Source of the DNA: Prochlorococcus marinus XMU1419
GTDB lineage: Bacteria > Cyanobacteriota > Cyanobacteriia > PCC-6307 > Cyanobiaceae
Direction of reading: 5' to 3'
Assembly (NCBI RefSeq): GCF_017695955.1
Contig: NZ_JAAORO010000002.1
Location: forward strand, 310,001 to 374,000
Length of the DNA stretch: 64,000 bases
Shown here piece after piece: positions 1 through 64,000 of the stretch. The notes below the pieces were generated by a model. The model ran no database searches. It was not told where the DNA came from and saw only the letters and a program-made list of their open reading frames with translations. Position 1 is the first letter of the stretch; the number at the start of each line of letters is the position of its first letter. The position numbers and the translations under genes are program-made.

Positions 1-160
1 ATGCTTTTCTGTATATTCTAGAAAAATTAATTAATTCTTAAATAAAATAAATTGATCATTTCCTAATTGCATTAGAAATTTCTCTCATAAAAAACATAAT
101 GTAAAGAAATTTGCCTTTTACATATATTTGTTTAAATTTTAAATAGTGATCAATACAATC

Positions 161-310
161 ATGAAAAATATTTCATTAAAGGAAAATATTGGTTTTAACA
201 AAAAAAAGGATATAAATGATCATGAATTATTCTCTTTAAAAATCACAGATAGTTTATATAAAAAGGATATTGGGAAATTTCTTGAGACCCTCTCCTCTCA
301 CTTTATTTAG
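161..310 (+). CDS. Small hypothetical protein, 49 aa
   Basis: An ATG-initiated frame of 49 residues, lysine-rich and hydrophilic, with no membrane segment or motif I recognise. It lies alone upstream of the DUF3303 gene, and no clear ribosome binding site precedes it. Base composition is as AT-rich as the surrounding intergenic DNA, so a chance frame is possible. No function is proposed. Confidence 0.35.
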   Translation: MKNISLKENIGFNKKKDINDHELFSLKITDSLYKKDIGKFLETLSSHFI

Positions 311-400
311 AAAAATATTTTTTCTAATCTTCAAATTCAAACAGTACTATTAATAAATAACAATTTGAGCGATAATAGGTAAAATTTTAAGAATACTCCA

Positions 401-718
401 ATGCAATTATTTCTTGCTGACTGCCAATTCCCAGACATTGAGAATCAAGTAAAAGCTTATCAATTATTTGTGGAGGCCTGGGAAAACGGTGAAATTGCTA
501 AATCAGATAAAACAGACAACTTTGAGATGTTATTTAGAGTGCATGCTCCAGGGGAAGGTAGAGTAGTTTGTTTATGTAAGGCACATAGTGATAAAGAAAT
601 ATTTGCGCATTTTGCTCCATGGAGAGCGAAATTTGGCATTCATATGGAATTTACGCCTGTAATAAGTTGTCAAAATGTTGTTGATTACCATAAAGATTTA
701 TTTAAAACTTTAGGGTAA
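401..718 (+). CDS. DUF3303-family protein, 105 aa
   Basis: A compact protein whose middle (about residues 45-90) has the pattern of the DUF3303 family: a strand with FRVHAPGEGRVVCL, a helix containing FAHFAPWRAKFG, then a strand with MEFTPVIS. The fold is expected to be a small ferredoxin-like alpha/beta domain. The length is normal for the family, and these proteins are common in cyanobacteria without a known biochemical role. It starts at an ATG just after the start of the belt of small genes. The family assignment is from pattern recognition. Function is unknown. Confidence 0.8.
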   Translation: MQLFLADCQFPDIENQVKAYQLFVEAWENGEIAKSDKTDNFEMLFRVHAPGEGRVVCLCKAHSDKEIFAHFAPWRAKFGIHMEFTPVISCQNVVDYHKDLFKTLG

Positions 719-741
719 TTAGCTTAGATCTCAAAATTATC

Positions 742-918
742 GTGATTAAACCTTTTCCTAATCTCCTCTCTAAAAGAAATAGCAACTTATTATCTTCTAA
801 AAATAGTCCCAAAGAAGATGAAAAAGTTAAATCTAAACCATTAATAATATTTGGTTTTGTAATCTCTTTAACATCCATATTTTTACTTTTATTTACCATT
901 AATAATAAATTTGGATGA
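742..918 (+). CDS. Small single-span membrane protein, 58 aa
   Basis: A GTG-initiated frame: a basic, serine-rich N-terminal half followed by one hydrophobic segment (about residues 34-53, IIFGFVISLTSIFLLLF) and a short polar tail. The opposite strand is also open here, but its translation is not protein-like, so I prefer this strand. The architecture matches the other single-span microproteins nearby. No ATG is available in frame. Function is unknown. Confidence 0.4.
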   Translation: MIKPFPNLLSKRNSNLLSSKNSPKEDEKVKSKPLIIFGFVISLTSIFLLLFTINNKFG

Positions 919-987
919 TATATGAGTAATTAGGACTATTACCTGGGAACAAATATGTTCTATTATTAATTTAAAAATAATTACTAT

Positions 988-1104
988 ATGGCATTTAATG
1001 AAGGTGGAATGGCTTCAGGTCTTCTTATTATCGCAGTATCAATAGTTTTTGCTGCAGGGTTTGGATTTTTAGTCTTGCATTTTGTCCCTGGAACACCTTT
1101 TTAG
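988..1104 (+). CDS. Micro-membrane protein, 38 aa
   Basis: ATG-initiated 38-residue protein with a glycine-rich start (MAFNEGG), one transmembrane helix from about residue 9 to 31 and a short C-terminus ending PGTPF. Size and shape resemble the low-molecular-weight subunits of photosystems or cytochrome b6f, but the sequence is not one I can assign to psb, psa or pet. The uninterrupted helix and sensible ends argue for a real gene. Its function could be tested only by homology or proteomics. Confidence 0.55.
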   Translation: MAFNEGGMASGLLIIAVSIVFAAGFGFLVLHFVPGTPF

Positions 1105-1138
1105 GGGTTATCCAACTGAATATAATTTACTAAATCTC

Positions 1139-1309
1139 TTAAACATTAACAGTTTCTAAATCCTGCATTTGGTTATCATCAAGATTAGAATTATTTTTTA
1201 AACGATAGGCATAAAATAAAGTTCCAAAAGCTATGGTACTAGAGACAAAAATTCCTGATATGAGTATCAAGGCAAAAAGACCTCCTATTAGTCCACCTTT
1301 TAATCTCAT
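1139..1309 (-). CDS. Small membrane protein, 56 aa
   Basis: I place the start at the internal ATG that gives MRLKGG followed by a glycine-rich transmembrane helix (about residues 6-32) and a polar tail rich in Asn, Asp and Gln. The frame stays open upstream to 1432, which would add 41 residues including a second hydrophobic stretch. That extension is Ile/Leu/Lys-rich like untranslated AT-rich DNA, so it is doubtful. No function can be assigned. It reads away from the 45-residue gene beyond the terminator at 1465-1489. Confidence 0.5.
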   Translation of the reverse strand: MRLKGGLIGGLFALILISGIFVSSTIAFGTLFYAYRLKNNSNLDDNQMQDLETVNV

Positions 1310-1464
1310 CAAATTTGATTTAATTAAAAGTATTGATAAAATAACAATAGTAGCTTTTAGAGAAGAGATTTTCAAAAAAGTAAATGGGTAAAAAGGATTA
1401 AACAACATTTTTTTAGCAGAATATAATCTCAATACATACTAAAAATAAATTTTAAAAACCGCAT

Positions 1465-1489
1465 AAAAAAAAGACTCAAATGAGTCTTT
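1465..1489 (-). terminator. Rho-independent terminator
   Basis: Stem AAAGACTC / GAGTCTTT with a 4-nt loop, followed on the minus strand by a run of T. It lies just downstream of the minus-strand 45-residue gene and is correctly oriented to end that transcript. On the plus strand the 3' side has only a short T run, so the minus direction is preferred. Confidence 0.75.
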
Positions 1490-1515
1490 ATAAAATCTAA
1501 ATTAATTTTGATGAT

Positions 1516-1653
1516 TTATGCATCAGGGTCAAAATTCTTTAGGTTAGGACCAGCAACTAGACCAACAAGACCAAAAAGGACTAAAGAACCAATTCCAAAG
1601 CCTGCTGCCCAAGGATTGAAACCACCTAAAGCAAAAGAAGCTAATAAATTCAT
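1516..1653 (-). CDS. Micro-membrane protein, 45 aa
   Basis: ATG-initiated 45-residue protein. It has an aromatic/glycine-rich N-terminus (MNLLASFALGGFNPWAAG), one glycine-rich transmembrane helix (about residues 18-36) and an acidic soluble tail ending NFDPDA. It has its own downstream terminator, which supports an independent transcript. It resembles the size class of small photosystem subunits but matches none I know. Function is unknown. Confidence 0.6.
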   Translation of the reverse strand: MNLLASFALGGFNPWAAGFGIGSLVLFGLVGLVAGPNLKNFDPDA

Positions 1654-1854
1654 GATTTAAAACATAATATCTCCGAGTAAGCATACAGATTTTTATGAAA
1701 AATATACCTATATTGAGACATTTCTTCGTAATTATGAGAATCTTTTAGCTATCTCTTTAATTGAAATCCACAAAATTTTTATTTTTTGTTTTATTATCAA
1801 AAGAATTCCCTTTTTATTGGCCTACTTTAAGACGAATAAAACTGTTTTTTTCTA

Positions 1855-2235
1855 ATGACCTCCGACTACACTTTTATTTATGATGGAGAATGCCCATTCT
1901 GCAATCATTTTGCTGAGCTACTAGAAATCAAAAGCAACATAACTAAAATAAAAATTCTTGATGGTCGCAAAAATTTAACTCTAATAAAATCTCTTTTAGA
2001 TAAAGGTTATGACCTAGATAATGGAGCTATTCTCCTAAAAGATGAAGATATCTTTCATGGGGCAGATGCAATTAATACTATTTGCAAACAGATAAACAAT
2101 CCCTCGAGTAGTTTACTTTTGTTACTTTCTAGAGTGTTTAAATCAAATAAACGAACAAATGTGATATTTCCTTTACTAGTCAGAGCCAGAAGATTCGCAT
2201 TGATATCAAAAGGTATCTCAATATCTCTAGTTTAA
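1855..2235 (+). CDS. DCC-family (DUF393) thiol oxidoreductase-like protein
   Basis: The N-terminus reads FIYDGECPFCNHFAELL. This is the diagnostic D-x-x-C-P-x-C motif of the DCC/DUF393 (YuxK) family, a thioredoxin-fold group with a CxxC-like site (Cys14 and Cys17). The family usually has about 110-140 residues, as here. The later part (HGADAINTICKQ) fits the conserved HG-x-A-xx segment. Members are thought to act in thiol-disulfide exchange, but substrates are not known. The gene stands alone between small hypothetical genes. Confidence 0.85.
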   Translation: MTSDYTFIYDGECPFCNHFAELLEIKSNITKIKILDGRKNLTLIKSLLDKGYDLDNGAILLKDEDIFHGADAINTICKQINNPSSSLLLLLSRVFKSNKRTNVIFPLLVRARRFALISKGISISLV

Positions 2236-2342
2236 AAATAAAAACTTTATAAATAATAAATAACATATTTATAAGCTTCTGTATCAATAAATGATAATTT
2301 ATTATTTCTTAGCTAGAACTAGGAGGTAACAACAAATAGTAA

Positions 2343-2528
2343 ATGATAGAAAACTTCAATCCCTTTATTTCATTGGGCGGTGATAACCAAAAAGTTAATC
2401 ATATGGCTGAAGCAGCACTTGAAATGAATTTAACATGCAACGATTTAAAGAAGGATTTAAATTTAACCGATGGAGATGTAGTAGATATGTTACAACTAGT
2501 CATGGATAGGTTTAAAGATAGTAATTAA
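2343..2528 (+). CDS. Small hypothetical protein, 61 aa
   Basis: Soluble, acidic, 61 residues, predicted mostly helical (AEAALEMNLTCNDLKKDL, then DGDVVDMLQLVMDRF). This could be a small helix-turn-helix or helical-bundle domain. An unusually strong AGGAGG lies at 2321-2326, but it is 16 nt from the ATG, longer than the usual 5-10 nt. An in-frame stop at 2340-2342 fixes the upstream limit, so no earlier start is possible. Function is unknown. Confidence 0.6.
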   Translation: MIENFNPFISLGGDNQKVNHMAEAALEMNLTCNDLKKDLNLTDGDVVDMLQLVMDRFKDSN

Positions 2529-2573
2529 GTTTATATTTTTATCCATTAATAGCTATATATCAAATACTTTTTA

Positions 2574-2876
2574 ATGAAAACAGTACAAATTGAGTTTTCG
2601 AAATATGAATTAGTAAACTTTTTATGGTCTGAATTAATAGAAGATTACGGATTTGACAAAGCCAGAAAAATAGTTTCTCAAGCTATTGACTTACAAAAAA
2701 TGAATGGAACAAAAAATAATACTATGCCAATCATATTTTCAGGAACAGGAGGATTAGCTCTAATCCCTATACAAATTCTAGAAAAAGAAAACTTTAAAAT
2801 TAGTTTTAAAGATAACCAAGTTTTAATATTTAATCTAAAAAGAAAGTCATTTCAAATTTTAAATGAAGCACACTAA
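2574..2876 (+). CDS. Hypothetical protein, 100 aa
   Basis: ATG-initiated and soluble, with alternating helical (residues 10-45) and strand-like (50-95) regions, and the conserved-looking stretch SGTGGLALIPIQILE in the middle. No membrane segment or signal peptide is seen. It lies between the 61-residue protein and the metallo-beta-lactamase-fold gene on the same strand, with short gaps, so co-transcription is plausible. I do not recognise the family. Confidence 0.55.
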   Translation: MKTVQIEFSKYELVNFLWSELIEDYGFDKARKIVSQAIDLQKMNGTKNNTMPIIFSGTGGLALIPIQILEKENFKISFKDNQVLIFNLKRKSFQILNEAH

Positions 2877-2937
2877 TCTAAATTAGTAATTTCTCGATAA
2901 AGCCAAAATTACTTTATAGTCTAAATAAGACAATCTA

Positions 2938-3660
2938 ATGATAATGACTTTTGAAGCGACTTACCTTGGATCAAATGGTTGGTTTATAAAATTTAAAAAA
3001 ACTAATTTAATTATCGATCCTTGGCTCAAGGGAGATTTAATATTCCCACCAGGTGAATGGTTTTTTAAAGGATCATTAGAAAAAGAAATTTCAATAGATA
3101 AAAAAGTAGATATTATTTTATTAACACAAGGTTTACCTGATCACTGTCATGTTCCAACATTAGAAATGTTCAGAAAGGATATTCCTATAATTTGCCCTAA
3201 AAGTGCAGTTGAAACATTAGAAAAAATTGGTTTTAGTTCAATTAAAATGCTTAAGCCAACTGAAAAGACTAATCAATTTAATTTAAGTTTCGAAGCCACT
3301 GCTGGGGCTCCAGTTCCGCAAATAGAAAACGGATATATTGTTAAAGACGATCAAGATAATGGGTTTTATATAGAACCCCATGGCTATCTTGATGAAAATT
3401 TAAACAAACAAAATCTTGATGCTGTTATTACTCCTACAAAAAATTTAGACTTACCCCTAGTAGGTTCTTTTGTAAAAGGGGCTGATGTTATACCTAAATT
3501 GATTAACAAATTCAACCCAAAATTTATACTTTCAAGTACCGTGGGTGGAGATGCAAAATATTCAGGTTTTCTAAATAATTTTATTTCAGTTCAAAATTAC
3601 GAAGAGAAATTAAATTGTAATCTTGTAGATCTAAAGAGTATGCAATCTATTATGATTTAA
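2938..3660 (+). CDS. Metallo-beta-lactamase-fold protein with altered metal site
   Basis: The N-terminal part (TYLGSNGWFIKF...LIIDPWL) and overall layout match the UlaG-like branch of the metallo-beta-lactamase superfamily, about 240 residues. The superfamily metal motif, normally T-H-x-H-x-D-H, reads TQGLPDHCH here (about residues 63-71). The first two histidines are therefore replaced while Asp-His is kept. Catalysis by the usual di-metal centre is thus uncertain. Either a reduced site or a different substrate role is possible. The start is the ATG giving MIMTFEAT, and MTFEAT two codons later is equally possible. Confidence 0.75.
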   Translation: MIMTFEATYLGSNGWFIKFKKTNLIIDPWLKGDLIFPPGEWFFKGSLEKEISIDKKVDIILLTQGLPDHCHVPTLEMFRKDIPIICPKSAVETLEKIGFSSIKMLKPTEKTNQFNLSFEATAGAPVPQIENGYIVKDDQDNGFYIEPHGYLDENLNKQNLDAVITPTKNLDLPLVGSFVKGADVIPKLINKFNPKFILSSTVGGDAKYSGFLNNFISVQNYEEKLNCNLVDLKSMQSIMI

Positions 3661-3728
3661 TTGATTCAAAAAGATCTTTTCTTTAATAAAATCTTGAAAC
3701 TAAATCTATTTTAAAAGGAGTTCAAAAA

Positions 3729-4094
3729 ATTCATTCATTTTTTATTATCTCAATACTTTTATTAGCTTTAAATAGTAACTATGTATGCGAAAATTCTAAG
3801 CTTAATATTGTGATTAGAAATAATATTAATGGTGATTTTTCAATTATAAAAAAGATATCTGAGTTAAAGCCTGGGGCATTTATAAATATTAATTGGAATA
3901 AAAAAAAGCTTATGCTTCCTTACTCTCTTAGAAAAGACTATATTTCCTTTACAGATAATAAATGGGACTGGAGGTACCAATTAAATAAGGACGGATCGCC
4001 TGATATTAATAATCCTTATTTATACGAACTACTTCCCTCTGGAGAAGTTAAAGCACATTTTTGTCAATCAGAAGATAAAAGTTCTAACTTATAA
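3729..4094 (+). CDS. Putative secreted small protein, probable ATT start
   Basis: A conventional start (GTG at 3810) would give 94 residues. The same frame is open further upstream and encodes a good signal-peptide core (SFFIISILLLAL, then NSNYVCEN). There is no ATG, GTG or TTG in front of that segment, but an AAAGGAG ribosome binding site at 3714-3720 sits 8 nt before an ATT codon at 3729, and I use that as the start. The mature part is Trp/Tyr-rich (FTDNKWDWRYQLN) and ends KAHFCQSEDKS. If the ATT start is wrong, the protein is cytosolic and begins at 3810. Function is unknown. Confidence 0.5.
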   Translation: MHSFFIISILLLALNSNYVCENSKLNIVIRNNINGDFSIIKKISELKPGAFININWNKKKLMLPYSLRKDYISFTDNKWDWRYQLNKDGSPDINNPYLYELLPSGEVKAHFCQSEDKSSNL

Positions 4095-4144
4095 TTTTAA
4101 AATTAGCATTCTAGATTATTTAAGTTCTGGAGTTATTTGTAAAG

Positions 4145-6751
4145 ATGAACAATCCAAAAAATCAAAAGAGTATTTCAAGATATGTGAACCTTGAAGATTA
4201 CAAAGTTTTTGATTATGAAATACCAGAAATATTTTTGGACTTCGTAATTCAGAAAAATGCTGTTAATGTTACGACGAAACTAAAATTAATAAAAACAAAT
4301 AAAAACACCAGAGACATTATTCTTGATGGTACAGATATATTAATAAAAAAAATATTTATAGATGACTCACTACTAGAGGAGGGATGCTACAAACAGCAAA
4401 AAAATAACTTAAAAATTAAAAATATAAATAAAGATAATTTTTTATTAAAAATAGAAGGAATAATTAAACCGAAGGAAAATACATCCCTTTTAGGAATGTA
4501 TGAGAGCAATGGAATTATAACTACGCAATGCGAGGCAGAGGGATTTAGAAGGATAAGTTTTCACTCTGATAGACCTGATATCCTAAGCAAATACACCGTG
4601 AGAATTGAGGCAGACAAGAATGAATATCCTGTCTTACTTTCAAATGGTAACGTAGTTAAAGAAAATAATCTTACAAATAATCGACATGAAATAATTTGGG
4701 AAGACCCATATCCGAAACCCTCATATCTATTTGCATTGGTAGCAGGGAAACTTAATTGTGTAAAAGACAATTTCATAACAAAATCAAATAAAAAAGTAAA
4801 AATAAATATTTATGTTGAGTATGGCGATGAAAAATATGTTCAACATGCAATAAGTTCCTTACAGAAATCTATGAAATGGGACGAGGATAAATATAACCTT
4901 GAATACGATTTGTCATTGTTCAATATAGTTGCAATCAGACACTTTAATATGGGAGCAATGGAAAATAAAAGTCTCAATATTTTTAACTCAAAGCTAATAC
5001 TCGCTAATTCTGAAACAACAACTGATGAGGAATTAGAGAGAATAGAGGGTGTTATCGCCCATGAATACTTCCATAATTGGACGGGTAATAGAGTAACTTG
5101 TAGGGATTGGTTTCAATTATCTCTAAAAGAGGGTTTAACAGTATTCAGAGATCAACAATTCACAGCAGACCTTCATAATCATGAAATCAAGAGGCTTGAG
5201 GATGCAAAATTTCTTAGAAGAAATCAATTTAGAGAGGATTCTGGTCCAACATCGCACCCTGTAATGCCAGAAAAATATCAAGAGATAGATAATTTTTATA
5301 CGACAACGATATACGAAAAAGGATCAGAAATAATTAGAATGCTTAATAAGCTCGTAAAAGATGAAAATTTCTATAAAGGATTTAGTAATTACATCTCAAC
5401 ATATGATGGGAAGGCGGCAACAATAGACCAATTTGTCGATAAGATTTTAGAGAACAATAAGGAAATCGATCCTGAAGAATTTAAAGTCTGGTACAAGCAA
5501 AATGGCACGCCTAAAGTTAAACTCAAGAGAATCTGGGATCGCACAGACAAAAAACTTACAATTCAAGCCTCTCAAAGTAATCCAATAAAGAAGAACCTAT
5601 ATAATGATTTACCTCTAATAATTCCTATAAATCTTTCTATATTTTGCGATGAAAATAACGCAATAGAAAAAACAGTTGTTTTAAAAACAAAAAAACAAGA
5701 ATTTATTTTTAGGAATATAAGATCTAATCTCCAAATCCCTTTAGTAACTTATTTTCGCGAATTCTCTTCACCAGTTGAGTGGGAATCAGACACTTCATTG
5801 GATGAGAAATTTTTAATCTTAAAATATGAAAAAGATTTTTTTACACTAGCTAATACTGTAAACGTATTTTATAAAAAAATTATTTTATGCAGATTAGATG
5901 AAAACCCAAATCATAAAATTGAAAATAAATTAATAAGCACCTTAATATCATTTATAAAAAATGAAGATATTAATTTATCCCTTTTATCAGAATTACTAAG
6001 TATTCCAACATTTGCTGAAATTGAATCAGAGATGGAAAATTTAGACCCTTTAAAAATATATAAAACCATTGACGAATTAAATTATTTATTCGGTACCAAA
6101 TTAAAAAAAGAATTATATTTTAAGCTCCAAGAAATAGAGAAAAATCTAGATAAAGTTTGGCCAGAAGGTAAAAACGAAAGAAAACTAATCGAAACTATTT
6201 GGAAACTACTCTTACATAGTGGTGATGAAGAAATTAAAAGCAAAATAATTAATTATGTCCACAGTAATTCGATGACGCTAGCTAAAGCTGCTTTGAATTC
6301 TTTCAGTAGGATAAATTGTCCTGAAAGAAAAATTATTTCAAATATATTCTTCAACAAATGGAAAAATAATAGTGTCGTTTTAGATAGTTGGTTCTCATTC
6401 AATGCATCTATAGAAATAAATGAAAAAACAAACAGCATTGAAAAATTGTTTGAAAATAAGTTTTTTGATTCAAAATCACCAAACACTTTAAGAGCTATAT
6501 TAAATACTTTCGTAACAAGAAATAGTACTTTTCATGCCATCGATGGCTCTGGTTATAAATATATTGCAAAAAAGATAATTGACTTTGATAAATTAAATCC
6601 AATCATAATTTCACGTTTTGTGAAAGTATTTAGTAGATACAATTATTATTCAGATCCTTACAAAAGTAATATGCAAGAAACAATAAAACAGATTAAAAAA
6701 AATAAACTATCAACAAATACTAAAGAAGTATTAGATGCAATTATAGAATAA
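4145..6751 (+). CDS. pepN: Aminopeptidase N (M1 family)
   Basis: Zinc-dependent removal of N-terminal residues from peptides, a cytosolic role in peptide recycling. The exopeptidase motif GAMEN is at residues 270-274. The zinc site HEYFH is at 306-310 with the third ligand Glu329 in LKEG. The N-terminal beta domain and a long helical C-terminal domain follow the E. coli-type PepN layout, and 868 residues is the normal length. The ATG start is preceded by GTAAAG, a weak ribosome binding site. It is flanked by unrelated small genes, so it is probably transcribed alone. No key residue is missing. Confidence 0.97.
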   Translation: MNNPKNQKSISRYVNLEDYKVFDYEIPEIFLDFVIQKNAVNVTTKLKLIKTNKNTRDIILDGTDILIKKIFIDDSLLEEGCYKQQKNNLKIKNINKDNFLLKIEGIIKPKENTSLLGMYESNGIITTQCEAEGFRRISFHSDRPDILSKYTVRIEADKNEYPVLLSNGNVVKENNLTNNRHEIIWEDPYPKPSYLFALVAGKLNCVKDNFITKSNKKVKINIYVEYGDEKYVQHAISSLQKSMKWDEDKYNLEYDLSLFNIVAIRHFNMGAMENKSLNIFNSKLILANSETTTDEELERIEGVIAHEYFHNWTGNRVTCRDWFQLSLKEGLTVFRDQQFTADLHNHEIKRLEDAKFLRRNQFREDSGPTSHPVMPEKYQEIDNFYTTTIYEKGSEIIRMLNKLVKDENFYKGFSNYISTYDGKAATIDQFVDKILENNKEIDPEEFKVWYKQNGTPKVKLKRIWDRTDKKLTIQASQSNPIKKNLYNDLPLIIPINLSIFCDENNAIEKTVVLKTKKQEFIFRNIRSNLQIPLVTYFREFSSPVEWESDTSLDEKFLILKYEKDFFTLANTVNVFYKKIILCRLDENPNHKIENKLISTLISFIKNEDINLSLLSELLSIPTFAEIESEMENLDPLKIYKTIDELNYLFGTKLKKELYFKLQEIEKNLDKVWPEGKNERKLIETIWKLLLHSGDEEIKSKIINYVHSNSMTLAKAALNSFSRINCPERKIISNIFFNKWKNNSVVLDSWFSFNASIEINEKTNSIEKLFENKFFDSKSPNTLRAILNTFVTRNSTFHAIDGSGYKYIAKKIIDFDKLNPIIISRFVKVFSRYNYYSDPYKSNMQETIKQIKKNKLSTNTKEVLDAIIE

Positions 6752-6765
6752 TTTATTGATGATAT

Positions 6766-6987
6766 TTAACTAAATATAATAATTAAAATTGTAAATGTTA
6801 ATAATAAAATACATACAAGATACTTATTAATAAAAATATAATCAAATACATTTTCATTATTATCTTTATTCCACTTTTTATTGACGTATTCCTTAGTTAT
6901 AAATTTATTAGGTCTACCGCAATATAAACATATTGGAGAAGTTTTTAAAATTAAATTTTTACATTGGGGGCACTTTTTTTTTTCCAT
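6766..6987 (-). CDS. Zinc-ribbon protein with C-terminal membrane anchor, 73 aa
   Basis: The N-terminus holds a CPQC...CLYC pair (Cys7/Cys10 and Cys20/Cys23), a classic zinc-ribbon knuckle pair. A polar linker follows, then one hydrophobic C-terminal helix (about residues 53-72). The topology suggests a cytosolic zinc ribbon tethered to a membrane. The gene is convergent with pepN, 14 nt apart. A protein of similar architecture is encoded at 31182. Function is unknown. Confidence 0.7.
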   Translation of the reverse strand: MEKKKCPQCKNLILKTSPICLYCGRPNKFITKEYVNKKWNKDNNENVFDYIFINKYLVCILLLTFTILIIIFS

Positions 6988-7152
6988 AATTTAATCTTAC
7001 TGAATAAATCTGAAATCAGAAAAAATTCATATAATAATTAATTTAAATTTAATTTATTTTATTTTGAATAATTAAATATCATTGCAAAAACAAATTTGAT
7101 TCAAACTATCTAATAAAATTCAATATAATTAAAAATTAGTATTTAGTTTGAA

Positions 7153-7314
7153 ATGTTTGCTATTGCACTTGGAATGTCCCCTATCGAAAAAATCACTGTT
7201 GCAATATCTGCTTCAATTTTTATAATCGCTTTCACATGGGTCTCAATTAAAGGAGATTTAAGAAAACTTGCTAATGAACTGATTGAAGATAATGAAAATA
7301 ATCAGGATAATTAA
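7153..7314 (+). CDS. Micro-membrane protein, 53 aa
   Basis: ATG-initiated 53-residue protein: a short N-terminus (MFAIALGMSPIEK), one transmembrane helix (about residues 13-32) and an acidic amphipathic tail ending in Glu/Asn/Asp repeats. It is convergent with the next minus-strand gene. The family is not recognised. The charge pattern predicts the tail on the cytosolic or stromal side. Confidence 0.55.
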   Translation: MFAIALGMSPIEKITVAISASIFIIAFTWVSIKGDLRKLANELIEDNENNQDN

Positions 7315-7328
7315 AAAATCTTTTTAAC

Positions 7329-7571
7329 CTACTTTGTATGCAAACTAGGATAATCAATAATATGCCTAATTTCTTTTAGAGAAGAACCATAGATTTTTTC
7401 ACCATTTAAATGAACACCAATCCATTTTTCCTTTTGATTAAAAAAATTACCTTTAGTAGAATCCCTAAAGAGATAATCTTTAGAATCCAAATTTAAAGTT
7501 ATAGCCCAACCTTTATAATTTTCTATCATTGAGAAAGAGAGAACATACTCAAATAATACCCAGAGAAACAA
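7329..7571 (-). CDS. Hypothetical protein, possibly exported, 80 aa
   Basis: A frame starting at TTG with a hydrophobic N-terminus (FLWVLFEYVLSF) and a soluble part containing GWAITLNLDSKDYLF and GVHLNGEKIYGS. The frame is open further upstream to the purT stop codon, and the added residues (YFLCFCSLFLWVLF) lengthen the hydrophobic segment into a plausible signal peptide, but no ATG is present. It probably follows purT in one transcript. The start is uncertain and function unknown. Confidence 0.5.
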   Translation of the reverse strand: MFLWVLFEYVLSFSMIENYKGWAITLNLDSKDYLFRDSTKGNFFNQKEKWIGVHLNGEKIYGSSLKEIRHIIDYPSLHTK

Positions 7572-7622
7572 AGAACAAAAACAAAGGAAATAAGTATTTT
7601 TTTCGTTATTTTTATTTAATAT

Positions 7623-8798
7623 TTATTTAGTACTGACTTTTATTTTAAGAGCAGCTTGATCTGCATTTTTTCTAGCCAAATTAATGTCAGAATTTGATGA
7701 GAGAACAACACCCATTCTTCTGCCTTTTCTGGAAACTGGTTTGCCAAATATCAGCACTTTAGTCTTTTCAAATTCTAATGCTTCATTAAGGCCCTCATAA
7801 ATAGGATTTATACACTCTTGGTTAGAGAGAATAACTCTTGTTGCAGAGGGTTCTATTAGATCTATATACGGTATTGGTAAATTTAAAAAAGCCCTTAAAT
7901 GTAATTCGAATTCATTAATATTTTGACTAACTAATGTAACCATACCGGTGTCGTGTGGTCTTGGAGATAATTCTGAAAATATAACCTCACTTCCTTTAAT
8001 AAAAAACTCTACTCCGTATAATCCAGCTCCATTAAGATTATTTAATATTCTACTTGTCATTCTCTTAGCTTCAATAATTAAGGACTCCTTGATCTCTATA
8101 GGTTGCCAACTACATTGATAGTCTCCATTAGATTGCAGATGTCCAATTGGTAAACAAAAAATATTTTCACCACTTTCTTTTCTTACAGTTAAGAGGGTAA
8201 ACTCAAAATCAAAATTAATAAATTCTTCAATAATTACACCTTTAACCTTTCCTCTGGAATTTGCTTGCGCCTTTTGCCAGGCATTTTTTAAATCATTTTT
8301 TGTCTCAACCAAACTCTGTCCCTTTCCTGATGAGCTCATTAAAGGCTTTAGTAAAAGTGGGAATCCAATTTCATCTGCTTTTTTTTCTAAATGATCAAAT
8401 TCAAAAATATAATCAAATTTTGCAGTTTTTAGTTTTAAATCTCTAGATGCTAAGTCTCTAATTTTATCTCTATTCATTGTTATTTCTACAGTTCTGGCAT
8501 TTGGAACAATATTGAATCCTTCATCCTCTAGTTCTTTAAGGGCCTCAATTGAAAGTGCCTCTATTTCTGGGACAACATAGTCAGGATTAAATTCTTTTAT
8601 TACATTTTTTAAAATGTTTTTATCTCCCATATCAATTACCCTTGAATAATCAGCGACTTGCATTGCAGGTGCTTGTTCATATCGATCAATTGCAACAACT
8701 TCTAACCCTAATCTTTTAGATTCTATTGCTAATTCTTTTCCAAGCTCGCCACTACCAAGCAATAAAATTCTTTTTTTCGAAAATATTGAATCTTCCAT
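7623..8798 (-). CDS. purT: Formate-dependent GAR transformylase (PurT)
   Basis: ATP-grasp enzyme of the third step of purine synthesis. It joins formate to glycinamide ribonucleotide using ATP, independent of formyl-tetrahydrofolate. The N-terminal domain has the loop LLGSGELGKELAIE. The ATP-grasp part contains PLMSSSGKGQS (about residues 152-162) and VEFFIKGSEVIFSELSPRPHDTG, which bears the metal-binding Glu and Asn/Pro-Arg elements. The length of 391 is typical. It is preceded on the same strand, 11 nt away, by the 85-residue membrane protein gene, suggesting co-transcription. Confidence 0.96.
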   Translation of the reverse strand: MEDSIFSKKRILLLGSGELGKELAIESKRLGLEVVAIDRYEQAPAMQVADYSRVIDMGDKNILKNVIKEFNPDYVVPEIEALSIEALKELEDEGFNIVPNARTVEITMNRDKIRDLASRDLKLKTAKFDYIFEFDHLEKKADEIGFPLLLKPLMSSSGKGQSLVETKNDLKNAWQKAQANSRGKVKGVIIEEFINFDFEFTLLTVRKESGENIFCLPIGHLQSNGDYQCSWQPIEIKESLIIEAKRMTSRILNNLNGAGLYGVEFFIKGSEVIFSELSPRPHDTGMVTLVSQNINEFELHLRAFLNLPIPYIDLIEPSATRVILSNQECINPIYEGLNEALEFEKTKVLIFGKPVSRKGRRMGVVLSSNSDINLARKNADQAALKIKVSTK

Positions 8799-8809
8799 AT
8801 TTATAAAAT

Positions 8810-9067
8810 TTATTCCTCATCACCAGAAGGTTTTGAAGTTCTATCATCTGTAATTTTTTTATCTTTAAAATAAGTAAATAAAAAGTTTCTTCCAAACCAA
8901 TTTTGACTTCGCATGCTAGTAGTTATTGATCTCGAAATTGCTCCAAAAAAAAAGACTCCAATCATTATCCAAATAATTCTTTCTAAAGCAATTGCAGGTG
9001 AAAAACCTTGACCGGAATTAATAATTTCAGTAAGTGGGTCTAAAGGGTCCAAATTTAAACTGGCCAA
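8810..9067 (-). CDS. Conserved-looking membrane protein, 85 aa
   Basis: ATG-initiated. A proline/leucine-rich N-terminus (SLNLDPLDPLTEIINSGQGFSP) leads into one transmembrane helix (about residues 28-48, IIWIMIGVFFFGAI), and a basic, then acidic soluble tail follows. It lies directly upstream of purT on the same strand. I do not recognise the family. The tail ends in SKPSGDEE. Confidence 0.6.
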   Translation of the reverse strand: MASLNLDPLDPLTEIINSGQGFSPAIALERIIWIMIGVFFFGAISRSITTSMRSQNWFGRNFLFTYFKDKKITDDRTSKPSGDEE

Positions 9068-9197
9068 TGATATTAATTATATAGCTTTAAAGAAATGAAA
9101 TATTAAAACTTATAAAAGAAATAACCAAAAACATCAGATAATCTAAACACAAAAAAGTCTATACAATGCTATCTTCAAGAGGTGATTTTTTTTTGAC

Positions 9198-9677
9198 ATG
9201 CAAGTTGACGTACAAAATACTACTGTTATTTCCGCAAACGGGTCATCTATAAAACTTGGTGAATACTCAGGGGAAGTAATTTTAGTGGTTAATGTAGCTA
9301 GTTATTGCGGAAATACTGCACAGTATGAGGATCTTCAAAAGCTACATGATTTATACTCAAGCAAAGGCCTAAGAATACTAGCATTCCCTTGTAATGATTT
9401 CGGAAAACAAGAACCCGACTCTATTTCAGAAATAAAAGATTTTTGTACAACAAAATATGGTGTTAAATTTGAAATCTATGAAAAAGTTCATGCCAAAGGC
9501 AACACAACAGAACCATACACAACCCTCAAAAAAGTTGAACCTGAAGGAGATGTTGAATGGAATTTCGAGAAGTTTCTGATAGGAAAAGACAGTAAAGTAA
9601 TTGCAAGATTCAAACCAGATGTTAAACCGTTTGACGAGAACTTAATAGCCGCTATCGAAGTGGCTTTAGATTCATAA
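9198..9677 (+). CDS. gpx: Glutathione peroxidase-type thiol peroxidase
   Basis: Reduces hydroperoxides, in cyanobacteria probably with thioredoxin or NADPH-linked electrons rather than glutathione. The peroxidatic cysteine is Cys37 in NVASYCGNTAQY, and Trp121-Asn122 (EWNFEKFL) complete most of the catalytic tetrad. The tetrad glutamine position reads Asp67 in FPCNDFGKQEP. Cys83 (DFCTTKYGV) could be the resolving cysteine. The length of 159 is normal and there is no signal peptide. It is transcribed alone, and an AGAGGTG sits before the ATG. Confidence 0.92.
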   Translation: MQVDVQNTTVISANGSSIKLGEYSGEVILVVNVASYCGNTAQYEDLQKLHDLYSSKGLRILAFPCNDFGKQEPDSISEIKDFCTTKYGVKFEIYEKVHAKGNTTEPYTTLKKVEPEGDVEWNFEKFLIGKDSKVIARFKPDVKPFDENLIAAIEVALDS

Positions 9678-9743
9678 CAATCTTCTTATAAGGTAATTAA
9701 AATATTAAAAAACCCTTTAATCAAAAAAAAATAACCAATTCAT

Positions 9744-9768
9744 TCTAAAAAAATATCCTTTTTTTAGA
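9744..9768. terminator. A/T-rich bidirectional terminator-like inverted repeat
   Basis: A perfect 10-bp inverted repeat (TCT plus seven A, then TATCC, then seven T plus AGA) lies between the convergent peroxidase and TatA/B-like genes. The stem is almost all A-T, so it is weak as a classical hairpin. Its position between convergent ends and the T tract on both strands suggest a shared terminator. Confidence 0.45.
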
Positions 9769-9808
9769 GTTCAAAGCTGTCTGGACTAACCTAATTTTAT
9801 TTTTAATA

Positions 9809-10325
9809 TTATTTTTTATCAGAATCAACTTCTAAGTCTATTATTTCATCTTTAACATTTCTTTTTTTTGGGGTAATTGATTTTAATTCTGGCTCTACTA
9901 TCTCTTCTTTAACTTCACTTTCTTCTGATTCCTCTGCCTTTACTTCTGGCTCTACTATCTCTTCTTTAACTTCACTTTCTTCTGATTCCTCTGCCTTTAC
10001 TTCTGGCTCTACTATCTCTTCTTTAACTTCACTTTCTTCTGATTCCTCTGCTTGGCTCTACTATCTCTTCTTTAACTTCACTTTCTTCTGATTCCTCTGC
10101 CTTTACTTCTGGCTCTACTATCTCTTCTTTAACTTCACTTTCTTCTGATTCCTCTGATTTTACTTTTGAATTTGCTAGTCTTTGATCTTCATCTTTACTT
10201 AAAAGGAATTTTAATAGTTTTTTAAATAATAAGAAACCTTTTTCAATTCTTTTTGGACCTAAAATTGAAAGCAAAATTACTAATATTATGAATATTTCAG
10301 GTGAATTTAAACCTAATAGTTTCAT
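9809..10325 (-). pseudogene. TatA/TatB-like protein with acidic repeat tail, frameshifted
   Basis: The first 98 codons read as a TatA/B-type protein: a short N-terminus, one hydrophobic helix (SPEIFIILVILLSILGPKRI, residues 8-27), an amphipathic helix (residues 28-43), then a charged tail of 19-residue repeats (core EESEESEVKEEIVEP). In the third repeat, 8 bases are missing at 10052-10053 relative to the unit, which pushes the frame to a stop at 10029. The other frame continues through two more repeats to a proper end at 9809 (ending LEVDSDKK). Adding back 8 bases gives one 174-residue protein. It could be a broken gene, a slippage variant or an assembly error. Tat translocase membership is inferred from the helix pattern only. 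Confidence 0.75.
9891..10167 (-). repeat. 57-bp tandem repeat, five units
   Basis: Units begin at 9891, 9948, 10005, 10054 and 10111. The first four are nearly identical apart from an 8-base loss in the third (49 bp); the fifth diverges in its last bases. Each full unit encodes 19 residues, rich in Glu, Ser, Val and Lys, in the tail of the TatA/B-like protein. The identity between units shows recent expansion and makes slippage likely. Confidence 0.95.
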
Positions 10326-10372
10326 AAATTTTCATATTCTATTTATATTTTAGTACATGCTAAAAATTTAAT

Positions 10373-10810
10373 CTAATTATTCTCAAAAGTTGGTAAATAG
10401 AGTTCCCTATTGGATGCAATTAATCCTTCTTCTTTAAAAAAAATCTCTAGGTCTTTTAGATCATTTATATCTACAAATTCACCACAATTATCTAATATAT
10501 TATTATGAGTGAAATTCCATAAATTATCCAAATATTCATCATCGTCGGGAAATGCTACAAATTTTAAATATGTATTATTCAAAGCATATTCACTAGCAAA
10601 ATCAGAATCTAATCCTTCCCTCTTAGCATCACAAAAGACTTTAGCAAATCTTTTGCCTACAGAAGTTTGAGCACTGGATAAATCTAAATTACCTTGGATA
10701 GCTTTTACATTTATTGGTGCAATAAAAATAATTATTGGAAGAAAAATAGATACTAATATAAACAACAAAGATTTTTCCCTTTTAAATTTTAACTCAATAT
10801 AAGTTAGCAA
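10373..10810 (-). CDS. Secreted hypothetical protein, 145 aa
   Basis: Initiated by TTG. A basic N-terminus and a strong hydrophobic core (SLLFILVSIFLPIIIFIAP) form a signal peptide ending around NVKA. The mature part has two cysteines (KVFCDAKREG and NILDNCGEF) that could form a disulfide, and conserved-looking SVGKRFAKVFCDAKREGLD. It is likely periplasmic or lumenal. It reads toward the TatA/B-like gene on the same strand, 47 nt away. Function is unknown. Confidence 0.65.
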   Translation of the reverse strand: MLTYIELKFKREKSLLFILVSIFLPIIIFIAPINVKAIQGNLDLSSAQTSVGKRFAKVFCDAKREGLDSDFASEYALNNTYLKFVAFPDDDEYLDNLWNFTHNNILDNCGEFVDINDLKDLEIFFKEEGLIASNRELYLPTFENN

Positions 10811-10937
10811 AAAAAGTTATCAATTAGGCCTATTTAAGTAAAAGCACTTATTATAAATTAAGAAATTAAAAAAAAACATAAAATCAGCTCCATATCTGAA
10901 TTTATAATAAAAAAAGATTAAATTTACTTAAAATTAT

Positions 10938-11945
10938 ATGTCTTCAAATATAAAGCTAAAAGGTAGGGGAGTTAACAGGATAATTACGAGTAAGGTCATG
11001 CTATCGCCATTAGCAGGAGTTACTGACAACATTTTTAGGCGACTTGTCCGTAAATGGGCTCCAAACTCTTTACTTTTTACAGAAATGATAAATGCAACAA
11101 GTCTTAAAAAAGGATTTGGAACACAAAAAATCAATCAAATATATCTAGAAGAAGGTCCAATTGGAGTACAAATATTTGATAATAGGCCATATGCTGTTTC
11201 TGAAGCCGCGAAACAAGCTGAGGACTCTGGAGCTTTCTTAATTGATATAAATATGGGATGTCCAGTGAAAAAAATTGCAAAGAAAGGTGGAGGCAGTGCC
11301 TTAATTAAAGACCGAAAACTTGCTATAGAATTAGTTAAAAATGTTGTAAAAGCTGTTAGGGTTCCAGTAACAGTAAAAACACGACTCGGATGGGATAGTA
11401 AAGAAGAAAATATAGAGGATTTCTTATTTAAACTTCAAGATGCGGGAGCAACAATGATCACACTTCATGGAAGAACTAGAAAACAGGGTTTTTCAGGTAA
11501 ATCAGATTGGGAAATGATCGGGAGACTTAAAAAGTTGTTGGAAATTCCAGTAATTGCTAATGGAGATATCAAAAATCCAGATGACGCTCTTGATTGTTTA
11601 AAAAAAACAAATGCAGATGGTGTAATGATTGGACGAGGAATTTTAGGATCCCCATGGAAAATAGGAGAAATAGATTATGCTATTAAGGAAAATAAAAATT
11701 TTAAAGAACCAAACATAGAAGAAAAACTATATTTAATTATTGAGCATCTTGATGAATTAATAAAAGAAAAAGGGGATCATGGCTTGCTAATTGCCAGGAA
11801 ACATATCTCATGGACATGCAAAGACTTTAAAGGAGCATCAAATTTGAGAAATAACTTGGTTAGAGCTGTTGATAAAAATGAAGTTAAAAATTTAATAAAT
11901 AAAATGATTAAAACTTTGAATAATGAAAAAAATACATTATCTTAA
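10938..11945 (+). CDS. dusB: tRNA-dihydrouridine synthase (DusB type)
   Basis: FMN-dependent reduction of uridine in the tRNA D-loop. Motifs in order are LSPLAGVTDNIFRRL (FMN-binding N-terminus), DINMGCPVKKIAKKGGGSAL with the catalytic Cys, TVKTRLGWD, TLHGRTRKQGFSG, VIANGDIKNPDDA and DGVMIGRGILGSPW. The length of 335 is normal. The ATG gives MSSNIKLKGRG. A start at the later ATG before LSPLAGVTD would also keep all motifs. It is followed 18 nt later by a DUF2470 gene, probably in one operon. Confidence 0.95.
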   Translation: MSSNIKLKGRGVNRIITSKVMLSPLAGVTDNIFRRLVRKWAPNSLLFTEMINATSLKKGFGTQKINQIYLEEGPIGVQIFDNRPYAVSEAAKQAEDSGAFLIDINMGCPVKKIAKKGGGSALIKDRKLAIELVKNVVKAVRVPVTVKTRLGWDSKEENIEDFLFKLQDAGATMITLHGRTRKQGFSGKSDWEMIGRLKKLLEIPVIANGDIKNPDDALDCLKKTNADGVMIGRGILGSPWKIGEIDYAIKENKNFKEPNIEEKLYLIIEHLDELIKEKGDHGLLIARKHISWTCKDFKGASNLRNNLVRAVDKNEVKNLINKMIKTLNNEKNTLS

Positions 11946-11963
11946 AACAAATTTACTCTATAA

Positions 11964-12221
11964 ATGAAAATTATTAGTCAAGAAACAAGTAAACGAGTTT
12001 GTGATCATATGAACAATGATCACATTGATTCTGTTCACAAATATCTTATTCATTATGGAAAGATATCAAGATTTGATAATGCTTATATGGAAGAAATTAA
12101 TAACAGTTATATAAAAATAAATTATGATGGTCGTTCAGCCATTATAAATTTTAAAAATGAAATATCTGAAGAAGAAATTCATTCTACTTTAGTAACAATG
12201 ATCAAAGAGATTAAGTTATAA
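11964..12221 (+). CDS. DUF2470-family protein, 85 aa
   Basis: The pattern RVCDHMNNDHIDSVHKYLIHYG near the N-terminus is the hallmark of the DUF2470 / HugZ C-terminal-like domain, which in larger proteins accompanies haem-degrading split-barrel domains. Here the domain stands alone, 85 residues. Histidines at about 14, 20 and 25 could bind haem or metal. It is probably co-transcribed with dusB. The role is unknown; a haem or iron connection is inference from the family. Confidence 0.8.
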   Translation: MKIISQETSKRVCDHMNNDHIDSVHKYLIHYGKISRFDNAYMEEINNSYIKINYDGRSAIINFKNEISEEEIHSTLVTMIKEIKL

Positions 12222-12241
12222 AATAATTTATATAAAAAAAT

Positions 12242-12406
12242 CTAATTTTTATTTTCATAGTAATCAGTTATCTTTTTACATTCTTCAAATGAAAGCATAC
12301 TTAATCTAGATGTCGCTTTAATTTTTAGAATTGCACAAAGAGCTAATAAATCTGAGCTATCAACATTAAGTGCTTCAGAAAGCTCTAGGACCCTAAGACC
12401 TTTCAT
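12242..12406 (-). CDS. Stand-alone IF2 N-terminal-like domain protein, 54 aa
   Basis: The whole protein reads like one copy of the IF2_N domain: RVLELSEALNVDSSDLLAL, then LKIKATSRLSMLSFEE and a closing helix CKKITDYY. In translation initiation factor IF-2 this three-helix domain sits at the N-terminus. In this window no IF-2 body is attached. ATG start, no membrane segment. It could be a nucleic-acid or ribosome-binding micro-domain; that is inference. Confidence 0.65.
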   Translation of the reverse strand: MKGLRVLELSEALNVDSSDLLALCAILKIKATSRLSMLSFEECKKITDYYENKN

Positions 12407-12451
12407 TAGTATAAAAAATAATCTTTTTCTAAATTATCAAGAACCTTGAAA

Positions 12452-12688
12452 TCAATGAGCTGCATTTTTCCCTAAACCTGCAACGAAAGGGAAAGTTTGT
12501 TCATCACCAAATATATCTTCTGCCAAAGAATTAGAAATTTTAGTTTTTTTATAATTAGGTTTAATTTCCTTAATTTCATTAGAAGTATTATCTTTAATGT
12601 TATTTTCAATTTCTTTTGCTAATAAATTATTCGTATTAGAAAATATTGAAAAAACTAATACACATAAAAACAAAATAATTCTTTTCAT
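12452..12688 (-). CDS. Secreted small protein, 78 aa
   Basis: ATG start with a clear signal peptide (KRIILFLCVLVFSIFS...LLAK, cleavage near residue 24). A Lys/Glu/Asn-rich linker follows, then a C-terminus DEQTFPFVAGLGKNAAH that looks conserved. It would be exported to periplasm or thylakoid lumen. No catalytic motif is visible and there is no cysteine in the mature part. Function is unknown. Confidence 0.6.
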   Translation of the reverse strand: MKRIILFLCVLVFSIFSNTNNLLAKEIENNIKDNTSNEIKEIKPNYKKTKISNSLAEDIFGDEQTFPFVAGLGKNAAH

Positions 12689-12784
12689 AAAAATAATTTA
12701 TCTAATACTATTGTCATATAGCAATAAGGTTATTTAGGAAAACTTGATATTTTTAAAACAAATCTAAATAAATTAAAAAATTAT

Positions 12785-13021
12785 TCATCTTCCCAACTTA
12801 TTTCTATTTTTAAATCTAATTAAAAAATAAAGGCCTATTAACAAAAGAATTGGCAAAGCATACTGATTAAGAAAAACATAAACTATATATACGAGAAATG
12901 GGAATAAGCATGCCCTCTTGAAATTTAATTTCTGTTCTTTTGACATATTTTTCCAATTTAAATATTCTTCCCATTGAAAAATCTTCTTCATTTTTCTACT
13001 TCTATTTTTACGATTAAACAT
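12785..13021 (-). CDS. Small membrane protein, 78 aa
   Basis: The N-terminal 34 residues are basic and aromatic (KKIFQWEEYLNWKNMSKEQ). One or two hydrophobic segments follow (about residues 35-70, FPFLVYIVYVFLNQYALPILLLIGLYFLI), forming a helical hairpin, and then a basic tail. A later ATG (MKKIFQ, residue 11) is an equally good start. No family is recognised. Confidence 0.55.
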   Translation of the reverse strand: MFNRKNRSRKMKKIFQWEEYLNWKNMSKEQKLNFKRACLFPFLVYIVYVFLNQYALPILLLIGLYFLIRFKNRNKLGR

Positions 13022-13127
13022 AAAATTATAAATATAGTATTAATGATTCTTATGTTAATAAACAAAATTAATCTAAAATATCAAAATAAATTTTTTTTTA
13101 TTGAATAAAAATATTTTTAAATAAAAG

Positions 13128-13547
13128 ATGAATTCAAAACCAGTTTGGAAAATAGAAAAAATTGTTTTACCTCAACATGCTGATCATGCAGGGGTAATGT
13201 GGCACGGTACATATTTTAATTGGCTTGAAGAAAGCCGAATAAATGCACTCTTAGAAGTAGGTATAAGTTATTTTGAACTAACTGAAAAAGGCTTCGATTT
13301 ACCTTTAGTCAATACTTCAATAAAATATAAATCCCCTTTATTACTTGGTGAAAAAATAACAATAGAAAGCGAATTCAATATTGAAAAAAGTCCACGGATT
13401 AATGTAATTTCAAAATTTATTAACAAGAAAAAAGAAATCTTAACAATTGCTGAAGTCAATTTAGTCTTAATAAATAAACTAAATTTTTCTATAATAAGAA
13501 AAAGACCAGTTTTCCTATCGGAAGCATTTGTTAAATTAAACGGTTGA
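13128..13547 (+). CDS. Hotdog-fold acyl-CoA thioesterase (4HBT family)
   Basis: The N-terminal motif QHADHAGVMWHGTYFNWLEESR corresponds to the 4HBT active-site helix, with Asp19 as the likely catalytic residue. The following strands (LVNTSIKYKSPLLLGEKITIESEF) fit the hotdog sheet. The length of 139 is typical. Cyanobacterial members of this group include the 1,4-dihydroxy-2-naphthoyl-CoA thioesterase of phylloquinone synthesis. That substrate is a possibility here, not something the sequence proves. Flanking genes are small unknowns and give no context. Confidence 0.85.
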   Translation: MNSKPVWKIEKIVLPQHADHAGVMWHGTYFNWLEESRINALLEVGISYFELTEKGFDLPLVNTSIKYKSPLLLGEKITIESEFNIEKSPRINVISKFINKKKEILTIAEVNLVLINKLNFSIIRKRPVFLSEAFVKLNG

Positions 13548-13589
13548 AATTATTATCCATTAATTGAGAGACTTATTAAATTTTTAATC

Positions 13590-13787
13590 ATGAATATATT
13601 TCAAGTTATTGACTCTTACCAATATGAAATGGAATCAAGATATCAAGAAAAATCAATGCTTACAAATCTTTTTACAGAGCACAAATTCTTAGGATGGTTA
13701 GGGTTGTTTATAGTATTTTTCTCTATCTTTGCAATTTTTGTTTTTCAATTTCTTGAATGGGAAAGTAATGACAATAATAATAGTTAA
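13590..13787 (+). CDS. Small single-span membrane protein, 65 aa
   Basis: ATG start. The N-terminal 30 residues are polar and probably helical (QVIDSYQYEMESRYQEKSM). One transmembrane helix follows (about residues 34-55, GWLGLFIVFFSIFAIFVFQF) and then an acidic/asparagine tail. It lies 42 nt after the thioesterase on the same strand. Function is unknown. Confidence 0.55.
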   Translation: MNIFQVIDSYQYEMESRYQEKSMLTNLFTEHKFLGWLGLFIVFFSIFAIFVFQFLEWESNDNNNS

Positions 13788-13827
13788 GAAGATTTAATGC
13801 TTATAATTCAACTGAATAACTAAAAAA

Positions 13828-14079
13828 ATGGCTATCTACTTAAAAATAACTAACCCTACAGAAGTTGTAAAAAAAAAGACCTCAAAATGGCTTACTGATA
13901 TTACACCCGAAAGGATTGATAGGAAATTAGTCGAGGATGAAGTAATAAAAGGCATTATCGAGCAATTAACATTAGAAGGCATAAAAGGAGAAATATCAGC
14001 AATTAATGGGTTTGAAGTAAATGAATCTTCAGTAATAACAAAAAACAATTTTGTTATTAGAAAAACAAAAACTTTTTAG
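13828..14079 (+). CDS. Hypothetical soluble protein, 83 aa
   Basis: ATG start and well-balanced composition. It contains the charged segment RIDRKLVEDEVIKGIIEQLTLEGIKG, probably helical, and a C-terminal strand region VITKNNFVIRKTK. No membrane segment and no cysteine. It sits between the single-span protein and the Mrr-like nuclease on the same strand, 20 nt before the latter. The family is not recognised. Confidence 0.6.
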   Translation: MAIYLKITNPTEVVKKKTSKWLTDITPERIDRKLVEDEVIKGIIEQLTLEGIKGEISAINGFEVNESSVITKNNFVIRKTKTF

Positions 14080-14099
14080 ATTGAAAATAAAAATCGTTA

Positions 14100-14966
14100 A
14101 TGAAAATTTTTATTTTAATTATTTTTACCATTTTTTTAATTTATATAATTGTAAGGAATTATCAAATTAAAAAGAAAAAGTTCAAATTAAATAAAGCCTT
14201 AAATTCTAATTTCTTTATTCAAACAATTAATTATTTAATAGAAGAAAACAAATACAATTTGTTAGAGGAAAGGATTAGATTAAGGGAAATAGATCCCTAC
14301 GGTAACGAGGATTATAAAAAATGGATTGGCAATCCACCTCTTGATGAAAAAGCTATAGAGAAAAATATATTAAATGGATCTAAGCGTTTTAAAGAGGGAA
14401 TTCCATACTTTTGGGAAAAAGTAATTTTAAAAAAATTTGGAAGTATAGAATTATTTTTCGAAAAGTGGAGATCTTATTGTGATATAAATCCTACTATTGA
14501 TGATGAGATTATTGGATCGATTAGAAAGCTCGAAACTGAAGATTGGTTTGTTTTCATCGCAAGTCAAATAGAGAAATCATGCTTAAACCTAATAGAAAGA
14601 AATTACTCAAATAAAAACAAGGAAAACTACAAAAAAGGTATTAGATTTGAAAATCATTGTATGGAAATTCTCAAACAAAATGGTTGGGAAGTCAAAGAAA
14701 CACCAAATACAGGAGATCAAGGTGTTGACATAATTGCGTCAATAAATGATTTAAGAATATGTATTCAATGCAAAGATCATGAAAAAGCTATTGGAAATAA
14801 AGCAGTTCAGGAAATTTCAGCTGGTAAATTATTTTGGAAGGGTACACATGCAATAATAGTCTCAAAATCTGGTTTTACAAAGTCTGCCCAACAACTGGCA
14901 AAATCAAATAAAGTGAAACTAATCAATGAATATCAATTGAAAGATTTAGAAAAGTTTATTGCTTGA
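14100..14966 (+). CDS. Membrane-anchored Mrr-type restriction endonuclease-like protein
   Basis: An N-terminal hydrophobic helix (residues 2-17, IFILIIFTIFLIYIIV) is followed by a charged linker, a helical middle region and a C-terminal Mrr catalytic domain (about residues 178-288). PD-(D/E)xK elements are visible: the Glu of GIRFENHC, Asp210 in GDQGVDII and QCK at 223-225. No methylase or specificity gene is nearby, so this is not a classical restriction-modification system. It could be a type IV-like defence nuclease or a repair enzyme. The membrane anchor is unusual for a restriction enzyme but known in Mrr-domain proteins. Confidence 0.85.
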   Translation: MKIFILIIFTIFLIYIIVRNYQIKKKKFKLNKALNSNFFIQTINYLIEENKYNLLEERIRLREIDPYGNEDYKKWIGNPPLDEKAIEKNILNGSKRFKEGIPYFWEKVILKKFGSIELFFEKWRSYCDINPTIDDEIIGSIRKLETEDWFVFIASQIEKSCLNLIERNYSNKNKENYKKGIRFENHCMEILKQNGWEVKETPNTGDQGVDIIASINDLRICIQCKDHEKAIGNKAVQEISAGKLFWKGTHAIIVSKSGFTKSAQQLAKSNKVKLINEYQLKDLEKFIA

Positions 14967-14971
14967 ATATT

Positions 14972-15376
14972 TTATATCAATTGTGTTAAACCCTCTTTGT
15001 ACAGCAAAAGTGTTGTAAAAATCCCTAAGGCCCACATTAAACCTCTAGCAGTTGGGATATTAAACACATAAGCACCAATATACAAGAAACGAAAAACAGG
15101 ATGAATCAATGCTGCAGTTATTGCAATATTTGAGTCAGTTAAAGTAACCAAACAAAGAAGACATGCCGGAGCATGCAGGGAAATACTTTCCCAACAATTT
15201 TGATGACACCAAACTGCTCTTTTACCAAAAGAAGGCAATTCATCGAATAAAGCCCTTGGGGCAGACATATTTTCAACAGAATATCCGGCTTTAACCCTCC
15301 CTATAGTTAGTGGAATAATAGATAATAAAACTACACCAACTGATAGACAAAGGCTCCAGGCAAAAGCTACTTGCAT
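14972..15376 (-). CDS. MAPEG-family integral membrane protein
   Basis: Four hydrophobic segments in 134 residues, with the MAPEG signature ALFDELPSFGKRAVWCHQNCWESISLHAPACLL split by the loop after TM1, and HPVFRFLYIGAYVFNIPTARGLMW near the third helix. MAPEG proteins are homotrimeric membrane enzymes, glutathione transferases and peroxidases in eukaryotes. Bacterial substrates are mostly unknown. ATG start, normal length, convergent with the Mrr-like gene 5 nt away. Confidence 0.88.
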   Translation of the reverse strand: MQVAFAWSLCLSVGVVLLSIIPLTIGRVKAGYSVENMSAPRALFDELPSFGKRAVWCHQNCWESISLHAPACLLCLVTLTDSNIAITAALIHPVFRFLYIGAYVFNIPTARGLMWALGIFTTLLLYKEGLTQLI

Positions 15377-15491
15377 ATGATTTAAATATTACCAGCTTAA
15401 TAATTGAAGCTCGTTATCGTGATAAATAAAAAATCATTGCCGAAAATAAAACTTCTTAAAAAATGCGGTAATTTATACTAAAAAGTCATTT

Positions 15492-15617
15492 ATGGATATT
15501 GCAAAGATAGTCTTAATTTTTGGCATAAGTTTACTAATATATTCTGCTTTTCTGTTTTTTGGTTTTTTTCTTAAGAATAAAAATCTAAAAGCACAGAATC
15601 TAAAAAAAGAAGAATAG
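15492..15617 (+). CDS. Micro-membrane protein, 41 aa
   Basis: ATG start; one transmembrane helix (about residues 5-27, KIVLIFGISLLIYSAFLFFGFFL) and a basic, lysine-rich tail ending KKEE. This is the same architecture as other microproteins in the belt. No family is recognised. Confidence 0.55.
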   Translation: MDIAKIVLIFGISLLIYSAFLFFGFFLKNKNLKAQNLKKEE

Positions 15618-15747
15618 ATTATTAATGCCACGAAAATTTATTATTTTCATAATATTTTTATATCTTTTTGGATATATTTCATAGAAATAAAATTTGATCC
15701 TAATAATAATAAGGGATATTTGAAATTCAATAAATAGTTGTTGGTAT

Positions 15748-16041
15748 ATGAAAAAAATTTATAAATTTCTTAAAAGTTTTTTATTTATATCATTTTGGCT
15801 TATTTTGTCCTCTTTTTTAACCCAATATTGGAATACCTTTCATTGGGAATATATTTACTTAAACTTCAGATTTATATTTGATAAGGAATTTTGGTTTGTT
15901 TTAGAAAAAATTCTTTTAGGATTTGATATAGGTTACTGGTTAGAAGAAGCACTAAAATTTTTAAGTTATGAAATACCTAAAGAATCTTTTAAATATTTTC
16001 CAATTTATTTCGTTTTAAAGTCTATTTGGATAAAGAATTAA
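15748..16041 (+). CDS. Aromatic-rich membrane protein, 97 aa
   Basis: ATG start (MKKIYKFLKSF), then a hydrophobic segment (FLFISFWLILSSFL, residues 11-26). A Trp/Tyr/Phe-rich region follows (YWNTFHWEYIYLNFRFIF) and a second, weaker hydrophobic part near the end. Unusual aromatic density suggests membrane-interface helices. It is convergent with the fibrillin gene. Function is unknown. Confidence 0.5.
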   Translation: MKKIYKFLKSFLFISFWLILSSFLTQYWNTFHWEYIYLNFRFIFDKEFWFVLEKILLGFDIGYWLEEALKFLSYEIPKESFKYFPIYFVLKSIWIKN

Positions 16042-16050
16042 TTTAAATTT

Positions 16051-16593
16051 TTAATAGATTTTAATAAATTCCTTAAAATTCTTGAATAAAGTCGGCGAAT
16101 TTATTTTTCTTAAAACAAATAAAGTTCCTTTATCACCTCTGCAGATTCTAAGCTTATTACTTAAATAAGTTATCTCTAACCACCCTAATTGTTCATTATT
16201 TATTTCTTTGACAGCCTTTATATTTTTTCTTCCAAATTTAGGACCAATAACACCAGCATGTGTAAATTTGACCCCAATTTTTTTTTCATTTATGTAATAA
16301 AGTCTTATTAAAATAGCAGTTCCAATTATTGATTTTATTCCTCTAGGTTTAAGTAAATTAAGACCATTTAAATTAAAGGGATCAAGAATTTGAAGATTAT
16401 CAATAAAAGGAGAATATTTTAAAAAAGGACTTTTAGAACTACTCCACCTAAGCTCCCAAACACCCTTTAAATCATTTCTATCATTGCTAAAGGAAAAATT
16501 ATGATCAATTTCAAGTTTTTCGGCAACTGTCTTTATACTCTCTGAATTTGGAGATTTAAGAAGTAAATTTAATAAATCGTCTTCGGATTCCAT
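16051..16593 (-). CDS. PAP/fibrillin-family protein
   Basis: Plastid-lipid-associated/fibrillin domain, a lipocalin-like lipid-binding fold of cyanobacteria and plastids. The N-terminal helix region is followed by LKGVWELRWSSSKSPFLKY (the family's 'G-x-W-x-L-x-[WY]-[ST]-[ST]' strand), the central barrel and a C-terminal strand KLRICRGDKGTLFVLRK. At 180 residues it is one domain. It is probably a peripheral thylakoid protein. A second, larger paralogue lies at 19024. The start is the ATG at 16593. Confidence 0.85.
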   Translation of the reverse strand: MESEDDLLNLLLKSPNSESIKTVAEKLEIDHNFSFSNDRNDLKGVWELRWSSSKSPFLKYSPFIDNLQILDPFNLNGLNLLKPRGIKSIIGTAILIRLYYINEKKIGVKFTHAGVIGPKFGRKNIKAVKEINNEQLGWLEITYLSNKLRICRGDKGTLFVLRKINSPTLFKNFKEFIKIY

Positions 16594-16671
16594 TTGATAA
16601 CCGCTGTGTATATAGCTAAGGATAAATACTTAACTCCATGTGCTATATTCTACCCAGAATATGTTGATTTG

Positions 16672-16956
16672 ATGACAAAGAGCTATTGGCTAAAGAAAAT
16701 TTCAATTCCAAATGCTGATTTGTTTCTGGAATATATAAGGACAGTATTGCCTTGGATTAAATCTGTGGGAGGAGTAATAGTAAAAAGAGATTTGATACAA
16801 GAATCAACTTCAAATGAATGGGATGGAGGACAGCTTGGATTAGTAATAGAATTCGAATCAAAATTTGCTGCTAAAAAAGTTTTTTATTCTGAAGTATTTC
16901 AAAAATATCTGCAGTCCAGAGATTTAATGGAGCTAGTTACTATAAGTACTCTTTAA
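16672..16956 (+). CDS. DUF1330-like protein, 94 aa
   Basis: I begin at the ATG giving MTKSYWLKKISIPNADLF, because this aligns with the usual DUF1330 beginning. The longer frame from a TTG at 16594 adds 26 residues without family character. Later elements IKSVGGVIVKRD and GLVIEFESKFAAKKVFYSEVFQKY fit the dimeric alpha/beta-barrel (ferredoxin-like) fold. Members lack known substrates. It lies divergent from the fibrillin gene. Confidence 0.72.
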   Translation: MTKSYWLKKISIPNADLFLEYIRTVLPWIKSVGGVIVKRDLIQESTSNEWDGGQLGLVIEFESKFAAKKVFYSEVFQKYLQSRDLMELVTISTL

Positions 16957-17092
16957 AAAATAAACCAAGAGCAATTTCACACAAACAACTTATAGGTATT
17001 TATTACTATTAAATTATTTATGTAATATTTATAACTTCACTAGCAATCGTATATTTTGCAAAATTTAAATGTAAAAGTAATCCGTTAATCAA

Positions 17093-17272
17093 ATGAACTA
17101 TTCAACAGAAAAAGATGATTATTTGATGACAACTCCATATACAAAAAAAATTCAACAAAAATTTGAAAAGGTTAAATCTTTTCTAGAGCAAAATGGCTTT
17201 AATCCTTCATCTGACAGCTTAATGCAAGATATAATTAGTTCAGAAGAATATATTGCTAAAAATGACTTATAA
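17093..17272 (+). CDS. Small soluble protein, 59 aa
   Basis: ATG start. Hydrophilic with a helical middle (YTKKIQQKFEKVKSFLEQNGF) and an acidic end (SSEEYIAKNDL). No membrane segment. Its stop lies 4 nt from the stop of the convergent Psb34-like gene. Function is unknown. Confidence 0.5.
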   Translation: MNYSTEKDDYLMTTPYTKKIQQKFEKVKSFLEQNGFNPSSDSLMQDIISSEEYIAKNDL

Positions 17273-17276
17273 AATA

Positions 17277-17456
17277 TCAGAATATATTCAAAGTCCTTAA
17301 ATAATAAAAACCGCCTATTAGAAAAGGCAATAATATTCCAATAAATAAAAATATGGATTTCTTTGATTCGCCTTCTGATATGGGGTTAATTTCTGGTTCA
17401 ATTGCAAAACCATTTTGTCTACCACCGCTCTCGGTTGTATAACCTTTTTTATTCAT
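17277..17456 (-). CDS. Psb34-like small membrane protein, 59 aa
   Basis: The N-terminus TTESGGRQNGFAIEPEI resembles the start shared by Psb34 and high-light-inducible proteins (a 'T-x-E-G-G-R-x-N-x-F-A-x-E-P' pattern). One C-terminal transmembrane helix follows (about residues 35-53) in place of the chlorophyll-binding helix of HLIPs. Psb34 is a photosystem II assembly factor that binds CP47-containing intermediates. The identity is from the N-terminal pattern and topology only. ATG start, length close to the roughly 56 residues expected. Confidence 0.55.
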   Translation of the reverse strand: MNKKGYTTESGGRQNGFAIEPEINPISEGESKKSIFLFIGILLPFLIGGFYYLRTLNIF

Positions 17457-17541
17457 AAGAAAAATAATATAAGCAGATTATCTCATGTAAAAACTTATTT
17501 AAAAAAATTTTTTACATTTAGAATTAAACTAATTTTAAGAT

Positions 17542-17676
17542 CTAATAATTTATTTCAATCTGAGATTTCAATTTGGCAGCTTTTTTTAAAAGACCTACAA
17601 CTTCCTTACGGCCAGTCGCAAACTCAGCCTTGTTAAGTAACTCGCTATATTTTTTTGTGATTTCTCTATGGTTCAT
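17542..17676 (-). CDS. Small basic protein, 44 aa
   Basis: ATG start. A lysine-rich helical sequence (HREITKKYSELLNKAEFATGRKEVVGLLKKAAKLKSQIE) that could form a helical hairpin. No membrane segment. The opposite strand is open too (17415-17636), but its translation is not protein-like. Function is unknown; binding to nucleic acid or a larger complex is possible from charge alone. Confidence 0.5.
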   Translation of the reverse strand: MNHREITKKYSELLNKAEFATGRKEVVGLLKKAAKLKSQIEINY

Positions 17677-17762
17677 TTTTAAATTTATCTTCTTTAAATT
17701 ATAAAGTTACTAAAAAAAGTTTTTGTATAAAAGATATCAAAAAAGAGTATAAGTACCTTTAC

Positions 17763-18065
17763 TTATTTAAACCAACCTTTTTTCTTTGGTTTAATCTCTT
17801 CTTTAATAACTTCTTTTTTTCTCCCAAATAATCCTTTTTTTGGGACTGTTAAATTCTCTTCAACAGATTTAGATTTTCTGTTAAATAAGCCTTTTTTAGG
17901 TTCTTTTTTAATTGATTCTTTTTTGTCGGAAATCTTTGTTTTTTTAGGGTTTGATTTTAAATTTTTGGGTTTGCTATCTGCAAATAAAGTTTGATATACA
18001 AAAAAACCAAAAACAGCAAAGAAGCCTAATGCCTGTACTAGAGCAGTTCCAAGATTATCAAACAT
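17763..18065 (-). CDS. Membrane-anchored basic-tail protein with KKGLF repeats, 100 aa
   Basis: An N-terminal transmembrane helix (about residues 9-29, VQALGFFAVFGFFVYQTLF) is followed by a lysine-rich tail with three related modules: PKKGLFNRK, PKKGLFGRK and PKKKGWFK. Such repeated basic/aromatic motifs could bind acidic lipid headgroups or RNA. It starts immediately after the stop of the preceding cysteine-containing gene, so the two are probably translated from one mRNA. Confidence 0.6.
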   Translation of the reverse strand: MFDNLGTALVQALGFFAVFGFFVYQTLFADSKPKNLKSNPKKTKISDKKESIKKEPKKGLFNRKSKSVEENLTVPKKGLFGRKKEVIKEEIKPKKKGWFK

Positions 18066-18251
18066 TTAGGCCTCAACTTTGTATAGTGATTCTTTTTTTT
18101 TCGCTTCTATACATTTTTTATCTTCAGACAAGCATTCAATTTCTGCCTTCTTCTCATTATGAGAACTGCAGCCACCAGCATTTGCATTAGATATTGAAAA
18201 CAATGTTAGTACCCCTAAAATCAAGGCGCATGAGGTGTTAATCGGTTTCAT
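18066..18251 (-). CDS. Small exported Cys protein, 61 aa
   Basis: I start at the ATG giving MKPINTSCALILGVLTLFSISNA, a good signal peptide with cleavage after SNANA. The open frame extends 12 codons further upstream (to 18287) without improving it. The mature part is short: GGCSSHNEKKAEIECLSEDKKCIEAKKK, with three cysteines. A protein with the same plan is encoded at 31479-31700. A metal- or thiol-binding role is possible. It shares a transcript with the next gene downstream. Confidence 0.55.
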   Translation of the reverse strand: MKPINTSCALILGVLTLFSISNANAGGCSSHNEKKAEIECLSEDKKCIEAKKKESLYKVEA

Positions 18252-18336
18252 GAGTTTTATTTTTATTATGGAAAAATAATTTCGCAATTGCGAAGATAAT
18301 CTTCTCTTCTGCTAAAAGTATCCCCTTTTTATATAT

Positions 18337-18516
18337 CTATTTGTAGTAGTTAACTAAATCGATAATTAATATTGCTAGTAATGAAAAACCTAAAATGAAA
18401 GGTAAATAAGGATATTTATTTAAAATTTTGTTTAGTTGATTTTTCGATGTTTGTTTTTCCTTTTTCTTTTCTCTAGGTGGTAAGCCTAACTCTTCCCTTC
18501 TCTTAGCTTCTCCCAT
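18337..18516 (-). CDS. DUF2839-family small membrane protein, 59 aa
   Basis: The N-terminus MGEAKRREELGLPPR is the recognised signature of the cyanobacterial DUF2839 family. A lysine-rich linker and one C-terminal transmembrane helix (about residues 38-56) follow. An upstream in-frame ATG exists at 18525, but the signature fixes the start at 18516. Function is unknown. Confidence 0.8.
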   Translation of the reverse strand: MGEAKRREELGLPPREKKKEKQTSKNQLNKILNKYPYLPFILGFSLLAILIIDLVNYYK

Positions 18517-18643
18517 GATTTTCAAACTATTTATGACTATTCTATATACCTATTAGTAGTAGTGTATTGTTCTAGATTTAAATTATTAACGGTTAATTTA
18601 GTTTAAATTTTGGATATATTAAAAATATATAAAAAAAAATTAC

Positions 18644-18751
18644 ATGATAGAAGTAGTTTGGTCAGTAAATATAATGATTGCAATTCTTATTATTGGTGTT
18701 GCCTGGGTTCTTTATTACATATTTACTTATGATCAAAAATTTACTTCCTAG
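18644..18751 (+). CDS. Micro-membrane protein, 35 aa
   Basis: ATG start; almost the whole protein is one helix (VVWSVNIMIAILIIGVAWVLYYIF) with a short polar tail YDQKFTS. It lies 4 nt before the Nif11-like gene on the same strand, so translational coupling is likely. Size fits a small photosynthetic complex subunit, but I cannot name one. Confidence 0.5.
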   Translation: MIEVVWSVNIMIAILIIGVAWVLYYIFTYDQKFTS

Positions 18752-18755
18752 ATAA

Positions 18756-18938
18756 ATGTCAGATAAAGATCTAAGTAATTTTCTAAAAAAAATAGAGCAA
18801 CTTAATCAAATTGCTGAGTTAATAAAAAATAATCCTAGTAAAAAATTATCCCTTTCAAAATGCAAGAATCATGATGAAGTAATTAAATTAACCACTGAAT
18901 GGGGTTTTGATATTGGTAAAAGGTGGGGAGAATATTAA
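18756..18938 (+). CDS. Nif11-like protein, 60 aa
   Basis: The layout (DLSNFLKKIEQLNQIAELIKN, a short linker, then NHDEVIKLTTEWGFDIG) matches the Nif11 domain, in which two helices are followed by a 'GF' turn. In Prochlorococcus the same domain forms leader peptides of prochlorosin lanthipeptides. Here there is no Gly-Gly cleavage site followed by a Ser/Thr/Cys-rich core, and no LanM enzyme is present in this window. It is more likely a stand-alone Nif11 protein of unknown role. Confidence 0.65.
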   Translation: MSDKDLSNFLKKIEQLNQIAELIKNNPSKKLSLSKCKNHDEVIKLTTEWGFDIGKRWGEY

Positions 18939-19023
18939 TTGATTTTATTACCAGCATTATTAAAATTGCCATCAACATCAAATTAAATTCCTAAGATAAA
19001 TTAGTATTTCTTGTATTGGAGTT

Positions 19024-19794
19024 ATGAAAGAAATTGGAGAGATAAAGTCAAATATATATAAAATAGCTGCTGTTACAGATAGAGGGCAAAGATTAAATAA
19101 ATTAATTTCTCCTATGTATGAGGAAAAAGCTAATGAAATGGATGAATTGATTGATGCTCTTAAAGACATTAGTTTTGAAATATCAGAAAAATTATTGTCT
19201 GGAGAGTGGGAATTAATTTTTTCTAATGTTGAATTATTTCGAAGTTCTCCTTTCTTCCTTGCTATTGAAAAGGCATTAAATGATGAATTTAAAAGTAATC
19301 TTTTTTTTAAATTACATCAATTGCAAGTAGGATCCTTTGGCATATCAACTATTGGGAGAATTGCTCAAAATATTGATTTTGAAAAAAAAGAATTTATATC
19401 TACTTTTGACACTACAATATTTGGGCTCACAACTATTCCTATATTAGGTTGGTTCAAACTATTGCCTACTTTTGGTGGAAGAGTAATAACCCTAGCAAGT
19501 GATTTAGTTTTAAGAAATAACTTACTTAATATGAACTTACAACAGACAAAAGTTTCCAAAGTTGATGGACTTAATAAGATTCCATTATTTAGTGAATTAC
19601 TTATGGATAGATGGTATCCAGTTAAAGAGGTATGGAATAAGTTACCCTGGAATAAAGAATCGCCAAATTGCCAGGTTAAAATTGTATATTTAGACGATGA
19701 AATGAGAATTATGCAGGATATGTATGGGTCTATTTTTATTTATATAAGGCCTTCAATTTCCTTGTTGAATTCAAATACAATCGCAAATGATTAA
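19024..19794 (+). CDS. PAP/fibrillin-family protein, 256 aa
   Basis: An N-terminal helical region (NIYKIAAVTDRGQRL) leads into the fibrillin strand LLSGEWELIFSNVELFRSSPFF, the central barrel (ISTFDTTIFGLTTIPILGWF) and the C-terminal strand VKIVYLDDEMRIMQDMYGSIFIYIR. It probably binds lipids or isoprenoids at thylakoids. Larger than the paralogue at 16051. The ATG start is reasonable; GGAGTT just before it is a modest ribosome binding site. Confidence 0.85.
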   Translation: MKEIGEIKSNIYKIAAVTDRGQRLNKLISPMYEEKANEMDELIDALKDISFEISEKLLSGEWELIFSNVELFRSSPFFLAIEKALNDEFKSNLFFKLHQLQVGSFGISTIGRIAQNIDFEKKEFISTFDTTIFGLTTIPILGWFKLLPTFGGRVITLASDLVLRNNLLNMNLQQTKVSKVDGLNKIPLFSELLMDRWYPVKEVWNKLPWNKESPNCQVKIVYLDDEMRIMQDMYGSIFIYIRPSISLLNSNTIAND

Positions 19795-19899
19795 TTAAAC
19801 ACTGAATAATAATTTTGTAGTTTATAGAAAAAACCATTAAAAAATTTATTTTAAAGATTAATTAATAAAAAAATCTCACATCTTAAATACAAATAGGTT

Positions 19900-19916
19900 A
19901 TGTTCATAATGAACAT
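19900..19916. promoter_or_regulatory. 17-bp perfect palindrome, candidate operator
   Basis: ATGTTCAT-A-ATGAACAT, an 8-1-8 perfect inverted repeat ending 8 nt before the start codon of the TM2-like gene. The architecture (8-1-8) equals that of the Zur-type box in this window, but the sequence differs. Its location would let a bound protein block transcription or translation start. The cognate regulator is not known. Confidence 0.45.
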
Positions 19917-19924
19917 TTTTTATT

Positions 19925-20239
19925 ATGCTTAGAAATCAAGAAAAAAATTCAGTTGTTAGAGGAATATTCCTAATAGGAGGTTGGGGCTTAGGTCTAGACA
20001 GATTCTACGAAGGAGATAAAAAAGGTGGCTTTTTATCAATCATTGGTTGGAGTATCACATTTTTTAGCTTTATCTTTCTTAAATGTTCAGGTTATGAATA
20101 TGTTGAGGGTGTGAAAAATTATTCAAATTATTCCCCTAACCCTTTAATAGTATTACCTTTACTGGCGGGAGCATATGGTGGCTTTCTAATAATTAAGAAG
20201 GCATTTAGATTAGCAAAACAATTTGAGAATGCTGAATAA
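19925..20239 (+). CDS. TM2-domain-like membrane protein, 104 aa
   Basis: The segment GIFLIGGWGLGLDRFYEGDKKGGFLSIIGW resembles the TM2 domain (a helix, then a G-x-x-x-x-[DH]-R-F-Y loop, then a second helix). A further hydrophobic segment lies near residues 72-92. TM2 proteins are widespread and poorly understood. A perfect palindrome immediately upstream suggests regulation. ATG start. Confidence 0.65.
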   Translation: MLRNQEKNSVVRGIFLIGGWGLGLDRFYEGDKKGGFLSIIGWSITFFSFIFLKCSGYEYVEGVKNYSNYSPNPLIVLPLLAGAYGGFLIIKKAFRLAKQFENAE

Positions 20240-20257
20240 TACTACCAGTAGTTAAAT

Positions 20258-20419
20258 TCAAGATAATAATCCTGATCCTTTCAAATAAAATTTAAATAAA
20301 AGAATCACTAAAAGGTTTACTATTGCTAAGGCTACTAAACCATTTCTGTTTTTTACATCTAATTTTTTGACTAAATTAGAAAGATAAACGACTGGATTTT
20401 CTGGCTCTTTATTATCCAA
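20258..20419 (-). CDS. Small tail-anchored membrane protein, 53 aa
   Basis: TTG start (MDNKEPENPVVYLSNLVKKL); no ATG is available and a stop lies just upstream. The soluble N-terminus (residues 1-25) is followed by one transmembrane helix (about 27-45, GLVALAIVNLLVILLFKFY). Convergent with the TM2-like gene. Function is unknown. Confidence 0.5.
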   Translation of the reverse strand: MDNKEPENPVVYLSNLVKKLDVKNRNGLVALAIVNLLVILLFKFYLKGSGLLS

Positions 20420-20516
20420 ATTTTTTTTTAAATATTAATTTGACAAGAAAATATCACAGTTTCATTTGAAGAATCAAAATTGTAAAGATGAATATCCAAA
20501 AAGAAATAAATAATTT

Positions 20517-20891
20517 TTAACCCATAATTCCTGCATTTCTTAAAAACGCTTTACCCATATTGCCAATTACAAAAAATAGAGAGAGATTAATTAAAAGGAC
20601 TATTAATAATGCCAACATTTTATAGTTTGGATTAGTTGAAATGCCATCAAATCCATTATTAAGAAATCTTTTAAAAAGTGATTTGTCAATTTTTAGTTTT
20701 TGTTGCTCAGAATCAAGTTTTACTTTTTCTTCTAAAGAATCTTGATTACTTGCTTTCTCTAGAAATTCTGTAAATGCCCTAACATTTTCTTCTTTTTTAT
20801 TCCCCTCATTAAGATCTTTATTGTCTTCATTCAAATTGGGGGACGATTCGATTGAATTATTTTCCTCAGGATTAAGTTTTGAATCTTCCAA
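20517..20891 (-). CDS. Acidic tail-anchored membrane protein, 124 aa
   Basis: TTG start giving MEDSKLNPEENNS. About 85 acidic, low-complexity residues (Glu, Asn, Lys, Ser) include FTEFLEKASNQDSLEEKVKL. One C-terminal transmembrane helix (about residues 92-112, MLALLIVLLINLSLFFVIG) and GKAFLRNAGIMG follow. A hairpin with T tract lies in the DNA just ahead of the start (20926-20960) and may end a short leader transcript. Function is unknown. Confidence 0.55.
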   Translation of the reverse strand: MEDSKLNPEENNSIESSPNLNEDNKDLNEGNKKEENVRAFTEFLEKASNQDSLEEKVKLDSEQQKLKIDKSLFKRFLNNGFDGISTNPNYKMLALLIVLLINLSLFFVIGNMGKAFLRNAGIMG

Positions 20892-20925
20892 ATTAATAGT
20901 AAATGCTAGGAGTATATTACACCAT

Positions 20926-20960
20926 AAAAAAAACCCACTCGATCAATTGAAGAGAGGGTT
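20926..20960 (-). terminator. Hairpin plus T8 ahead of a gene: leader terminator or end of a short RNA
   Basis: On the minus strand AACCCTCTC and GAGTGGGTT pair around an 11-nt loop with a single mismatch, and eight T follow. A TATAAT sequence at 20981-20986 on the same strand could start a transcript of about 50 nt ending here. It is either an attenuator for the gene starting at 20891 or a free-standing small RNA. No other minus-strand gene ends here. Confidence 0.6.
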
Positions 20961-21070
20961 AGCTAAGGTTAAAGTTCTTAATTATATAATAATTTATTTT
21001 AATTAAATTTGCGGTTGTAGCATAATGAAGTTTTAAATTAGATTATATTCAAGGTGATATTTTCGTACAT

Positions 21071-21277
21071 ATGTTAGATGCAAATACTAAAAAAGCATGT
21101 AAAGATGATCCCTCAATAAGAGATATTAAAATTAGAAATATAGAACATGCTATTGAACAAGCAGAATTGATGATAAAAGAATCAAAAATGAGCCAAGAAG
21201 AATTAATCTTTTTAAAAAGAAAAATATCGGACTCAAGACAAGATTTAGAGATACTTTATTTAATGAAAATTCAATGA
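21071..21277 (+). CDS. Small coiled-coil-like protein, 68 aa
   Basis: ATG start. From residue 20 onward the sequence is helical with hydrophobic spacing (RNIEHAIEQAELMIKESKM, then EELIFLKRKISDSRQDLEILYLMK), suggesting a helical hairpin or coiled coil. No membrane segment. An AGGTGAT lies some 17 nt upstream. Function is unknown. Confidence 0.55.
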   Translation: MLDANTKKACKDDPSIRDIKIRNIEHAIEQAELMIKESKMSQEELIFLKRKISDSRQDLEILYLMKIQ

Positions 21278-21392
21278 ATATAAATTTGTTAATCTTTAAA
21301 AGGATTGAATTTATACAAAGAAAATTAATTTGTATATTTGAAGACTTATAAAGTTTAAAGGGAATGTAATTATTTGTATAAAAGTTCTAGTT

Positions 21393-21494
21393 ATGTCTAA
21401 AAATAATCTATATATACCTTTAAAGGTTGTTCCATACATCTTCATTTCAATTACTGCCATAGCAATAACAGCAGCTACATATGTAATTACTTAG
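21393..21494 (+). CDS. Micro-membrane protein, 33 aa
   Basis: ATG start; MSKNNLYIPLK followed by one transmembrane helix (VVPYIFISITAIAITAATYVI) that ends the protein. Very short but well formed, with a basic residue at the membrane boundary. No known small subunit is recognised. Confidence 0.45.
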   Translation: MSKNNLYIPLKVVPYIFISITAIAITAATYVIT

Positions 21495-21558
21495 TTCTAT
21501 AAGCTATGTAAAGTTTTTAGATATTAAGTAAATTAAAATATTTGTAATAACTAATTGT

Positions 21559-21801
21559 ATGAATAAATTTAAAATAGCAATTTTTACAATATCAATAATC
21601 ATATTTTCCCTTATTGGGATTAAAAAATTAATTTATATAAGTCAAGTTAAAGATTTAAAAAATAAAGAAGAATCATTCTTAAATGAATCTATACGTGTTC
21701 TAAATGAATGCTTCGATCTAGAAAATAAAAATAAAAGAACTCTAAATAAATCAATTGAATTAATTGAGTATTGCTTAGGGGAATATGGATATAAAAACTG
21801 A
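21559..21801 (+). CDS. Small membrane-anchored protein, 80 aa
   Basis: ATG start. An N-terminal signal anchor (residues 4-21, FKIAIFTISIIIFSLIGI) is followed by an extramembrane helical domain with two cysteines (LNECFDLENKN and IEYCLGEYGYKN) that may pair. Exported face likely. Function is unknown. Confidence 0.55.
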   Translation: MNKFKIAIFTISIIIFSLIGIKKLIYISQVKDLKNKEESFLNESIRVLNECFDLENKNKRTLNKSIELIEYCLGEYGYKN

Positions 21802-21929
21802 TTTCAAAACTTGCATGATGAATTTCTTTAATACTCCACTAATATGCAAATAAAAAAATTTCTCATCAATAATCTTGTTATGTTCCATAATTTTTTATTA
21901 ATAATATTTTCCTAATTTAATTTTTTAAT

Positions 21930-22337
21930 ATGACTAAAGTTAAATGTTCTTATTTAGGAAATTTAAACTGTGAGGCTATTCATCTACAATCTGGAAGTCT
22001 TATTAGAACTGATGCACCTTTAGATCACTGCGGTAAAGGTGAAAGTTTTTCCCCAACTGATTTATTAGCGACCTCTCTAGGTACTTGCCTGCTAACCATT
22101 ATGGCAATCAAAGCTAAATCGAAAGGATTTGATTTGAAAGATATATATTTGAATATTGAAAAAGTAATGACACAAAATAGCGAGAGGAAGATAAAAGAAC
22201 TAATAATAGATATTTTTATCCCAGAGAGCACCTCTAATGAAACTATAAATTTTTTGAAAAAAGCTTCCAAAGAATGTCCAGTTACAAGAAATTTATCTCA
22301 AGAAATAGATATTAAAATTAGTTGGCATAATAAATAA
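21930..22337 (+). CDS. OsmC/Ohr-family protein
   Basis: Thiol-dependent peroxidase family. The first Cys lies in LATSLGTCLLTIMAIKAKSKG (about residue 52) and the second in KKASKECPVTRNLS (about residue 115), the two-cysteine arrangement of the OsmC superfamily. The Asp-Pro-rich loop HCGKGESFSPTDLLA precedes the helix. At 135 residues it is an OsmC-like rather than Ohr-specific sequence. It probably reduces organic hydroperoxides. ATG start, transcribed alone. Confidence 0.9.
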   Translation: MTKVKCSYLGNLNCEAIHLQSGSLIRTDAPLDHCGKGESFSPTDLLATSLGTCLLTIMAIKAKSKGFDLKDIYLNIEKVMTQNSERKIKELIIDIFIPESTSNETINFLKKASKECPVTRNLSQEIDIKISWHNK

Positions 22338-22367
22338 ATCTCAAACATAGTAATTACATAAAAAATA

Positions 22368-22478
22368 ATGAAATACTTTATTGGAATAGTCATTCTTTTA
22401 TTTGGAATATACATTATGACTGACTTGGCCTTAAAGACTAGGTATACAAGAAAAAGACTTTCAAAAGGAAAAAAATAA
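22368..22478 (+). CDS. Micro-membrane protein, 36 aa
   Basis: ATG start 30 nt after the OsmC-family stop. One helix (YFIGIVILLFGIYIMTDLAL) and a strongly basic tail (TRYTRKRLSKGKK) that would sit on the cytosolic side. Probably co-transcribed with the OsmC gene. No family is recognised. Confidence 0.5.
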   Translation: MKYFIGIVILLFGIYIMTDLALKTRYTRKRLSKGKK

Positions 22479-22553
22479 ATCTTATAAATTTTAATATTGT
22501 AGATTAAGGAAATATATTTATTTTTGTACTGACAATTAAGGCATATTTTAGTT

Positions 22554-22838
22554 TTATTTTTTCACTATTTTTTGATCAATTAAACTAATCAAAGGGATCA
22601 TGAAATTGACATTTATTCCAACAGTGAACCATGTATAAATAATAAGAAAAAATATTTTTATTAATAAATTAGGGGGTAAGGTGAGAAATATTTTGAAAAA
22701 CCCTCCAATGAATAATACCAATATTCCAATTTGAAAAAGACCTTTGATTATCCATTTAAGTCCATTTTTTTTAATGTTTATATAAAACCAGAAAAAAACA
22801 AAACTAGATAACAATAAATATATAAAATTTATGATCAT
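22554..22838 (-). CDS. Integral membrane protein, 94 aa
   Basis: ATG start. Three hydrophobic segments (about residues 1-19, 30-52 and 60-88) separated by short basic loops (IKKNGLKWIIKG). The segment PPNLLIKIFFLIIYTWFTVGINVNFMIPLISL has a plausible helix with polar breaks. The family is not recognised. Confidence 0.5.
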   Translation of the reverse strand: MIINFIYLLLSSFVFFWFYINIKKNGLKWIIKGLFQIGILVLFIGGFFKIFLTLPPNLLIKIFFLIIYTWFTVGINVNFMIPLISLIDQKIVKK

Positions 22839-22966
22839 CTTTTTAGAGAAAATCTAATAAATTTGCCATTATCAAGGCATGATGACAATTATCACTTTTT
22901 TATCTGCTAATTTTTTTTTAAAATGGAAAAGTTATACAAAAAACAATAAAAATAAATTATTTTTTT

Positions 22967-23362
22967 TTACTTTTTATCTTCAAACATTTTCGATTTTAGT
23001 AAATCAACTCTTTTTTGATTCACTCCCAAATCACTTTCTCCAACTCTTGATTCTGATCTTATTGATAAGATGTTTGATTCAGGTAGAAAGGATACTTCTA
23101 AGTCGTCTACATACTTCATCCATTTACTGGTTGCCTCAGCATGAAGATAATCGCCATCGATTTCTACAATCTCAGTTCTTGGAGTGTTTTTGATAAATGT
23201 TTTAATCTCTTCAAAAGGTTTCTCAATATTGTTTACCTCCCATTCTTCTCTTACACAATGAGCAATCTCTACACAAGGTTTTAGTTCTATATGAGAGGCA
23301 AATGATGAAGAAGGGAATAAAAAGCTTGAACAAATTAAAATTGCTATAAAAAGTATTTGCAT
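22967..23362 (-). CDS. DUF1499-family exported protein
   Basis: A signal peptide (QILFIAILICSSFLFPSSSFA) is followed by the DUF1499 domain. Typical elements are ELKPCVEIAHCVREEW, then VEIDGDYLHAEATSKWMKYVDDLEVSFLPES and the closing RSESRVGESDLGVNQKRVDLL. Two cysteines in the N-terminal part may form a disulfide. Periplasmic or lumenal location is likely; function unknown. ATG start, normal length (131). Confidence 0.88.
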   Translation of the reverse strand: MQILFIAILICSSFLFPSSSFASHIELKPCVEIAHCVREEWEVNNIEKPFEEIKTFIKNTPRTEIVEIDGDYLHAEATSKWMKYVDDLEVSFLPESNILSIRSESRVGESDLGVNQKRVDLLKSKMFEDKK

Positions 23363-23493
23363 TAACAGATGAATTTAATGACTTATAATCTAACGAATTT
23401 AATTATTAATTTGTAATGAGGACCTAATTATTTTGGAAGAAAGCATATGTGTTTTTATATTCAGAATTTATTATGTATTTCTAATAATTCACA

Positions 23494-23588
23494 AAAAAAA
23501 AGATCCCTCGAAGAGAGATCTTTTAAAAATTAATTTATATCAAGTGTTTCCTTGTTTCCACTGAAATAAATTAATTCCTCCTACACAC
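23494..23588 (-). ncRNA. Yfr2-family-like small RNA
   Basis: On the minus strand an 11-bp stem (AATTAATTTAT / ATAAATTAATT) and an inner stem close a loop reading GAAACAAGGAAA, the doubled GGAAACA signature of the cyanobacterial Yfr2-5 RNAs. A second hairpin (AAGATCTCTC / GAGGGATCTT, one mismatch) followed by nine T ends the transcript. GATATT at 23595-23600 is a suitable -10 box. The expected length of about 95 nt fits the family. The 5' end GTGTGTAGGAGG nearly complements the Yfr1 core. Confidence 0.7.
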
Positions 23589-23659
23589 AACTTTAATATC
23601 ACACCCAAATTCAAATTATGTAATGCTTTGTAGGCCTCTATCTTAACTGTCACATGGCA

Positions 23660-23768
23660 AAAATACAAAAAGTACTCAAACATGGAGGTCGAGTACTTTT
23701 AAAGTTATCAGAAAAAAGTGTGTGAGGAGTTTCTGATGTGTTTAATCTACTCCGTAGGTAATTTAAAA
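23660..23768 (-). ncRNA. Candidate small RNA with Yfr1 core in a hairpin loop
   Basis: On the minus strand an 8-bp stem (ATCAGAAA / TTTCTGAT) closes a 15-nt loop; core 23717-23730 (ACTCCTCACACACT), including one stem base, is identical over 14 nt to Yfr1 in this window. A perfect 10-bp hairpin (AAAAGTACTC / GAGTACTTTT) follows, then T-rich sequence. TATACT at 23775-23780 could be the -10 box. Yfr1 normally holds this core single-stranded between two hairpins, so this is a different presentation. Read on the plus strand, the loop would instead complement Yfr1. Confidence 0.5.
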
Positions 23769-23858
23769 GGCTACAGTATAAATTACTAATTATTTAAATC
23801 TTTCAGAAAAATTGGGCATTTGTGAAAAGAATAATCAAAACAAAAACATAAAAAATTT

Positions 23859-23993
23859 ATGAAAAGCATTTACAAAAAAATCATTTTTATTATTTTAGCA
23901 ATTGCTCTTTTTTCAGTAATAGTGGGTGTTGTTAAATATTCGCTTACTTATATTGAAAATAATCCCGAAAAATACTTACCTACACAAAAGTAA
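23859..23993 (+). CDS. Micro-membrane protein, 44 aa
   Basis: ATG start; a basic N-terminus (MKSIYKK), one transmembrane helix (IIFIILAIALFSVIVGVVKY) and a soluble tail ENNPEKYLPTQK. It could be a signal anchor with the tail exported. No family is recognised. Confidence 0.5.
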   Translation: MKSIYKKIIFIILAIALFSVIVGVVKYSLTYIENNPEKYLPTQK

Positions 23994-24070
23994 GACAGAA
24001 ATTAAGTATAAATTCACTTCAAAAAATCTACAAAATGTCTTAAATATGTTCTACACAGACAGCTTGAGTC

Positions 24071-24214
24071 ATGAAAATCAAAAATACTTCAGTTCTTGAT
24101 CAGAATAATATTCATTTAAGTCAATTCAAAAATAAGCATAAATATCAAATACTTGAGAATTATTGGAAGAAAAGAAAGAAAGAATGTGAAAAAAATCTTT
24201 CAAAATTTTGCTAA
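24071..24214 (+). CDS. Small basic protein, 47 aa
   Basis: ATG start. Hydrophilic, lysine-rich, with cysteines near the end (KKRKKECEKNLSKFC). No membrane segment. It lies 9 nt before the next small exported protein on the same strand. Composition is close to that of AT-rich noncoding DNA, so confidence is limited. Confidence 0.4.
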   Translation: MKIKNTSVLDQNNIHLSQFKNKHKYQILENYWKKRKKECEKNLSKFC

Positions 24215-24223
24215 CCGATAATT

Positions 24224-24472
24224 ATGAATTTTATTTTTTCTTTTTTATTAGCATCTGTGATGTGGGTACAAGTTCCACAATGGGAAGCTGACTGGTCAAA
24301 ATGTGCTGTAGATGTTCCCGATTCATCATGTCACTGGTACGTAGCTGCTCCGGATAATACTTTTGGGGAAGGATTTAATTGGGAAAACGCTCCTTGGTTT
24401 GATGCTAATGGATTACAGGATGTAGCAAAGATTGAGAAAGAATCTGTAGTAGAAAAACTTCAAAATAACTAA
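24224..24472 (+). CDS. Exported Trp-rich small protein, 82 aa
   Basis: ATG start with a short hydrophobic N-terminus (NFIFSFLLASVMWVQVP). A mature part rich in Trp and acidic residues follows (QWEADWSKCAVDVPDSSCHWYVAAPD, then GFNWENAPWFDANG), with two cysteines that probably pair. Base composition is less extreme than its neighbours, which supports coding. Function is unknown. Confidence 0.65.
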   Translation: MNFIFSFLLASVMWVQVPQWEADWSKCAVDVPDSSCHWYVAAPDNTFGEGFNWENAPWFDANGLQDVAKIEKESVVEKLQNN

Positions 24473-24556
24473 AGTTTCTATTTCATCAATTAACTTTTAA
24501 AAGTATTTAAATCTAGTTGCCTAGTGGTTAACTTTTGAATAATTAGAATAATTTTT

Positions 24557-24703
24557 ATGCGTTTCAAAGTAAGTCTCAAAAAAAATGGAAAGGAATTTGA
24601 TGAAGTTGTTATAGCAAATAACAAAAAAGAGGCTATGGAAGTAGCTTTAAAAAACAATCCAGAAGCTCAAGCATTGAACTCTGATTGGACATTTAAGATT
24701 TAA
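24557..24703 (+). CDS. Small soluble protein, 48 aa
   Basis: ATG start. A beta-hairpin-like start (RFKVSLKKNGKEFDEVVIAN) followed by a helix (NKKEAMEVALKNNPEAQ) and a short strand (SDWTFKI). This looks like a compact beta-beta-alpha-beta mini-domain. Its stop abuts the stop of the convergent znuB. The family is not recognised. Confidence 0.6.
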   Translation: MRFKVSLKKNGKEFDEVVIANNKKEAMEVALKNNPEAQALNSDWTFKI

Positions 24704-25489
24704 TTATTTGCGAAGTTTAGGAATCAAAAGAGATGCAACACAAATAACACTAATTGCAGGACCAGGCGAAAGATTAAAAACTATAGAGAGAATAAAGCCC
24801 AGAAGTGAGATACATAATCCAAAAAATGAAGACCTCATCATTGCAATTCTTAAACTATGAGCTTTATTTAGCCCTAACAGAGTTGGGGTAGAAAGAAGAG
24901 CAATAACAAGAATTACTCCCACTGCTGACATTGAACTAACAATTACTAATGCTGTTGTAAAACTCAAAGCAAGATTTAATAAAGAAACGTTTATACCACT
25001 CGCGGATGCTCCTTCTGGATCCATTCCCACATAAACAACCTTTTCATATCCAAAAGTCATTAAAAGTATAAATACTAAAAAAGCAATTATTGTTCTAAGT
25101 AAATCTCCAAAATTTGCTGTCAATAAATCGCCAAATAATACTGCCTCCAAATCGATCCTTATTCCAAGTAAAGGTATTATAAGGACTCCAAACCCAAGCA
25201 TTCCGGCTAATATTGTGTTCATTATTGCTTCATAGTTTTCACTCTTTTTATTAGTTAAACTTTCCGCAATTACAGAACCTAAAAGACCACTGATAACCCC
25301 ACCAATTGAAGGATGAATTCCAAGCGCTAAGGCTAAAGCAAGTCCAGGCAAAACACAATGTGAGATTAAATTTACTTGAAGTAATCTCCTATGGGTTATT
25401 AATACAGTTCCCATAGCTGGACATAGAATTCCTGAAAAAATAGTTATTATTAAAGGAACAAGCCACCAACTGCTACTAATAAAAGACAT
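24704..25489 (-). CDS. znuB: Zinc ABC transporter permease (ZnuB type)
   Basis: Membrane component of a cluster-9 metal importer (zinc or manganese). It has 261 residues with about eight hydrophobic segments, starting with WWLVPLIITIFSGILCPAMGTVLI and containing the family loop THRRLLQVNLISHCVLPGLALA. Location next to zur, znuC and znuA makes zinc the likely substrate. It lies downstream of znuC on the same strand, with zur on the opposite strand between them. The ATG start is 17 nt from the zur frame. Confidence 0.9.
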   Translation of the reverse strand: MSFISSSWWLVPLIITIFSGILCPAMGTVLITHRRLLQVNLISHCVLPGLALALALGIHPSIGGVISGLLGSVIAESLTNKKSENYEAIMNTILAGMLGFGVLIIPLLGIRIDLEAVLFGDLLTANFGDLLRTIIAFLVFILLMTFGYEKVVYVGMDPEGASASGINVSLLNLALSFTTALVIVSSMSAVGVILVIALLSTPTLLGLNKAHSLRIAMMRSSFFGLCISLLGFILSIVFNLSPGPAISVICVASLLIPKLRK

Positions 25490-25506
25490 TAATCTATTGA
25501 TTCGGT

Positions 25507-25941
25507 ATGATCAAAAATACGGGACAAAAAAAGATTTCGGAAACAATGGTAACTAAGCCTGACATTACCAAAAGACAAGAACAACTTCTTGAAGAACTTA
25601 ATAAATGTGAAGATGAACTGAGCGGTCAAGAGTTGCATAGACAATTGATTGAAAGCGGAAAAGTTATGGGACTGACAACTGTATACAGGAATCTTCAAGT
25701 TCTTATAAAGCATGGTTTAATACGTTCTAGACATCTCCCAACAGGAGAGGTTCTTTACACTCCCGTAGATAGAGACATTCATCATTTGACATGTGTTCAA
25801 TGTGGTGAGACCTCAAAAATGGAAGGGTGCCCTGTAAAAGATATTCATACACCCAAAACAAATCCAAAGAAATTTCAATTGTTGTTTCATACCCTGGAGT
25901 ATTTCGGACTTTGCCAGAACTGCTATCAAGCACAAAGTTAA
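25507..25941 (+). CDS. zur: Fur-family zinc regulator (Zur)
   Basis: A winged-helix DNA-binding part (LSGQELHRQLIESGKVMGLTTVYRNLQVLIKHGLI) is followed by the metal-sensing part. HHLTCVQCGE and LEYFGLCQNC supply the two CxxC pairs of the structural zinc site. The setting among znu genes supports Zur rather than Fur or PerR. The first ATG gives 144 residues. An ATG at 25549 (MVTKPDITKRQ) gives a 130-residue protein closer to the usual start and leaves room for a promoter. Likely represses from the palindrome at 26818. Confidence 0.92.
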   Translation: MIKNTGQKKISETMVTKPDITKRQEQLLEELNKCEDELSGQELHRQLIESGKVMGLTTVYRNLQVLIKHGLIRSRHLPTGEVLYTPVDRDIHHLTCVQCGETSKMEGCPVKDIHTPKTNPKKFQLLFHTLEYFGLCQNCYQAQS

Positions 25942-25955
25942 AACTAAATATTTTT

Positions 25956-26726
25956 TTAATCACAACAATTATTATCCTCAATAGAGCTGATATTTATATC
26001 CTCTAATTTATCTTTTATGGAATCAGGGCTTCCACAGGCCAATACAGCTTTATCCAAAACAATAACTTGATCATAACTATTTAACGAGGTACCCCAATCA
26101 TGACTGCTCACCATTAAAGAAAGACCAGCATCAGCAAGTTGACGAACAATTTTTAGAAAATCCTCCTTTGCAGGTGGATCTAAGGCTGCACAAGGTTCAT
26201 CAAGAAGGAAAATTTTTGCTGGAGACATTAATGTTTTGGCTAATAGAGCTCTTTGTTGTTGTCCACCAGATAAAGAATCAAGCCTTCTTTTAGCAATATT
26301 TGCAATGCCGACTCTTTGCAATGTGGCCTCCAATTCACAGCATTTATTTATCCATGCATTAGGGTTGGCAAGAAGAGCTTTTATTTGAAAAGGACTACTA
26401 CTTTTTGATTTTGAGTATTTTATTTGTCCTAATGAAACTAGTTTTTCTACAGTTATTGGAAATTTCCAATTCATAGAGCTTCTTTGTGGCATGAGTGCCA
26501 CCTGAGATCTTTGTCTAATTAACTTCTCCCCGTCAATTGTTATCTGGCCATTATCAGGAATACATTGTCCCTGCAATATTCTTAAAAGAGTAGATTTGCC
26601 AGCTCCGTTTGGTCCTACTAGAGCAGTTAATGTACCTGGTTCAACTTTTATGGAAACTTTACTTATAGCCGGGCTTACATTTTTTGCATACGAATAAGAT
26701 AAATTTTCAGCTACTAGTAGTGACAT
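25956..26726 (-). CDS. znuC: Zinc ABC transporter ATPase (ZnuC type)
   Basis: Walker A is GPNGAGKST, the signature is LSGGQQQRALLAK and Walker B is IFLLDEPCAALDPP, followed by the switch histidine in MVSSHDWG. 256 residues, typical of cluster-9 metal importers. It is transcribed leftward from the intergenic region that contains the Zur-type palindrome, divergent from znuA. The C-terminus ends in Cys-Cys-Asp. Partner of the ZnuB and ZnuA encoded alongside. Confidence 0.95.
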   Translation of the reverse strand: MSLLVAENLSYSYAKNVSPAISKVSIKVEPGTLTALVGPNGAGKSTLLRILQGQCIPDNGQITIDGEKLIRQRSQVALMPQRSSMNWKFPITVEKLVSLGQIKYSKSKSSSPFQIKALLANPNAWINKCCELEATLQRVGIANIAKRRLDSLSGGQQQRALLAKTLMSPAKIFLLDEPCAALDPPAKEDFLKIVRQLADAGLSLMVSSHDWGTSLNSYDQVIVLDKAVLACGSPDSIKDKLEDINISSIEDNNCCD

Positions 26727-26817
26727 TAATGCTTGAACTTACAACCCCATAATATTTTAATTATGGAAAATAATTTACTTTAAAAACATTTTATACCTAA
26801 ACTTGCATATAAAAATG

Positions 26818-26834
26818 AAAATGATTATCATTTT
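26818..26834. promoter_or_regulatory. Zur box, perfect 17-bp palindrome
   Basis: AAAATGAT-T-ATCATTTT, an 8-1-8 perfect inverted repeat in the znuC-znuA divergent promoter region, 20 nt before the znuA start. The sequence fits the cyanobacterial Zur consensus (core TGAT-n-ATCA type). It could control both directions. Confidence 0.85.
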
Positions 26835-26854
26835 AAAATAACATTCATTTTTTT

Positions 26855-27952
26855 ATGTCAATTTTTAAGAGAATTTTTTCAAGCTATATATCTCATAAAA
26901 AAGTATCTATCCGAAATTCACTTATCGCTAGTGCGGCATTATTCTCAATAAATACAAACGGTGCCTTTGCTGAAAGTAAAAACTATGTAGCAGTTGAGCC
27001 TCTTACCTGCGATATCGTTAAATCTATAGCACTCCCTTCCGATGAAGTTATATGTCTAGTAGATAGAAAACAAGATGTTCATGATTTAAAAATTTCTCCA
27101 AAACAGGCAAGATTATTAAAAAAGGCAGATAAAGTTTTTACTTTAGGGACAGAAATGACACCCGCAATGAGGAATTGGGTGAAGAGAGATAGCACTGTTG
27201 TTTTAGGCGTAAGCGCAATTGATATTGACGATCATAGTGACCATGATAACCACGACGATCATGGACACTCAGAAAAGAAACAAGACGACCATGATGACCT
27301 CGACGATCATGGACACTCAGCAAAGAAACATGATGACCATGATGACCACGACCATCATGATCACGGAGGCGTGGATCCACATGTCTGGCATGATCCTCAT
27401 AACATCATCAAGATGGGTGAAGTCGTATCAAAAAGTCTTAAAAAAAATGTGCCTGAAAGAAAACTACGCAAAGCTATCTCTAATAGATTCAAAACTTTTG
27501 ACAAAACACTAGAAGATCTTGATAAATGGATTGTTAAACAAGTATCTACTATCCCTTCTTCAAATCGTGTAATTGTCTCAAAACACAAAGCTATGGATTA
27601 CTATGGCAATGCATTTGGTTTTGAAACGATAAGCTTATTAGATTTCTTTGGTCATTCATCTAGCCTGAGGCCTCAGAACATATCAAAAGTTTTAAATGAG
27701 TTAAAGGAAGAAAATGTCAAAGTCATATTTAAGGAGCAAGAGCCTGCTTCAAAATTAGTCAATAATTTAAGCAAGCAAAGTTCTATCCCACTCTCTTCTA
27801 ATCAAATTTTTGTCGATGGACTGATGATGGAAGGAAACACTATCAATGTGGCAGTTCATAACACGTGCACTATCGTCAATGAGCTTGGTGGCTCATGTGA
27901 TGAGACAACAGGTTTTGATTTAGCAAGTAACTGGGGATCACTTAATCAATAA
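26855..27952 (+). CDS. znuA: Zinc-binding ABC periplasmic protein (ZnuA type)
   Basis: The substrate-binding protein of the zinc importer. N-terminal signal region (SLIASAALFSINTNGAFA). Metal-site elements include QDVHDLKISPKQ (first His), GVDPHVWHDPHN (second), SKHKAMDYYGNAFGF (third) and FVDGLM (Asp). Between the first two lies a His/Asp-rich loop (about residues 124-172) with a 16-residue unit repeated twice, as usual in zinc-specific ZnuA, absent from manganese-binding relatives. 365 residues is long because of that loop. An ATG start at 26855 is used, though the cytosolic N-terminus before the hydrophobic core is longer than usual. Confidence 0.95.
   Translation: MSIFKRIFSSYISHKKVSIRNSLIASAALFSINTNGAFAESKNYVAVEPLTCDIVKSIALPSDEVICLVDRKQDVHDLKISPKQARLLKKADKVFTLGTEMTPAMRNWVKRDSTVVLGVSAIDIDDHSDHDNHDDHGHSEKKQDDHDDLDDHGHSAKKHDDHDDHDHHDHGGVDPHVWHDPHNIIKMGEVVSKSLKKNVPERKLRKAISNRFKTFDKTLEDLDKWIVKQVSTIPSSNRVIVSKHKAMDYYGNAFGFETISLLDFFGHSSSLRPQNISKVLNELKEENVKVIFKEQEPASKLVNNLSKQSSIPLSSNQIFVDGLMMEGNTINVAVHNTCTIVNELGGSCDETTGFDLASNWGSLNQ
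27254..27349 (+). repeat. 48-bp tandem repeat in the ZnuA histidine loop, two units
   Basis: Two 48-bp units in tandem encode DDHGHSEKKQDDHDDL and DDHGHSAKKHDDHDDH. The high DNA identity shows recent duplication. It adds histidines to the zinc-binding loop and may vary in copy number between strains. Confidence 0.9.
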
Positions 27953-27965
27953 AATTTTATAGATA

Positions 27966-27982
27966 AAAATGGTTTTCATTTC
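27966..27982. promoter_or_regulatory. Candidate second Zur box
   Basis: AAAATGGTTTTCATTTC matches the perfect box at 26818 in 14 of 17 positions and keeps the AAATG...CATTT arms. It lies 54 nt before the COG0523 GTPase start, so the GTPase and WD40 genes may belong to the Zur regulon. Confidence 0.55.
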
Positions 27983-28036
27983 GATTTTTTGATTATTATA
28001 TTGATGGTTAGTATTACATTTTAAAAACAGAGAGAA

Positions 28037-29386
28037 ATGAGTATTAAGGAAAAGGTTCCTGTAACCATACTTACTGGATTCTTAGGATCAGGGAAGACTA
28101 CTTTGCTTAATAGAATATTGAGTGAAGAGCACGGGAAAAGAATAGCAGTAATTGAAAATGAATACGGTGAAGTGGGTATAGATCAAGGGCTCGTAATTAA
28201 TGCCGATGAAGAAGTGTTTGAGATGTCAAACGGGTGCATTTGTTGTACTGTTCGCGGCGATTTAATAAGAGTCCTTGGCAACCTTATGAAAAGAAGAGAT
28301 AAGTTTGACTATGTTTTAGTAGAAACGACAGGATTAGCAGATCCAGGCCCAGTTGCTCAGACATTTTTCATGGATGAAGAGATTAGTTCTGAATTCACTC
28401 TTGATGGAATTGTGACTTTAGTTGATGCTGCCCACATTGATCAACAGCTAGGCAGGAGTGATGAAAGTTCAGAACAAGTAGCATTTGCAGATGTTCTTGT
28501 CCTTAATAAAACTGATTTAGTCTCTGATGATGCACTCGATACTCTTGAATCGAGATTGAGAGATATGAACAGAATGACCCGAATTATTAGAGCCGAAAAT
28601 GCCAAAGTACCAATTGAAACAGTCTTAAATCTAAGTGCATTTGATCTTGATCAGATCCTTAAACGCAGGCCAACATTCCTTGAACCAGAATATCCTTTTG
28701 AATGGACAGGTGTTTACGATCTTGATGCAGGTAAATATGAATTAATGCTAGAAGAAGGACCCGATCCAGAAATGTCCTTAGTAGCCCTCGCTAACCAAGG
28801 AGAGAGTGAAGAGGAACTTAAAGATGGTGCTGAATCCTCCGTGAGACTTTATGCAGAAAAAGCTAATAGTTTAGATCCTGGAAATACCATCCCATATGGA
28901 GAACATATAAATCTCAAATTGGAGGATAAAGGAAATAAATCCTTCATCCTGAACATAGAAAAACCAACAAAAATAGGTTTGTTTACACAGCACACTGCTG
29001 AAGAATTCAATATGAAAGTCATTAAAAGTGACGAAAATAAAGAGATTCCATTTAATACTGAAAGATTCTGGCAAGCAGAGCACGAACATGATGATGAAGT
29101 AGGCTCAATTGCTATAGAGCGTTTTGGAGATGTTGACCCAGAAAAACTAAATACTTGGATGGGAAGACTTCTATCAGAAAAAGGAGTGGATATATTCAGA
29201 ACTAAAGGTTTCATAAGTTACTCAGGTAACCCAAGGAGAATAGTTTTCCAGGGAGTTCACATGTTATTTACTGCACAACCTGATAAAGAATGGGGTAACG
29301 AACCTCGTAGGAATCAACTTGTTTTTATCGGTAGAAATTTAAATGAGAAAGAGATGCAAGAAGGCTTTGATAAATGCCTGATATAG
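28037..29386 (+). CDS. COG0523 (CobW-like) metallochaperone GTPase
   Basis: Walker A GFLGSGKTT (residues 14-22), the metal motif CICC (67-70) and NKTD for guanine recognition. The C-terminal CobW_C domain ends FQGVHMLFTAQPDKEWG. The COG0523 family delivers metals to client proteins, and members under Zur control handle zinc. An acidic/His region lies near EHEHDDEV. 449 residues, with an insertion between the GTPase and C-terminal domains. Follows znuA with a possible Zur box, and its end overlaps the WD40 gene by 13 nt. Confidence 0.92.
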   Translation: MSIKEKVPVTILTGFLGSGKTTLLNRILSEEHGKRIAVIENEYGEVGIDQGLVINADEEVFEMSNGCICCTVRGDLIRVLGNLMKRRDKFDYVLVETTGLADPGPVAQTFFMDEEISSEFTLDGIVTLVDAAHIDQQLGRSDESSEQVAFADVLVLNKTDLVSDDALDTLESRLRDMNRMTRIIRAENAKVPIETVLNLSAFDLDQILKRRPTFLEPEYPFEWTGVYDLDAGKYELMLEEGPDPEMSLVALANQGESEEELKDGAESSVRLYAEKANSLDPGNTIPYGEHINLKLEDKGNKSFILNIEKPTKIGLFTQHTAEEFNMKVIKSDENKEIPFNTERFWQAEHEHDDEVGSIAIERFGDVDPEKLNTWMGRLLSEKGVDIFRTKGFISYSGNPRRIVFQGVHMLFTAQPDKEWGNEPRRNQLVFIGRNLNEKEMQEGFDKCLI

Positions 29387-30447
29387 AACCATTTAGCCCA
29401 AGAGGCATGTTCCATGAAGGATGGACTGCTGAAGTTAGCGATTATGCCATAGCATGTGGTTGGGCTCTTAAAGGGAAACAATTTATTGTTGGCGACGTGG
29501 CAGGTGGTATTTTTGCATTTGAAGGAGATACTGGAAAAATTATTTGGAAAAAAGAAAATACACACTCCGGTGGTCTATTAGCAATGGCCATTCATCCAGA
29601 GGGTGAGATTTTTGCAACATCAGGTCAGGATGGAAATGTTCAAATTTGTAATTGCCACGAAGGTAAAGCAATTAAAACACTTAATCTTGGTAAGGGTTGG
29701 GTAGAACACCTCAAGTGGTCTAATGACGGTTTATTTCTAGCGATAGCTTCCTCAAAAAAAGTATATGTTTTTAATGAAATTGGAGAAGAGAAATGGATCT
29801 CAGAAGACCATCCAAGCACAGTAAGTGCAATAACATGGTCAAATAAAAATGAGCTCGCAACTGCATGCTACGGCAGAGTGACATTCTTTGACATTGTTAA
29901 TAATAAAACGAATCAAAAACTGGAGTGGCAAGGATCATTGGTATCAATGGAATTAAGCCCTGATGGAGATATAGTCGCCTGTGGGAGTCAAGACAATTCA
30001 GTTCATTTTTGGAGAAGATCAACAGGAATGGATGCTGAAATGACTGGATACCCTGGAAAACCAAGTCACCTTTCTTTTGATGACAGCGGAAAATTATTAG
30101 CGACTAGCGGCAGTGAAAGAATTACAGTATGGAGCTTTATAGGCAATGGTCCAGAAGGGACTATGCCAGGAGAGCTATGTCACCATACAGAACCTATTTC
30201 GAGCTTAGCCTTTTCAAATAAAGGTATGCTAGTAGCCTCAGGATCTAGGGATGGTTCTGTTGTCGCAAGTTTCCTAAAAAATGACGGCAATGGAGACCCA
30301 GTTGGGGCAGCATTCGCCGGAGATTTGGTAGGGGCAATATCATGGAGACCTGATGATTGTGCACTTGCAGCAGTCAATGCAAAAGGTGTTGTAAATGTAT
30401 GGAAATTTAAAGTTCGTACCAACCTTTTTTCAAAGGGATTTAAGTAA
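29374..30447 (+). CDS. WD40-repeat protein
   Basis: A beta-propeller of repeated units. Typical WD/GH-like ends are seen, for example SPDGDIVACGSQDNSVHFW, DDSGKLLATSGSERITVW and SNKGMLVASGSRDGSVV. About seven blades fit in 357 residues. The start overlaps the COG0523 GTPase by 13 nt in another frame, so the two are translated together and probably act together, perhaps as a docking platform for zinc delivery. WD40 proteins are uncommon in such small genomes. No enzymatic domain is attached. Function is inferred from linkage only. Confidence 0.9.
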   Translation: MPDIEPFSPRGMFHEGWTAEVSDYAIACGWALKGKQFIVGDVAGGIFAFEGDTGKIIWKKENTHSGGLLAMAIHPEGEIFATSGQDGNVQICNCHEGKAIKTLNLGKGWVEHLKWSNDGLFLAIASSKKVYVFNEIGEEKWISEDHPSTVSAITWSNKNELATACYGRVTFFDIVNNKTNQKLEWQGSLVSMELSPDGDIVACGSQDNSVHFWRRSTGMDAEMTGYPGKPSHLSFDDSGKLLATSGSERITVWSFIGNGPEGTMPGELCHHTEPISSLAFSNKGMLVASGSRDGSVVASFLKNDGNGDPVGAAFAGDLVGAISWRPDDCALAAVNAKGVVNVWKFKVRTNLFSKGFK

Positions 30448-30465
30448 AAAGTAGAAATTTATTTA

Positions 30466-30621
30466 TTACCAATAGTTAGCTTTTAAATGTCTTTCCATAC
30501 AAATGACCTCACAGTCATTATCTATCCCTTTTGGGTGAATATCGCAATATGAGAGACATTGAAAATATTCGTCTATGGGATTTGATTTATCAGTTTTACT
30601 AACTTCTTTCGAATGATTCAT
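30466..30621 (-). CDS. Small Cys-containing protein, 51 aa
   Basis: ATG start. Residues DEYFQCLSYCDIHPKGIDNDCEVICMERHLK contain four cysteines in two pairs (CxxxC twice), a metal-binding or CHCH-like helical hairpin arrangement. No membrane segment. It lies convergent with the WD40 gene, 18 nt beyond its stop. A zinc connection is tempting from context but unproven. Confidence 0.6.
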   Translation of the reverse strand: MNHSKEVSKTDKSNPIDEYFQCLSYCDIHPKGIDNDCEVICMERHLKANYW

Positions 30622-30813
30622 AAAAGATTTCCTCAATTATTTAAAATTAAGATAGACGAATTAAATATCAAAAGAAATAAGCAAAACTTACTAAAAATAT
30701 CTCAAAAAAATTAGCACGATTGATTACTACTCTCGGACATTTTTAATTAAAAAGCAATGCGTATAAAAACGGATTGTCTTTAGAGAAATATTTTCCTAAT
30801 TTTATATTGTTGA

Positions 30814-31124
30814 GTTCTAGGAGGTCTTTCAAAATGATCGATAGCCTGCCTGAAATTTCGGAATAAACCGAACTAATTTAATTAACTGCTCCAATTATTT
30901 TTTATTAATGTCTAAGCTTCCTTCTTCTGCATCGTTTAGGTGCCCTTTAAGAAACAAGCTTAATTCTAGAGTTTTTGCCCCAGTTAAAGACAATTAGTTA
31001 ATTTTGGTGAGCATTAGCTTAATAGAAGTTAGCAACAAGGATCCATGATTTAGGTGCGTTGTTAACTTCAGAAAAAAAATATAAGTAAGAGATAAAAGAG
31101 GGTTTAAATAAGCCCTCTTTTTTT
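30814..31124 (+). ncRNA. Candidate structured noncoding RNA ending in a strong terminator
   Basis: This gene-free stretch has a possible -10 box TATATT near 30802-30808. A 12-bp hairpin lies at 31025-31069 (GAAGTTAGCAAC / GTTGTTAACTTC with one G-U), and a terminator at 31097-31124 (AGAGGG / CCCTCT, then T7). GC content is higher than flanking DNA. No long frame is open. I considered 6S RNA, tmRNA, RNase P RNA and SRP RNA, and found no diagnostic motif for the last three. 6S remains possible. Ends are estimates. Confidence 0.5.
31097..31124 (+). terminator. Rho-independent terminator
   Basis: GAGGGTTT / AAGCCCTC form an 8-bp stem (one U-G pair), extended by A-T, followed by seven T. It is the strongest plus-strand terminator in this part of the window and has no upstream protein gene on its strand within 600 nt, which implies an RNA gene. 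Confidence 0.8.
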
Positions 31125-31181
31125 AATAAGATGACTTTCTTCTAGTTTTATAGATAATAGTTAAAACAATAAAATTTAAAA

Positions 31182-31457
31182 ATGGTTCAATATTATTGCC
31201 CATATTGCAATCCAAAATATCAATTTCAAAAACAATCCTCACAAGGTACTTTGATTTGTGGATTGTGTGGAGAGGATCTCGTAAAAAAACCATTTATTAG
31301 ATTGAACCAGATAATTGCTTTAGTTGCTGCGTTATCATTACTTCTACCATTAATATATACTTTTATTTTTTTAATTAAAAATCAAATCAATCCTCCTAAC
31401 AAAAATTATCAAGCAAATAGTACTTCTATGATAATTATCAAAGCAACAATTTCATAA
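31182..31457 (+). CDS. Zinc-ribbon membrane protein, 91 aa
   Basis: ATG start. The N-terminus YYCPYCNPKYQF plus LICGLCGEDL gives two CxxC knuckles (a zinc ribbon). One transmembrane helix follows (about residues 46-70, IIALVAALSLLLPLIYTFIFLI), then a polar tail. Related in plan to the 73-residue protein at 6766. Function is unknown. Confidence 0.7.
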   Translation: MVQYYCPYCNPKYQFQKQSSQGTLICGLCGEDLVKKPFIRLNQIIALVAALSLLLPLIYTFIFLIKNQINPPNKNYQANSTSMIIIKATIS

Positions 31458-31478
31458 AACATTTTAAAATCTAAGGGA

Positions 31479-31700
31479 TCAACCTCTACATAGTGATTTA
31501 TTTAAACAAGAATTTTTACTATCAATATTTATTTGGTCATCAATATTTTTTAATATGTTTTTATTATTTGTTACTTTAACTTTTTGCCCACAATGTTCTT
31601 TGCAACCACCATTAAATAAATTATGTGCATATAAATTGGAAATATTCGAAAGTAATAAAAGAAAAATTATTTTATAAATTTGATGAAAATAAGAGTTCAT
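31479..31700 (-). CDS. Small exported Cys-rich protein, 73 aa
   Basis: ATG start with a signal peptide (IYKIIFLLLLSNISNLYA). The mature part begins HNLFNGGCKEHCGQKVKV and ends CLNKSLCRG, giving four cysteines. It shares the plan of the 61-residue protein at 18066 (signal peptide, Gly-Gly-Cys, charged linker, C-terminal cysteines). Possibly a metal-binding or disulfide-stabilised peptide of the cell envelope. Confidence 0.55.
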   Translation of the reverse strand: MNSYFHQIYKIIFLLLLSNISNLYAHNLFNGGCKEHCGQKVKVTNNKNILKNIDDQINIDSKNSCLNKSLCRG

Positions 31701-31743
31701 TTTTATTATGATTATCCCAGAATTAGTAAATAAATAATATCAG

Positions 31744-31980
31744 TTAATTCCAAGGAGTGTTTATAAGTCCCCAGATATCGAAGAAGAAAAATAAAACTGC
31801 AATAACAACAAGATCCCATGCTCTTTCCCTAAAAGCCCAAGGTGCAATAAAAACTTCTCCAAGTCCGTGAAGTGCTGCCCCTACTGGTAGATGATCAAGA
31901 ACCAGCAAACTGTGAGAGAGGATAAAAAGAAAGCTTGCGAAATATCTAAAAAAAACAAATTGCCAATTGCTAGAACTCAT
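31744..31980 (-). CDS. Small membrane protein, 78 aa
   Basis: ATG start. Two or three hydrophobic segments (FFRYFASFLFILSHSLLVLDHLP, then VFIAPWAFRERAWDLVVIAVLFFFFDIWG), with His17, His29 and His39 on or near helices. Conserved-looking loop LPVGAALHGLGEVFIAPWAFRE. The family is not recognised; membrane helices with histidines could coordinate a cofactor. Confidence 0.6.
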   Translation of the reverse strand: MSSSNWQFVFFRYFASFLFILSHSLLVLDHLPVGAALHGLGEVFIAPWAFRERAWDLVVIAVLFFFFDIWGLINTPWN

Positions 31981-32117
31981 GCCTTTTAGATTTTTAAGAA
32001 ATATACTTCAATGATCAAAATAATGATATAGATAAAGTCAAGAGATATTATTTTTGGTATCCATAAATACGAATAAAGATATAAAGCTAAAGTAGAAGTT
32101 ACTAAACGATAAAATAT

Positions 32118-33551
32118 ATGTTTTCAAGTTATCAACCTAAAAATAGTTTTGATGAATACTTTAAAGATAATGTTAACTCTGCTAGAGAAATATTGATTCC
32201 CCTTCTTTCATCTTTAGATAATATGGGACTTGAAGAATTAAACAGGAATCACTCTGCCGCAAAAAAATTATTACTAAGACATGGTGCAACTTTTAGATTG
32301 AACGATACTGGTTTAAAAGGTACTGAGAGAATATTACCTTTTGATCCACTTCCTAGAATAATCAGTAAAGATGATTGGGTAACGTTAGAAAAAGGCCTAA
32401 AACAAAGGCTTGAGGCAATTGATTTATTCCTAGATGATATTTATAATTCTCAAAAAATAATTAATGATGGAATAATTCCAAGAGAATTAATAGAAAGTTC
32501 AGAAGGTTGGAGACCACAGATGATAGGTTTCAAACCGCCACTAAATAAATGGTGTCAAATTTCAGGACTTGATTTAATAAGGGATAGAAAAGGAGATTGG
32601 CATGTTTTAGAGGATAATTTAAGGTGCCCTTCTGGGGTTGCTTATTTTTTAGAAAATAGATTAGTTATGAAAAATATTTTTCCTAATCTTTTCTCAGGAA
32701 GAATAGTAAAACCAATTGATGAGTATCCATCATATCTTTTAAAAACGCTTCAAGAGCTTGCTGTTTGGACCGACACTCCCAAGATAGTTCTACTAACTCC
32801 AGGAATTTTTAATAGTGCTTATTTTGAACATAGTTATTTAGCTCAAGAAATGGGCATCCAACTAGTTCAAGGACATGACTTGGTTTGCAATGATGATTAC
32901 GTATATTTAAAAACTACCTCTGGATTAAAAAGAGTAGATGTCATTTATAGACGAATTGATGATGATTTCTTAGATCCTATTAATTTCAGAAAAGATTCCT
33001 GCCTTGGTGTTAGCGGATTACTTGATGTTTTTAAAGCAGGTCATGTTGCTTTAGCAAATGCACCTGGTACTGGAATAGCAGATGACAAAATGATTTATTC
33101 TTTTGTTCCAAAAATGATTAAATATTATCTTGATGAAGAAATAATTATTAAAAATGTAGAAACGTATATTTGTCATTATGAAAAGGATAGAGAATATGTT
33201 CTAGAAAATTTGTCAAAACTTGTTGTTAAGTCTGTCGCAGAAGCTGGGGGTTATGGAATGTTAATTGGCCCTCACTCAACAACAAGTGAGATTGAAGAAT
33301 TCGCTAATAAAATTAAAAATAATCCTAGAAATTTCATAGCACAACCAACATTAGAATTATCTACTGTGCCTTCATTATGTGATGGAGAACTATATCCATG
33401 TCATGTTGATTTAAGGCCTTATATCTTAAGAGGAAAAGATTCATGGGTTAGCCCAGGCGGGCTTACGAGAGTAGCATTAAAAAAAGGTTCATTAGTAGTT
33501 AATTCTTCTCAAGGAGGAGGATGCAAAGATACATGGGTTGTAGGTAAATAA
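32118..33551 (+). CDS. Circularly permuted ATP-grasp family protein (DUF404/407)
   Basis: 477 residues matching the CP_ATPgrasp_2 family. Motifs are DPLPRIIS near residue 75, the basic/acidic core DWHVLEDNLRCPSGVAYFLENR (about 160-181), and VVKSVAEAGGYGMLIGP, the nucleotide-binding loop. The C-terminus has HVDLRPYILRG. ATP-grasp enzymes make amide bonds. This permuted group always travels with an alpha-E protein and a transglutaminase-like protein, as here, and is predicted to make or process a peptide. The substrate is unknown. First gene of a three-gene operon. Confidence 0.92.
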   Translation: MFSSYQPKNSFDEYFKDNVNSAREILIPLLSSLDNMGLEELNRNHSAAKKLLLRHGATFRLNDTGLKGTERILPFDPLPRIISKDDWVTLEKGLKQRLEAIDLFLDDIYNSQKIINDGIIPRELIESSEGWRPQMIGFKPPLNKWCQISGLDLIRDRKGDWHVLEDNLRCPSGVAYFLENRLVMKNIFPNLFSGRIVKPIDEYPSYLLKTLQELAVWTDTPKIVLLTPGIFNSAYFEHSYLAQEMGIQLVQGHDLVCNDDYVYLKTTSGLKRVDVIYRRIDDDFLDPINFRKDSCLGVSGLLDVFKAGHVALANAPGTGIADDKMIYSFVPKMIKYYLDEEIIIKNVETYICHYEKDREYVLENLSKLVVKSVAEAGGYGMLIGPHSTTSEIEEFANKIKNNPRNFIAQPTLELSTVPSLCDGELYPCHVDLRPYILRGKDSWVSPGGLTRVALKKGSLVVNSSQGGGCKDTWVVGK

Positions 33552-33552
33552 A

Positions 33553-34494
33553 ATGCTTTTAAGTCGTGTGGCAGAATCTCTTTATTGGATCAATCGTTAT
33601 TTAGAACGTGCGGAAAACATATCTCGTTTCGTGGAAGTAAGCGAAGCAATGTCATTAGATTGTCCACCAGGAAGTGCAGAACCTTGGCTACCGTTAATCG
33701 ATGCTTCTAGTGACAGAGAATCTTTTGATAAAAGATTCCCAGAGAAAAAACCTGATGACGTTATTAATTTTTTAATAAGAGATCGTTTAAATCCAAATAG
33801 CATAATTTCATGCATTCAAATGGCGAGAGAAAATGCAAGACAAATCAGAGATGTCATGACCACAGAAATGTGGGAACAGATTAATATTTTATATTGGAAT
33901 ATGCAAGAAGGAGAGTCAATATGGAATAAACCAAGACAAGAACAATTAAGTGAAATAAGGAGAGAATGTCAGCTTTTTTATGGAATAACAGATGCGACTC
34001 TAAGCAAAGATCTTGCCTGGAGATTTAGCATTCTTGGAAGATTAATCGAAAGAGCTGACAAAACATCAAGAATTTTAGATGTTAAATATTATTTACTCCT
34101 GCCAAGCTTGGATGAACTTGGAGGAGTTCTTGATGAGCTGCAATGGATTGCACTTTTACGTTCAGCTGGAGCTTATCAAATGTTTAGGAAAGCAGTGCAA
34201 AATTCTATAAAGCCTAATTCAGTTGCGAGATTTCTTTTACTTGATCCAATTTTCCCTAGATCAGTGAGATACTGTCTTGATGGGATAAGCAATACGCTTA
34301 AAACAATAGATACCTCTCCATCTACTGAAAATCCTTCAGAATTAGAATGCATGAGAGGTTTGCTAAAAGCAAAGTGGAGTTATATCAGAATTGAAGATAT
34401 AATAAATGATGGTCTACATGAGGCAATCGATTCATTGCAAATGGATTTAAATAAATTAAATGATCTCATTCAAGAAAAGTATTTTATTAATTAA
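33553..34494 (+). CDS. Alpha-E domain protein (DUF403)
   Basis: 313 residues, largely helical, beginning MLLSRVAESLYWINRYLERAENISRFV, which is the family's N-terminal signature. Further signature parts are IQMARENARQIRDVMTTEMWEQIN and AWRFSILGRLIERADKTSRILD. It starts just after the ATP-grasp stop, with one base between, showing tight translational coupling. In the predicted peptide-synthesis system, alpha-E proteins accompany ATP-grasp ligases as helical partners of unknown chemistry. Confidence 0.93.
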   Translation: MLLSRVAESLYWINRYLERAENISRFVEVSEAMSLDCPPGSAEPWLPLIDASSDRESFDKRFPEKKPDDVINFLIRDRLNPNSIISCIQMARENARQIRDVMTTEMWEQINILYWNMQEGESIWNKPRQEQLSEIRRECQLFYGITDATLSKDLAWRFSILGRLIERADKTSRILDVKYYLLLPSLDELGGVLDELQWIALLRSAGAYQMFRKAVQNSIKPNSVARFLLLDPIFPRSVRYCLDGISNTLKTIDTSPSTENPSELECMRGLLKAKWSYIRIEDIINDGLHEAIDSLQMDLNKLNDLIQEKYFIN

Positions 34495-34505
34495 TAAATT
34501 TATTA

Positions 34506-35363
34506 ATGAGAATTAAATACATTCACAAACTTGAATATAAATACGAAGAACCTGTTCAATTAGGCGAGCATAGATTATGTATAAAGCCAAGGTCAAATGG
34601 ATTCCAAAAGGTAAAGAATTTTGAATTAAAAATAACCCCAAAACCAGAAATTATTTATCCATTACTTGCTGCCAGCGGAGAAGAGATTAATAGAATCAGA
34701 TTCAATGGATTAACAGATAATTTAATTATTGAATCAATCAGCGAAGTTGAAACTATTAAACATCCAAACATTATTGATGGAGTTAAAAATAGAGATTTAA
34801 CATTACCTTTTTGTAGAAGCATTATTAACAGAGATTTGCAGGGAGCATTAGAGGGATGGATGCCTAATGGACAACACGACCCCTCTGCTGTAGAACTTGC
34901 CCAAGAAGCTTTAGCAGGGAGCATTAATAACGCATTATCATTTACTTACCAGTTAATAGAGATAATTCAGGATCGGGTTAAATATACCAAAAGACATACA
35001 GGCCCAGCGTGGCCGGCTAGCAGAACACTTAGAGAACGTATAGGATCATGCCGAGATTTAGCAATGCTAATGGTTGAAGCTTGTAGGTCTATTGGTATCC
35101 CTAGCAGGTTTGTGAGTGGTTATCATTTTGAAGACCCTTTGCCCTCTGAGTTAGATTTACATGCTTGGGCCGAGTTATATATTCCAGGTGCTGGTTGGAG
35201 AGGTTTTGATCCAAGTGGAAAAGGATTGATAGACGAAAGATATTTAACATTAGTATCATCTTCCAAATCTAATTTAACATCCGTAATTACAGGCAACTTT
35301 ATAGGAAAAAATAATTTAGAAAATACCTTATCCTGGGAAATTAAACCTATTGAAATCAAATAA
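34506..35363 (+). CDS. Transglutaminase-like protein
   Basis: An N-terminal bacterial transglutaminase-associated beta region (YEEPVQLGEHRLCIKPR) is followed by the transglutaminase core. The catalytic triad is Cys in ERIGSCRDLAMLM (about residue 182), His in LDLHAWAELY and Asp in GWRGFDPSGK. 285 residues. Members of this trio are thought to act as peptidases or amidases on the product of the ATP-grasp partner. ATG start 11 nt after the alpha-E stop, in the same operon. Confidence 0.93.
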   Translation: MRIKYIHKLEYKYEEPVQLGEHRLCIKPRSNGFQKVKNFELKITPKPEIIYPLLAASGEEINRIRFNGLTDNLIIESISEVETIKHPNIIDGVKNRDLTLPFCRSIINRDLQGALEGWMPNGQHDPSAVELAQEALAGSINNALSFTYQLIEIIQDRVKYTKRHTGPAWPASRTLRERIGSCRDLAMLMVEACRSIGIPSRFVSGYHFEDPLPSELDLHAWAELYIPGAGWRGFDPSGKGLIDERYLTLVSSSKSNLTSVITGNFIGKNNLENTLSWEIKPIEIK

Positions 35364-35443
35364 ACCTCCAAATATATATTAAATATTCCTCATATTTAAA
35401 AACAAAAATAATTAAAAGAAAAATGTTTCCTTTTTAGTGTTAA

Positions 35444-36022
35444 TTGATACGTTATTGGATATATATATCTGTTTTCATTTGTTTAATCTTTAAAGAAAAA
35501 TTGAAATCTAGCTTAGAAATTCCAATTATCAAACCAAACAAATCAAAAATGTTTGAGTTGATAAGTTATGAAAAATTTCGTGATACAAAAGATGTAAGAT
35601 TTTTTGATATTAGTATTAATGAATCAAATTACAGAGATCTTGTTATACACAGCGGTCCTGCAGTCAGTCCGCCAAATGATGACGAATTTAATAATTGGCA
35701 ATTTTATATACATCATAATCAAGAAGATAATCTACTAGCCATATCTGGCGGAAGAACATTCTTTCTCGTTAATTTTGGATGGGATTATCCTTTTTACAAA
35801 GTTAGATTAGAATCTTGTGGATATATATTAAGAATACCAAGAGGAACTTTTCATAGATCAGTATCTGACGAAAACGGTTCTATTGTTTTAAATCAAGCAA
35901 TTAGAGATAAAGGCGGTACAGTTGAATCAGAATTCAAAGTCACCAATAGCAAAAATAATAAAAAACTTCATGATTGTATAACCAATTTAGAACCTAAATT
36001 CAAAATTTATAGTGTTAAATAA
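35444..36022 (+). CDS. Cupin-like protein, possibly exported, 192 aa
   Basis: A TTG start gives a hydrophobic N-terminus (YWIYISVFICLIF) that could be a signal anchor. An ATG at 35549 (MFELISYEKF) would give a soluble 157-residue protein. The core contains DNLLAISGGRTFFLVNFGWDYPFYKV and YILRIPRGTFHRSVSDENGS, where the Pro-x-Gly-x-x-His pattern is typical of a cupin barrel. A full metal-binding histidine set is not obvious. Function is unknown. It is in line with the transglutaminase operon but 80 nt away. Confidence 0.65.
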   Translation: MIRYWIYISVFICLIFKEKLKSSLEIPIIKPNKSKMFELISYEKFRDTKDVRFFDISINESNYRDLVIHSGPAVSPPNDDEFNNWQFYIHHNQEDNLLAISGGRTFFLVNFGWDYPFYKVRLESCGYILRIPRGTFHRSVSDENGSIVLNQAIRDKGGTVESEFKVTNSKNNKKLHDCITNLEPKFKIYSVK

Positions 36023-36104
36023 TCTTAAAAAGCGGTTCCAAATTCATACATCAATTTAAATAATTATCTAATTGTTATAAAATAAAAATATTCAAATTTT
36101 TGGT

Positions 36105-36623
36105 ATGAAATTTTTTAGTTTTTTAAAATATTTTTTATCTATAACTTTTTCTTTAATTGTTTTATCCTCACCAGTTTTTGCTGGGGCAAATGTTGCTGTA
36201 AAAGGAGAGGGAGATGAAGTTCCAAGTTATGTAAGATCCGATATTACGGGATATGATTTTCATGGAGAGGATCTTCATTTGTCCTCCATAGCAGGAGCAG
36301 TGGCAAGAGACGCAGATTTTAGTGACGTTGATCTACATGGGACTACATTAACCCTTTCCGATTTAAAAGGGTCTAATTTAAATGGAATTAATCTTACAGA
36401 TACACTATCAGATCGAGTTAATTTCCAAAAAACAGACCTTAGAAATGCTGTTTTAGTAAATATGATCGCATCAGGCAGCAGTTTTGCAGGAGCTCAAATA
36501 GAAGGTGCAGATTTTACTTTTGCAATTCTTGACAGTGAAGACCAAAGAAATCTTTGTAAAATTGCTGATGGGATAAATCCAACAACGGGTGTCTCAACAA
36601 GAGATAGTCTAGAGTGTAGTTAG
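36105..36623 (+). CDS. Exported pentapeptide-repeat protein
   Basis: Signal peptide (FLSITFSLIVLSSPVFA, cleavage about residue 27), then a quadrilateral beta-helix of A(D/N)LxX repeats from about residue 45 to 140: DFHGEDLHLSSIAGA, ADFSDVDLHGTTLTLSDLKGSNL, TDLRNAVLVNM and ADFTFAILDSED. One C-terminal pair of cysteines (LCKIADGINP, DSLECS) could close a cap. Small cyanobacterial pentapeptide proteins of this kind reside in the thylakoid lumen or periplasm. Exact role unknown. Confidence 0.88.
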   Translation: MKFFSFLKYFLSITFSLIVLSSPVFAGANVAVKGEGDEVPSYVRSDITGYDFHGEDLHLSSIAGAVARDADFSDVDLHGTTLTLSDLKGSNLNGINLTDTLSDRVNFQKTDLRNAVLVNMIASGSSFAGAQIEGADFTFAILDSEDQRNLCKIADGINPTTGVSTRDSLECS

Positions 36624-36633
36624 AAAGTTAGAA

Positions 36634-36987
36634 TCATAAGTAAAGTCTTTTACCGTTAATAAACTTATAAATTTTTTTTTGATCATCTTGAAATATCATT
36701 TCACCATTTAATTTGGATTCCTTAAATTTCGAAAGTCTTGCTCTATGAATATTTAATTTTCTTTTTATATTATCTTCTGTATCCTTTATTCCAATAAAGA
36801 TGTTTATATTTGGGTTTGAAAAAATTTTTTCTTCCTCTCTTAAAAAAATTCTTTCAATATTTGATTGTGTACTCTGCAGTTTATTTTTAAATTTGTTTAA
36901 TTTAATGTTCTTTATTTTTTTAGAATTAATTTTTTTGTAGCCCAAAAAAATAACTCCGAAAATTATAAAAACTAAAAATATATTCAT
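36634..36987 (-). CDS. Membrane-anchored hypothetical protein, 117 aa
   Basis: ATG start. An N-terminal anchor (NIFLVFIIFGVIFLGYK), then a lysine/asparagine-rich, probably helical soluble region (KLQSTQSNIERIFLREEEKIF). A C-terminal part follows (RARLSKFKESKLNGEMIFQDDQKKIYKFINGKRLYL, split by a turn). The start overlaps the stop of the upstream 61-residue gene by one base, so the two are translationally coupled. Function is unknown. Confidence 0.55.
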   Translation of the reverse strand: MNIFLVFIIFGVIFLGYKKINSKKIKNIKLNKFKNKLQSTQSNIERIFLREEEKIFSNPNINIFIGIKDTEDNIKRKLNIHRARLSKFKESKLNGEMIFQDDQKKIYKFINGKRLYL

Positions 36988-37172
36988 TACTTTATTTTTA
37001 TTTTTATATCTACGCCCAAGTTACTTTTAGTAGTTAATATTTCTTTTTTTAAAAATCCATAGGTAAAAATTTTAGATAAAGTTTTTAAAGAATTAAAAAC
37101 TAAAAAAACAGTAAATAAAAAGAAAACAATGCTGTTTTCTACAAGCAGATTTTTATTATCTAAATTGCTCAT
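36987..37172 (-). CDS. Small membrane protein, 61 aa
   Basis: ATG start. One transmembrane helix (about residues 13-33, SIVFFLFTVFLVFNSL) with a basic tail (KKEILTTKSNLGVDIKIKIK). The stop codon overlaps the next start by one base. It follows the PfkB kinase gene by 14 nt on the same strand. Function is unknown. Confidence 0.5.
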   Translation of the reverse strand: MSNLDNKNLLVENSIVFFLFTVFLVFNSLKTLSKIFTYGFLKKEILTTKSNLGVDIKIKIK

Positions 37173-37186
37173 AAGTCTTAAATCAA

Positions 37187-38056
37187 TTATTTTTCAGCAC
37201 TATTTTCATATGGACCGAAAAATTCACTGGCTTCTCTTCCCATTACTTTAGCAAGATTTAAACTTTTATCTATATCCCATTTAGATGCCATTCCATAAAG
37301 AATCCCAGCAGCAAAAGAATCGCCACATCCATAAGAATCAACCTTTAATTTTTTGTTTTTAAGGGCCTTATATCTTCCTCCTGGGAATAGTATGCCTCCC
37401 TTCTCTCCCTCGGTTTTAATAGTATATTTGGGCTTTAATAATAATTTAGAAAAAGAAAAAGCTTCTCCGGGATCAAGATTGCTGCCTATTAATCCATCTA
37501 AAAGAACATTTGATTTATTAATTATATTTAATCCTACCCTTGGTGTTGTGCAAAGTATTGAAGCTGCTCTAGCCATTTTAAAAATCTCTGAATCAGATGC
37601 AGTAATAAAAATTCCGTCCATTTTTTTTAAAATATTCCATTCCAACTTGTCTTTATGAGTTGGAGCTAACCTTTCTCCTATAACTGTTATTGCTCTTTCA
37701 CCTTGAGAGTCAATTAAACTAAATCCTCTTCTAGTTGGTTTATCACGCCAAGCTACATGCAACTTAATTCCCATATTTGAGAGAATCTTGAAACACTTAT
37801 CTCCATAATCATCATTACCTAATGACGTAAAAAAATGAATTTGGTTTAAAGTTAAATCAGAAAGTATTTTCGCGATAATAGAGCCACCACCAGCAGGATA
37901 TTCAAGGGACTTTTCAGAATGCGAAATGACTCCGGGTTTTGGTAATTGATCGACCTTCAAGAAATTTATCCACTCAACATGACCAACAACAGCAAAATTT
38001 AAATTTCCTTTTTTAAATTTATAGTCTTCAACTTTATTATTCTTTTCAACAACCAT
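37187..38056 (-). CDS. PfkB-family carbohydrate kinase
   Basis: Ribokinase fold. Near the N-terminus AVVGHVEWINFLKVDQLPKPGV; the substrate-binding Gly-Gly-Gly is in YPAGGGSIIAKILSDL; the anion-hole and catalytic motif is VDSYGCGDSFAAGILYG, with the Asp acting as base (about residue 244). 289 residues is typical. The sugar or nucleoside substrate cannot be told from motifs. Ribokinase-like, fructokinase-like and other functions are all possible. ATG start. Confidence 0.88.
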   Translation of the reverse strand: MVVEKNNKVEDYKFKKGNLNFAVVGHVEWINFLKVDQLPKPGVISHSEKSLEYPAGGGSIIAKILSDLTLNQIHFFTSLGNDDYGDKCFKILSNMGIKLHVAWRDKPTRRGFSLIDSQGERAITVIGERLAPTHKDKLEWNILKKMDGIFITASDSEIFKMARAASILCTTPRVGLNIINKSNVLLDGLIGSNLDPGEAFSFSKLLLKPKYTIKTEGEKGGILFPGGRYKALKNKKLKVDSYGCGDSFAAGILYGMASKWDIDKSLNLAKVMGREASEFFGPYENSAEK

Positions 38057-38097
38057 AAGCTTTTAAATACTATTATTAAAAGAAATAATTTTGACAA

Positions 38098-38469
38098 GTG
38101 AATTCATTTAACATTTTAAAAGATAATAAACAGATACTATCTTATCTTTACCTTTTTCTATCAATTCTGGGTGCTGTACTGCCAATGATGGCAAATTTCG
38201 ACTTTGTAAGGGAATATGGAAACAGCTTTAATATAAATAACTTCATTTCTTTAGCGAATGCAAACCCTGCAGCTCAGTCAATCTCTAGAGACTTATTAAT
38301 AGGAGCTAGCGCTATTTTCATATGGATAGTAAATGAATCAAAAAAACTAAAAATGAAGAATATGTGGGTTGTATACATTGGAACTTTTCTTATAGCATTC
38401 GCATTCTCTACACCTTTTTTCTTATTTCTAAGAGAGAGAAGAATTATTGAATTAGAAAAGATTAATTAA
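38098..38469 (+). CDS. DUF2834-family membrane protein
   Basis: GTG start. Three to four hydrophobic segments in 123 residues (YLYLFLSILGAVLPMMANF, then DLLIGASAIFIWIV, then WVVYIGTFLIAFAFSTPFFLFL). The signature ISLANANPAAQSISRDLLIGASAIF is typical of DUF2834. The function of the family is unknown. Divergent from the PfkB kinase; its stop overlaps the stop region of the MFS gene by 4 nt. Confidence 0.82.
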   Translation: MNSFNILKDNKQILSYLYLFLSILGAVLPMMANFDFVREYGNSFNINNFISLANANPAAQSISRDLLIGASAIFIWIVNESKKLKMKNMWVVYIGTFLIAFAFSTPFFLFLRERRIIELEKIN

Positions 38470-39695
38470 AATAATCTATTAAATAGAATTGCAAATACAA
38501 AAAAACAACAAAAAGAAATGGAAAGCCAGATTATTGAAGCATAACCAAATAGATCTAATATGCGTCCTGAAATAAGTGGTCCAAAAAAATAACCCATAGC
38601 GAAACATTGAGATAGTAAAGCAAGTGCAAAACCTTTTTTGTTTGAAGGTGCTATTCTGAAAACGACATCTGTTGATGTTGGAAGAAATGAAGCAGTCCCC
38701 AAACTTACTAATATCAATGAAAAAGAAATTAAATAAAATGCTGGGATATTTAAATAACTAGAAATAAATAATAAAAATGAAGCGAAAGAGAAATTTATTA
38801 AACTAAATTTCAAGCCAAATAATCTACCTTTCTTAGATATCCAAGAACCGATAGGCCATTGTAAAAACAATAATAAAATCAACTGAATAGAGATTATAAG
38901 ACTAATAATTTCTTTGCTTAATGCATTACGATAAACTCCACCTTTAACAAGGTCCAGAGGCAAAGTTACTTGAATTAAAGCTAAAGAGGTAGTTATTAAT
39001 AAAATAGATAAAATTATTATTTTTGAATTTTTATTCCATTTCAATTGTCCCTGATTAGTTGGATCTACTAATTTTTTTTGGAAATTTTCTAAGTTTTTTT
39101 TAATAGAAGAACTATTTCTAGATATTAAATATGTGATGGCTAACATGCAAAATATATCATTAATAAAAATTGATTTGGAATATAAAAAATTCGTCATATA
39201 ACCCCCTAAGAATACCCCTAGAAATATTCCTAAAGCCTCTGAACTTCTAACAAGAGCATATGCTTTTCGTGTTTCGATAGGATAGCAAAAATAGGGCACC
39301 CCAAACTCGGCAGCAGGCCAATATATTCCTGCAGCAGCCCCAACAAATGTTTGTCCAATTATGTACAAAAAAGTATCTTTTGAAAAAATGAGGCATAAAC
39401 TAGCGGCAATACTTAGTATTGAAGAAGTAACTATTGGAAATTGAATTTTACCGGTTTTATTAAGATAATTCCCTGTAACTAGTCTTGTTACGGTACCAAT
39501 TATTGCTGAAATGGTAAACCCCAGGCCAATATCTGTTGCCGATAATCCTATGTTATTAAAAATAAGTGATGTTAAATAAATAACACCACCTGCTCCAAAG
39601 GCAGCGTAAAATCTTATCTTGGTTATTAACCTCAAATGATATGGAAATTGAATCCACCAATTTTTGCTAATTTTTAAACTATTTGGACTAATCAC
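38466..39695 (-). CDS. MFS transporter
   Basis: 409 residues with about 12 hydrophobic helices. The family signature between TM2 and TM3 reads GFTISAIIGTVTRLVTGNYLNKTGK. Other typical parts are GIYWPAAEFGVPYFC and GSWISKKGRLFGLKFSL (loop 8-9). This resembles drug or metabolite exporters; the substrate is not predictable. A GTG start is used, 2 nt from the start of the divergent hydrolase gene, so its promoter must lie inside that gene or the start lies further in. Confidence 0.88.
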   Translation of the reverse strand: MISPNSLKISKNWWIQFPYHLRLITKIRFYAAFGAGGVIYLTSLIFNNIGLSATDIGLGFTISAIIGTVTRLVTGNYLNKTGKIQFPIVTSSILSIAASLCLIFSKDTFLYIIGQTFVGAAAGIYWPAAEFGVPYFCYPIETRKAYALVRSSEALGIFLGVFLGGYMTNFLYSKSIFINDIFCMLAITYLISRNSSSIKKNLENFQKKLVDPTNQGQLKWNKNSKIIILSILLITTSLALIQVTLPLDLVKGGVYRNALSKEIISLIISIQLILLLFLQWPIGSWISKKGRLFGLKFSLINFSFASFLLFISSYLNIPAFYLISFSLILVSLGTASFLPTSTDVVFRIAPSNKKGFALALLSQCFAMGYFFGPLISGRILDLFGYASIIWLSISFCCFFVFAILFNRLF

Positions 39696-39697
39696 AA

Positions 39698-41248
39698 GTG
39701 AAATTCATTTTTATAATTTTTTTTAGTTGTTGCGGTTTATTTTTAAATAATGGTTTAAAAGCTGCTGAAAAGATAAATATTAAATTTGAAGAGATGGTAA
39801 TCCCCCTCACTATAGAACAATTATCAAAATTAGAGAAATACAAAGATGATTCAACAGAATTAATAGATTGGTTAAAAAAAAATGGATTAATAAGAGTTTT
39901 TGAATTATCAAAATTTTTAGAATTTCCAGTTTTCAAGGAAGAAGGACTAAATAGAGAAATATTAAGAAGTTGGATAGGGCGTAAAATTCTTACAGAATTA
40001 AGCAAAAGCATTAAAATTCCAAATGACAATAATGGAACAGAAATTTATAACACTATAGAAAATTTATTAGATCAAAAAAACGAAATCTCAACTTTAGAAA
40101 TCATAAAGGCATTACCTTCAGAGGAAATTTCACTTGATATTGATAATTTAATTTTAATAATTTCATCTTGGAAAAATGAATTATCAATACAACAAGAACT
40201 TTTATCCAAATTAAATAAACTTGAAAGAACCAACCAAAATTTCTTCAAAAATACTGAAAAAATATCAACTCAAGATCTAATAAAAATTGATAAAAAAATT
40301 TATGCTCCTCATCGAGTGAAACCTTTAGAAATTAAAATATGGAAAAGCAATAAAACAAATCCTGATAAAGAACTGATAATTTTTATGCCAGGACTTGGAG
40401 GCGAAATTAATAATTTCGAATGGATCGGCAACGAATTGGCTAAAAGAGGTTGGCCAATATTATTCATAGATCATAGAGGGAGTAATTTAGATTCATTTAT
40501 AAATATACTCGAAGGTAAGGAAACAATCCCAGGAAGTGCAGACTTTTTCTTATATAGAATTAAAGATTTAGATGCTGTATTAAAATCTCATAAAAAAGGA
40601 GAATTTGGTTTACCTAATGATTCTTATATTTTAATGGGGCATTCACTTGGTGCTTTTATAGCACTTTTATATGAAGGCAATAAGCCTACTGATCAACTAG
40701 AGGAAAAATGTGATTCGGCATTAAAAGACTTTGCGGTAACAAATTTATCTAAATTACTTCAATGTCAGCTGAGCGAAATACCATTCCCTAAAAAAAATAA
40801 CACTAATAAGGCCAGTGCGATTATAGGTTTTAATTCATTTGGCAGTTTAGTATGGCCAAGAGAATTTAGTACAGGCATTAAAACACCAACTCTTCTAATA
40901 GGTGGTACATATGACCTTATTACACCATTAATGAATGAACAATTTAGAGTTTTTTCTGCTTTAAATAATCCATCTAATAGATTTCTAATTATTAAAGGGG
41001 CAAGTCATTTCTCTCCAATAAGAATTAATAAAAGCGATGAAGAAAATAATGACGTTTTCAAAATAAGTGAATCTTTTATTGGTTCAGAGCCTATATTAGT
41101 ACAAGATTTATCAACGAAATTTATAGTTGAATTTTTAAAAAATATTAAAGACAAAAAGATACCTCCACTAGTTAAAAACCAAAGAGATTTGGGACTTGAT
41201 TTCCATCTTTTAGATCTTGAAACTATAAAAGAAATTTCCGAAAATTAA
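39698..41248 (+). CDS. Exported DUF1400 / alpha-beta hydrolase
   Basis: A signal peptide (FIFIIFFSCCGLFLNNGLKAA) precedes the cyanobacterial DUF1400 domain (about residues 24-150, starting INIKFEEMVIPLTIEQL), and a C-terminal alpha/beta hydrolase follows. The oxyanion region is MPGLGGEI, the nucleophile elbow is GHSLGAF (about residue 314), and the acid/base is near GGTYDLITP and GASHFSP. The natural substrate is unknown; related proteins are esterase or lipase-like. GTG start next to the divergent MFS gene. The end overlaps the ABC permease gene by 4 nt. Confidence 0.88.
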   Translation: MKFIFIIFFSCCGLFLNNGLKAAEKINIKFEEMVIPLTIEQLSKLEKYKDDSTELIDWLKKNGLIRVFELSKFLEFPVFKEEGLNREILRSWIGRKILTELSKSIKIPNDNNGTEIYNTIENLLDQKNEISTLEIIKALPSEEISLDIDNLILIISSWKNELSIQQELLSKLNKLERTNQNFFKNTEKISTQDLIKIDKKIYAPHRVKPLEIKIWKSNKTNPDKELIIFMPGLGGEINNFEWIGNELAKRGWPILFIDHRGSNLDSFINILEGKETIPGSADFFLYRIKDLDAVLKSHKKGEFGLPNDSYILMGHSLGAFIALLYEGNKPTDQLEEKCDSALKDFAVTNLSKLLQCQLSEIPFPKKNNTNKASAIIGFNSFGSLVWPREFSTGIKTPTLLIGGTYDLITPLMNEQFRVFSALNNPSNRFLIIKGASHFSPIRINKSDEENNDVFKISESFIGSEPILVQDLSTKFIVEFLKNIKDKKIPPLVKNQRDLGLDFHLLDLETIKEISEN

Positions 41249-42285
41249 TACTCTACTCGTGGATCTAAATATGCGATTAAAATATCCACAAAGAGATTTA
41301 AAGAGACTATGAGCATAGAGGTAAAAATTACAATTCCTTGAACCAAGGTATAATCTCTTTGAGAAATAGCTTCATGTAATCTTAAAGCTATGCCTGGCCA
41401 TGAAAAAGTTACCTCAAACAATAAAGCTCCTCCTGCTAATGAGGCCATAGTCAAGCCGGAAATAGTGACAATTGGCAATAGAGCATTAGGCAATGCATGG
41501 TTTAAAAATATTTTTTTCCTTGATATTCCTCTACATGTAGCAGCATTTACATAATCACTTTTTAATGTTTTATCCAGATTTACTCTTAATGAGCGGCTGA
41601 ATATGCCACTTAATAAAAAGCCCAGGGTAATCGAAGGAAGTAAGAGATGATAAAGACTATCTTTCAAAGCAATAATATTATTTGAAAGAATACTATCTAA
41701 AACTAGAAAACCTGTAATTTGCGGTTGTTGCTGAAATATTGGAAATCTACCTCCAATTGGGGAAATATTAAAGAATACAGAAAATAATAATTGAGCTAAC
41801 ATTGCACCCCAAAAAGGAGGGATCGCATATGTAGTAATTCCTAATATTCTCGCAATATAATCAGTCTTTTTACCTCTATTTCTTAAGCTAATTAATCCCA
41901 ATGGGAATCCTATTAGTATGGAAAATAATATTGAAAAGAATCCAAGTTCAAGACTTGCAGGCAAAGACTTAACAATAATATTTAGGACTGGCTCTTGAGT
42001 ACTAAGAGATTGGCCAAAATCTAAGTGCAATATATTTTTAATATATGAAAAATATTGATTTAATAAAGGTTCATTTAGCCCCAATTTATTTCTTAAAAAT
42101 TCCCTAGAAACCTCATCTGCACCAGATCCAAGTATGGCATCGACAGGATCGCCGGGAGCAACTCTTAATAAAATAAAAACTAATGAAGAAATTATCCATA
42201 ACATTATCGGTATTAATGAAATTTTTAATAAGGAATAATTTAGTAGTTTATTGAAATTTCTACTCATTAATAAACTCAAGATCAC
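41245..42285 (-). CDS. ABC transporter permease (dipeptide/nickel type)
   Basis: 346 residues with an N-terminal signature (VFILLRVAPGDPVDAILG) and the permease EAA-like loop SDYVNAATCRGISRKKIFLNHALPNALLP. This is the DppB/NikB class. It is encoded with one substrate-binding protein, without a second permease (DppC) or ATPase nearby, so either these are elsewhere or the system is incomplete. The start overlaps the end of the upstream substrate-binding gene by 26 nt, implying translational coupling. Confidence 0.92.
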   Translation of the reverse strand: MILSLLMSRNFNKLLNYSLLKISLIPIMLWIISSLVFILLRVAPGDPVDAILGSGADEVSREFLRNKLGLNEPLLNQYFSYIKNILHLDFGQSLSTQEPVLNIIVKSLPASLELGFFSILFSILIGFPLGLISLRNRGKKTDYIARILGITTYAIPPFWGAMLAQLLFSVFFNISPIGGRFPIFQQQPQITGFLVLDSILSNNIIALKDSLYHLLLPSITLGFLLSGIFSRSLRVNLDKTLKSDYVNAATCRGISRKKIFLNHALPNALLPIVTISGLTMASLAGGALLFEVTFSWPGIALRLHEAISQRDYTLVQGIVIFTSMLIVSLNLFVDILIAYLDPRVEY

Positions 42286-43831
42286 TCAATGAAATTATTC
42301 CTGCACCATTAAAAATAGGTTTTGATATTTTATTTTGCGACCAAGCTTTTTGAGAGGACATCCAAATAGGAATATAAGGTATTGAACTTGCTGCTATTTT
42401 TTCAATTTCAACAAGTTTTTCTAATCTTTTAATTCCACTTATTCTTTCACTCTCAAGAAATAAACTCTCCACTTTATTAGATCCCCAAAAACTACCGCTA
42501 TAAACTGATTCTCCTTTTTTACATATGCCATTAACTATTTCATCACAACTTAAAAGAGGGGTGAGATATGCCTCTGGATCTGAATAAGCCCCAGTCCAAT
42601 CGAGAAGAACTGCCGTATAAATTCCTAAACTTAGATTCTTATAAACTGTTGTAGATTCAACCCCATTGAGTTCAATATCAATACAATCTTTCAAAGAACT
42701 TTTAATTTCTTCTTGCCATGTCAGAGCAATAAGCTTGTCTGCTGGTACATTAGATCTATAAGTAAGGGGTATTTTTAGAACATTTCCATTGCAATATTTT
42801 TCTTCTTGCAATAACCTTCTCGCTTCTAAATAATCATATTTAGGCCAAAGTTCTTGATTATCTTTTTTTAATATCGGAGGAATAATTGATCTAGATGGCT
42901 TCCTTAACCCATAACTTACTTTCTCACTAATCAATTCTCTATTAAGACTTTTTGCCAAAGCAAGTCTTAAATTAAGATTACTTAAGGGATAAGAGCTAGT
43001 TTTAAGACTTATAAAACTTAATTCAGTGAAAGGGCTTTTACCTTCGTTAAACTGTTTATTTTTGCTTAAATTATTTAAACTTTTTCTCTGGCTATCATCA
43101 ATTGAATTTGATAAAAGCACATCAATTTGTTTACTTTTTAAAGCCCCAAAAAGAGAAGATGAATTTGAATATCCCACAAAATTAATGCCATTATTTAAAG
43201 GCTTTTCACCCCAATAATTTAAATATGGATCAATTGATTGAACTTCATTAGAAAAACTGGTCAGCACATACTTGCCAGTACCAACGAATTTGTCATTTAG
43301 AAACTTATTTGAATATTGTTTGTAGAATGTAGGAGATATCGGAGTTAAATTGACTGATGTGAGTAAACCATTTAAAGAACTTGACGGTTTATTCAAATTT
43401 ATTATGACTGAATATTCACTTGGTGTTTCTATTGATTTAATCTTATTTCCTAAAATATAATTCATCGTTCCAATTCTTTTGAATCTATCAAAGGTAAACT
43501 TTAAAGCATTTGAGTTAAATGCAGTTCCATCTTGAAAAAAAACATTCTTTCTCAAATTGATAGTTATTTGAAGTCTATCCTTTGAAACAATTGGCGCTCC
43601 CGAGGCCAATTCAGGGATTAATTCTCCATCAGAATTTAATTCATATAACGTGTCTCCTAGAGAACTGATTAATTGAATTGCTTTAAGAGTATTTGCTCTA
43701 GCTGGATCTAAAGATTCAATTTTTCCAGAACTTGCTACTATGATTTTTTTAGATATTCTTTTTGAGCCGCAAGAATTCTGTAAAAAAGAAATTAAAATAA
43801 TAAATATTGATAAAATAAATTTTTTTTTCAT
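42260..43831 (-). CDS. ABC transporter substrate-binding protein, family 5 (peptide/nickel type)
   Basis: A lipoprotein signal peptide with lipobox LQNSC (Cys at about residue 21) leads to a typical SBP_bac_5 domain: GKIESLDPARANTLKAIQLISSLGDTLYE near the start and GTGKYVLTSFS in the middle. 523 residues. It binds peptides, nickel or a related small molecule; specificity cannot be read. The ATG start overlaps the upstream 97-residue gene by 4 nt, so three genes form one operon with the permease last. Confidence 0.92.
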   Translation of the reverse strand: MKKKFILSIFIILISFLQNSCGSKRISKKIIVASSGKIESLDPARANTLKAIQLISSLGDTLYELNSDGELIPELASGAPIVSKDRLQITINLRKNVFFQDGTAFNSNALKFTFDRFKRIGTMNYILGNKIKSIETPSEYSVIINLNKPSSSLNGLLTSVNLTPISPTFYKQYSNKFLNDKFVGTGKYVLTSFSNEVQSIDPYLNYWGEKPLNNGINFVGYSNSSSLFGALKSKQIDVLLSNSIDDSQRKSLNNLSKNKQFNEGKSPFTELSFISLKTSSYPLSNLNLRLALAKSLNRELISEKVSYGLRKPSRSIIPPILKKDNQELWPKYDYLEARRLLQEEKYCNGNVLKIPLTYRSNVPADKLIALTWQEEIKSSLKDCIDIELNGVESTTVYKNLSLGIYTAVLLDWTGAYSDPEAYLTPLLSCDEIVNGICKKGESVYSGSFWGSNKVESLFLESERISGIKRLEKLVEIEKIAASSIPYIPIWMSSQKAWSQNKISKPIFNGAGIISLSDLEFINE

Positions 43832-44121
43832 ATTTCATAATTACTTAATTTTTCTGAAGAATTATTTGAGCAAAAAATTTGTAAGGTTATTTGACTTATT
43901 TCTAAAGGAAATGTTTTTTTATAATTACAGGCAAAAGGCCACTCTCTCACCCAACAAATTTCTTTACCAATGTTTATACCAATTACTTGAAAAGTCTTAT
44001 TACTATTTTTGATTTTTACACAAGCACCTTTATAAAGTTTTTCAGAACAAATTAAATTATTATTTTCATCATTATTTTCTAATAGTTTTGAATGAATCAT
44101 TAAGGTGCTAGAACCAAACAC
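43828..44121 (-). CDS. Hypothetical protein, 97 aa
   Basis: Starts at ATG giving MFGSSTLMIHSKLLEN; a second ATG eight residues in is possible. Soluble, with a beta-like region CVKIKNSNKTFQVIGINIGKEICWVREWPF, possibly a small barrel, and several cysteines. Its end overlaps the SBP gene by 4 nt, so it is the first gene of that operon. The family is not recognised. Confidence 0.6.
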   Translation of the reverse strand: MFGSSTLMIHSKLLENNDENNNLICSEKLYKGACVKIKNSNKTFQVIGINIGKEICWVREWPFACNYKKTFPLEISQITLQIFCSNNSSEKLSNYEI

Positions 44122-44170
44122 TTACTTTCTTCGGTTTACCAAGCTATAAAGAAATTTGCAAACTATTTTT

Positions 44171-45472
44171 TTAAATACAACTTAATTGACTTGCAATAAT
44201 TTTGACTTCATTAAGCGAATTTATTTCATCTTTCGATCTCTCAAAATCTCCATTATTCACCTCATGAGTAATAACGACAATTTCAGCTTTGTCCTCACTT
44301 GCATCAAGTTGAACAATTGATTCGATTGATACATTATTCTTTCCAAAAATATCTCCAATTTTTCCTATGACACCAGGACTATCAAGACAAATAATTCTAA
44401 GGTAATTTTTTTTACTTATTTGTGAAGATTCGATTATATGACAGTTTCTCCAGAAATAAAAAGATAATAGTGGATCCATTGAATCATTATTTTTTACTGA
44501 GGCGGCATGCAGATTTAATATATCTGATACTACTGATGCAGCAGTTGGGCCACTCCCTGCACCTGGACCATATAACATAATCTCTCCAAGAGGATCAGCG
44601 TCTATCAATAATGCATTATTAACTCCCTTAACTGTTGCCAATGGATGAGATTTTGGAATCAAAGAAGGTCCTACCCAAATATTCAAAGCGAGTGAATCAT
44701 TACTATTAATTTGTCCCCTTTCGGAGAGCGCTAAAAGTTTTATTTCAAACCCTAATTTATTAGCATATTCAATATCCTTTAAATTAATTTTACTAATACC
44801 CTCAGTATGGATCTCCTCTCTTTTGACTTTCCCTCCAAATGCAAGTTCACTAAGAATTGAAATCTTATCAGCAGCATCATGGCCCTCAACATCTGCAGTT
44901 GGATCAAATTCTGCATACCCAAGACTTTGGGCCAATTTTAAGGTCTGCTTGTAATCAGCTTTTTCATTTGTCATCTTTGAAAGTATAAAATTTGTAGTGC
45001 CATTTATTATCCCAACCATTTTTTTTATGCTGTTACTTTTTAATGATCTTTTTAAGGGTTCAATTATAGGAATCCCCCCGCAAACTGCCGCCTCTGACAA
45101 TATATAAACTCCTTCTTTAGATGCAGTTTTATATATTTCTTCTCCATATCTTGCAATGACTGCTTTATTTGCTGTAATAACAGATTTACCTAATTTTAAT
45201 GATTGCAGAATAATATCTTTCGCTAAATCAACCCCACCCATTACTTCAACAATTACATCTATAGAAGGGTCATTAATTAATTTAAATGGATCATCAGTTA
45301 ATAAATTATTATCTAGCTCAATATCCCTTTTTTTATTAAGATCTTTAACTGCTATTTTTGCAATTTCTATTTCTTCTAGAATTGGATGTGAATCAACCTT
45401 AGAACTTAATATTTTATAAATCCCTGAACCTACAGTTCCAAAACCTACAATCCCAATTTTGCATTTTCTCAT
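44171..45472 (-). CDS. hom: Homoserine dehydrogenase
   Basis: Oxidises/reduces between aspartate semialdehyde and homoserine, a branch point to threonine and methionine. The N-terminal NAD(P) site is GIVGFGTVGSG, followed by ITANKAVIARYG, EAAVCGGIPII and GIINGTTNFIL. A C-terminal ACT domain (about residues 350-430, DSPGVIGKIGDIFGKNNVSI) probably senses threonine. 433 residues, normal for the monofunctional enzyme. ATG start. It begins a long minus-strand series toward hom from ruvC/chlI upstream. Confidence 0.97.
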   Translation of the reverse strand: MRKCKIGIVGFGTVGSGIYKILSSKVDSHPILEEIEIAKIAVKDLNKKRDIELDNNLLTDDPFKLINDPSIDVIVEVMGGVDLAKDIILQSLKLGKSVITANKAVIARYGEEIYKTASKEGVYILSEAAVCGGIPIIEPLKRSLKSNSIKKMVGIINGTTNFILSKMTNEKADYKQTLKLAQSLGYAEFDPTADVEGHDAADKISILSELAFGGKVKREEIHTEGISKINLKDIEYANKLGFEIKLLALSERGQINSNDSLALNIWVGPSLIPKSHPLATVKGVNNALLIDADPLGEIMLYGPGAGSGPTAASVVSDILNLHAASVKNNDSMDPLLSFYFWRNCHIIESSQISKKNYLRIICLDSPGVIGKIGDIFGKNNVSIESIVQLDASEDKAEIVVITHEVNNGDFERSKDEINSLNEVKIIASQLSCI

Positions 45473-45516
45473 TTTTTATTTCTTTTAACTTTGAATTTAA
45501 TTTTATATTATTAGGC

Positions 45517-45936
45517 CTACAAAAATTCATTTGCTTGAGACTGCATTTTCAATAAAATGTTTAAGAAACCATTCGATCGTGAAGGGGTTAAGCTTGCTTT
45601 CAAACCAGTATCTTCTATAAATTTCTTATCTATTTCAACAACTTCATTTGGTGTTAACTCATTTAATCCACTTATTAGAAAAGCCAACAAACCCTTGGTT
45701 ATGAGAGCATCAGAATATCCTTCCCAAAATAATTTGCCGGCTTTAATATTTGCCTTAACAAAAACATCTGAAACGCATCCCTTAACTTTATTTTCTTCAA
45801 CAAGGATTTCACTATCTGGTTCTTTCAATTTTTTGCCTAACCACAAAATGTATTCATATTTTCTTTTTGGATCTTCTGATTTCTTCAACTTTTCTACTAA
45901 TTTTGATAAATTATTGTATTTTTCCTGATAGTCCAT
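45517..45936 (-). CDS. sufE: Cysteine desulfuration protein SufE
   Basis: Accepts sulfur from the cysteine desulfurase SufS for iron-sulfur cluster assembly. The catalytic Cys54 is in VKGCVSDVFV; the C-terminal helix and core (GLLAFLISGLNELTPNEVVEID) match the family. 139 residues, typical. No suf genes are adjacent, so it is unlinked here. ATG start. Confidence 0.93.
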   Translation of the reverse strand: MDYQEKYNNLSKLVEKLKKSEDPKRKYEYILWLGKKLKEPDSEILVEENKVKGCVSDVFVKANIKAGKLFWEGYSDALITKGLLAFLISGLNELTPNEVVEIDKKFIEDTGLKASLTPSRSNGFLNILLKMQSQANEFL

Positions 45937-45975
45937 TTTTTAAAACTATAAATTAATCACTTAATTAGTTTTCTA

Positions 45976-46533
45976 TTATACAAATATTTCTTTTTCTGTG
46001 ATAAAACCCGATAAGGGGATATCCCACTCAGCTTTAGTTAATGGAATCGTACTTACACAATTAGAAGTTAATACTCCAATGCATGGTACATTTCTCCAAT
46101 CATTATCTCTCCTTAATTTATCAAAATAACCTCCTCCATAACCTAATCTTGTTAAATTTTTATCAACGGAAAGACAAGGTACAAATATCATGCTTATCTG
46201 GAAATGACTTAATGGGGAGGAGTTGTTTGGACTTAGTATCCCCTCAGAATCTTTGATAAGAGGTTTTTTGTCCCATGGATGAAATAACAACTCTTTTTTA
46301 TCTTTACATCTAGGCAAAGCTAAATTAAATTTTTTCTTGAGACTTCTTATATCAACTTCATTTTTTAGAGGCCAATATATGGCAATATAACCAATATTTT
46401 TATATCCCTTAACATATGAATCAATATATAATCTTACATTCTTTTCTACATTTTCTCTTTGATTATGAGAAATTCCATCTCTTAGTTTTCTAAACTTATC
46501 CCTCTCCAATTTCTTATTTTCAAAGATCGTCAT
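45976..46533 (-). CDS. 5-formyltetrahydrofolate cyclo-ligase
   Basis: Converts 5-formyl-THF to 5,10-methenyl-THF using ATP. The signature GYGGGYFDKLRR lies in the C-terminal half; the N-terminal KLERDKFRKLRDGIS is the usual basic helix, and IAIYWPLKNEVD precedes the substrate region. 185 residues, normal. It follows ruvC with a 9-nt gap on the same strand and is probably co-transcribed. Together with folD elsewhere in the window it supports one-carbon metabolism. Confidence 0.93.
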   Translation of the reverse strand: MTIFENKKLERDKFRKLRDGISHNQRENVEKNVRLYIDSYVKGYKNIGYIAIYWPLKNEVDIRSLKKKFNLALPRCKDKKELLFHPWDKKPLIKDSEGILSPNNSSPLSHFQISMIFVPCLSVDKNLTRLGYGGGYFDKLRRDNDWRNVPCIGVLTSNCVSTIPLTKAEWDIPLSGFITEKEIFV

Positions 46534-46542
46534 ATTAAATTT

Positions 46543-47016
46543 TCAGTTAAAGCCATCCTCATTTAATTTTGTAAGTGCAATAGCCAATGCATCTGCTGAA
46601 TCATCAGGTTTTGGAGGTTTGTTAAGATCTAGGTTATACATAACAGCATCAAGAATATCTTTCTTAGATGCCTTTCCAGACCCAGCAATTGTTAATTTTA
46701 TTTGAGCAGGTGAATACTCACTAACATGAATTTTTTTAGAGGCCAATACCATCATAATTACGCCTCTGGCCTGCACCACACTAATTGTAGTGCTGGACCT
46801 GTAAAAGAAAAATTTTTCCACTGCCGCTGCAGTGGGGTTCCAATGATTTATTAATTCATTAAGATCTTGGAATATTTCATAAAGCCTATCTTCTTCTTTT
46901 TTATCTTTACCTGTCTCAATAACGCCGCAATCTAATAATATCTTTCTTTCATTTTCTATCTCAATTATTCCATAACCAACTCTAGCTAATCCAGGGTCAA
47001 TCCCAATTATTCTCAC
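46543..47016 (-). CDS. ruvC: Holliday junction resolvase RuvC
   Basis: RNase H-fold nuclease that cuts four-way junctions. The catalytic acids lie in [12 protein letters not shown] (Asp7), [11 protein letters not shown] (Glu) and [13 protein letters not shown] (paired Asp near residue 140). 157 residues, normal. Follows chlI closely (5 nt) on the same strand. No ruvA or ruvB is present in this window. Confidence 0.97.
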
Positions 47017-47021
47017 TGTTA

Positions 47022-48110
47022 TTAAGCTTCAGCAGACAATTGAAATTTTGAAAGATTTTCTTTTTCATCTAAATCAAATACTTTACAAAAAGCTTGAATA
47101 ACTCTTTCACCTGAATCAACTTGTTCTAAAGGATCTTTTCTTAGTCTATGTCTTAAAGAACAAGAAATAACCCTTGCTATGTCATCTTCTTGCACTTCAG
47201 TTCTGCCTTCAAATGCTGCAATTGCCCTTGCAGACCTATTTGTAACAATATCTCCACGTAAACCATCGACATCTAGTTCTCCGCAGATTGCAGAAATATT
47301 CAATCTCAAGTCATCGTCCATTTGAACAGAATTTAATATTTCTTGTGCTTTAATAACTTTTTGTTGAAGTTCATCCTGTTGTTTCTCAACACTCAATGAA
47401 AACTCATCAGGATTATCATCAAAAGAAGTTCTTTGATCAACTACTTGAACTCTTAATTCAGCATCTCTTACTGTTTTAACTTCAACACTCATTCCAAACC
47501 TGTCTAATAGTTGAGGCCTTAATTCACCTTCTTCTGGATTTCCTGAACCAATAAGAACAAATCTTGCAGGATGTCGAACTGAGATACCCTCCCTTTCAAC
47601 TGTATTCCATCCTGAAGCGGCCGAATCTAAAAGTACATCAACTAAATGATCATCGAGTAAATTCACTTCATCAACATATAGTAAACCCCTATTGGCTTTT
47701 GCTAATAGACCTGGTTCAAATGCCTTAACACCTTCGCTCAAAGCCTTCTCTATGTCAATAGTTCCACAAAGCCTGTCTTCAGTAGCCCCTAAAGGTAAGT
47801 CAACCATAGGTACTTGTTTTTGAATACTCTCTAGATTTTCTCCTTGAGTAATTTTTTCCAAAACTTCTTTACTTTGCAAATCAGGATCAACTAGTGAACT
47901 ATTATATGGATCGTCTTTAACAACATCGATTGCAGGCAACAAATCAGCTAAGGCTCTGATTGTAGTAGACTTTCCAGTCCCTCTATCACCCATTATCATC
48001 ACTCCTCCAATTCTTGGATCAATAACATTTAACAATAGAGCCAATTTCATTTCTTCTTGACCAATTACTGCTGTAAAAGGAAAAACTCTTCTTTTCTTTG
48101 TTGACGGCAC
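47022..48110 (-). CDS. chlI: Magnesium chelatase subunit ChlI
   Basis: AAA+ ATPase of the chelatase that inserts Mg into protoporphyrin IX, the first committed chlorophyll step. Walker A is GDRGTGKST (residues 41-49), Walker B is [10 protein letters not shown], and the sensor/arginine regions lie in [19 protein letters not shown]. 362 residues, normal for ChlI. Works with ChlD and ChlH, which are not in this window. ATG start; 5 nt before ruvC. Confidence 0.97.
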
Positions 48111-48227
48111 AGTTTTAGTTTTCTTAAATATTCAAATAATCAATAGATGTTACTTCAGAAAATGTTATTAGTAAATATTCCTATCAAATTAAAACAAGAA
48201 GATCATAATAACTAATCAAATTTATAC

Positions 48228-48980
48228 TTACTTACTTTTTTTTGAATTGTTCAAAAACCAGTTTATTTGATGGACTATTCCTCTCAAAACATTTATTTCA
48301 TGCATTGATGTATTTGCCCTTAAAATGTATTTCTTGAATTTGCTTATTTTTGCCTTGGAAGTATGTTTTAAGAGATATCCTACTCGCAAAAGCATTTCCT
48401 CTGTCTCTATAAATAAATCATGAATTTGTTTTGATGAGGCGAGATTAAAAACTTCTGAATCCTTATTAAAATTTTTTTTTGAGGATTTATTTAATTCATA
48501 CAAAACTATTGAAACAGCGTGAGAAAGATTTAATGATGGATTATTCTGAGAAGTTGGAATATTAAATGTTTTATTCGCAAGAAGCAATTCACTGTTAGTT
48601 AAACCTCTATCTTCTCTGCCAAATATGATTGCTAAATTATTTATCTTTTTAAAAGATAAAATCCAATCAAATATTTCTTCAGAAGATACAAAAAATGAAT
48701 CTTTATTTACATCAACCCTTCCACAAGATGCAAGAACCAAATCACAATCAAAAATTGCTTTTTGAAGATCATCAAAAATCTTACAATGTTTAAGAATTTT
48801 TTGACCTTTAAGAGCCATTTTTTTTGCTTCTAAAGAAAATATGTCGCATTTAGGAGAAACAATTCTTAATTCATCTACTTCAAAATTACTGCATAATCTA
48901 GCAACGCTTCCAACATTTAGAGGGCCATTTGGTTCAACTAAAATTACCTTTAAATTAGAAAAATTTTTACCCAAAATCAT
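48228..48980 (-). CDS. SpoU/TrmH-family RNA 2'-O-methyltransferase (TrmJ-like)
   Basis: A SPOUT knotted methyltransferase: N-terminal VILVEPNGPLNVGSVARL, then LAIIFGREDRGLTNSELLLAN and the SAM-binding knot FNIPTSQNNPSLNLSHAVSIVLYEL. The C-terminal helical extension of TrmJ-like enzymes is present. 250 residues. TrmJ modifies tRNA position 32; the specificity here is inferred from the length and extension. Its start overlaps the cytochrome gene by 4 nt. Confidence 0.9.
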   Translation of the reverse strand: MILGKNFSNLKVILVEPNGPLNVGSVARLCSNFEVDELRIVSPKCDIFSLEAKKMALKGQKILKHCKIFDDLQKAIFDCDLVLASCGRVDVNKDSFFVSSEEIFDWILSFKKINNLAIIFGREDRGLTNSELLLANKTFNIPTSQNNPSLNLSHAVSIVLYELNKSSKKNFNKDSEVFNLASSKQIHDLFIETEEMLLRVGYLLKHTSKAKISKFKKYILRANTSMHEINVLRGIVHQINWFLNNSKKSK

Positions 48981-49363
48981 TCAAGGCTATGAAGATATTT
49001 TAATAAATTGGACATGTTTACAGGATCAATTTCAAAACTTGGCATGGGAGGAGTCAGGCCTCCAGTAACTTGTTTTATTATCTCTTTATCATTCAAACGT
49101 TGAGTTATTGAGTGTAAGTCTGGTCCCACTAATCCTCTTGCTGTAATTCCATGACATCCAACACAATTTATCTTAAAAAGGGCATCTCCTTTCTCAGCAG
49201 AGCCATTAAGCCCAAGAGTTTCAATAATATATTTGTTATTTTCATTATGTTTTACAAAAAATATTGAAAAACAAATCAATAAAACTCCAAATACAACATA
49301 AACAATTTTTAAGAATTCTCTCTTTAAGTCTCTTTCTGCTGCAGTTGATGAAGATGTTGACAC
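48977..49363 (-). CDS. Membrane-anchored c-type cytochrome (CytM-like)
   Basis: An N-terminal anchor helix (IVYVVFGVLLICFSIFF, residues 20-37) is followed by a haem c domain with CVGCH (Cys67, Cys70, His71) and Met107 in LTPPMPSFE as the likely sixth ligand. 128 residues. The arrangement matches cyanobacterial CytM, whose precise electron-transfer role is debated. Its stop overlaps the methyltransferase gene by 4 nt. It is divergent from petG, 56 nt away. Confidence 0.85.
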   Translation of the reverse strand: MSTSSSTAAERDLKREFLKIVYVVFGVLLICFSIFFVKHNENNKYIIETLGLNGSAEKGDALFKINCVGCHGITARGLVGPDLHSITQRLNDKEIIKQVTGGLTPPMPSFEIDPVNMSNLLKYLHSLE

Positions 49364-49419
49364 AAAAAATAGTCTCTATGTAACAATTGTGAGTAAGAAA
49401 TTCAAAAAAGGCAAAAAAA

Positions 49420-49539
49420 ATGATCGAGCCTCTTCTATGTGGAATTGTTTTAGGTTTAGTTCCAATAACTCTACTTGGATTATTCGTAAGTGCATGGAAT
49501 CAATACAGAAGAGGTTCAGGGATGCTGGACATTGATTAA
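49420..49539 (+). CDS. petG: Cytochrome b6f complex subunit PetG
   Basis: 39 residues: [20 protein letters not shown], then a single helix continuing and the tail [11 protein letters not shown]. This is the standard PetG sequence pattern; PetG is essential for cytochrome b6f stability. The last 24 nt overlap the 3' end of the convergent rsmD gene. ATG start preceded by an A-rich tract. Confidence 0.95.
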
Positions 49540-50115
49540 AAATGTTAATCTTGACTGCCCATAATTTCTTACATCTATAGTTTCCCACAAATTACTTTTT
49601 TTAATAAATAGGTTTGGAGAATGTTCACAAATAATTGTTGAATCTTTTTTTAAAAGATTACAATTAAATAATTGATTTAAAACCAATTCATGGAAATCCA
49701 CATCGTATGGAGGATCAAGATAAACAAAATCAAATTTTAATTTGTTTAAATCCATATTTCTAGATGATAAGTTTCTCTCATAATTAGGTTTTGTCCATTT
49801 CAAAACGTCTTTACAAATAACTTCGATATCATTTCTCCTATTCACTATATTCTCCAACGAGAGTAAATTTTCTAAGCAAATTTTTGAGTTAATTTTGTTT
49901 TTTTCAATTGCAACTATTTTGCTTGCCCCGTGATTATATGCTTCACAAGATATTGCTCCTGTTCCACTAAATAAATCTAACCAGTTACTATTTTCAACTC
50001 TTTTGTTCAATATATTAAATATGGCCTCTCTCACTCTCAAAGTTGTAGGTCTGGTGTAAGAATTATTTGGACTTTGGAGTTTTTTACCACCTATTAATCT
50101 TAAGTTAGTCTTCAT
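49516..50115 (-). CDS. rsmD: 16S rRNA m2G966 methyltransferase RsmD
   Basis: SAM-dependent methyltransferase. The N-terminus [30 protein letters not shown] is the family start. Motif I is [15 protein letters not shown] and motif IV is [12 protein letters not shown] (the DPPY class). 199 residues, normal. The C-terminal end reads through the 3' part of petG. ATG start. Confidence 0.93.
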
Positions 50116-50128
50116 CCCTAAGCATCTG

Positions 50129-50746
50129 TTATTGAATATTACTCAGCCATCTTCTCAAAAGTTTTTCTCCGGTTTTTCCAGATTTTTCTGGATGAAATTG
50201 ACAGGCCAATAAATTATCATTCTCAATCATCGCAGTTAATTTTTCAGAGCCATAATCAACCTGAGCTGCAATAATATTTAAGTCATCTGGGATTGCATGA
50301 TAGGAATGTACAAAATAGACCCAATTATTTAATTCTTCAATACCAAATAAAGTATTTTTTTTTGTAGGTAAAAGCTGGCACCAACCCATGTGTGGGATTC
50401 TTTGGTTAACAATATTAGGTATTTTTTGTATTTTTCCTTTTAAAATTCCCAGCCCTTGAACTTTTCCTTCATCACTAGATTCAAAAAGGAGTTGAAGACC
50501 TAAACAAATCCCAAAAAAGGATTTACCACTTTTAATCCAATTTTTCAAATCAGTTATCAAATCAGTATTTATGAGATTATTCATCGCTGGATCAAATGCT
50601 CCAACCCCGGGAAGTATTATCGCCTTACAAAGCTTTGAATCATTAAAGTTATTGATTAATATAATTTCTTCTCCAAGACTTTCTAGAGATTTTGTTACGG
50701 AATGAATATTACCCATTCCATAGTCTATTAGTCCAATTTTATGCAA
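50129..50746 (-). CDS. hisH: Imidazole glycerol phosphate synthase subunit HisH
   Basis: Glutaminase subunit that supplies ammonia to HisF for histidine synthesis. Class I amidotransferase triad: Cys81 in FFGICLGLQLLF and His-Glu in CQFHPEKSGKTG near the C-terminus. The oxyanion strand is LPGVGAF. 205 residues, normal. Lies between trxA and rsmD on the same strand. Confidence 0.96.
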   Translation of the reverse strand: MHKIGLIDYGMGNIHSVTKSLESLGEEIILINNFNDSKLCKAIILPGVGAFDPAMNNLINTDLITDLKNWIKSGKSFFGICLGLQLLFESSDEGKVQGLGILKGKIQKIPNIVNQRIPHMGWCQLLPTKKNTLFGIEELNNWVYFVHSYHAIPDDLNIIAAQVDYGSEKLTAMIENDNLLACQFHPEKSGKTGEKLLRRWLSNIQ

Positions 50747-50757
50747 AGCTTTTAAAT

Positions 50758-51081
50758 TTATAAATGCTTAGTTAAAGTGCTAGAAAGTGTTGCTTTTGGT
50801 ACAGCTCCAACCACAGTATCAACTTTTTGACCTCCTTTAAAGATCATTAAAGTTGGAATACTCCTGATACCATATTGACTTGCAACATTTGGGTTTTCAT
50901 CTGTATTTAATTTAAAAACTTTAATTTTCCCTTCAAAGTCTTTTGAGATTTCTTCTACAACTGGTGCAACCATTCTACACGGACCGCACCAAGGTGCCCA
51001 AAAATCAACCAATACTGGTAGATCACTTTGCAGTACATCCTTGTCAAATGAAGAATCAGTTACGGCTGGAGCTGATGACAT
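50758..51081 (-). CDS. trxA: Thioredoxin
   Basis: Disulfide reductase with active site WCGPC (Cys32, Cys35), the cis-Pro in [13 protein letters not shown] and length 107, all standard for thioredoxin m/x-type. Located next to Yfr1 and guaB, as in other marine picocyanobacteria. 11 nt before hisH, probably co-transcribed. ATG start. Confidence 0.97.
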
Positions 51082-51173
51082 AATTTAAGTATTCCTTTTA
51101 GAAAAATTTAGCAGGCAATTCTTTTAAGTGATGATTTCATTACAGATAAAATAATATAAGTAACAAAACATCT

Positions 51174-51232
51174 AAAAAAGCCCGAATAATCGGGCGATTT
51201 AGTGTGTGAGGAGTATGGGGTTGCCCCCATCA
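51174..51232 (-). ncRNA. yfr1: Yfr1 regulatory RNA
   Basis: On the minus strand a 5' hairpin (ATGGGGGCAACCCCAT), the unpaired core ACTCCTCACACACTA (51201-51214), and a terminator GCCCGA / TCGGGC followed by six T. This is the two-hairpin plan of Yfr1. The position between guaB and trxA is the known locus in marine Prochlorococcus and Synechococcus. Yfr1 pairs through its core with target mRNAs, including outer-membrane protein messages. About 59 nt. Confidence 0.93.
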
Positions 51233-51313
51233 TTCAATAATAACTCCTTATGTGAAATTTGTTTAATTTAATGCTTAATTCTATAGGATTTAATAATTTT
51301 GCTCTCAAAAACG

Positions 51314-52477
51314 CTATTTACCCATGCCAAGCTGCTGAGCTTTTTGATAAACCTTACCCTCTGTAAGAAGGGATGGTGCAATAACTATTTCAACTTCTTG
51401 CATTTCTTTAATATTTTTTGCCCCAAGAGTACTCATTGAAGTTCTAATGGCTCCTAATAAGTTATGTGTCCCATCATCAAGTAAGGCAGGGCCTTTAATT
51501 ATTCTTTCTAAGGATCCTGTTGAACCAACTTCAATTCTTGTGCCCCTAGGCAATACTGGACTTGGAGTAGCCATACCCCAGTGAAATCCTTTACCTGGAG
51601 CGTTTGAGGATTTAGCTATTGGGGATCCAATCATTACAGCATCTGCTCCACATGCTAAACATTTACAAATATCTCCACCCGTCACAATCCCTCCATCACC
51701 AATAATAGGAATGTAACGACCACTTTCTTTAAAGTAATCATTTCTTGCCGCACTACAATCAGCGATTGCTGTTGCTTGAGGGATTCCAATTCCCAATACT
51801 CCTCTTGATGTACATGCCGCTCCAGGTCCTATCCCAACCATTAGTCCTGCAACTCCAGCATCCATGAGAAGTTTTGCAACTTCGTAAGTAACACAATTTC
51901 CAGCTACAACTGGGACATTCATAGACTGGCAGAGATCTTTAATATTTAGGGTTTCCTTACCTTCCATACCAAGATGTTCAGTTGAAACAACTGTTCCTTG
52001 AAGAAAAAATAAATCTATTTTGGAATTATTAAGTGTTTCTTTAAATTTAATAGCTGCTTGAGGAGTCCCACTAAAAGCAGCGATACCTCCTCCTTCCTTG
52101 ACCTCATTTATTCTTTGTAAAATCAATCCCTCCTTGACGGGTTCACTATATATCTTTTGCATTAAAGGAACGAAATCATTCTTCCCGACTGATGCTATTT
52201 GGTTCAATATTTCATCAGGATTTTCATATCTTGTTTGTATACCCTCCATATTAATAACCCCTATGGAACCTAATTTTGTGAGTTCTACAGCCGTATTGAC
52301 ATCGACAACACTATCCATGGCACTAGCTAGAATCGGAACTTCTCTTTTGATATCACCTATTGACCAAGAAGGATCAGTCAAATCGTAATCAAGTGTTCTT
52401 TTACCAGGGACTAAAGCTATTTCATCAATGCCATAAGCCCTTCTGACTTTTTTATTTAAACCAAGTTCAATATTCAC
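51314..52477 (-). CDS. guaB: IMP dehydrogenase / GuaB3-family protein
   Basis: Converts IMP to XMP, the committed step of GMP synthesis. The (beta-alpha)8 barrel shows the catalytic loop GPGAACTSRGVLGIG with the active-site Cys, GDGGIVTGGDICKCLACGADAVMIGSPIA for phosphate binding, and the N-terminal YGIDEIALVPGK. At 387 residues it lacks the CBS domains, as in GuaB3-type cyanobacterial proteins, so the exact activity should be stated with that caution. ATG start; divergent from gyrA. The Yfr1 gene follows its 3' end. Confidence 0.9.
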   Translation of the reverse strand: MNIELGLNKKVRRAYGIDEIALVPGKRTLDYDLTDPSWSIGDIKREVPILASAMDSVVDVNTAVELTKLGSIGVINMEGIQTRYENPDEILNQIASVGKNDFVPLMQKIYSEPVKEGLILQRINEVKEGGGIAAFSGTPQAAIKFKETLNNSKIDLFFLQGTVVSTEHLGMEGKETLNIKDLCQSMNVPVVAGNCVTYEVAKLLMDAGVAGLMVGIGPGAACTSRGVLGIGIPQATAIADCSAARNDYFKESGRYIPIIGDGGIVTGGDICKCLACGADAVMIGSPIAKSSNAPGKGFHWGMATPSPVLPRGTRIEVGSTGSLERIIKGPALLDDGTHNLLGAIRTSMSTLGAKNIKEMQEVEIVIAPSLLTEGKVYQKAQQLGMGK

Positions 52478-52657
52478 GGAATTTTTCTTTCTATTCTGAA
52501 TAAATTAACAACTAAAGGGGTAATAAGCCAAGGTTTATTCAAAAACAAAAGGTTTTATTTTGATTTGTGTGTAAATGTGAGTATTTGGGAGTTAAATAAA
52601 TATTTTTTTTTATTCATTATGACAATCAGCGATTATTATTAAAGAAAGGATTTTTAT

Positions 52658-55255
52658 ATGTCTGATATTTTAGATTCTGATGACTCAGGATTAAGCGAAG
52701 ATAACGACCGAATTATTCAGACTGACCTAAGAAACGAGATGTCTCGATCATATCTTGAGTATGCAATGAGCGTTATAGTCGGTCGTGCTCTTCCAGATGC
52801 AAGAGATGGATTAAAACCTGTTCATAGAAGAATTCTTTATGCAATGTATGAACTTGGTTTAACTAGCGGTAGGCCATACAGAAAATGTGCAAGAGTTGTC
52901 GGAGAAGTACTAGGTAAATACCACCCTCATGGCGATACTGCTGTTTATGATGCTTTGGTTAGGATGGCTCAGGATTTCTCTATGAGGATGCCACTAATAG
53001 ATGGTCATGGGAACTTTGGTTCTGTTGATAACGATCCCCCAGCAGCAATGAGATATACAGAATCTCGTTTACAGTCTCTTACAGATGAAAGTTTATTAGA
53101 GGATATTGAATCTGAAACTGTAGATTTCGCCGATAATTTTGACGGTTCTCAGCAAGAACCAACAGTTTTACCTGCTAGGATTCCTCAACTACTACTTAAT
53201 GGATCATCTGGAATAGCAGTAGGAATGGCAACTAATATTCCACCTCATAACTTAGGGGAATTAATAAATGGTCTTAAATCAATCATCAATAACCCTTCGA
53301 TTGAAGATAGAGAACTTTTTGAAATAATTAAGGGTCCTGATTTTCCCACAGGTGGTCAAATCTTAGGCAGAGATGGTATTAGAGAAACTTTCAAGACAGG
53401 GAGGGGTTCAATAACAATGAGAGGTGTAGCAAATATTGAGCAAATTAAATCCAGTGGTAGAGCAGAAAAAGATGCAGTAATAATTACAGAGCTCCCATTT
53501 CAAACAAATAAGGCTGCATTGATAGAAAGAATTGCTGACTTGGTTAATGAAAAAAAATTAGAAGGAATTTCTGATATTAGAGATGAAAGTGATAGAGACG
53601 GAATGAGGATTGTTATTGAACTAAAAAGGGATGCCTACCCACAAGTAGTTTTAAATAATTTATTTAAGTTAACACCTCTGCAAAATAACTTTAGTGCAAA
53701 TATCCTTGCTTTAGTAAAAGGAGAGCCCACAACACTATCACTCAGGAAAATGTTAGATGTATTTCTAGACTTCAGAGTGGAGACAATTAGGCGAAGAACA
53801 GGATTTTTATTAAAAAAGGCTGAAGAAAGGGATCACATAGTACAAGGTCTTTTATTAGCGTTGGGTTCTATGGATGAGATTATTAATCTAATAAGATCAG
53901 CAAAAGATACAGTTTCAGCTAGAGAAAAATTACAAACTGATCATGAGTTATCTTCCACACAGGCTGATGCAATTCTACAAATGCAATTAAGAAGATTAAC
54001 TGCCCTTGAAGCAGATAAAATCAAAGGAGAACATAATGAATTAACCCGAAAAATTAACGAATATCAGCAGATATTGAATAGTAAAGAAAGAATTTTTGAA
54101 ATTATTCTTGAAGAAATTAATAAAATCGATGAAAGATTTTCTTCTCCTAGGAAAACAGAAATACTTGATTTAGGCGGCGGATTAGATGATATTGATCTCA
54201 TAGCAAATGACAGATCTGTAGTTCTATTAACTGAAGCAGGTTATTTAAAAAGAATGCCTGTAAACGATTTTGAATCTACTAGTCGTGGTTCAAGGGGTAA
54301 AGCTGGCACAAAAACTAAAGAAGATGATGATGTGAAATTATTTATAAGCTGTAACGATCATGATACTCTTTTGCTTTTCAGTGATAGAGGAGTAGCTTAT
54401 GCTCTCCCAGCATATAGAGTTCCTATGAGTAGCAGAACAGCAAAAGGAACTCCATCAGTTCAACTTCTCCCAATTCCAAGAGAAGAAAAAATAACTTCGC
54501 TAGTTGCTGTGGATTCTTTTGTTGACGATCGTTATTTATTAATGCTAACTAAAGCTGGCTTTATAAAAAGAACTGCACTTTCCGCTTTCTCAAAAATTCG
54601 CTCAAATGGACTAATAGCAATTAATCTTGAGGATGGAGATGCCCTAACTTGGGTCAGATTATCAAAAGAAGGTGATAGTGTAATGATTGGATCTAAATCA
54701 GGAATGGCGATTCATTTCAGACTAGATATCAATGAATTAAGACCACTTGGTAGAACAGCAAGAGGGGTTAAATCAATGAACTTGAGAGAAGGCGACAATT
54801 TAGTTTCTATGGATGTTTTAACATCTAATTTGGTTGATCAATTGGCTAAAATAGAGGATCTCACAGAGGATCTTGATGATAATAATGAGGAAAACTCTTC
54901 AGATGGTCCATGGGTATTAATAGCCAGTGCATTTGGACTAGGGAAGAGAGTACCTGTAGCTCAGTTTAGATTACAAAAAAGAGCAGGCATGGGTTTGAGA
55001 GCAATAAAATTTAGAATTAAAGATGATCAGCTAGTTTGTTTGAAGGTCCTTGGCGAGGGAGAAGAATTACTACTTGTGACCGAAAAAGGCGTAATAGTAA
55101 GAACAAACGCAGATAAAATCTCTCAGCAATCTAGAGCAGCTACAGGAGTGAAATTGCAAAGATTAGATGACGGTGACCGTTTATCTGAAGTTGTATTGGT
55201 ACCTCATGAACAAATAGAGGAAAAAGACCAACATAGCTCAGTTGAACAAAATTAA
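52658..55255 (+). CDS. gyrA: DNA gyrase subunit A
   Basis: Type II topoisomerase subunit that introduces negative supercoils with GyrB. The catalytic Tyr133 is in MRYTESRL, and the quinolone region is [19 protein letters not shown] (Thr94 where E. coli has Ser83). The C-terminal beta-pinwheel blades include the GyrA-box-like QRRGSRG region seen here as [10 protein letters not shown] near residue 545. 865 residues, normal. A good AAAGGA site precedes the ATG. Its stop is 24 nt from the lycopene cyclase start. Confidence 0.97.
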
Positions 55256-55279
55256 AAACCTTATGGTTAGCCAAATAAT

Positions 55280-56491
55280 ATGGAAATAATTGATATTTTA
55301 ATTTTAGGTTCAGGTCCTGCAGCATTATGTTTAGCTGCAGAATTAGCCAAGCAAAATCTAAATATTAAGGGTATATCAACAAAATCTCCAAATGAAAAAT
55401 GGGAGAATACATATGGTATTTGGGCATCTGAATTAGAAGAATTAGGGTTAGAGTCCTTATTATCTCACCGATGGTGTGAAACAGTTAGTTTTTTTGGAGA
55501 TGGGGAAAATAAAAAAGGGGATACTCCAACAAAACACAACTACGACTATGGTTTAATAAATCAAGAGGCCTTTCAAAATGAGCTTTTAAAAAAATGTAAA
55601 GGTATTGAATGGTTGAATGAAACAGCAAAAGATATTAAAGAAAAAAATAAACTATCTGAGGTAATTTGTTTTTCAGGTCTCAAAATAAAGGCGAGATTAG
55701 TTATTGACGCAAGTGGTCATAAAAGTAATTTTGTACAAAGACCATTTCAAAATGAAATAGCTCAACAAGCTGCTTACGGAATTGTAGGTAAATTTACATC
55801 ACCACCTGTTAATAAAGAACAATTCGTTCTAATGGATTTTCGTCCAAATCATTTAAATAATGAAGAAAAGTCATCATCTCCTTCCTTTCTTTATGCGATG
55901 GATCTTGGTAACGACACTTTTTTTGTTGAAGAAACTTCATTAGCTAGTTATCCTGCATTATCCCAAGAAAATCTTAAAAAAAGACTTTATAAAAGACTGA
56001 ATAGTAAGGGTATTGAAGTAAGTGAAATTTTTCATGAAGAGAATTGCCTTTTCCCTATGAATTTACCCCTCCCATTTAAAAAACAATTTGTACTTGGTTT
56101 CGGAGGGGCTGCAAGTATGGTTCATCCTGCATCAGGATACATGGTTGGATCTTTATTAAGAAGAGCTCCATTACTTGCAAAAAAATTAGCAATCTTTTTA
56201 AAAGAACCTCATCTAAGTTCACTAGATTTAGCTTCAAAAGGGTGGGAAATCCTATGGCCTTACGAACTAACACAAAGGCATAAACTTTACCAATACGGTC
56301 TGAGAAGATTGATGAGTTTTGACGAAAGTAGGTTAAGAAGCTTTTTCTCAAATTTCTTTAGATTATCAACCAATGAATGGGTAGGTTTTCTTACTAATAC
56401 ACTTCCACTTCCAAAACTAATTTACGTGATGAGTAAGATGTTTATAAATTCACCTCTAAAAGTAAAACTTGGAATGCTCAAGTTAAATTAG
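55280..56491 (+). CDS. crtL: Lycopene cyclase (CrtL type)
   Basis: Flavin-dependent cyclisation of lycopene for carotenoid synthesis. The N-terminal dinucleotide site is ILGSGPAALCLAAELA, with YGIWASELEELGL next to it, LVIDASGH in the middle and GGAASMVHPASGYMVG, the FAD-ribityl region, late. 403 residues. Prochlorococcus has beta- and epsilon-type cyclases; I cannot decide the ring type from motifs, although linkage to gyrA suggests the beta enzyme. ATG start. Confidence 0.88.
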   Translation: MEIIDILILGSGPAALCLAAELAKQNLNIKGISTKSPNEKWENTYGIWASELEELGLESLLSHRWCETVSFFGDGENKKGDTPTKHNYDYGLINQEAFQNELLKKCKGIEWLNETAKDIKEKNKLSEVICFSGLKIKARLVIDASGHKSNFVQRPFQNEIAQQAAYGIVGKFTSPPVNKEQFVLMDFRPNHLNNEEKSSSPSFLYAMDLGNDTFFVEETSLASYPALSQENLKKRLYKRLNSKGIEVSEIFHEENCLFPMNLPLPFKKQFVLGFGGAASMVHPASGYMVGSLLRRAPLLAKKLAIFLKEPHLSSLDLASKGWEILWPYELTQRHKLYQYGLRRLMSFDESRLRSFFSNFFRLSTNEWVGFLTNTLPLPKLIYVMSKMFINSPLKVKLGMLKLN

Positions 56492-56496
56492 TATTT

Positions 56497-58080
56497 TTAT
56501 TTCCGCCAATCATCAATATCTATATTTGGGAAGACTTTATCCTCTTCCTCAATATCTTCAAGAAATCTTAGATCTACATTAGAATGATTTTTAATCATTT
56601 CAACCAATTTCCAGAACCTAAATAAGTGTCTTTCTATTCTCTCTTTTGCGAGCTCAGTTGTGGTTCCAGCTCTTAGGATAAAACTCCAATCAGAAGACTC
56701 AGAAAGAAGTAGTTCTCTTGCAGCTTGCTTGAAGAGCCTTAGAGATAAATCATTATTAAAATTTACCAAGCACAAATCTACAAATGTTGATCCTGCCTTT
56801 GTAATTTCTGGAACGATCCATGCATTTGCATCATTAATCCAGTAATTATGGTAACCACCTTGCCCCCAGCTTGATGGCGATGGATCACAAATCTGAAGAT
56901 TTGGTTTTTGCATTAAGAATTCTTTTAAATTAGTAAGCTTAATTGAATATTTACTAGAGTTCTTTAGTATATTTTCAATAAAAAAAGGTCCCTCATACCA
57001 CCAATGACCAAATAACTCTGCATCAAATGGAGCTACCAATAAAGGCTTAAAGGAAGATGATAAAGTCAATTTTTCTAGTTGTTTGGATCTCGCTTGAAGA
57101 TAGGCATCAGCATGTTCTACTGCCTTATTTTTGGCTTCATTTTCAAGGTAAAACTCTTTTTTTCCTAAAGAAATGTTTTCATCTGTAATCTTATGAAACT
57201 TTAAACCCAAAGGTCTTTTTGTTGAAATACCCTTCTTTTGGAGCTTGGAGATAGGTAATTCCCACCCCAAATCTTTATGAAATTCCCTGTATACTTTGTC
57301 GCCCGGGAATCCATCCTTAGCAGACCAAACGGGTAAGGTTGACTCACTATCTCTCCCGAAAAATGCCACTCCTTTTTTCGAGCATATTGGAGCATATACA
57401 CCATACCTAGGCCTTGGCGATGAGTTTAGAATCCCGTGTCCGTCTAAGATTGTATATCTAATTCCAGAATTAAATAGTATTTCATCTAAACCCTCATAAT
57501 ATGCACATTCAGGTAACCAAATACCTAAAGGCTTGGTTTCAAAAAAATTTTCATGGCTCCTAATGGCTGTATTAATTTGTCCTTTAATAGTTTCAGGATT
57601 CTCCCTTAGAATTGGCAAATATCCATGAGTAGCAGCACAAGTGAGAATATCCAAATTTCCAGAGTTATTAAATACCCTAAACTTCTCAATTAAATTTCCA
57701 GAACAATTTTGCCAATAGAGGTATTTATCATTAAGATTTTTCGTTAAAAATGCAGAGGCATTTTTTTCTTCTAGTGGCAGTTCGTTTAGGAAATCATTCC
57801 TTGTTTTAATCCAGCTTGGGAAAGTTTCTTGAATTTGTTTATTATTTAGAAGCGATAATAATGTTGGAGACAAACTAATAGTAAGTTTTGTATTTTCAGA
57901 ATTTTCATTTTTGGAAGATTCTATTGATTGAAGTAGTGGTATATAACATTCCAGTATCGCCTGAAATAACCAATCCTCTTCTAAGGAGTTTTTTTCATTT
58001 TTTCTGACATAAGGTAGATGAGCATGTAAAACTATCGCTAACTGACCTAAAACATTTTTTTGCGGATATCGCCCATTCAT
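56497..58080 (-). CDS. GH57-family glucan branching enzyme (DUF1957)
   Basis: A retaining alpha-glucan enzyme of family GH57. N-terminal GQLAIVLHAHLPYVRKNE is diagnostic, and GIWLPECAYYEGLDEIL carries the catalytic Glu. Further on, VAPFDAELFGHWWYEGP has the acid Asp. A C-terminal helical domain (WGQGGYHNYWINDANAW) follows. 527 residues, as for the characterised 1,4-alpha-glucan branching enzymes. It probably acts in glycogen structure. ATG start, divergent from leuA across 225 nt, convergent with lycopene cyclase. Confidence 0.93.
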   Translation of the reverse strand: MNGRYPQKNVLGQLAIVLHAHLPYVRKNEKNSLEEDWLFQAILECYIPLLQSIESSKNENSENTKLTISLSPTLLSLLNNKQIQETFPSWIKTRNDFLNELPLEEKNASAFLTKNLNDKYLYWQNCSGNLIEKFRVFNNSGNLDILTCAATHGYLPILRENPETIKGQINTAIRSHENFFETKPLGIWLPECAYYEGLDEILFNSGIRYTILDGHGILNSSPRPRYGVYAPICSKKGVAFFGRDSESTLPVWSAKDGFPGDKVYREFHKDLGWELPISKLQKKGISTKRPLGLKFHKITDENISLGKKEFYLENEAKNKAVEHADAYLQARSKQLEKLTLSSSFKPLLVAPFDAELFGHWWYEGPFFIENILKNSSKYSIKLTNLKEFLMQKPNLQICDPSPSSWGQGGYHNYWINDANAWIVPEITKAGSTFVDLCLVNFNNDLSLRLFKQAARELLLSESSDWSFILRAGTTTELAKERIERHLFRFWKLVEMIKNHSNVDLRFLEDIEEEDKVFPNIDIDDWRK

Positions 58081-58305
58081 ACTTTTTATAATTTATGCCT
58101 AAAATTCTATAAAAATCAAACTTAACCTTTTATAAAAGGAAGCTTTTATCCTAAAAGAATACTTTAATAATTAAAGTATTTCATTTTTTTATTCAGAATT
58201 TTAACCAATATTGTTTAAGTTATGAATTTGCAGCAAAATCTTTTTGAACTATATCTAGTCAATTTTTTTTAATTAGCTTAATATAAGGCTATATTATTTC
58301 ATCTT

Positions 58306-59934
58306 ATGTCAAAAGATCCTGGAAGAATTTTGATATTTGATACAACTCTTCGAGATGGAGAGCAATCTCCTGGTGCGAGTTTAAATCTTGAAGAAAAACT
58401 TGCTATAGCTCATCAATTAGCAAGATTAGGGGTTGATGTCATTGAGGCTGGATTCCCTTTCGCAAGTCCAGGAGATTTTAAAGCTGTTAATAAAATTGCC
58501 AATGCCGTAGGGAAAGAACATGGGCCAACAATATGCGGTTTAGCTAGAGCATCAAAAGGAGATATAAAAGCATGTTACGAAGCAGTAAGTCCAGCTCCCA
58601 AGAAAAGAATTCATACTTTTATTGCTACAAGTGATATCCATCTTAAACATAAACTTAAAAAATCTAGAAAAGATGTTCTTCAAATAGTTCCAGCAATGGT
58701 TAATTATGCAAAATCATTGGTAGATGATATTGAGTTTTCTTGTGAAGATGCCTCGAGGAGTGATCCTGATTTTTTATACGAAGTGATTCAACTAGCAATT
58801 TCTGCAGGAGCGACAACAATAAATATCCCCGATACTGTTGGATTTACAACTCCTAGTGAATTTGGCAAACTAATTGCAGATATAAATAAAAATGTTCCAA
58901 ATATTGATGAAGCAGTAATCTCGGTTCATGGTCATAATGATTTAGGTTTAGCAGTTGCCAATTTTCTTGAGGCAGTAAAAAATGGAGCAAGACAATTAGA
59001 ATGTACTATTAATGGAATTGGAGAAAGAGCTGGAAATGCTTCTTTAGAAGAATTAGTGATGGCATTGCATGTTAGGAAAAGTTTTTTTAATAGTTTTTTC
59101 AAAAGAAACCACGATTCACCAACTCCTCTTACGGCTATAAGAACTGAAGAGATAACAAAAACCTCAAGGCTTGTTTCCAACTTAACTGGAATGACTGTAC
59201 AACCTAATAAAGCAATTGTAGGAGCCAACGCATTTGCCCATGAGTCAGGAATTCATCAGGATGGAGTATTAAAAAATAGACTCACTTACGAAATTATCGA
59301 TGCCAAAACCGTCGGTTTGAGTGATAACAAAATATCTTTGGGAAAACTTAGTGGAAGAAGTGCAGTAAGAGCAAGATTAGAAGAAATGGGATATGACTTG
59401 AGTAGGGAAGACTTAAATGATGCTTTTGCTCGTTTTAAGGATTTAGCTGACAGGAAAAGAGAAATTACTGATAGAGATTTAGAAGCAATTGTAAGTGAAC
59501 AAGTTCAGCTTCCAGAAGCTAAATTTCAATTAAGTCTGGTACAAGTAAGTTGCGGTAATGAATCTAAACCTACAGCCACCATAACTCTTCTAAACACAGA
59601 AGATAACACGGAGGATACAGCCGTGGCACTTGGTACTGGACCTGTTGATGCAGTGTGTGAGGCTCTTAATGCACTAGCAAAGGTCCCTAATGAGTTAATA
59701 GAGTTTTCAGTAAAATCAGTGACAGAAGGTATTGATGCACTAGGTGAAGTAACAATAAGAATAAGAAGGGATAATAAGATATATTCTGGTCATTCTGCTG
59801 ACACGGATGTTGTTGTTGCGGCTGCTAATGCTTACGTTAATGCCTTAAATAGGCTTGTATTTTCTGAGAAAAAAAGTTCAATCCACCCACAGTTTGATAA
59901 TTTAGAAAGTTCTGAGAAAGAAATTTCAATTTAA
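58306..59934 (+). CDS. leuA: 2-isopropylmalate synthase
   Basis: First step of leucine synthesis: acetyl-CoA plus 2-ketoisovalerate. The N-terminal signature [13 protein letters not shown], the metal site [14 protein letters not shown] and HESGIHQDG lie in the TIM barrel; a C-terminal LeuA regulatory domain (about residues 390-520) binds leucine. 542 residues, normal for the long form. ATG start with a likely promoter about 15-20 nt upstream (TATATT near 58289). Confidence 0.97.
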
Positions 59935-60028
59935 TCATTTAAATTTAATTATTTCATAGGATTATTAAATGATCTTAAAATAAGCCCCGTAATACTGTAG
60001 ATTTATCTAATAGTTAAAGCAGTAAATA

Positions 60029-60421
60029 ATGAGAGAAAGGTTACTTGGATATTGGGCACTTTCATGGGTTGGGTTAATCAGCAATATAATCGCTCTTCCA
60101 ATAATCGCAGTAATAATAAGTTTTGGACCTCCACTAAAAGTAGCAAACATTACTCTTGCCATAAGCCTTGGCTGGCCTGCTGCGATAGTTGGAATAGTTT
60201 CTTCAGCAGCTCTTTTAGCAGAGAGGAAATGGGGAGTAACCTTAACTTTAGTATCTCTATCAATGGTAATTTCAGGAATGGGTCCTTATGCAATAGTAAG
60301 GCTTATAACTCTTCAAGACATTTTTGGAATTGGTGGATTTACACTTTTAACAACATTATTAAGCACTTTAGCTCTTGTATATTGGTGTAATCCAAAACAT
60401 CGAAGAAGTATAAGACTATAG
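60029..60421 (+). CDS. Membrane protein of unknown function, 130 aa
   Basis: ATG start. Four predicted transmembrane helices: LSWVGLISNIIALPIIAVIISF, then ITLAISLGWPAAIVGIVSSAAL, then WGVTLTLVSLSMVISGM and FTLLTTLLSTLALVYW. The tail is basic (NPKHRRSIRL). The family is not recognised. It lies 95 nt after leuA and convergent with the HD-domain gene. An overlapping frame (60052-60390) is low-complexity and not real. Confidence 0.7.
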   Translation: MRERLLGYWALSWVGLISNIIALPIIAVIISFGPPLKVANITLAISLGWPAAIVGIVSSAALLAERKWGVTLTLVSLSMVISGMGPYAIVRLITLQDIFGIGGFTLLTTLLSTLALVYWCNPKHRRSIRL

Positions 60422-60434
60422 AAAATAAAGTCAA

Positions 60435-61907
60435 TTAAGAAAAAGTATTATTCTTTGTTGTTGGGTACTGAATTCTTCTATGTCTAATTCTTTTCCAAAC
60501 ATTCAAGAACGCCCTTTTTATTAAAAAAATTTCTCCCTGCGATAAATTACTATCCTCTAGTTGGCCATCTTTTTTTCGTGAGTAAATAATTTTAGATATT
60601 GTTTCAAAAGCTTCATTATCAGATGCATTAATATTCATAGCTCTTAGTGCTGCTTCACATCCATCAGCAAGCATTAAAATAGCTGTCTCTTTTGACTGAG
60701 GAATAGGCCCTTTGTATCTAAAGTCCTCTTCGTTGATCTTAAGATTTTTTTCTTGAGCTTTATGAAAAAAATATCCCATTTTTAGAGTGCCTTGATGTTC
60801 TGGAATAAAATTGGCTATTGGTATAGGTAGTCGATTTTTTCTTGCAAACTTTAATCCTTCATCAACATGGGCCTGTAATACTTCTGCACTTTTAGCAGGA
60901 TCATCTATTTCGTCATGTGGATTCTTTGAACCATCCTGATTTTCAATAAACCAATTAGGAGCATGTAATTTACCAACATCATGATATAAAGCTCCAGTTT
61001 TAATAAGATCAATGTCACCACCAATCATTCTTGTTGCTTCCTCTGCCAAACCACATATCAGTAAAGTATGCTCAAACGTACCAGGAGCTTCAAGAGACAA
61101 TCTTCTGATTAGAGGTTTCTCTTTATCTGCTAATTCAAGTAATCTTGCTTTAGTTAATAATCCAAATATCGATTCAAAAATAGGAATAAATAAAATAGTA
61201 AAAAGCATTACTATTGCCAATAACAAGGAATCAGAAAATATATCCCCGTTTGCAAAAACAAAATTTTGCTTATTAATAAGTGATATCTTATCTTTTCCTA
61301 TCAATATCCATTGACTCAAGAACGACCCGATAGGAACAAAAATTGATAGTTGAAGTAACTGAGCTCTACTTCTTATTCTCCCTCCAAGTAGAGATACTAC
61401 TGAGGCACATACTAATAAAATAAAAAATAGATTATTATTTATAGCAACTGCTGGGTCTGGCCAACTAAGGCTTGCTATTGATACCCAAGCTAAAGCTGTT
61501 ATACTTCCCATTCCTTGAGATATTATTAACGCCGGTGGAATTATCATAGACAATGGACTTATGGTTGAAGCTAAGGTAAATTTCGTTACTTGTACTGCTA
61601 AAAGAAGAGTAATGATCAAGATGATCTGTCTTGAAGAAATTGTGGGGTTCTCTTTTTTTGAAACTAATATCAAAATTCCGGAACTAATAAGTATTTCAGT
61701 AAAGGTTAAAAACCAAGAAAAAATATCTGCGAAATTTAAAGGCGAGAAAAGAAGTAGTTTATATGAAGAAATTATTGAAATTAAAATGCATAATAAAAAA
61801 ATTATGAGATTATCTATTCTTGAAATCTTAGTTGGTTGTTTCAATGGAACTTGACTTCGCCTCCACAGATAAAATAATTTCTTTAAGGTAGTTGTGATGT
61901 TTTGCAC
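60435..61907 (-). CDS. 7TM-HD family membrane phosphohydrolase
   Basis: Seven to eight N-terminal hydrophobic helices (about residues 30-245) precede a cytosolic HD domain. Motifs are FEHTLLICGLAEEATRMIGG, GALYHDVGKLHAPNWF (His-Asp), PEHQGTLKMGYF and LADGCEAALRAM. Families with this plan include c-di-AMP phosphodiesterase (PgpH). The extracellular sensor domain of full PgpH is not present here; the 490 residues begin with helices. Substrate not proven. GTG or ATG start gives MQNITTTLKKLF; divergent from folD. Confidence 0.88.
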   Translation of the reverse strand: MQNITTTLKKLFYLWRRSQVPLKQPTKISRIDNLIIFLLCILISIISSYKLLLFSPLNFADIFSWFLTFTEILISSGILILVSKKENPTISSRQIILIITLLLAVQVTKFTLASTISPLSMIIPPALIISQGMGSITALAWVSIASLSWPDPAVAINNNLFFILLVCASVVSLLGGRIRSRAQLLQLSIFVPIGSFLSQWILIGKDKISLINKQNFVFANGDIFSDSLLLAIVMLFTILFIPIFESIFGLLTKARLLELADKEKPLIRRLSLEAPGTFEHTLLICGLAEEATRMIGGDIDLIKTGALYHDVGKLHAPNWFIENQDGSKNPHDEIDDPAKSAEVLQAHVDEGLKFARKNRLPIPIANFIPEHQGTLKMGYFFHKAQEKNLKINEEDFRYKGPIPQSKETAILMLADGCEAALRAMNINASDNEAFETISKIIYSRKKDGQLEDSNLSQGEIFLIKRAFLNVWKRIRHRRIQYPTTKNNTFS

Positions 61908-61981
61908 AGAATATAAATAAATCTATTTGAATAATTTAAAATTATAGGCATGCTAGGTGTAAAAAGGAGATGTTTTTCTAA

Positions 61982-62878
61982 ATGTCATTAAAATTAGACG
62001 GCAAAAAATTATCCCTTGAAATTGAAGAAAGATTAAATGACTATATCTCTAGTAATAAAAAATTTGCGAAAAGAGCTCCCGGTTTAGCTGTAATAAGAAT
62101 AGGTGATGATCCTGCAAGTGGGGTTTACGTTAATAACAAGGAAAAAGCATGTTCAAGGATTGGAATAAAGAGCTTTATCTTTCATCTAAGAGATAGTGTA
62201 GAGCAAAAAGAAGTTGAACAATTAATAACCAAACTTAATTCTGATAATGATATTGATGGCATGTTGCTACAACTTCCCATCCCTAAAAAGTTTGATGAGC
62301 AGAAACTTATCAGCCATATTAATCCGAGCAAAGATGTAGATGGATTAAATGAGATAAACATAGGCAAATTAGTGAAAAATGAGCCTGCGATGAGATCATG
62401 CACACCTGCAGGAATTATTAATTTATTAAGATCCCAAAATATTACAATTGAAGGCAAGAAAATTGTTGTTATTGGGAGAAGTTTGCTTGTTGGGAAACCA
62501 CTATCACTTATGTTATTAAATTTAAATGGCACTGTAACAATGACTCATTCAAAAACTTTGAATTTGAATAAAGTCTGTAGAGAAGCCGATATCCTAATTG
62601 CGGCTGCAGGAAAACCCAATCTTGTAGATTCGAGTTTTGTGAAAGAAGGAGCAGTAATTATTGATGTTGGAATACATAGATTAAAAAGTTCCGATAAAAA
62701 TCAAACCAGATTATGTGGCGATGTATTATTAGAAGATGTCATTTCTAAAGTATTTGCTTACACACCTGTACCAGGAGGTGTTGGACCAATGACAGTAACA
62801 ATGTTACTTGTAAATACTATTTTTAGCTGGCAAAAACAATTTGGTTTATCATCAAATCTTAATGACCTTTTGCCATAA
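61982..62878 (+). CDS. folD: Methylenetetrahydrofolate dehydrogenase/cyclohydrolase FolD
   Basis: Bifunctional one-carbon enzyme. The active-site Tyr is in [16 protein letters not shown] with Lys; [11 protein letters not shown] and [10 protein letters not shown] are typical; the NADP site is [18 protein letters not shown]. The tail is [16 protein letters not shown]. 298 residues, normal. ATG start with an AGGAG-like site; 37 nt before the prenyl synthase, same strand. Confidence 0.97.
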
Positions 62879-62915
62879 ACTCTACGATGAAAAAAATTTT
62901 TACTAAAGATAAAAA

Positions 62916-63818
62916 ATGACTGAAGTTATAAATAATATTTCTGATTTTGAAAAGTATCTTAAAAACACAAAAAAAGTTGTAGAAGAGGCACTTGATTTTT
63001 CATTGGGCCCTGAGAATCCAGAAACTTTAAGAGAATCAATGAGATATTCCCTTTTAGCTGGAGGGAAAAGAATACGTCCAATTTTATGTTTAGCATCTTG
63101 CTCACTGGCTGGAGGAGATCCCTCTCTTGCTGTTCCTACTGCAGTAGCGATAGAAATGATCCATACAATGTCCTTGATTCATGATGATCTGCCCGCTATG
63201 GATAATGATGACTTGAGGAGAGGTAGGCCGACAAATCATAAAGTATATGGAGATGCAATAGCTATTCTTGCAGGTGATGCTTTATTAACAAGGGCCTTTG
63301 AAATGGTCTCTTTAAGAAGCCCTGGGGTTGATCCAAAAAGATTATTAAATGTAGTTGGCGAATTATCCCTAGTTGCTGGTGCACCAGGCCTGGTTGGGGG
63401 ACAAGTTGTTGATTTAGAATGCGAAGGTAAAGAAGTCGACCTTAAAACTCTCGAATATATTCATCTTCATAAGACTGGGGCTTTATTAAAGGCTTGCGTA
63501 AGAACAGGCGCGATGATCGCAGGTGCAAACGAAAAACTATTACAAGCCCTAACAACATATGCAGAGGGAATTGGTTTAGCATTCCAAATAATAGATGATA
63601 TTCTTGATTTAACTTCCAGCAGTGAAAAGCTTGGTAAAACTGCCGGCAAAGATCTTTTAGCTGACAAAACTACTTACCCTAAATTACTTGGGATGGAGGA
63701 GTCAAAGAAAAGAGCATTTGATTTGGTTGAAAAAGCAAAAAAAGCAATTAAACCCTGGGGTCCAGATGCAAAATATCTTTTATCTCTAGCCGACTTTATT
63801 ACAAATAGAGACAGATAA
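62916..63818 (+). CDS. crtE: Geranylgeranyl (or farnesyl) diphosphate synthase
   Basis: Trans-prenyl synthase that makes the C15/C20 chains used for carotenoids, chlorophyll phytol and quinones. The first Asp-rich motif is [17 protein letters not shown], the second is [11 protein letters not shown], and the substrate regions are GGKRIRP and [11 protein letters not shown]. 300 residues. The chain-length region before the first motif ([11 protein letters not shown]) fits a GGPP-type cyanobacterial enzyme; product length is inferred. ATG start; followed by the DUF212 gene 12 nt later. Confidence 0.93.
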
Positions 63819-63830
63819 ATAGTTTAATTT

Positions 63831-64000
63831 ATGTCTGAGTTTTTTGCCTTTTTTAACAATTCAGTTCTTTTCTGGAGTTTATTATCATGTTTACTTGCTC
63901 AATTTTTTAAAATCATATTCAATTTTTTATCAAATGGAGAGATAAGATTTGGGATTATGTTTGAGACTGGTGGTATGCCTTCAAGTCATTCCGCATTAAT
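63831..64000 (+). CDS. DUF212 / divergent PAP2-family membrane protein, start only
   Basis: The first 56 codons are in the window: MSEFFAFFNNSVLFWSLLSC (first helix), then FKIIFNFLSNGEIRF and METGG-like FETGGMPSSHSAL, the motif of the DUF212 divergent PAP2 family with Ser-Ser-His. It runs off the window end. Probably in one operon with the prenyl diphosphate synthase. Family members may act as prenyl-phosphate phosphatases; not shown here. Confidence 0.85.
   Translation, partial: MSEFFAFFNNSVLFWSLLSCLLAQFFKIIFNFLSNGEIRFGIMFETGGMPSSHSAL

Follow-up and report, generated by a model that had tools for sequence, protein, structure and literature searches.

A tandem of Yfr10-family and Yfr2-family RNA genes in Prochlorococcus marinus XMU1419

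The window, the 64,000-nucleotide stretch of Prochlorococcus marinus XMU1419 that was analysed (C2:310001-374000 of the 1.64 Mb genome), carries two small RNA genes in gene-free DNA and, further along, a gene for Yfr1. The candidate open reading frames that flank the pair end at 23362 and start at 23859, and none taken for a gene covers the RNAs; two small frames that overlap them (23433-23564 and 23540-23683) were judged spurious. The features under discussion are the following, where mean identity is to the window among 53 aligned sequences and compares with 90.1% over the aligned region as a whole:

51177..51230, minus strand: Yfr1 RNA, a second possible partner (Rfam RF01116, 57.5 bits against a gathering score of 38)
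23775..23780, minus strand: TATACT, likely -10 box of the upstream RNA (99.4% mean identity)
23717..23730, minus strand: Yfr1-type core ACTCCTCACACACT, an exact match to 51201-51214
23707..23737, minus strand: hairpin displaying the core (-4.7 kcal/mol)
23652..23737, minus strand: Yfr10-family RNA, orthologue of MED4 Yfr18 by synteny (Rfam RF02362, 59 bits against a gathering score of 43)
23669..23701, minus strand: second hairpin of the upstream RNA, resembling a terminator but with its U tract interrupted, seen in the fold and not called by the terminator scan
23643..23654, minus strand: TGTGACAGTTAA box, candidate regulator site before the Yfr2-type gene (98.4% mean identity)
23593..23600, minus strand: GATATTAA, possible -10 region of the Yfr2-type RNA, weak (91.5% mean identity)
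23577..23588, minus strand: anti-core GTGTGTAGGAGG, complementary to the core apart from one bulged C (predicted duplex -16.9 kcal/mol)
23523-23590, minus strand: Cyano-1 (Yfr2 family) RNA (Rfam RF01701, 77.9 bits against a gathering score of 41)
23494..23588, minus strand: Yfr2-family RNA including its terminator, orthologue of MED4 Yfr5 (Rfam match; fold z -4.9)
23498..23524, minus strand: intrinsic terminator of the Yfr2-type RNA, a 12-pair stem with a T tail (shuffles mean 0.0)

Both small RNAs thus match known Rfam families above the gathering scores, one as Cyano-1 and the other as Yfr10. A preliminary description of the locus had already recognized two minus-strand RNAs in gene-free DNA, one of them of the Yfr2 type, and this holds; it had also called the two RNAs facing, which is wrong, as both are read from the minus strand in tandem, the Yfr10-type start lying 147 nt from the Yfr2-type start. 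The upstream RNA had been proposed as a Yfr1 paralogue with a different structure. The structural half of that proposal stands, with the core in a loop and in agreement with work on MED4, while the new paralogue was rejected because the RNA scores as Yfr10 and there is no Yfr1 match at that place. The 14-nt core is identical in Yfr1 (RF01116) and the upstream RNA, but in Yfr1 it is single-stranded between two hairpins, whereas in the upstream RNA it lies in a loop. The Yfr1 family is also defined by a position between guaB and trxA. The 23652-23737 RNA has the marks of Yfr10, namely a stem whose loop shows the Yfr1 core and a Yfr2 homologue downstream.

The exact repetition of the 14-nt core at 23717-23730 and 51201-51214, both on the minus strand, is as first described, and no further place in the window matches it at up to two mismatches. 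Shuffled windows hold 0.09 core matches on average (at least 2 in 0 of 100), and the first 11 nt of the core occur twice in the whole genome, as against 0 for a reversed control. According to structure prediction, the upstream RNA forms an 8-pair stem capped by a loop that contains the core, followed by a second hairpin, and when each of the two RNAs was folded by itself its structure was better than those of all 200 shuffles (z -5.1 for the upstream RNA and -4.9 for the Yfr2-type RNA). Taken alone, the 31-nt core hairpin scores less well (z -2.6), being matched by 4 of 200 shuffles. In the single upstream RNA the core has a mean predicted probability of being unpaired of 0.94, so that for the RNAs taken singly the fold does not bury the core; a buried core would have spoken against the original description.

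The expectation that each RNA would have its own -10 box and terminator was borne out unevenly. Since a consensus scan called no promoter on the minus strand, the -10 boxes were assigned by conservation: TATACT upstream of the Yfr10-type RNA is strongly conserved, and the box of the downstream RNA barely so. The TATACT at 23780-23775 would likely set the start of transcription near 23770, close to the position of 23768 given before. A terminator scan made a call in the Yfr2-type RNA only (23524-23498); in the upstream RNA, the second hairpin was not called, its U tract is interrupted, and it is possibly leaky.

The doubled loop GTGGAAACAAGGAAACAC of the Yfr2-type RNA is present as described, both in the sequence and in the Rfam match, and the predicted fold of this RNA consists of a free 9-nt 5' end, a long stem with the doubled GGAAACA in its loop, and a strong terminator; the free 5' end and the doubled loop are those of Cyano-1. 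The anti-core GTGTGTAGGAGG starts at 23588 on the minus strand, at the 5' end of the RNA, and the early remark that this end nearly complements the core, with one bulge, agrees both with the predicted duplex and with the same bulged pairing in the literature (PMC2518516). A box of the form TGTGACA[AG]TTAA, allowing up to two mismatches, lies at -66 (49 copies) or -65 (2 copies) from GTGTGT in 51 of 52 Yfr2-type copies. The box is also found in three of the four MED4 copies, at -65 to -67, and in the lone Yfr2-type copy of this genome, at -68. A GntR regulator (PMM1637 in MED4) has been reported to control two Yfr2 homologues (PMC6778093), and the box may be its putative site. The lone copy, the second Yfr2-type RNA of XMU1419 (L216; G000:C1:41800-43800), is without an upstream core, the best match within 2 kb having 3 mismatches.

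The layout recurs in other Prochlorococcus genomes. Among 151 genomes of the genus, many of them incomplete, matches at E <= 0.001 under stricter filters were found to Yfr10 in 123, to Cyano-1 in 131, and to Yfr1 in 118. Among the matches listed, 59 of 60 Yfr10 places have a Cyano-1 match on the same strand 141-171 nt downstream (start to start) and 1 of the 60 has none; the 60 places come from 40 of 120 sampled genomes of the order, and 6 of them score below the Yfr10 cut-off. In a second collection, 52 Yfr2-type copies were drawn from the 54 top-scoring loci without asking for the core, a selection that is not a random sample. The 13-nt core lies upstream of these copies exactly in 48, with one mismatch in 2, and with two mismatches in 2, so that the core is conserved at this place in relatives; the 11-nt start of the anti-core, which was not required in the selection, is exact in 52 of 52.

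Among the 53 aligned sequences, which include the window and were chosen without requiring the core, mean identity to the window is 98.9% for the core as compared with 90.1% over the aligned region as a whole, while the spacer at 23642-23601 falls to 80.4%. The corresponding figures for the anti-core (99.2%) and the GGAAACA loop (100%) are not independent, both having been required in the selection. Loci chosen instead by the Yfr10 model give a less uniform result. The core is exact in 25 of the 26 that were read (of 30; L022, L025, L029, and L033 lack the search string), and the downstream GTGTGTAGGAG is matched perfectly in 7, with a single mismatch in 13, and with at least two in 6. Ten of the 13 one-mismatch anti-cores read GTGTGAAGGAG, a change that further opens the duplex in its middle. 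Some pairs therefore depart from strict pairing. In one assembly, of Prochlorococcus HNLC1 (L131), a stretch of about 1 kb holds two tandem pairs.

The tandem of XMU1419 is the orthologue of Yfr18-Yfr5 in MED4. For this comparison, genome G015 was taken as MED4, since its Yfr10 match at 346661-346738 is the published position of Yfr10 (PMC2518516). It contains a Yfr10-family match at 972321-972241 followed by a Cyano-1 match at 972178-972111, both on the minus strand. The 12 kb around the locus are collinear with MED4 (blastn matches of 67-79% identity), and the distance from the Yfr10-type RNA to yfr1, on the same strand, is 28.5 kb in MED4 and 27.5 kb here; the assignment rests on this collinearity together with the similar distance and strand. 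Across 23 of the 118 Yfr1 places, a Yfr10 match lies 24.6 to 34.1 kb from yfr1 on the same contig, strand, and direction in 21 genomes. The two loci share a core hairpin and a Yfr2-type RNA, whereas the sequence outside the motifs has diverged. The RNA ends given here are predicted from the sequence, and the published span of MED4 Yfr18, complement(972284..972388), coincides only in part with the Rfam match at 972241-972321 (PMC2518516). Orthology to MED4 Yfr10-Yfr2, the members of which were used in the published tests, was rejected on synteny; that pair has the same families in the same order but lies at a different locus, in genomic island 1, with 165 nt from start to start as opposed to 147.

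The bulge is general within the genus. The search pattern permitted the extra base, yet it is missing from all 119 tandem matches in the 118 loci of the named collection, and a tandem with the full complement was found in none of the 151 genomes. For the Yfr2-type RNA alone, the form with the additional G occurs in 0 of the 151 genomes and the bulged form without it in 99. In other genera, by contrast, the G is kept in all 20 Yfr2-type copies fetched, which represent 12 genera of the family; as judged by eye, GTGAGG opens the 5' end in all 20 and GTGAGGA in 18. A script counted GTGAGGA in 19, but in L253 the string lies further in and not at the 5' end. From the 0 of 151 in the genus against the 20 of 20 outside it, the G seems to have been lost in the line leading to Prochlorococcus. 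The bulge was also considered as a mark of tandem as opposed to lone Yfr2 copies and rejected, because the lone copy of this genome and 4 of 4 MED4 copies lack the G.

Tandems of Yfr10 and Cyano-1 also occur in another genus of the family (G152, G222, and G238), with Yfr10 scores below the cut-off. Thirty of 42 core sites outside the genus, from 16 genomes, were read, and in four of these loci (two in G222, one in G227, and one in G216) a Yfr2-type loop is found downstream of the core. By a crude rule 8 of the 30 sites are Yfr1-like; at the other 22 the core lies in a loop in 14, as compared with 214 of 2200 controls in which the flanks were shuffled. However, loops were also obtained for 5 of the 8 Yfr1-like sites, so this test separates the families poorly. 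Read on the antisense strand, a Yfr2 5' end that is unbulged gives a perfect Yfr1 core, as in L291 and, by its coordinates, at G178:C1:935999-936009, and because of this, simple core searches can give false Yfr10 calls.

Much of what can be said about the action of the pair comes from MED4, where Yfr10, Yfr12, and Yfr18 adjoin Yfr2, Yfr4, and Yfr5 with the core exposed, and where 5'-GUGUGUAGGAG and the core form a duplex with a single bulged C (Steglich 2008, PMC2518516). In high-light strains, Yfr2 homologues have Yfr10 homologues upstream of them (PMC6778093). Yfr1/Yfr10 and Yfr2-type RNAs co-purify in pull-downs made in both directions (Lambrecht 2019, PMC6778093); with Yfr10 as bait, Yfr3-5 are clearly enriched and Yfr2 itself only slightly (PMC6778093). 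Yfr2 relieves repression by Yfr1 in E. coli, a reporter test that was made with Yfr1 and not Yfr10, and RNase E cleavage of Yfr2 is lost when Yfr1 or Yfr10 is bound (PMC6778093). For the RNAs of XMU1419, the predicted interaction energy of the Yfr2-type RNA is -10.0 kcal/mol with its Yfr10-type neighbour and -15.4 kcal/mol with Yfr1, values reached by 6 and 9, respectively, of 400 controls with the first 13 nt of Yfr2 in shuffled order. When internal structure is left out of account, the duplex scores are no better than those of shuffles: 472 of 500 shuffles reach the score for Yfr10-Yfr2, and 150 of 500 that for Yfr1-Yfr2. The suggestion that the Yfr2-type RNA could bind Yfr1 or its core-bearing neighbour, as a sponge or in cross-talk, is in agreement with the MED4 work (PMC2518516, PMC6778093).

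The identity, layout, and conservation of the tandem are plain from the comparisons above; the interaction of its RNAs is in print for MED4 Yfr1/Yfr10 with Yfr2, and by analogy would extend to XMU1419. Very probably, then, the locus is a tandem of known Yfr10-family and Yfr2-family genes in which the Yfr2-type RNA titrates the core of its neighbour or of Yfr1. In such a scheme, the Yfr10-type RNA would show its core in the hairpin loop and bind mRNAs with it, the single-stranded 5' end of the Yfr2-type RNA would bind the same core in the neighbour or in Yfr1 and so titrate these RNAs, and the pairing would in turn shield Yfr2 from RNase E. Both RNAs may also be made here as one precursor.

Such a precursor gives rise to a reading in cis, in which a single read-through transcript folds on itself and locks both motifs until it is processed, limiting itself and fixing the ratio of the two RNAs. 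In a predicted 23737-23494 transcript, the chance that the core is unpaired drops from 0.94 to 0.11 as it pairs with the anti-core, so that the core, exposed in the single RNAs, would be buried in the joint one. Of 106 distinct tandem precursors, 104 are predicted to have over half of the core paired with the anti-core, but these loci were picked for exact motifs, and their self-pairing follows from that choice, with no independent control. The upstream RNA has no consensus terminator, and MED4 makes a 270-nt Yfr10-Yfr2 precursor (PMC2518516), although no joint precursor is named for Yfr18-Yfr5 in the available text of that report. As the core hairpin would form first during transcription and a conserved box of its own precedes the Yfr2-type gene, action of this kind seems rather unlikely, even if core/anti-core pairing in a joint transcript would make a self-limiting unit. 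An extension of it is unlikely: that the joint RNA closes by core and anti-core, neutralising itself, and that the bulge left in the genus by the lost G lets the RNAs release, related genera being unbulged.

The two RNAs might instead act independently on mRNAs, being neighbours by descent through duplication or transfer, with their complementarity a by-product of selection for their own targets. In MED4, 206 mRNAs were enriched with Yfr1 and 253 with Yfr10 (PMC6778093). This genome has its Yfr2-type copy without an upstream core, one Yfr10 place is without a partner among the matches listed, and the anti-core is inexact in 19 of the 26 Yfr10-model loci. Yet the reporter and RNase E data show that the RNAs affect each other (PMC6778093), tight spacing is kept at 59 of 60 places among the matches listed, and tandems are found outside the genus too, all of which makes independent action very unlikely.

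The observation is confirmed as real but already described. Both RNAs belong to known families, and it is not new because these families had been described and experiments published in 2019 had demonstrated their cross-talk in a related strain. The ideas of the preliminary description are themselves in print, namely a second, loop-displayed core beside a Yfr2-type RNA and its bulged-C pairing (PMC2518516), and cross-talk (PMC6778093). A published regulatory pair of two RNAs, with its bulged pairing, was thus recovered by reading nothing but the raw sequence. The modest additions, of interest to specialists, are the assignment of the pair to Yfr18-Yfr5 and the tandems in other genera of the family, as well as a bulge that is general in the genus and absent from the other-genus copies read, and a box at fixed distance before the Yfr2-type genes.
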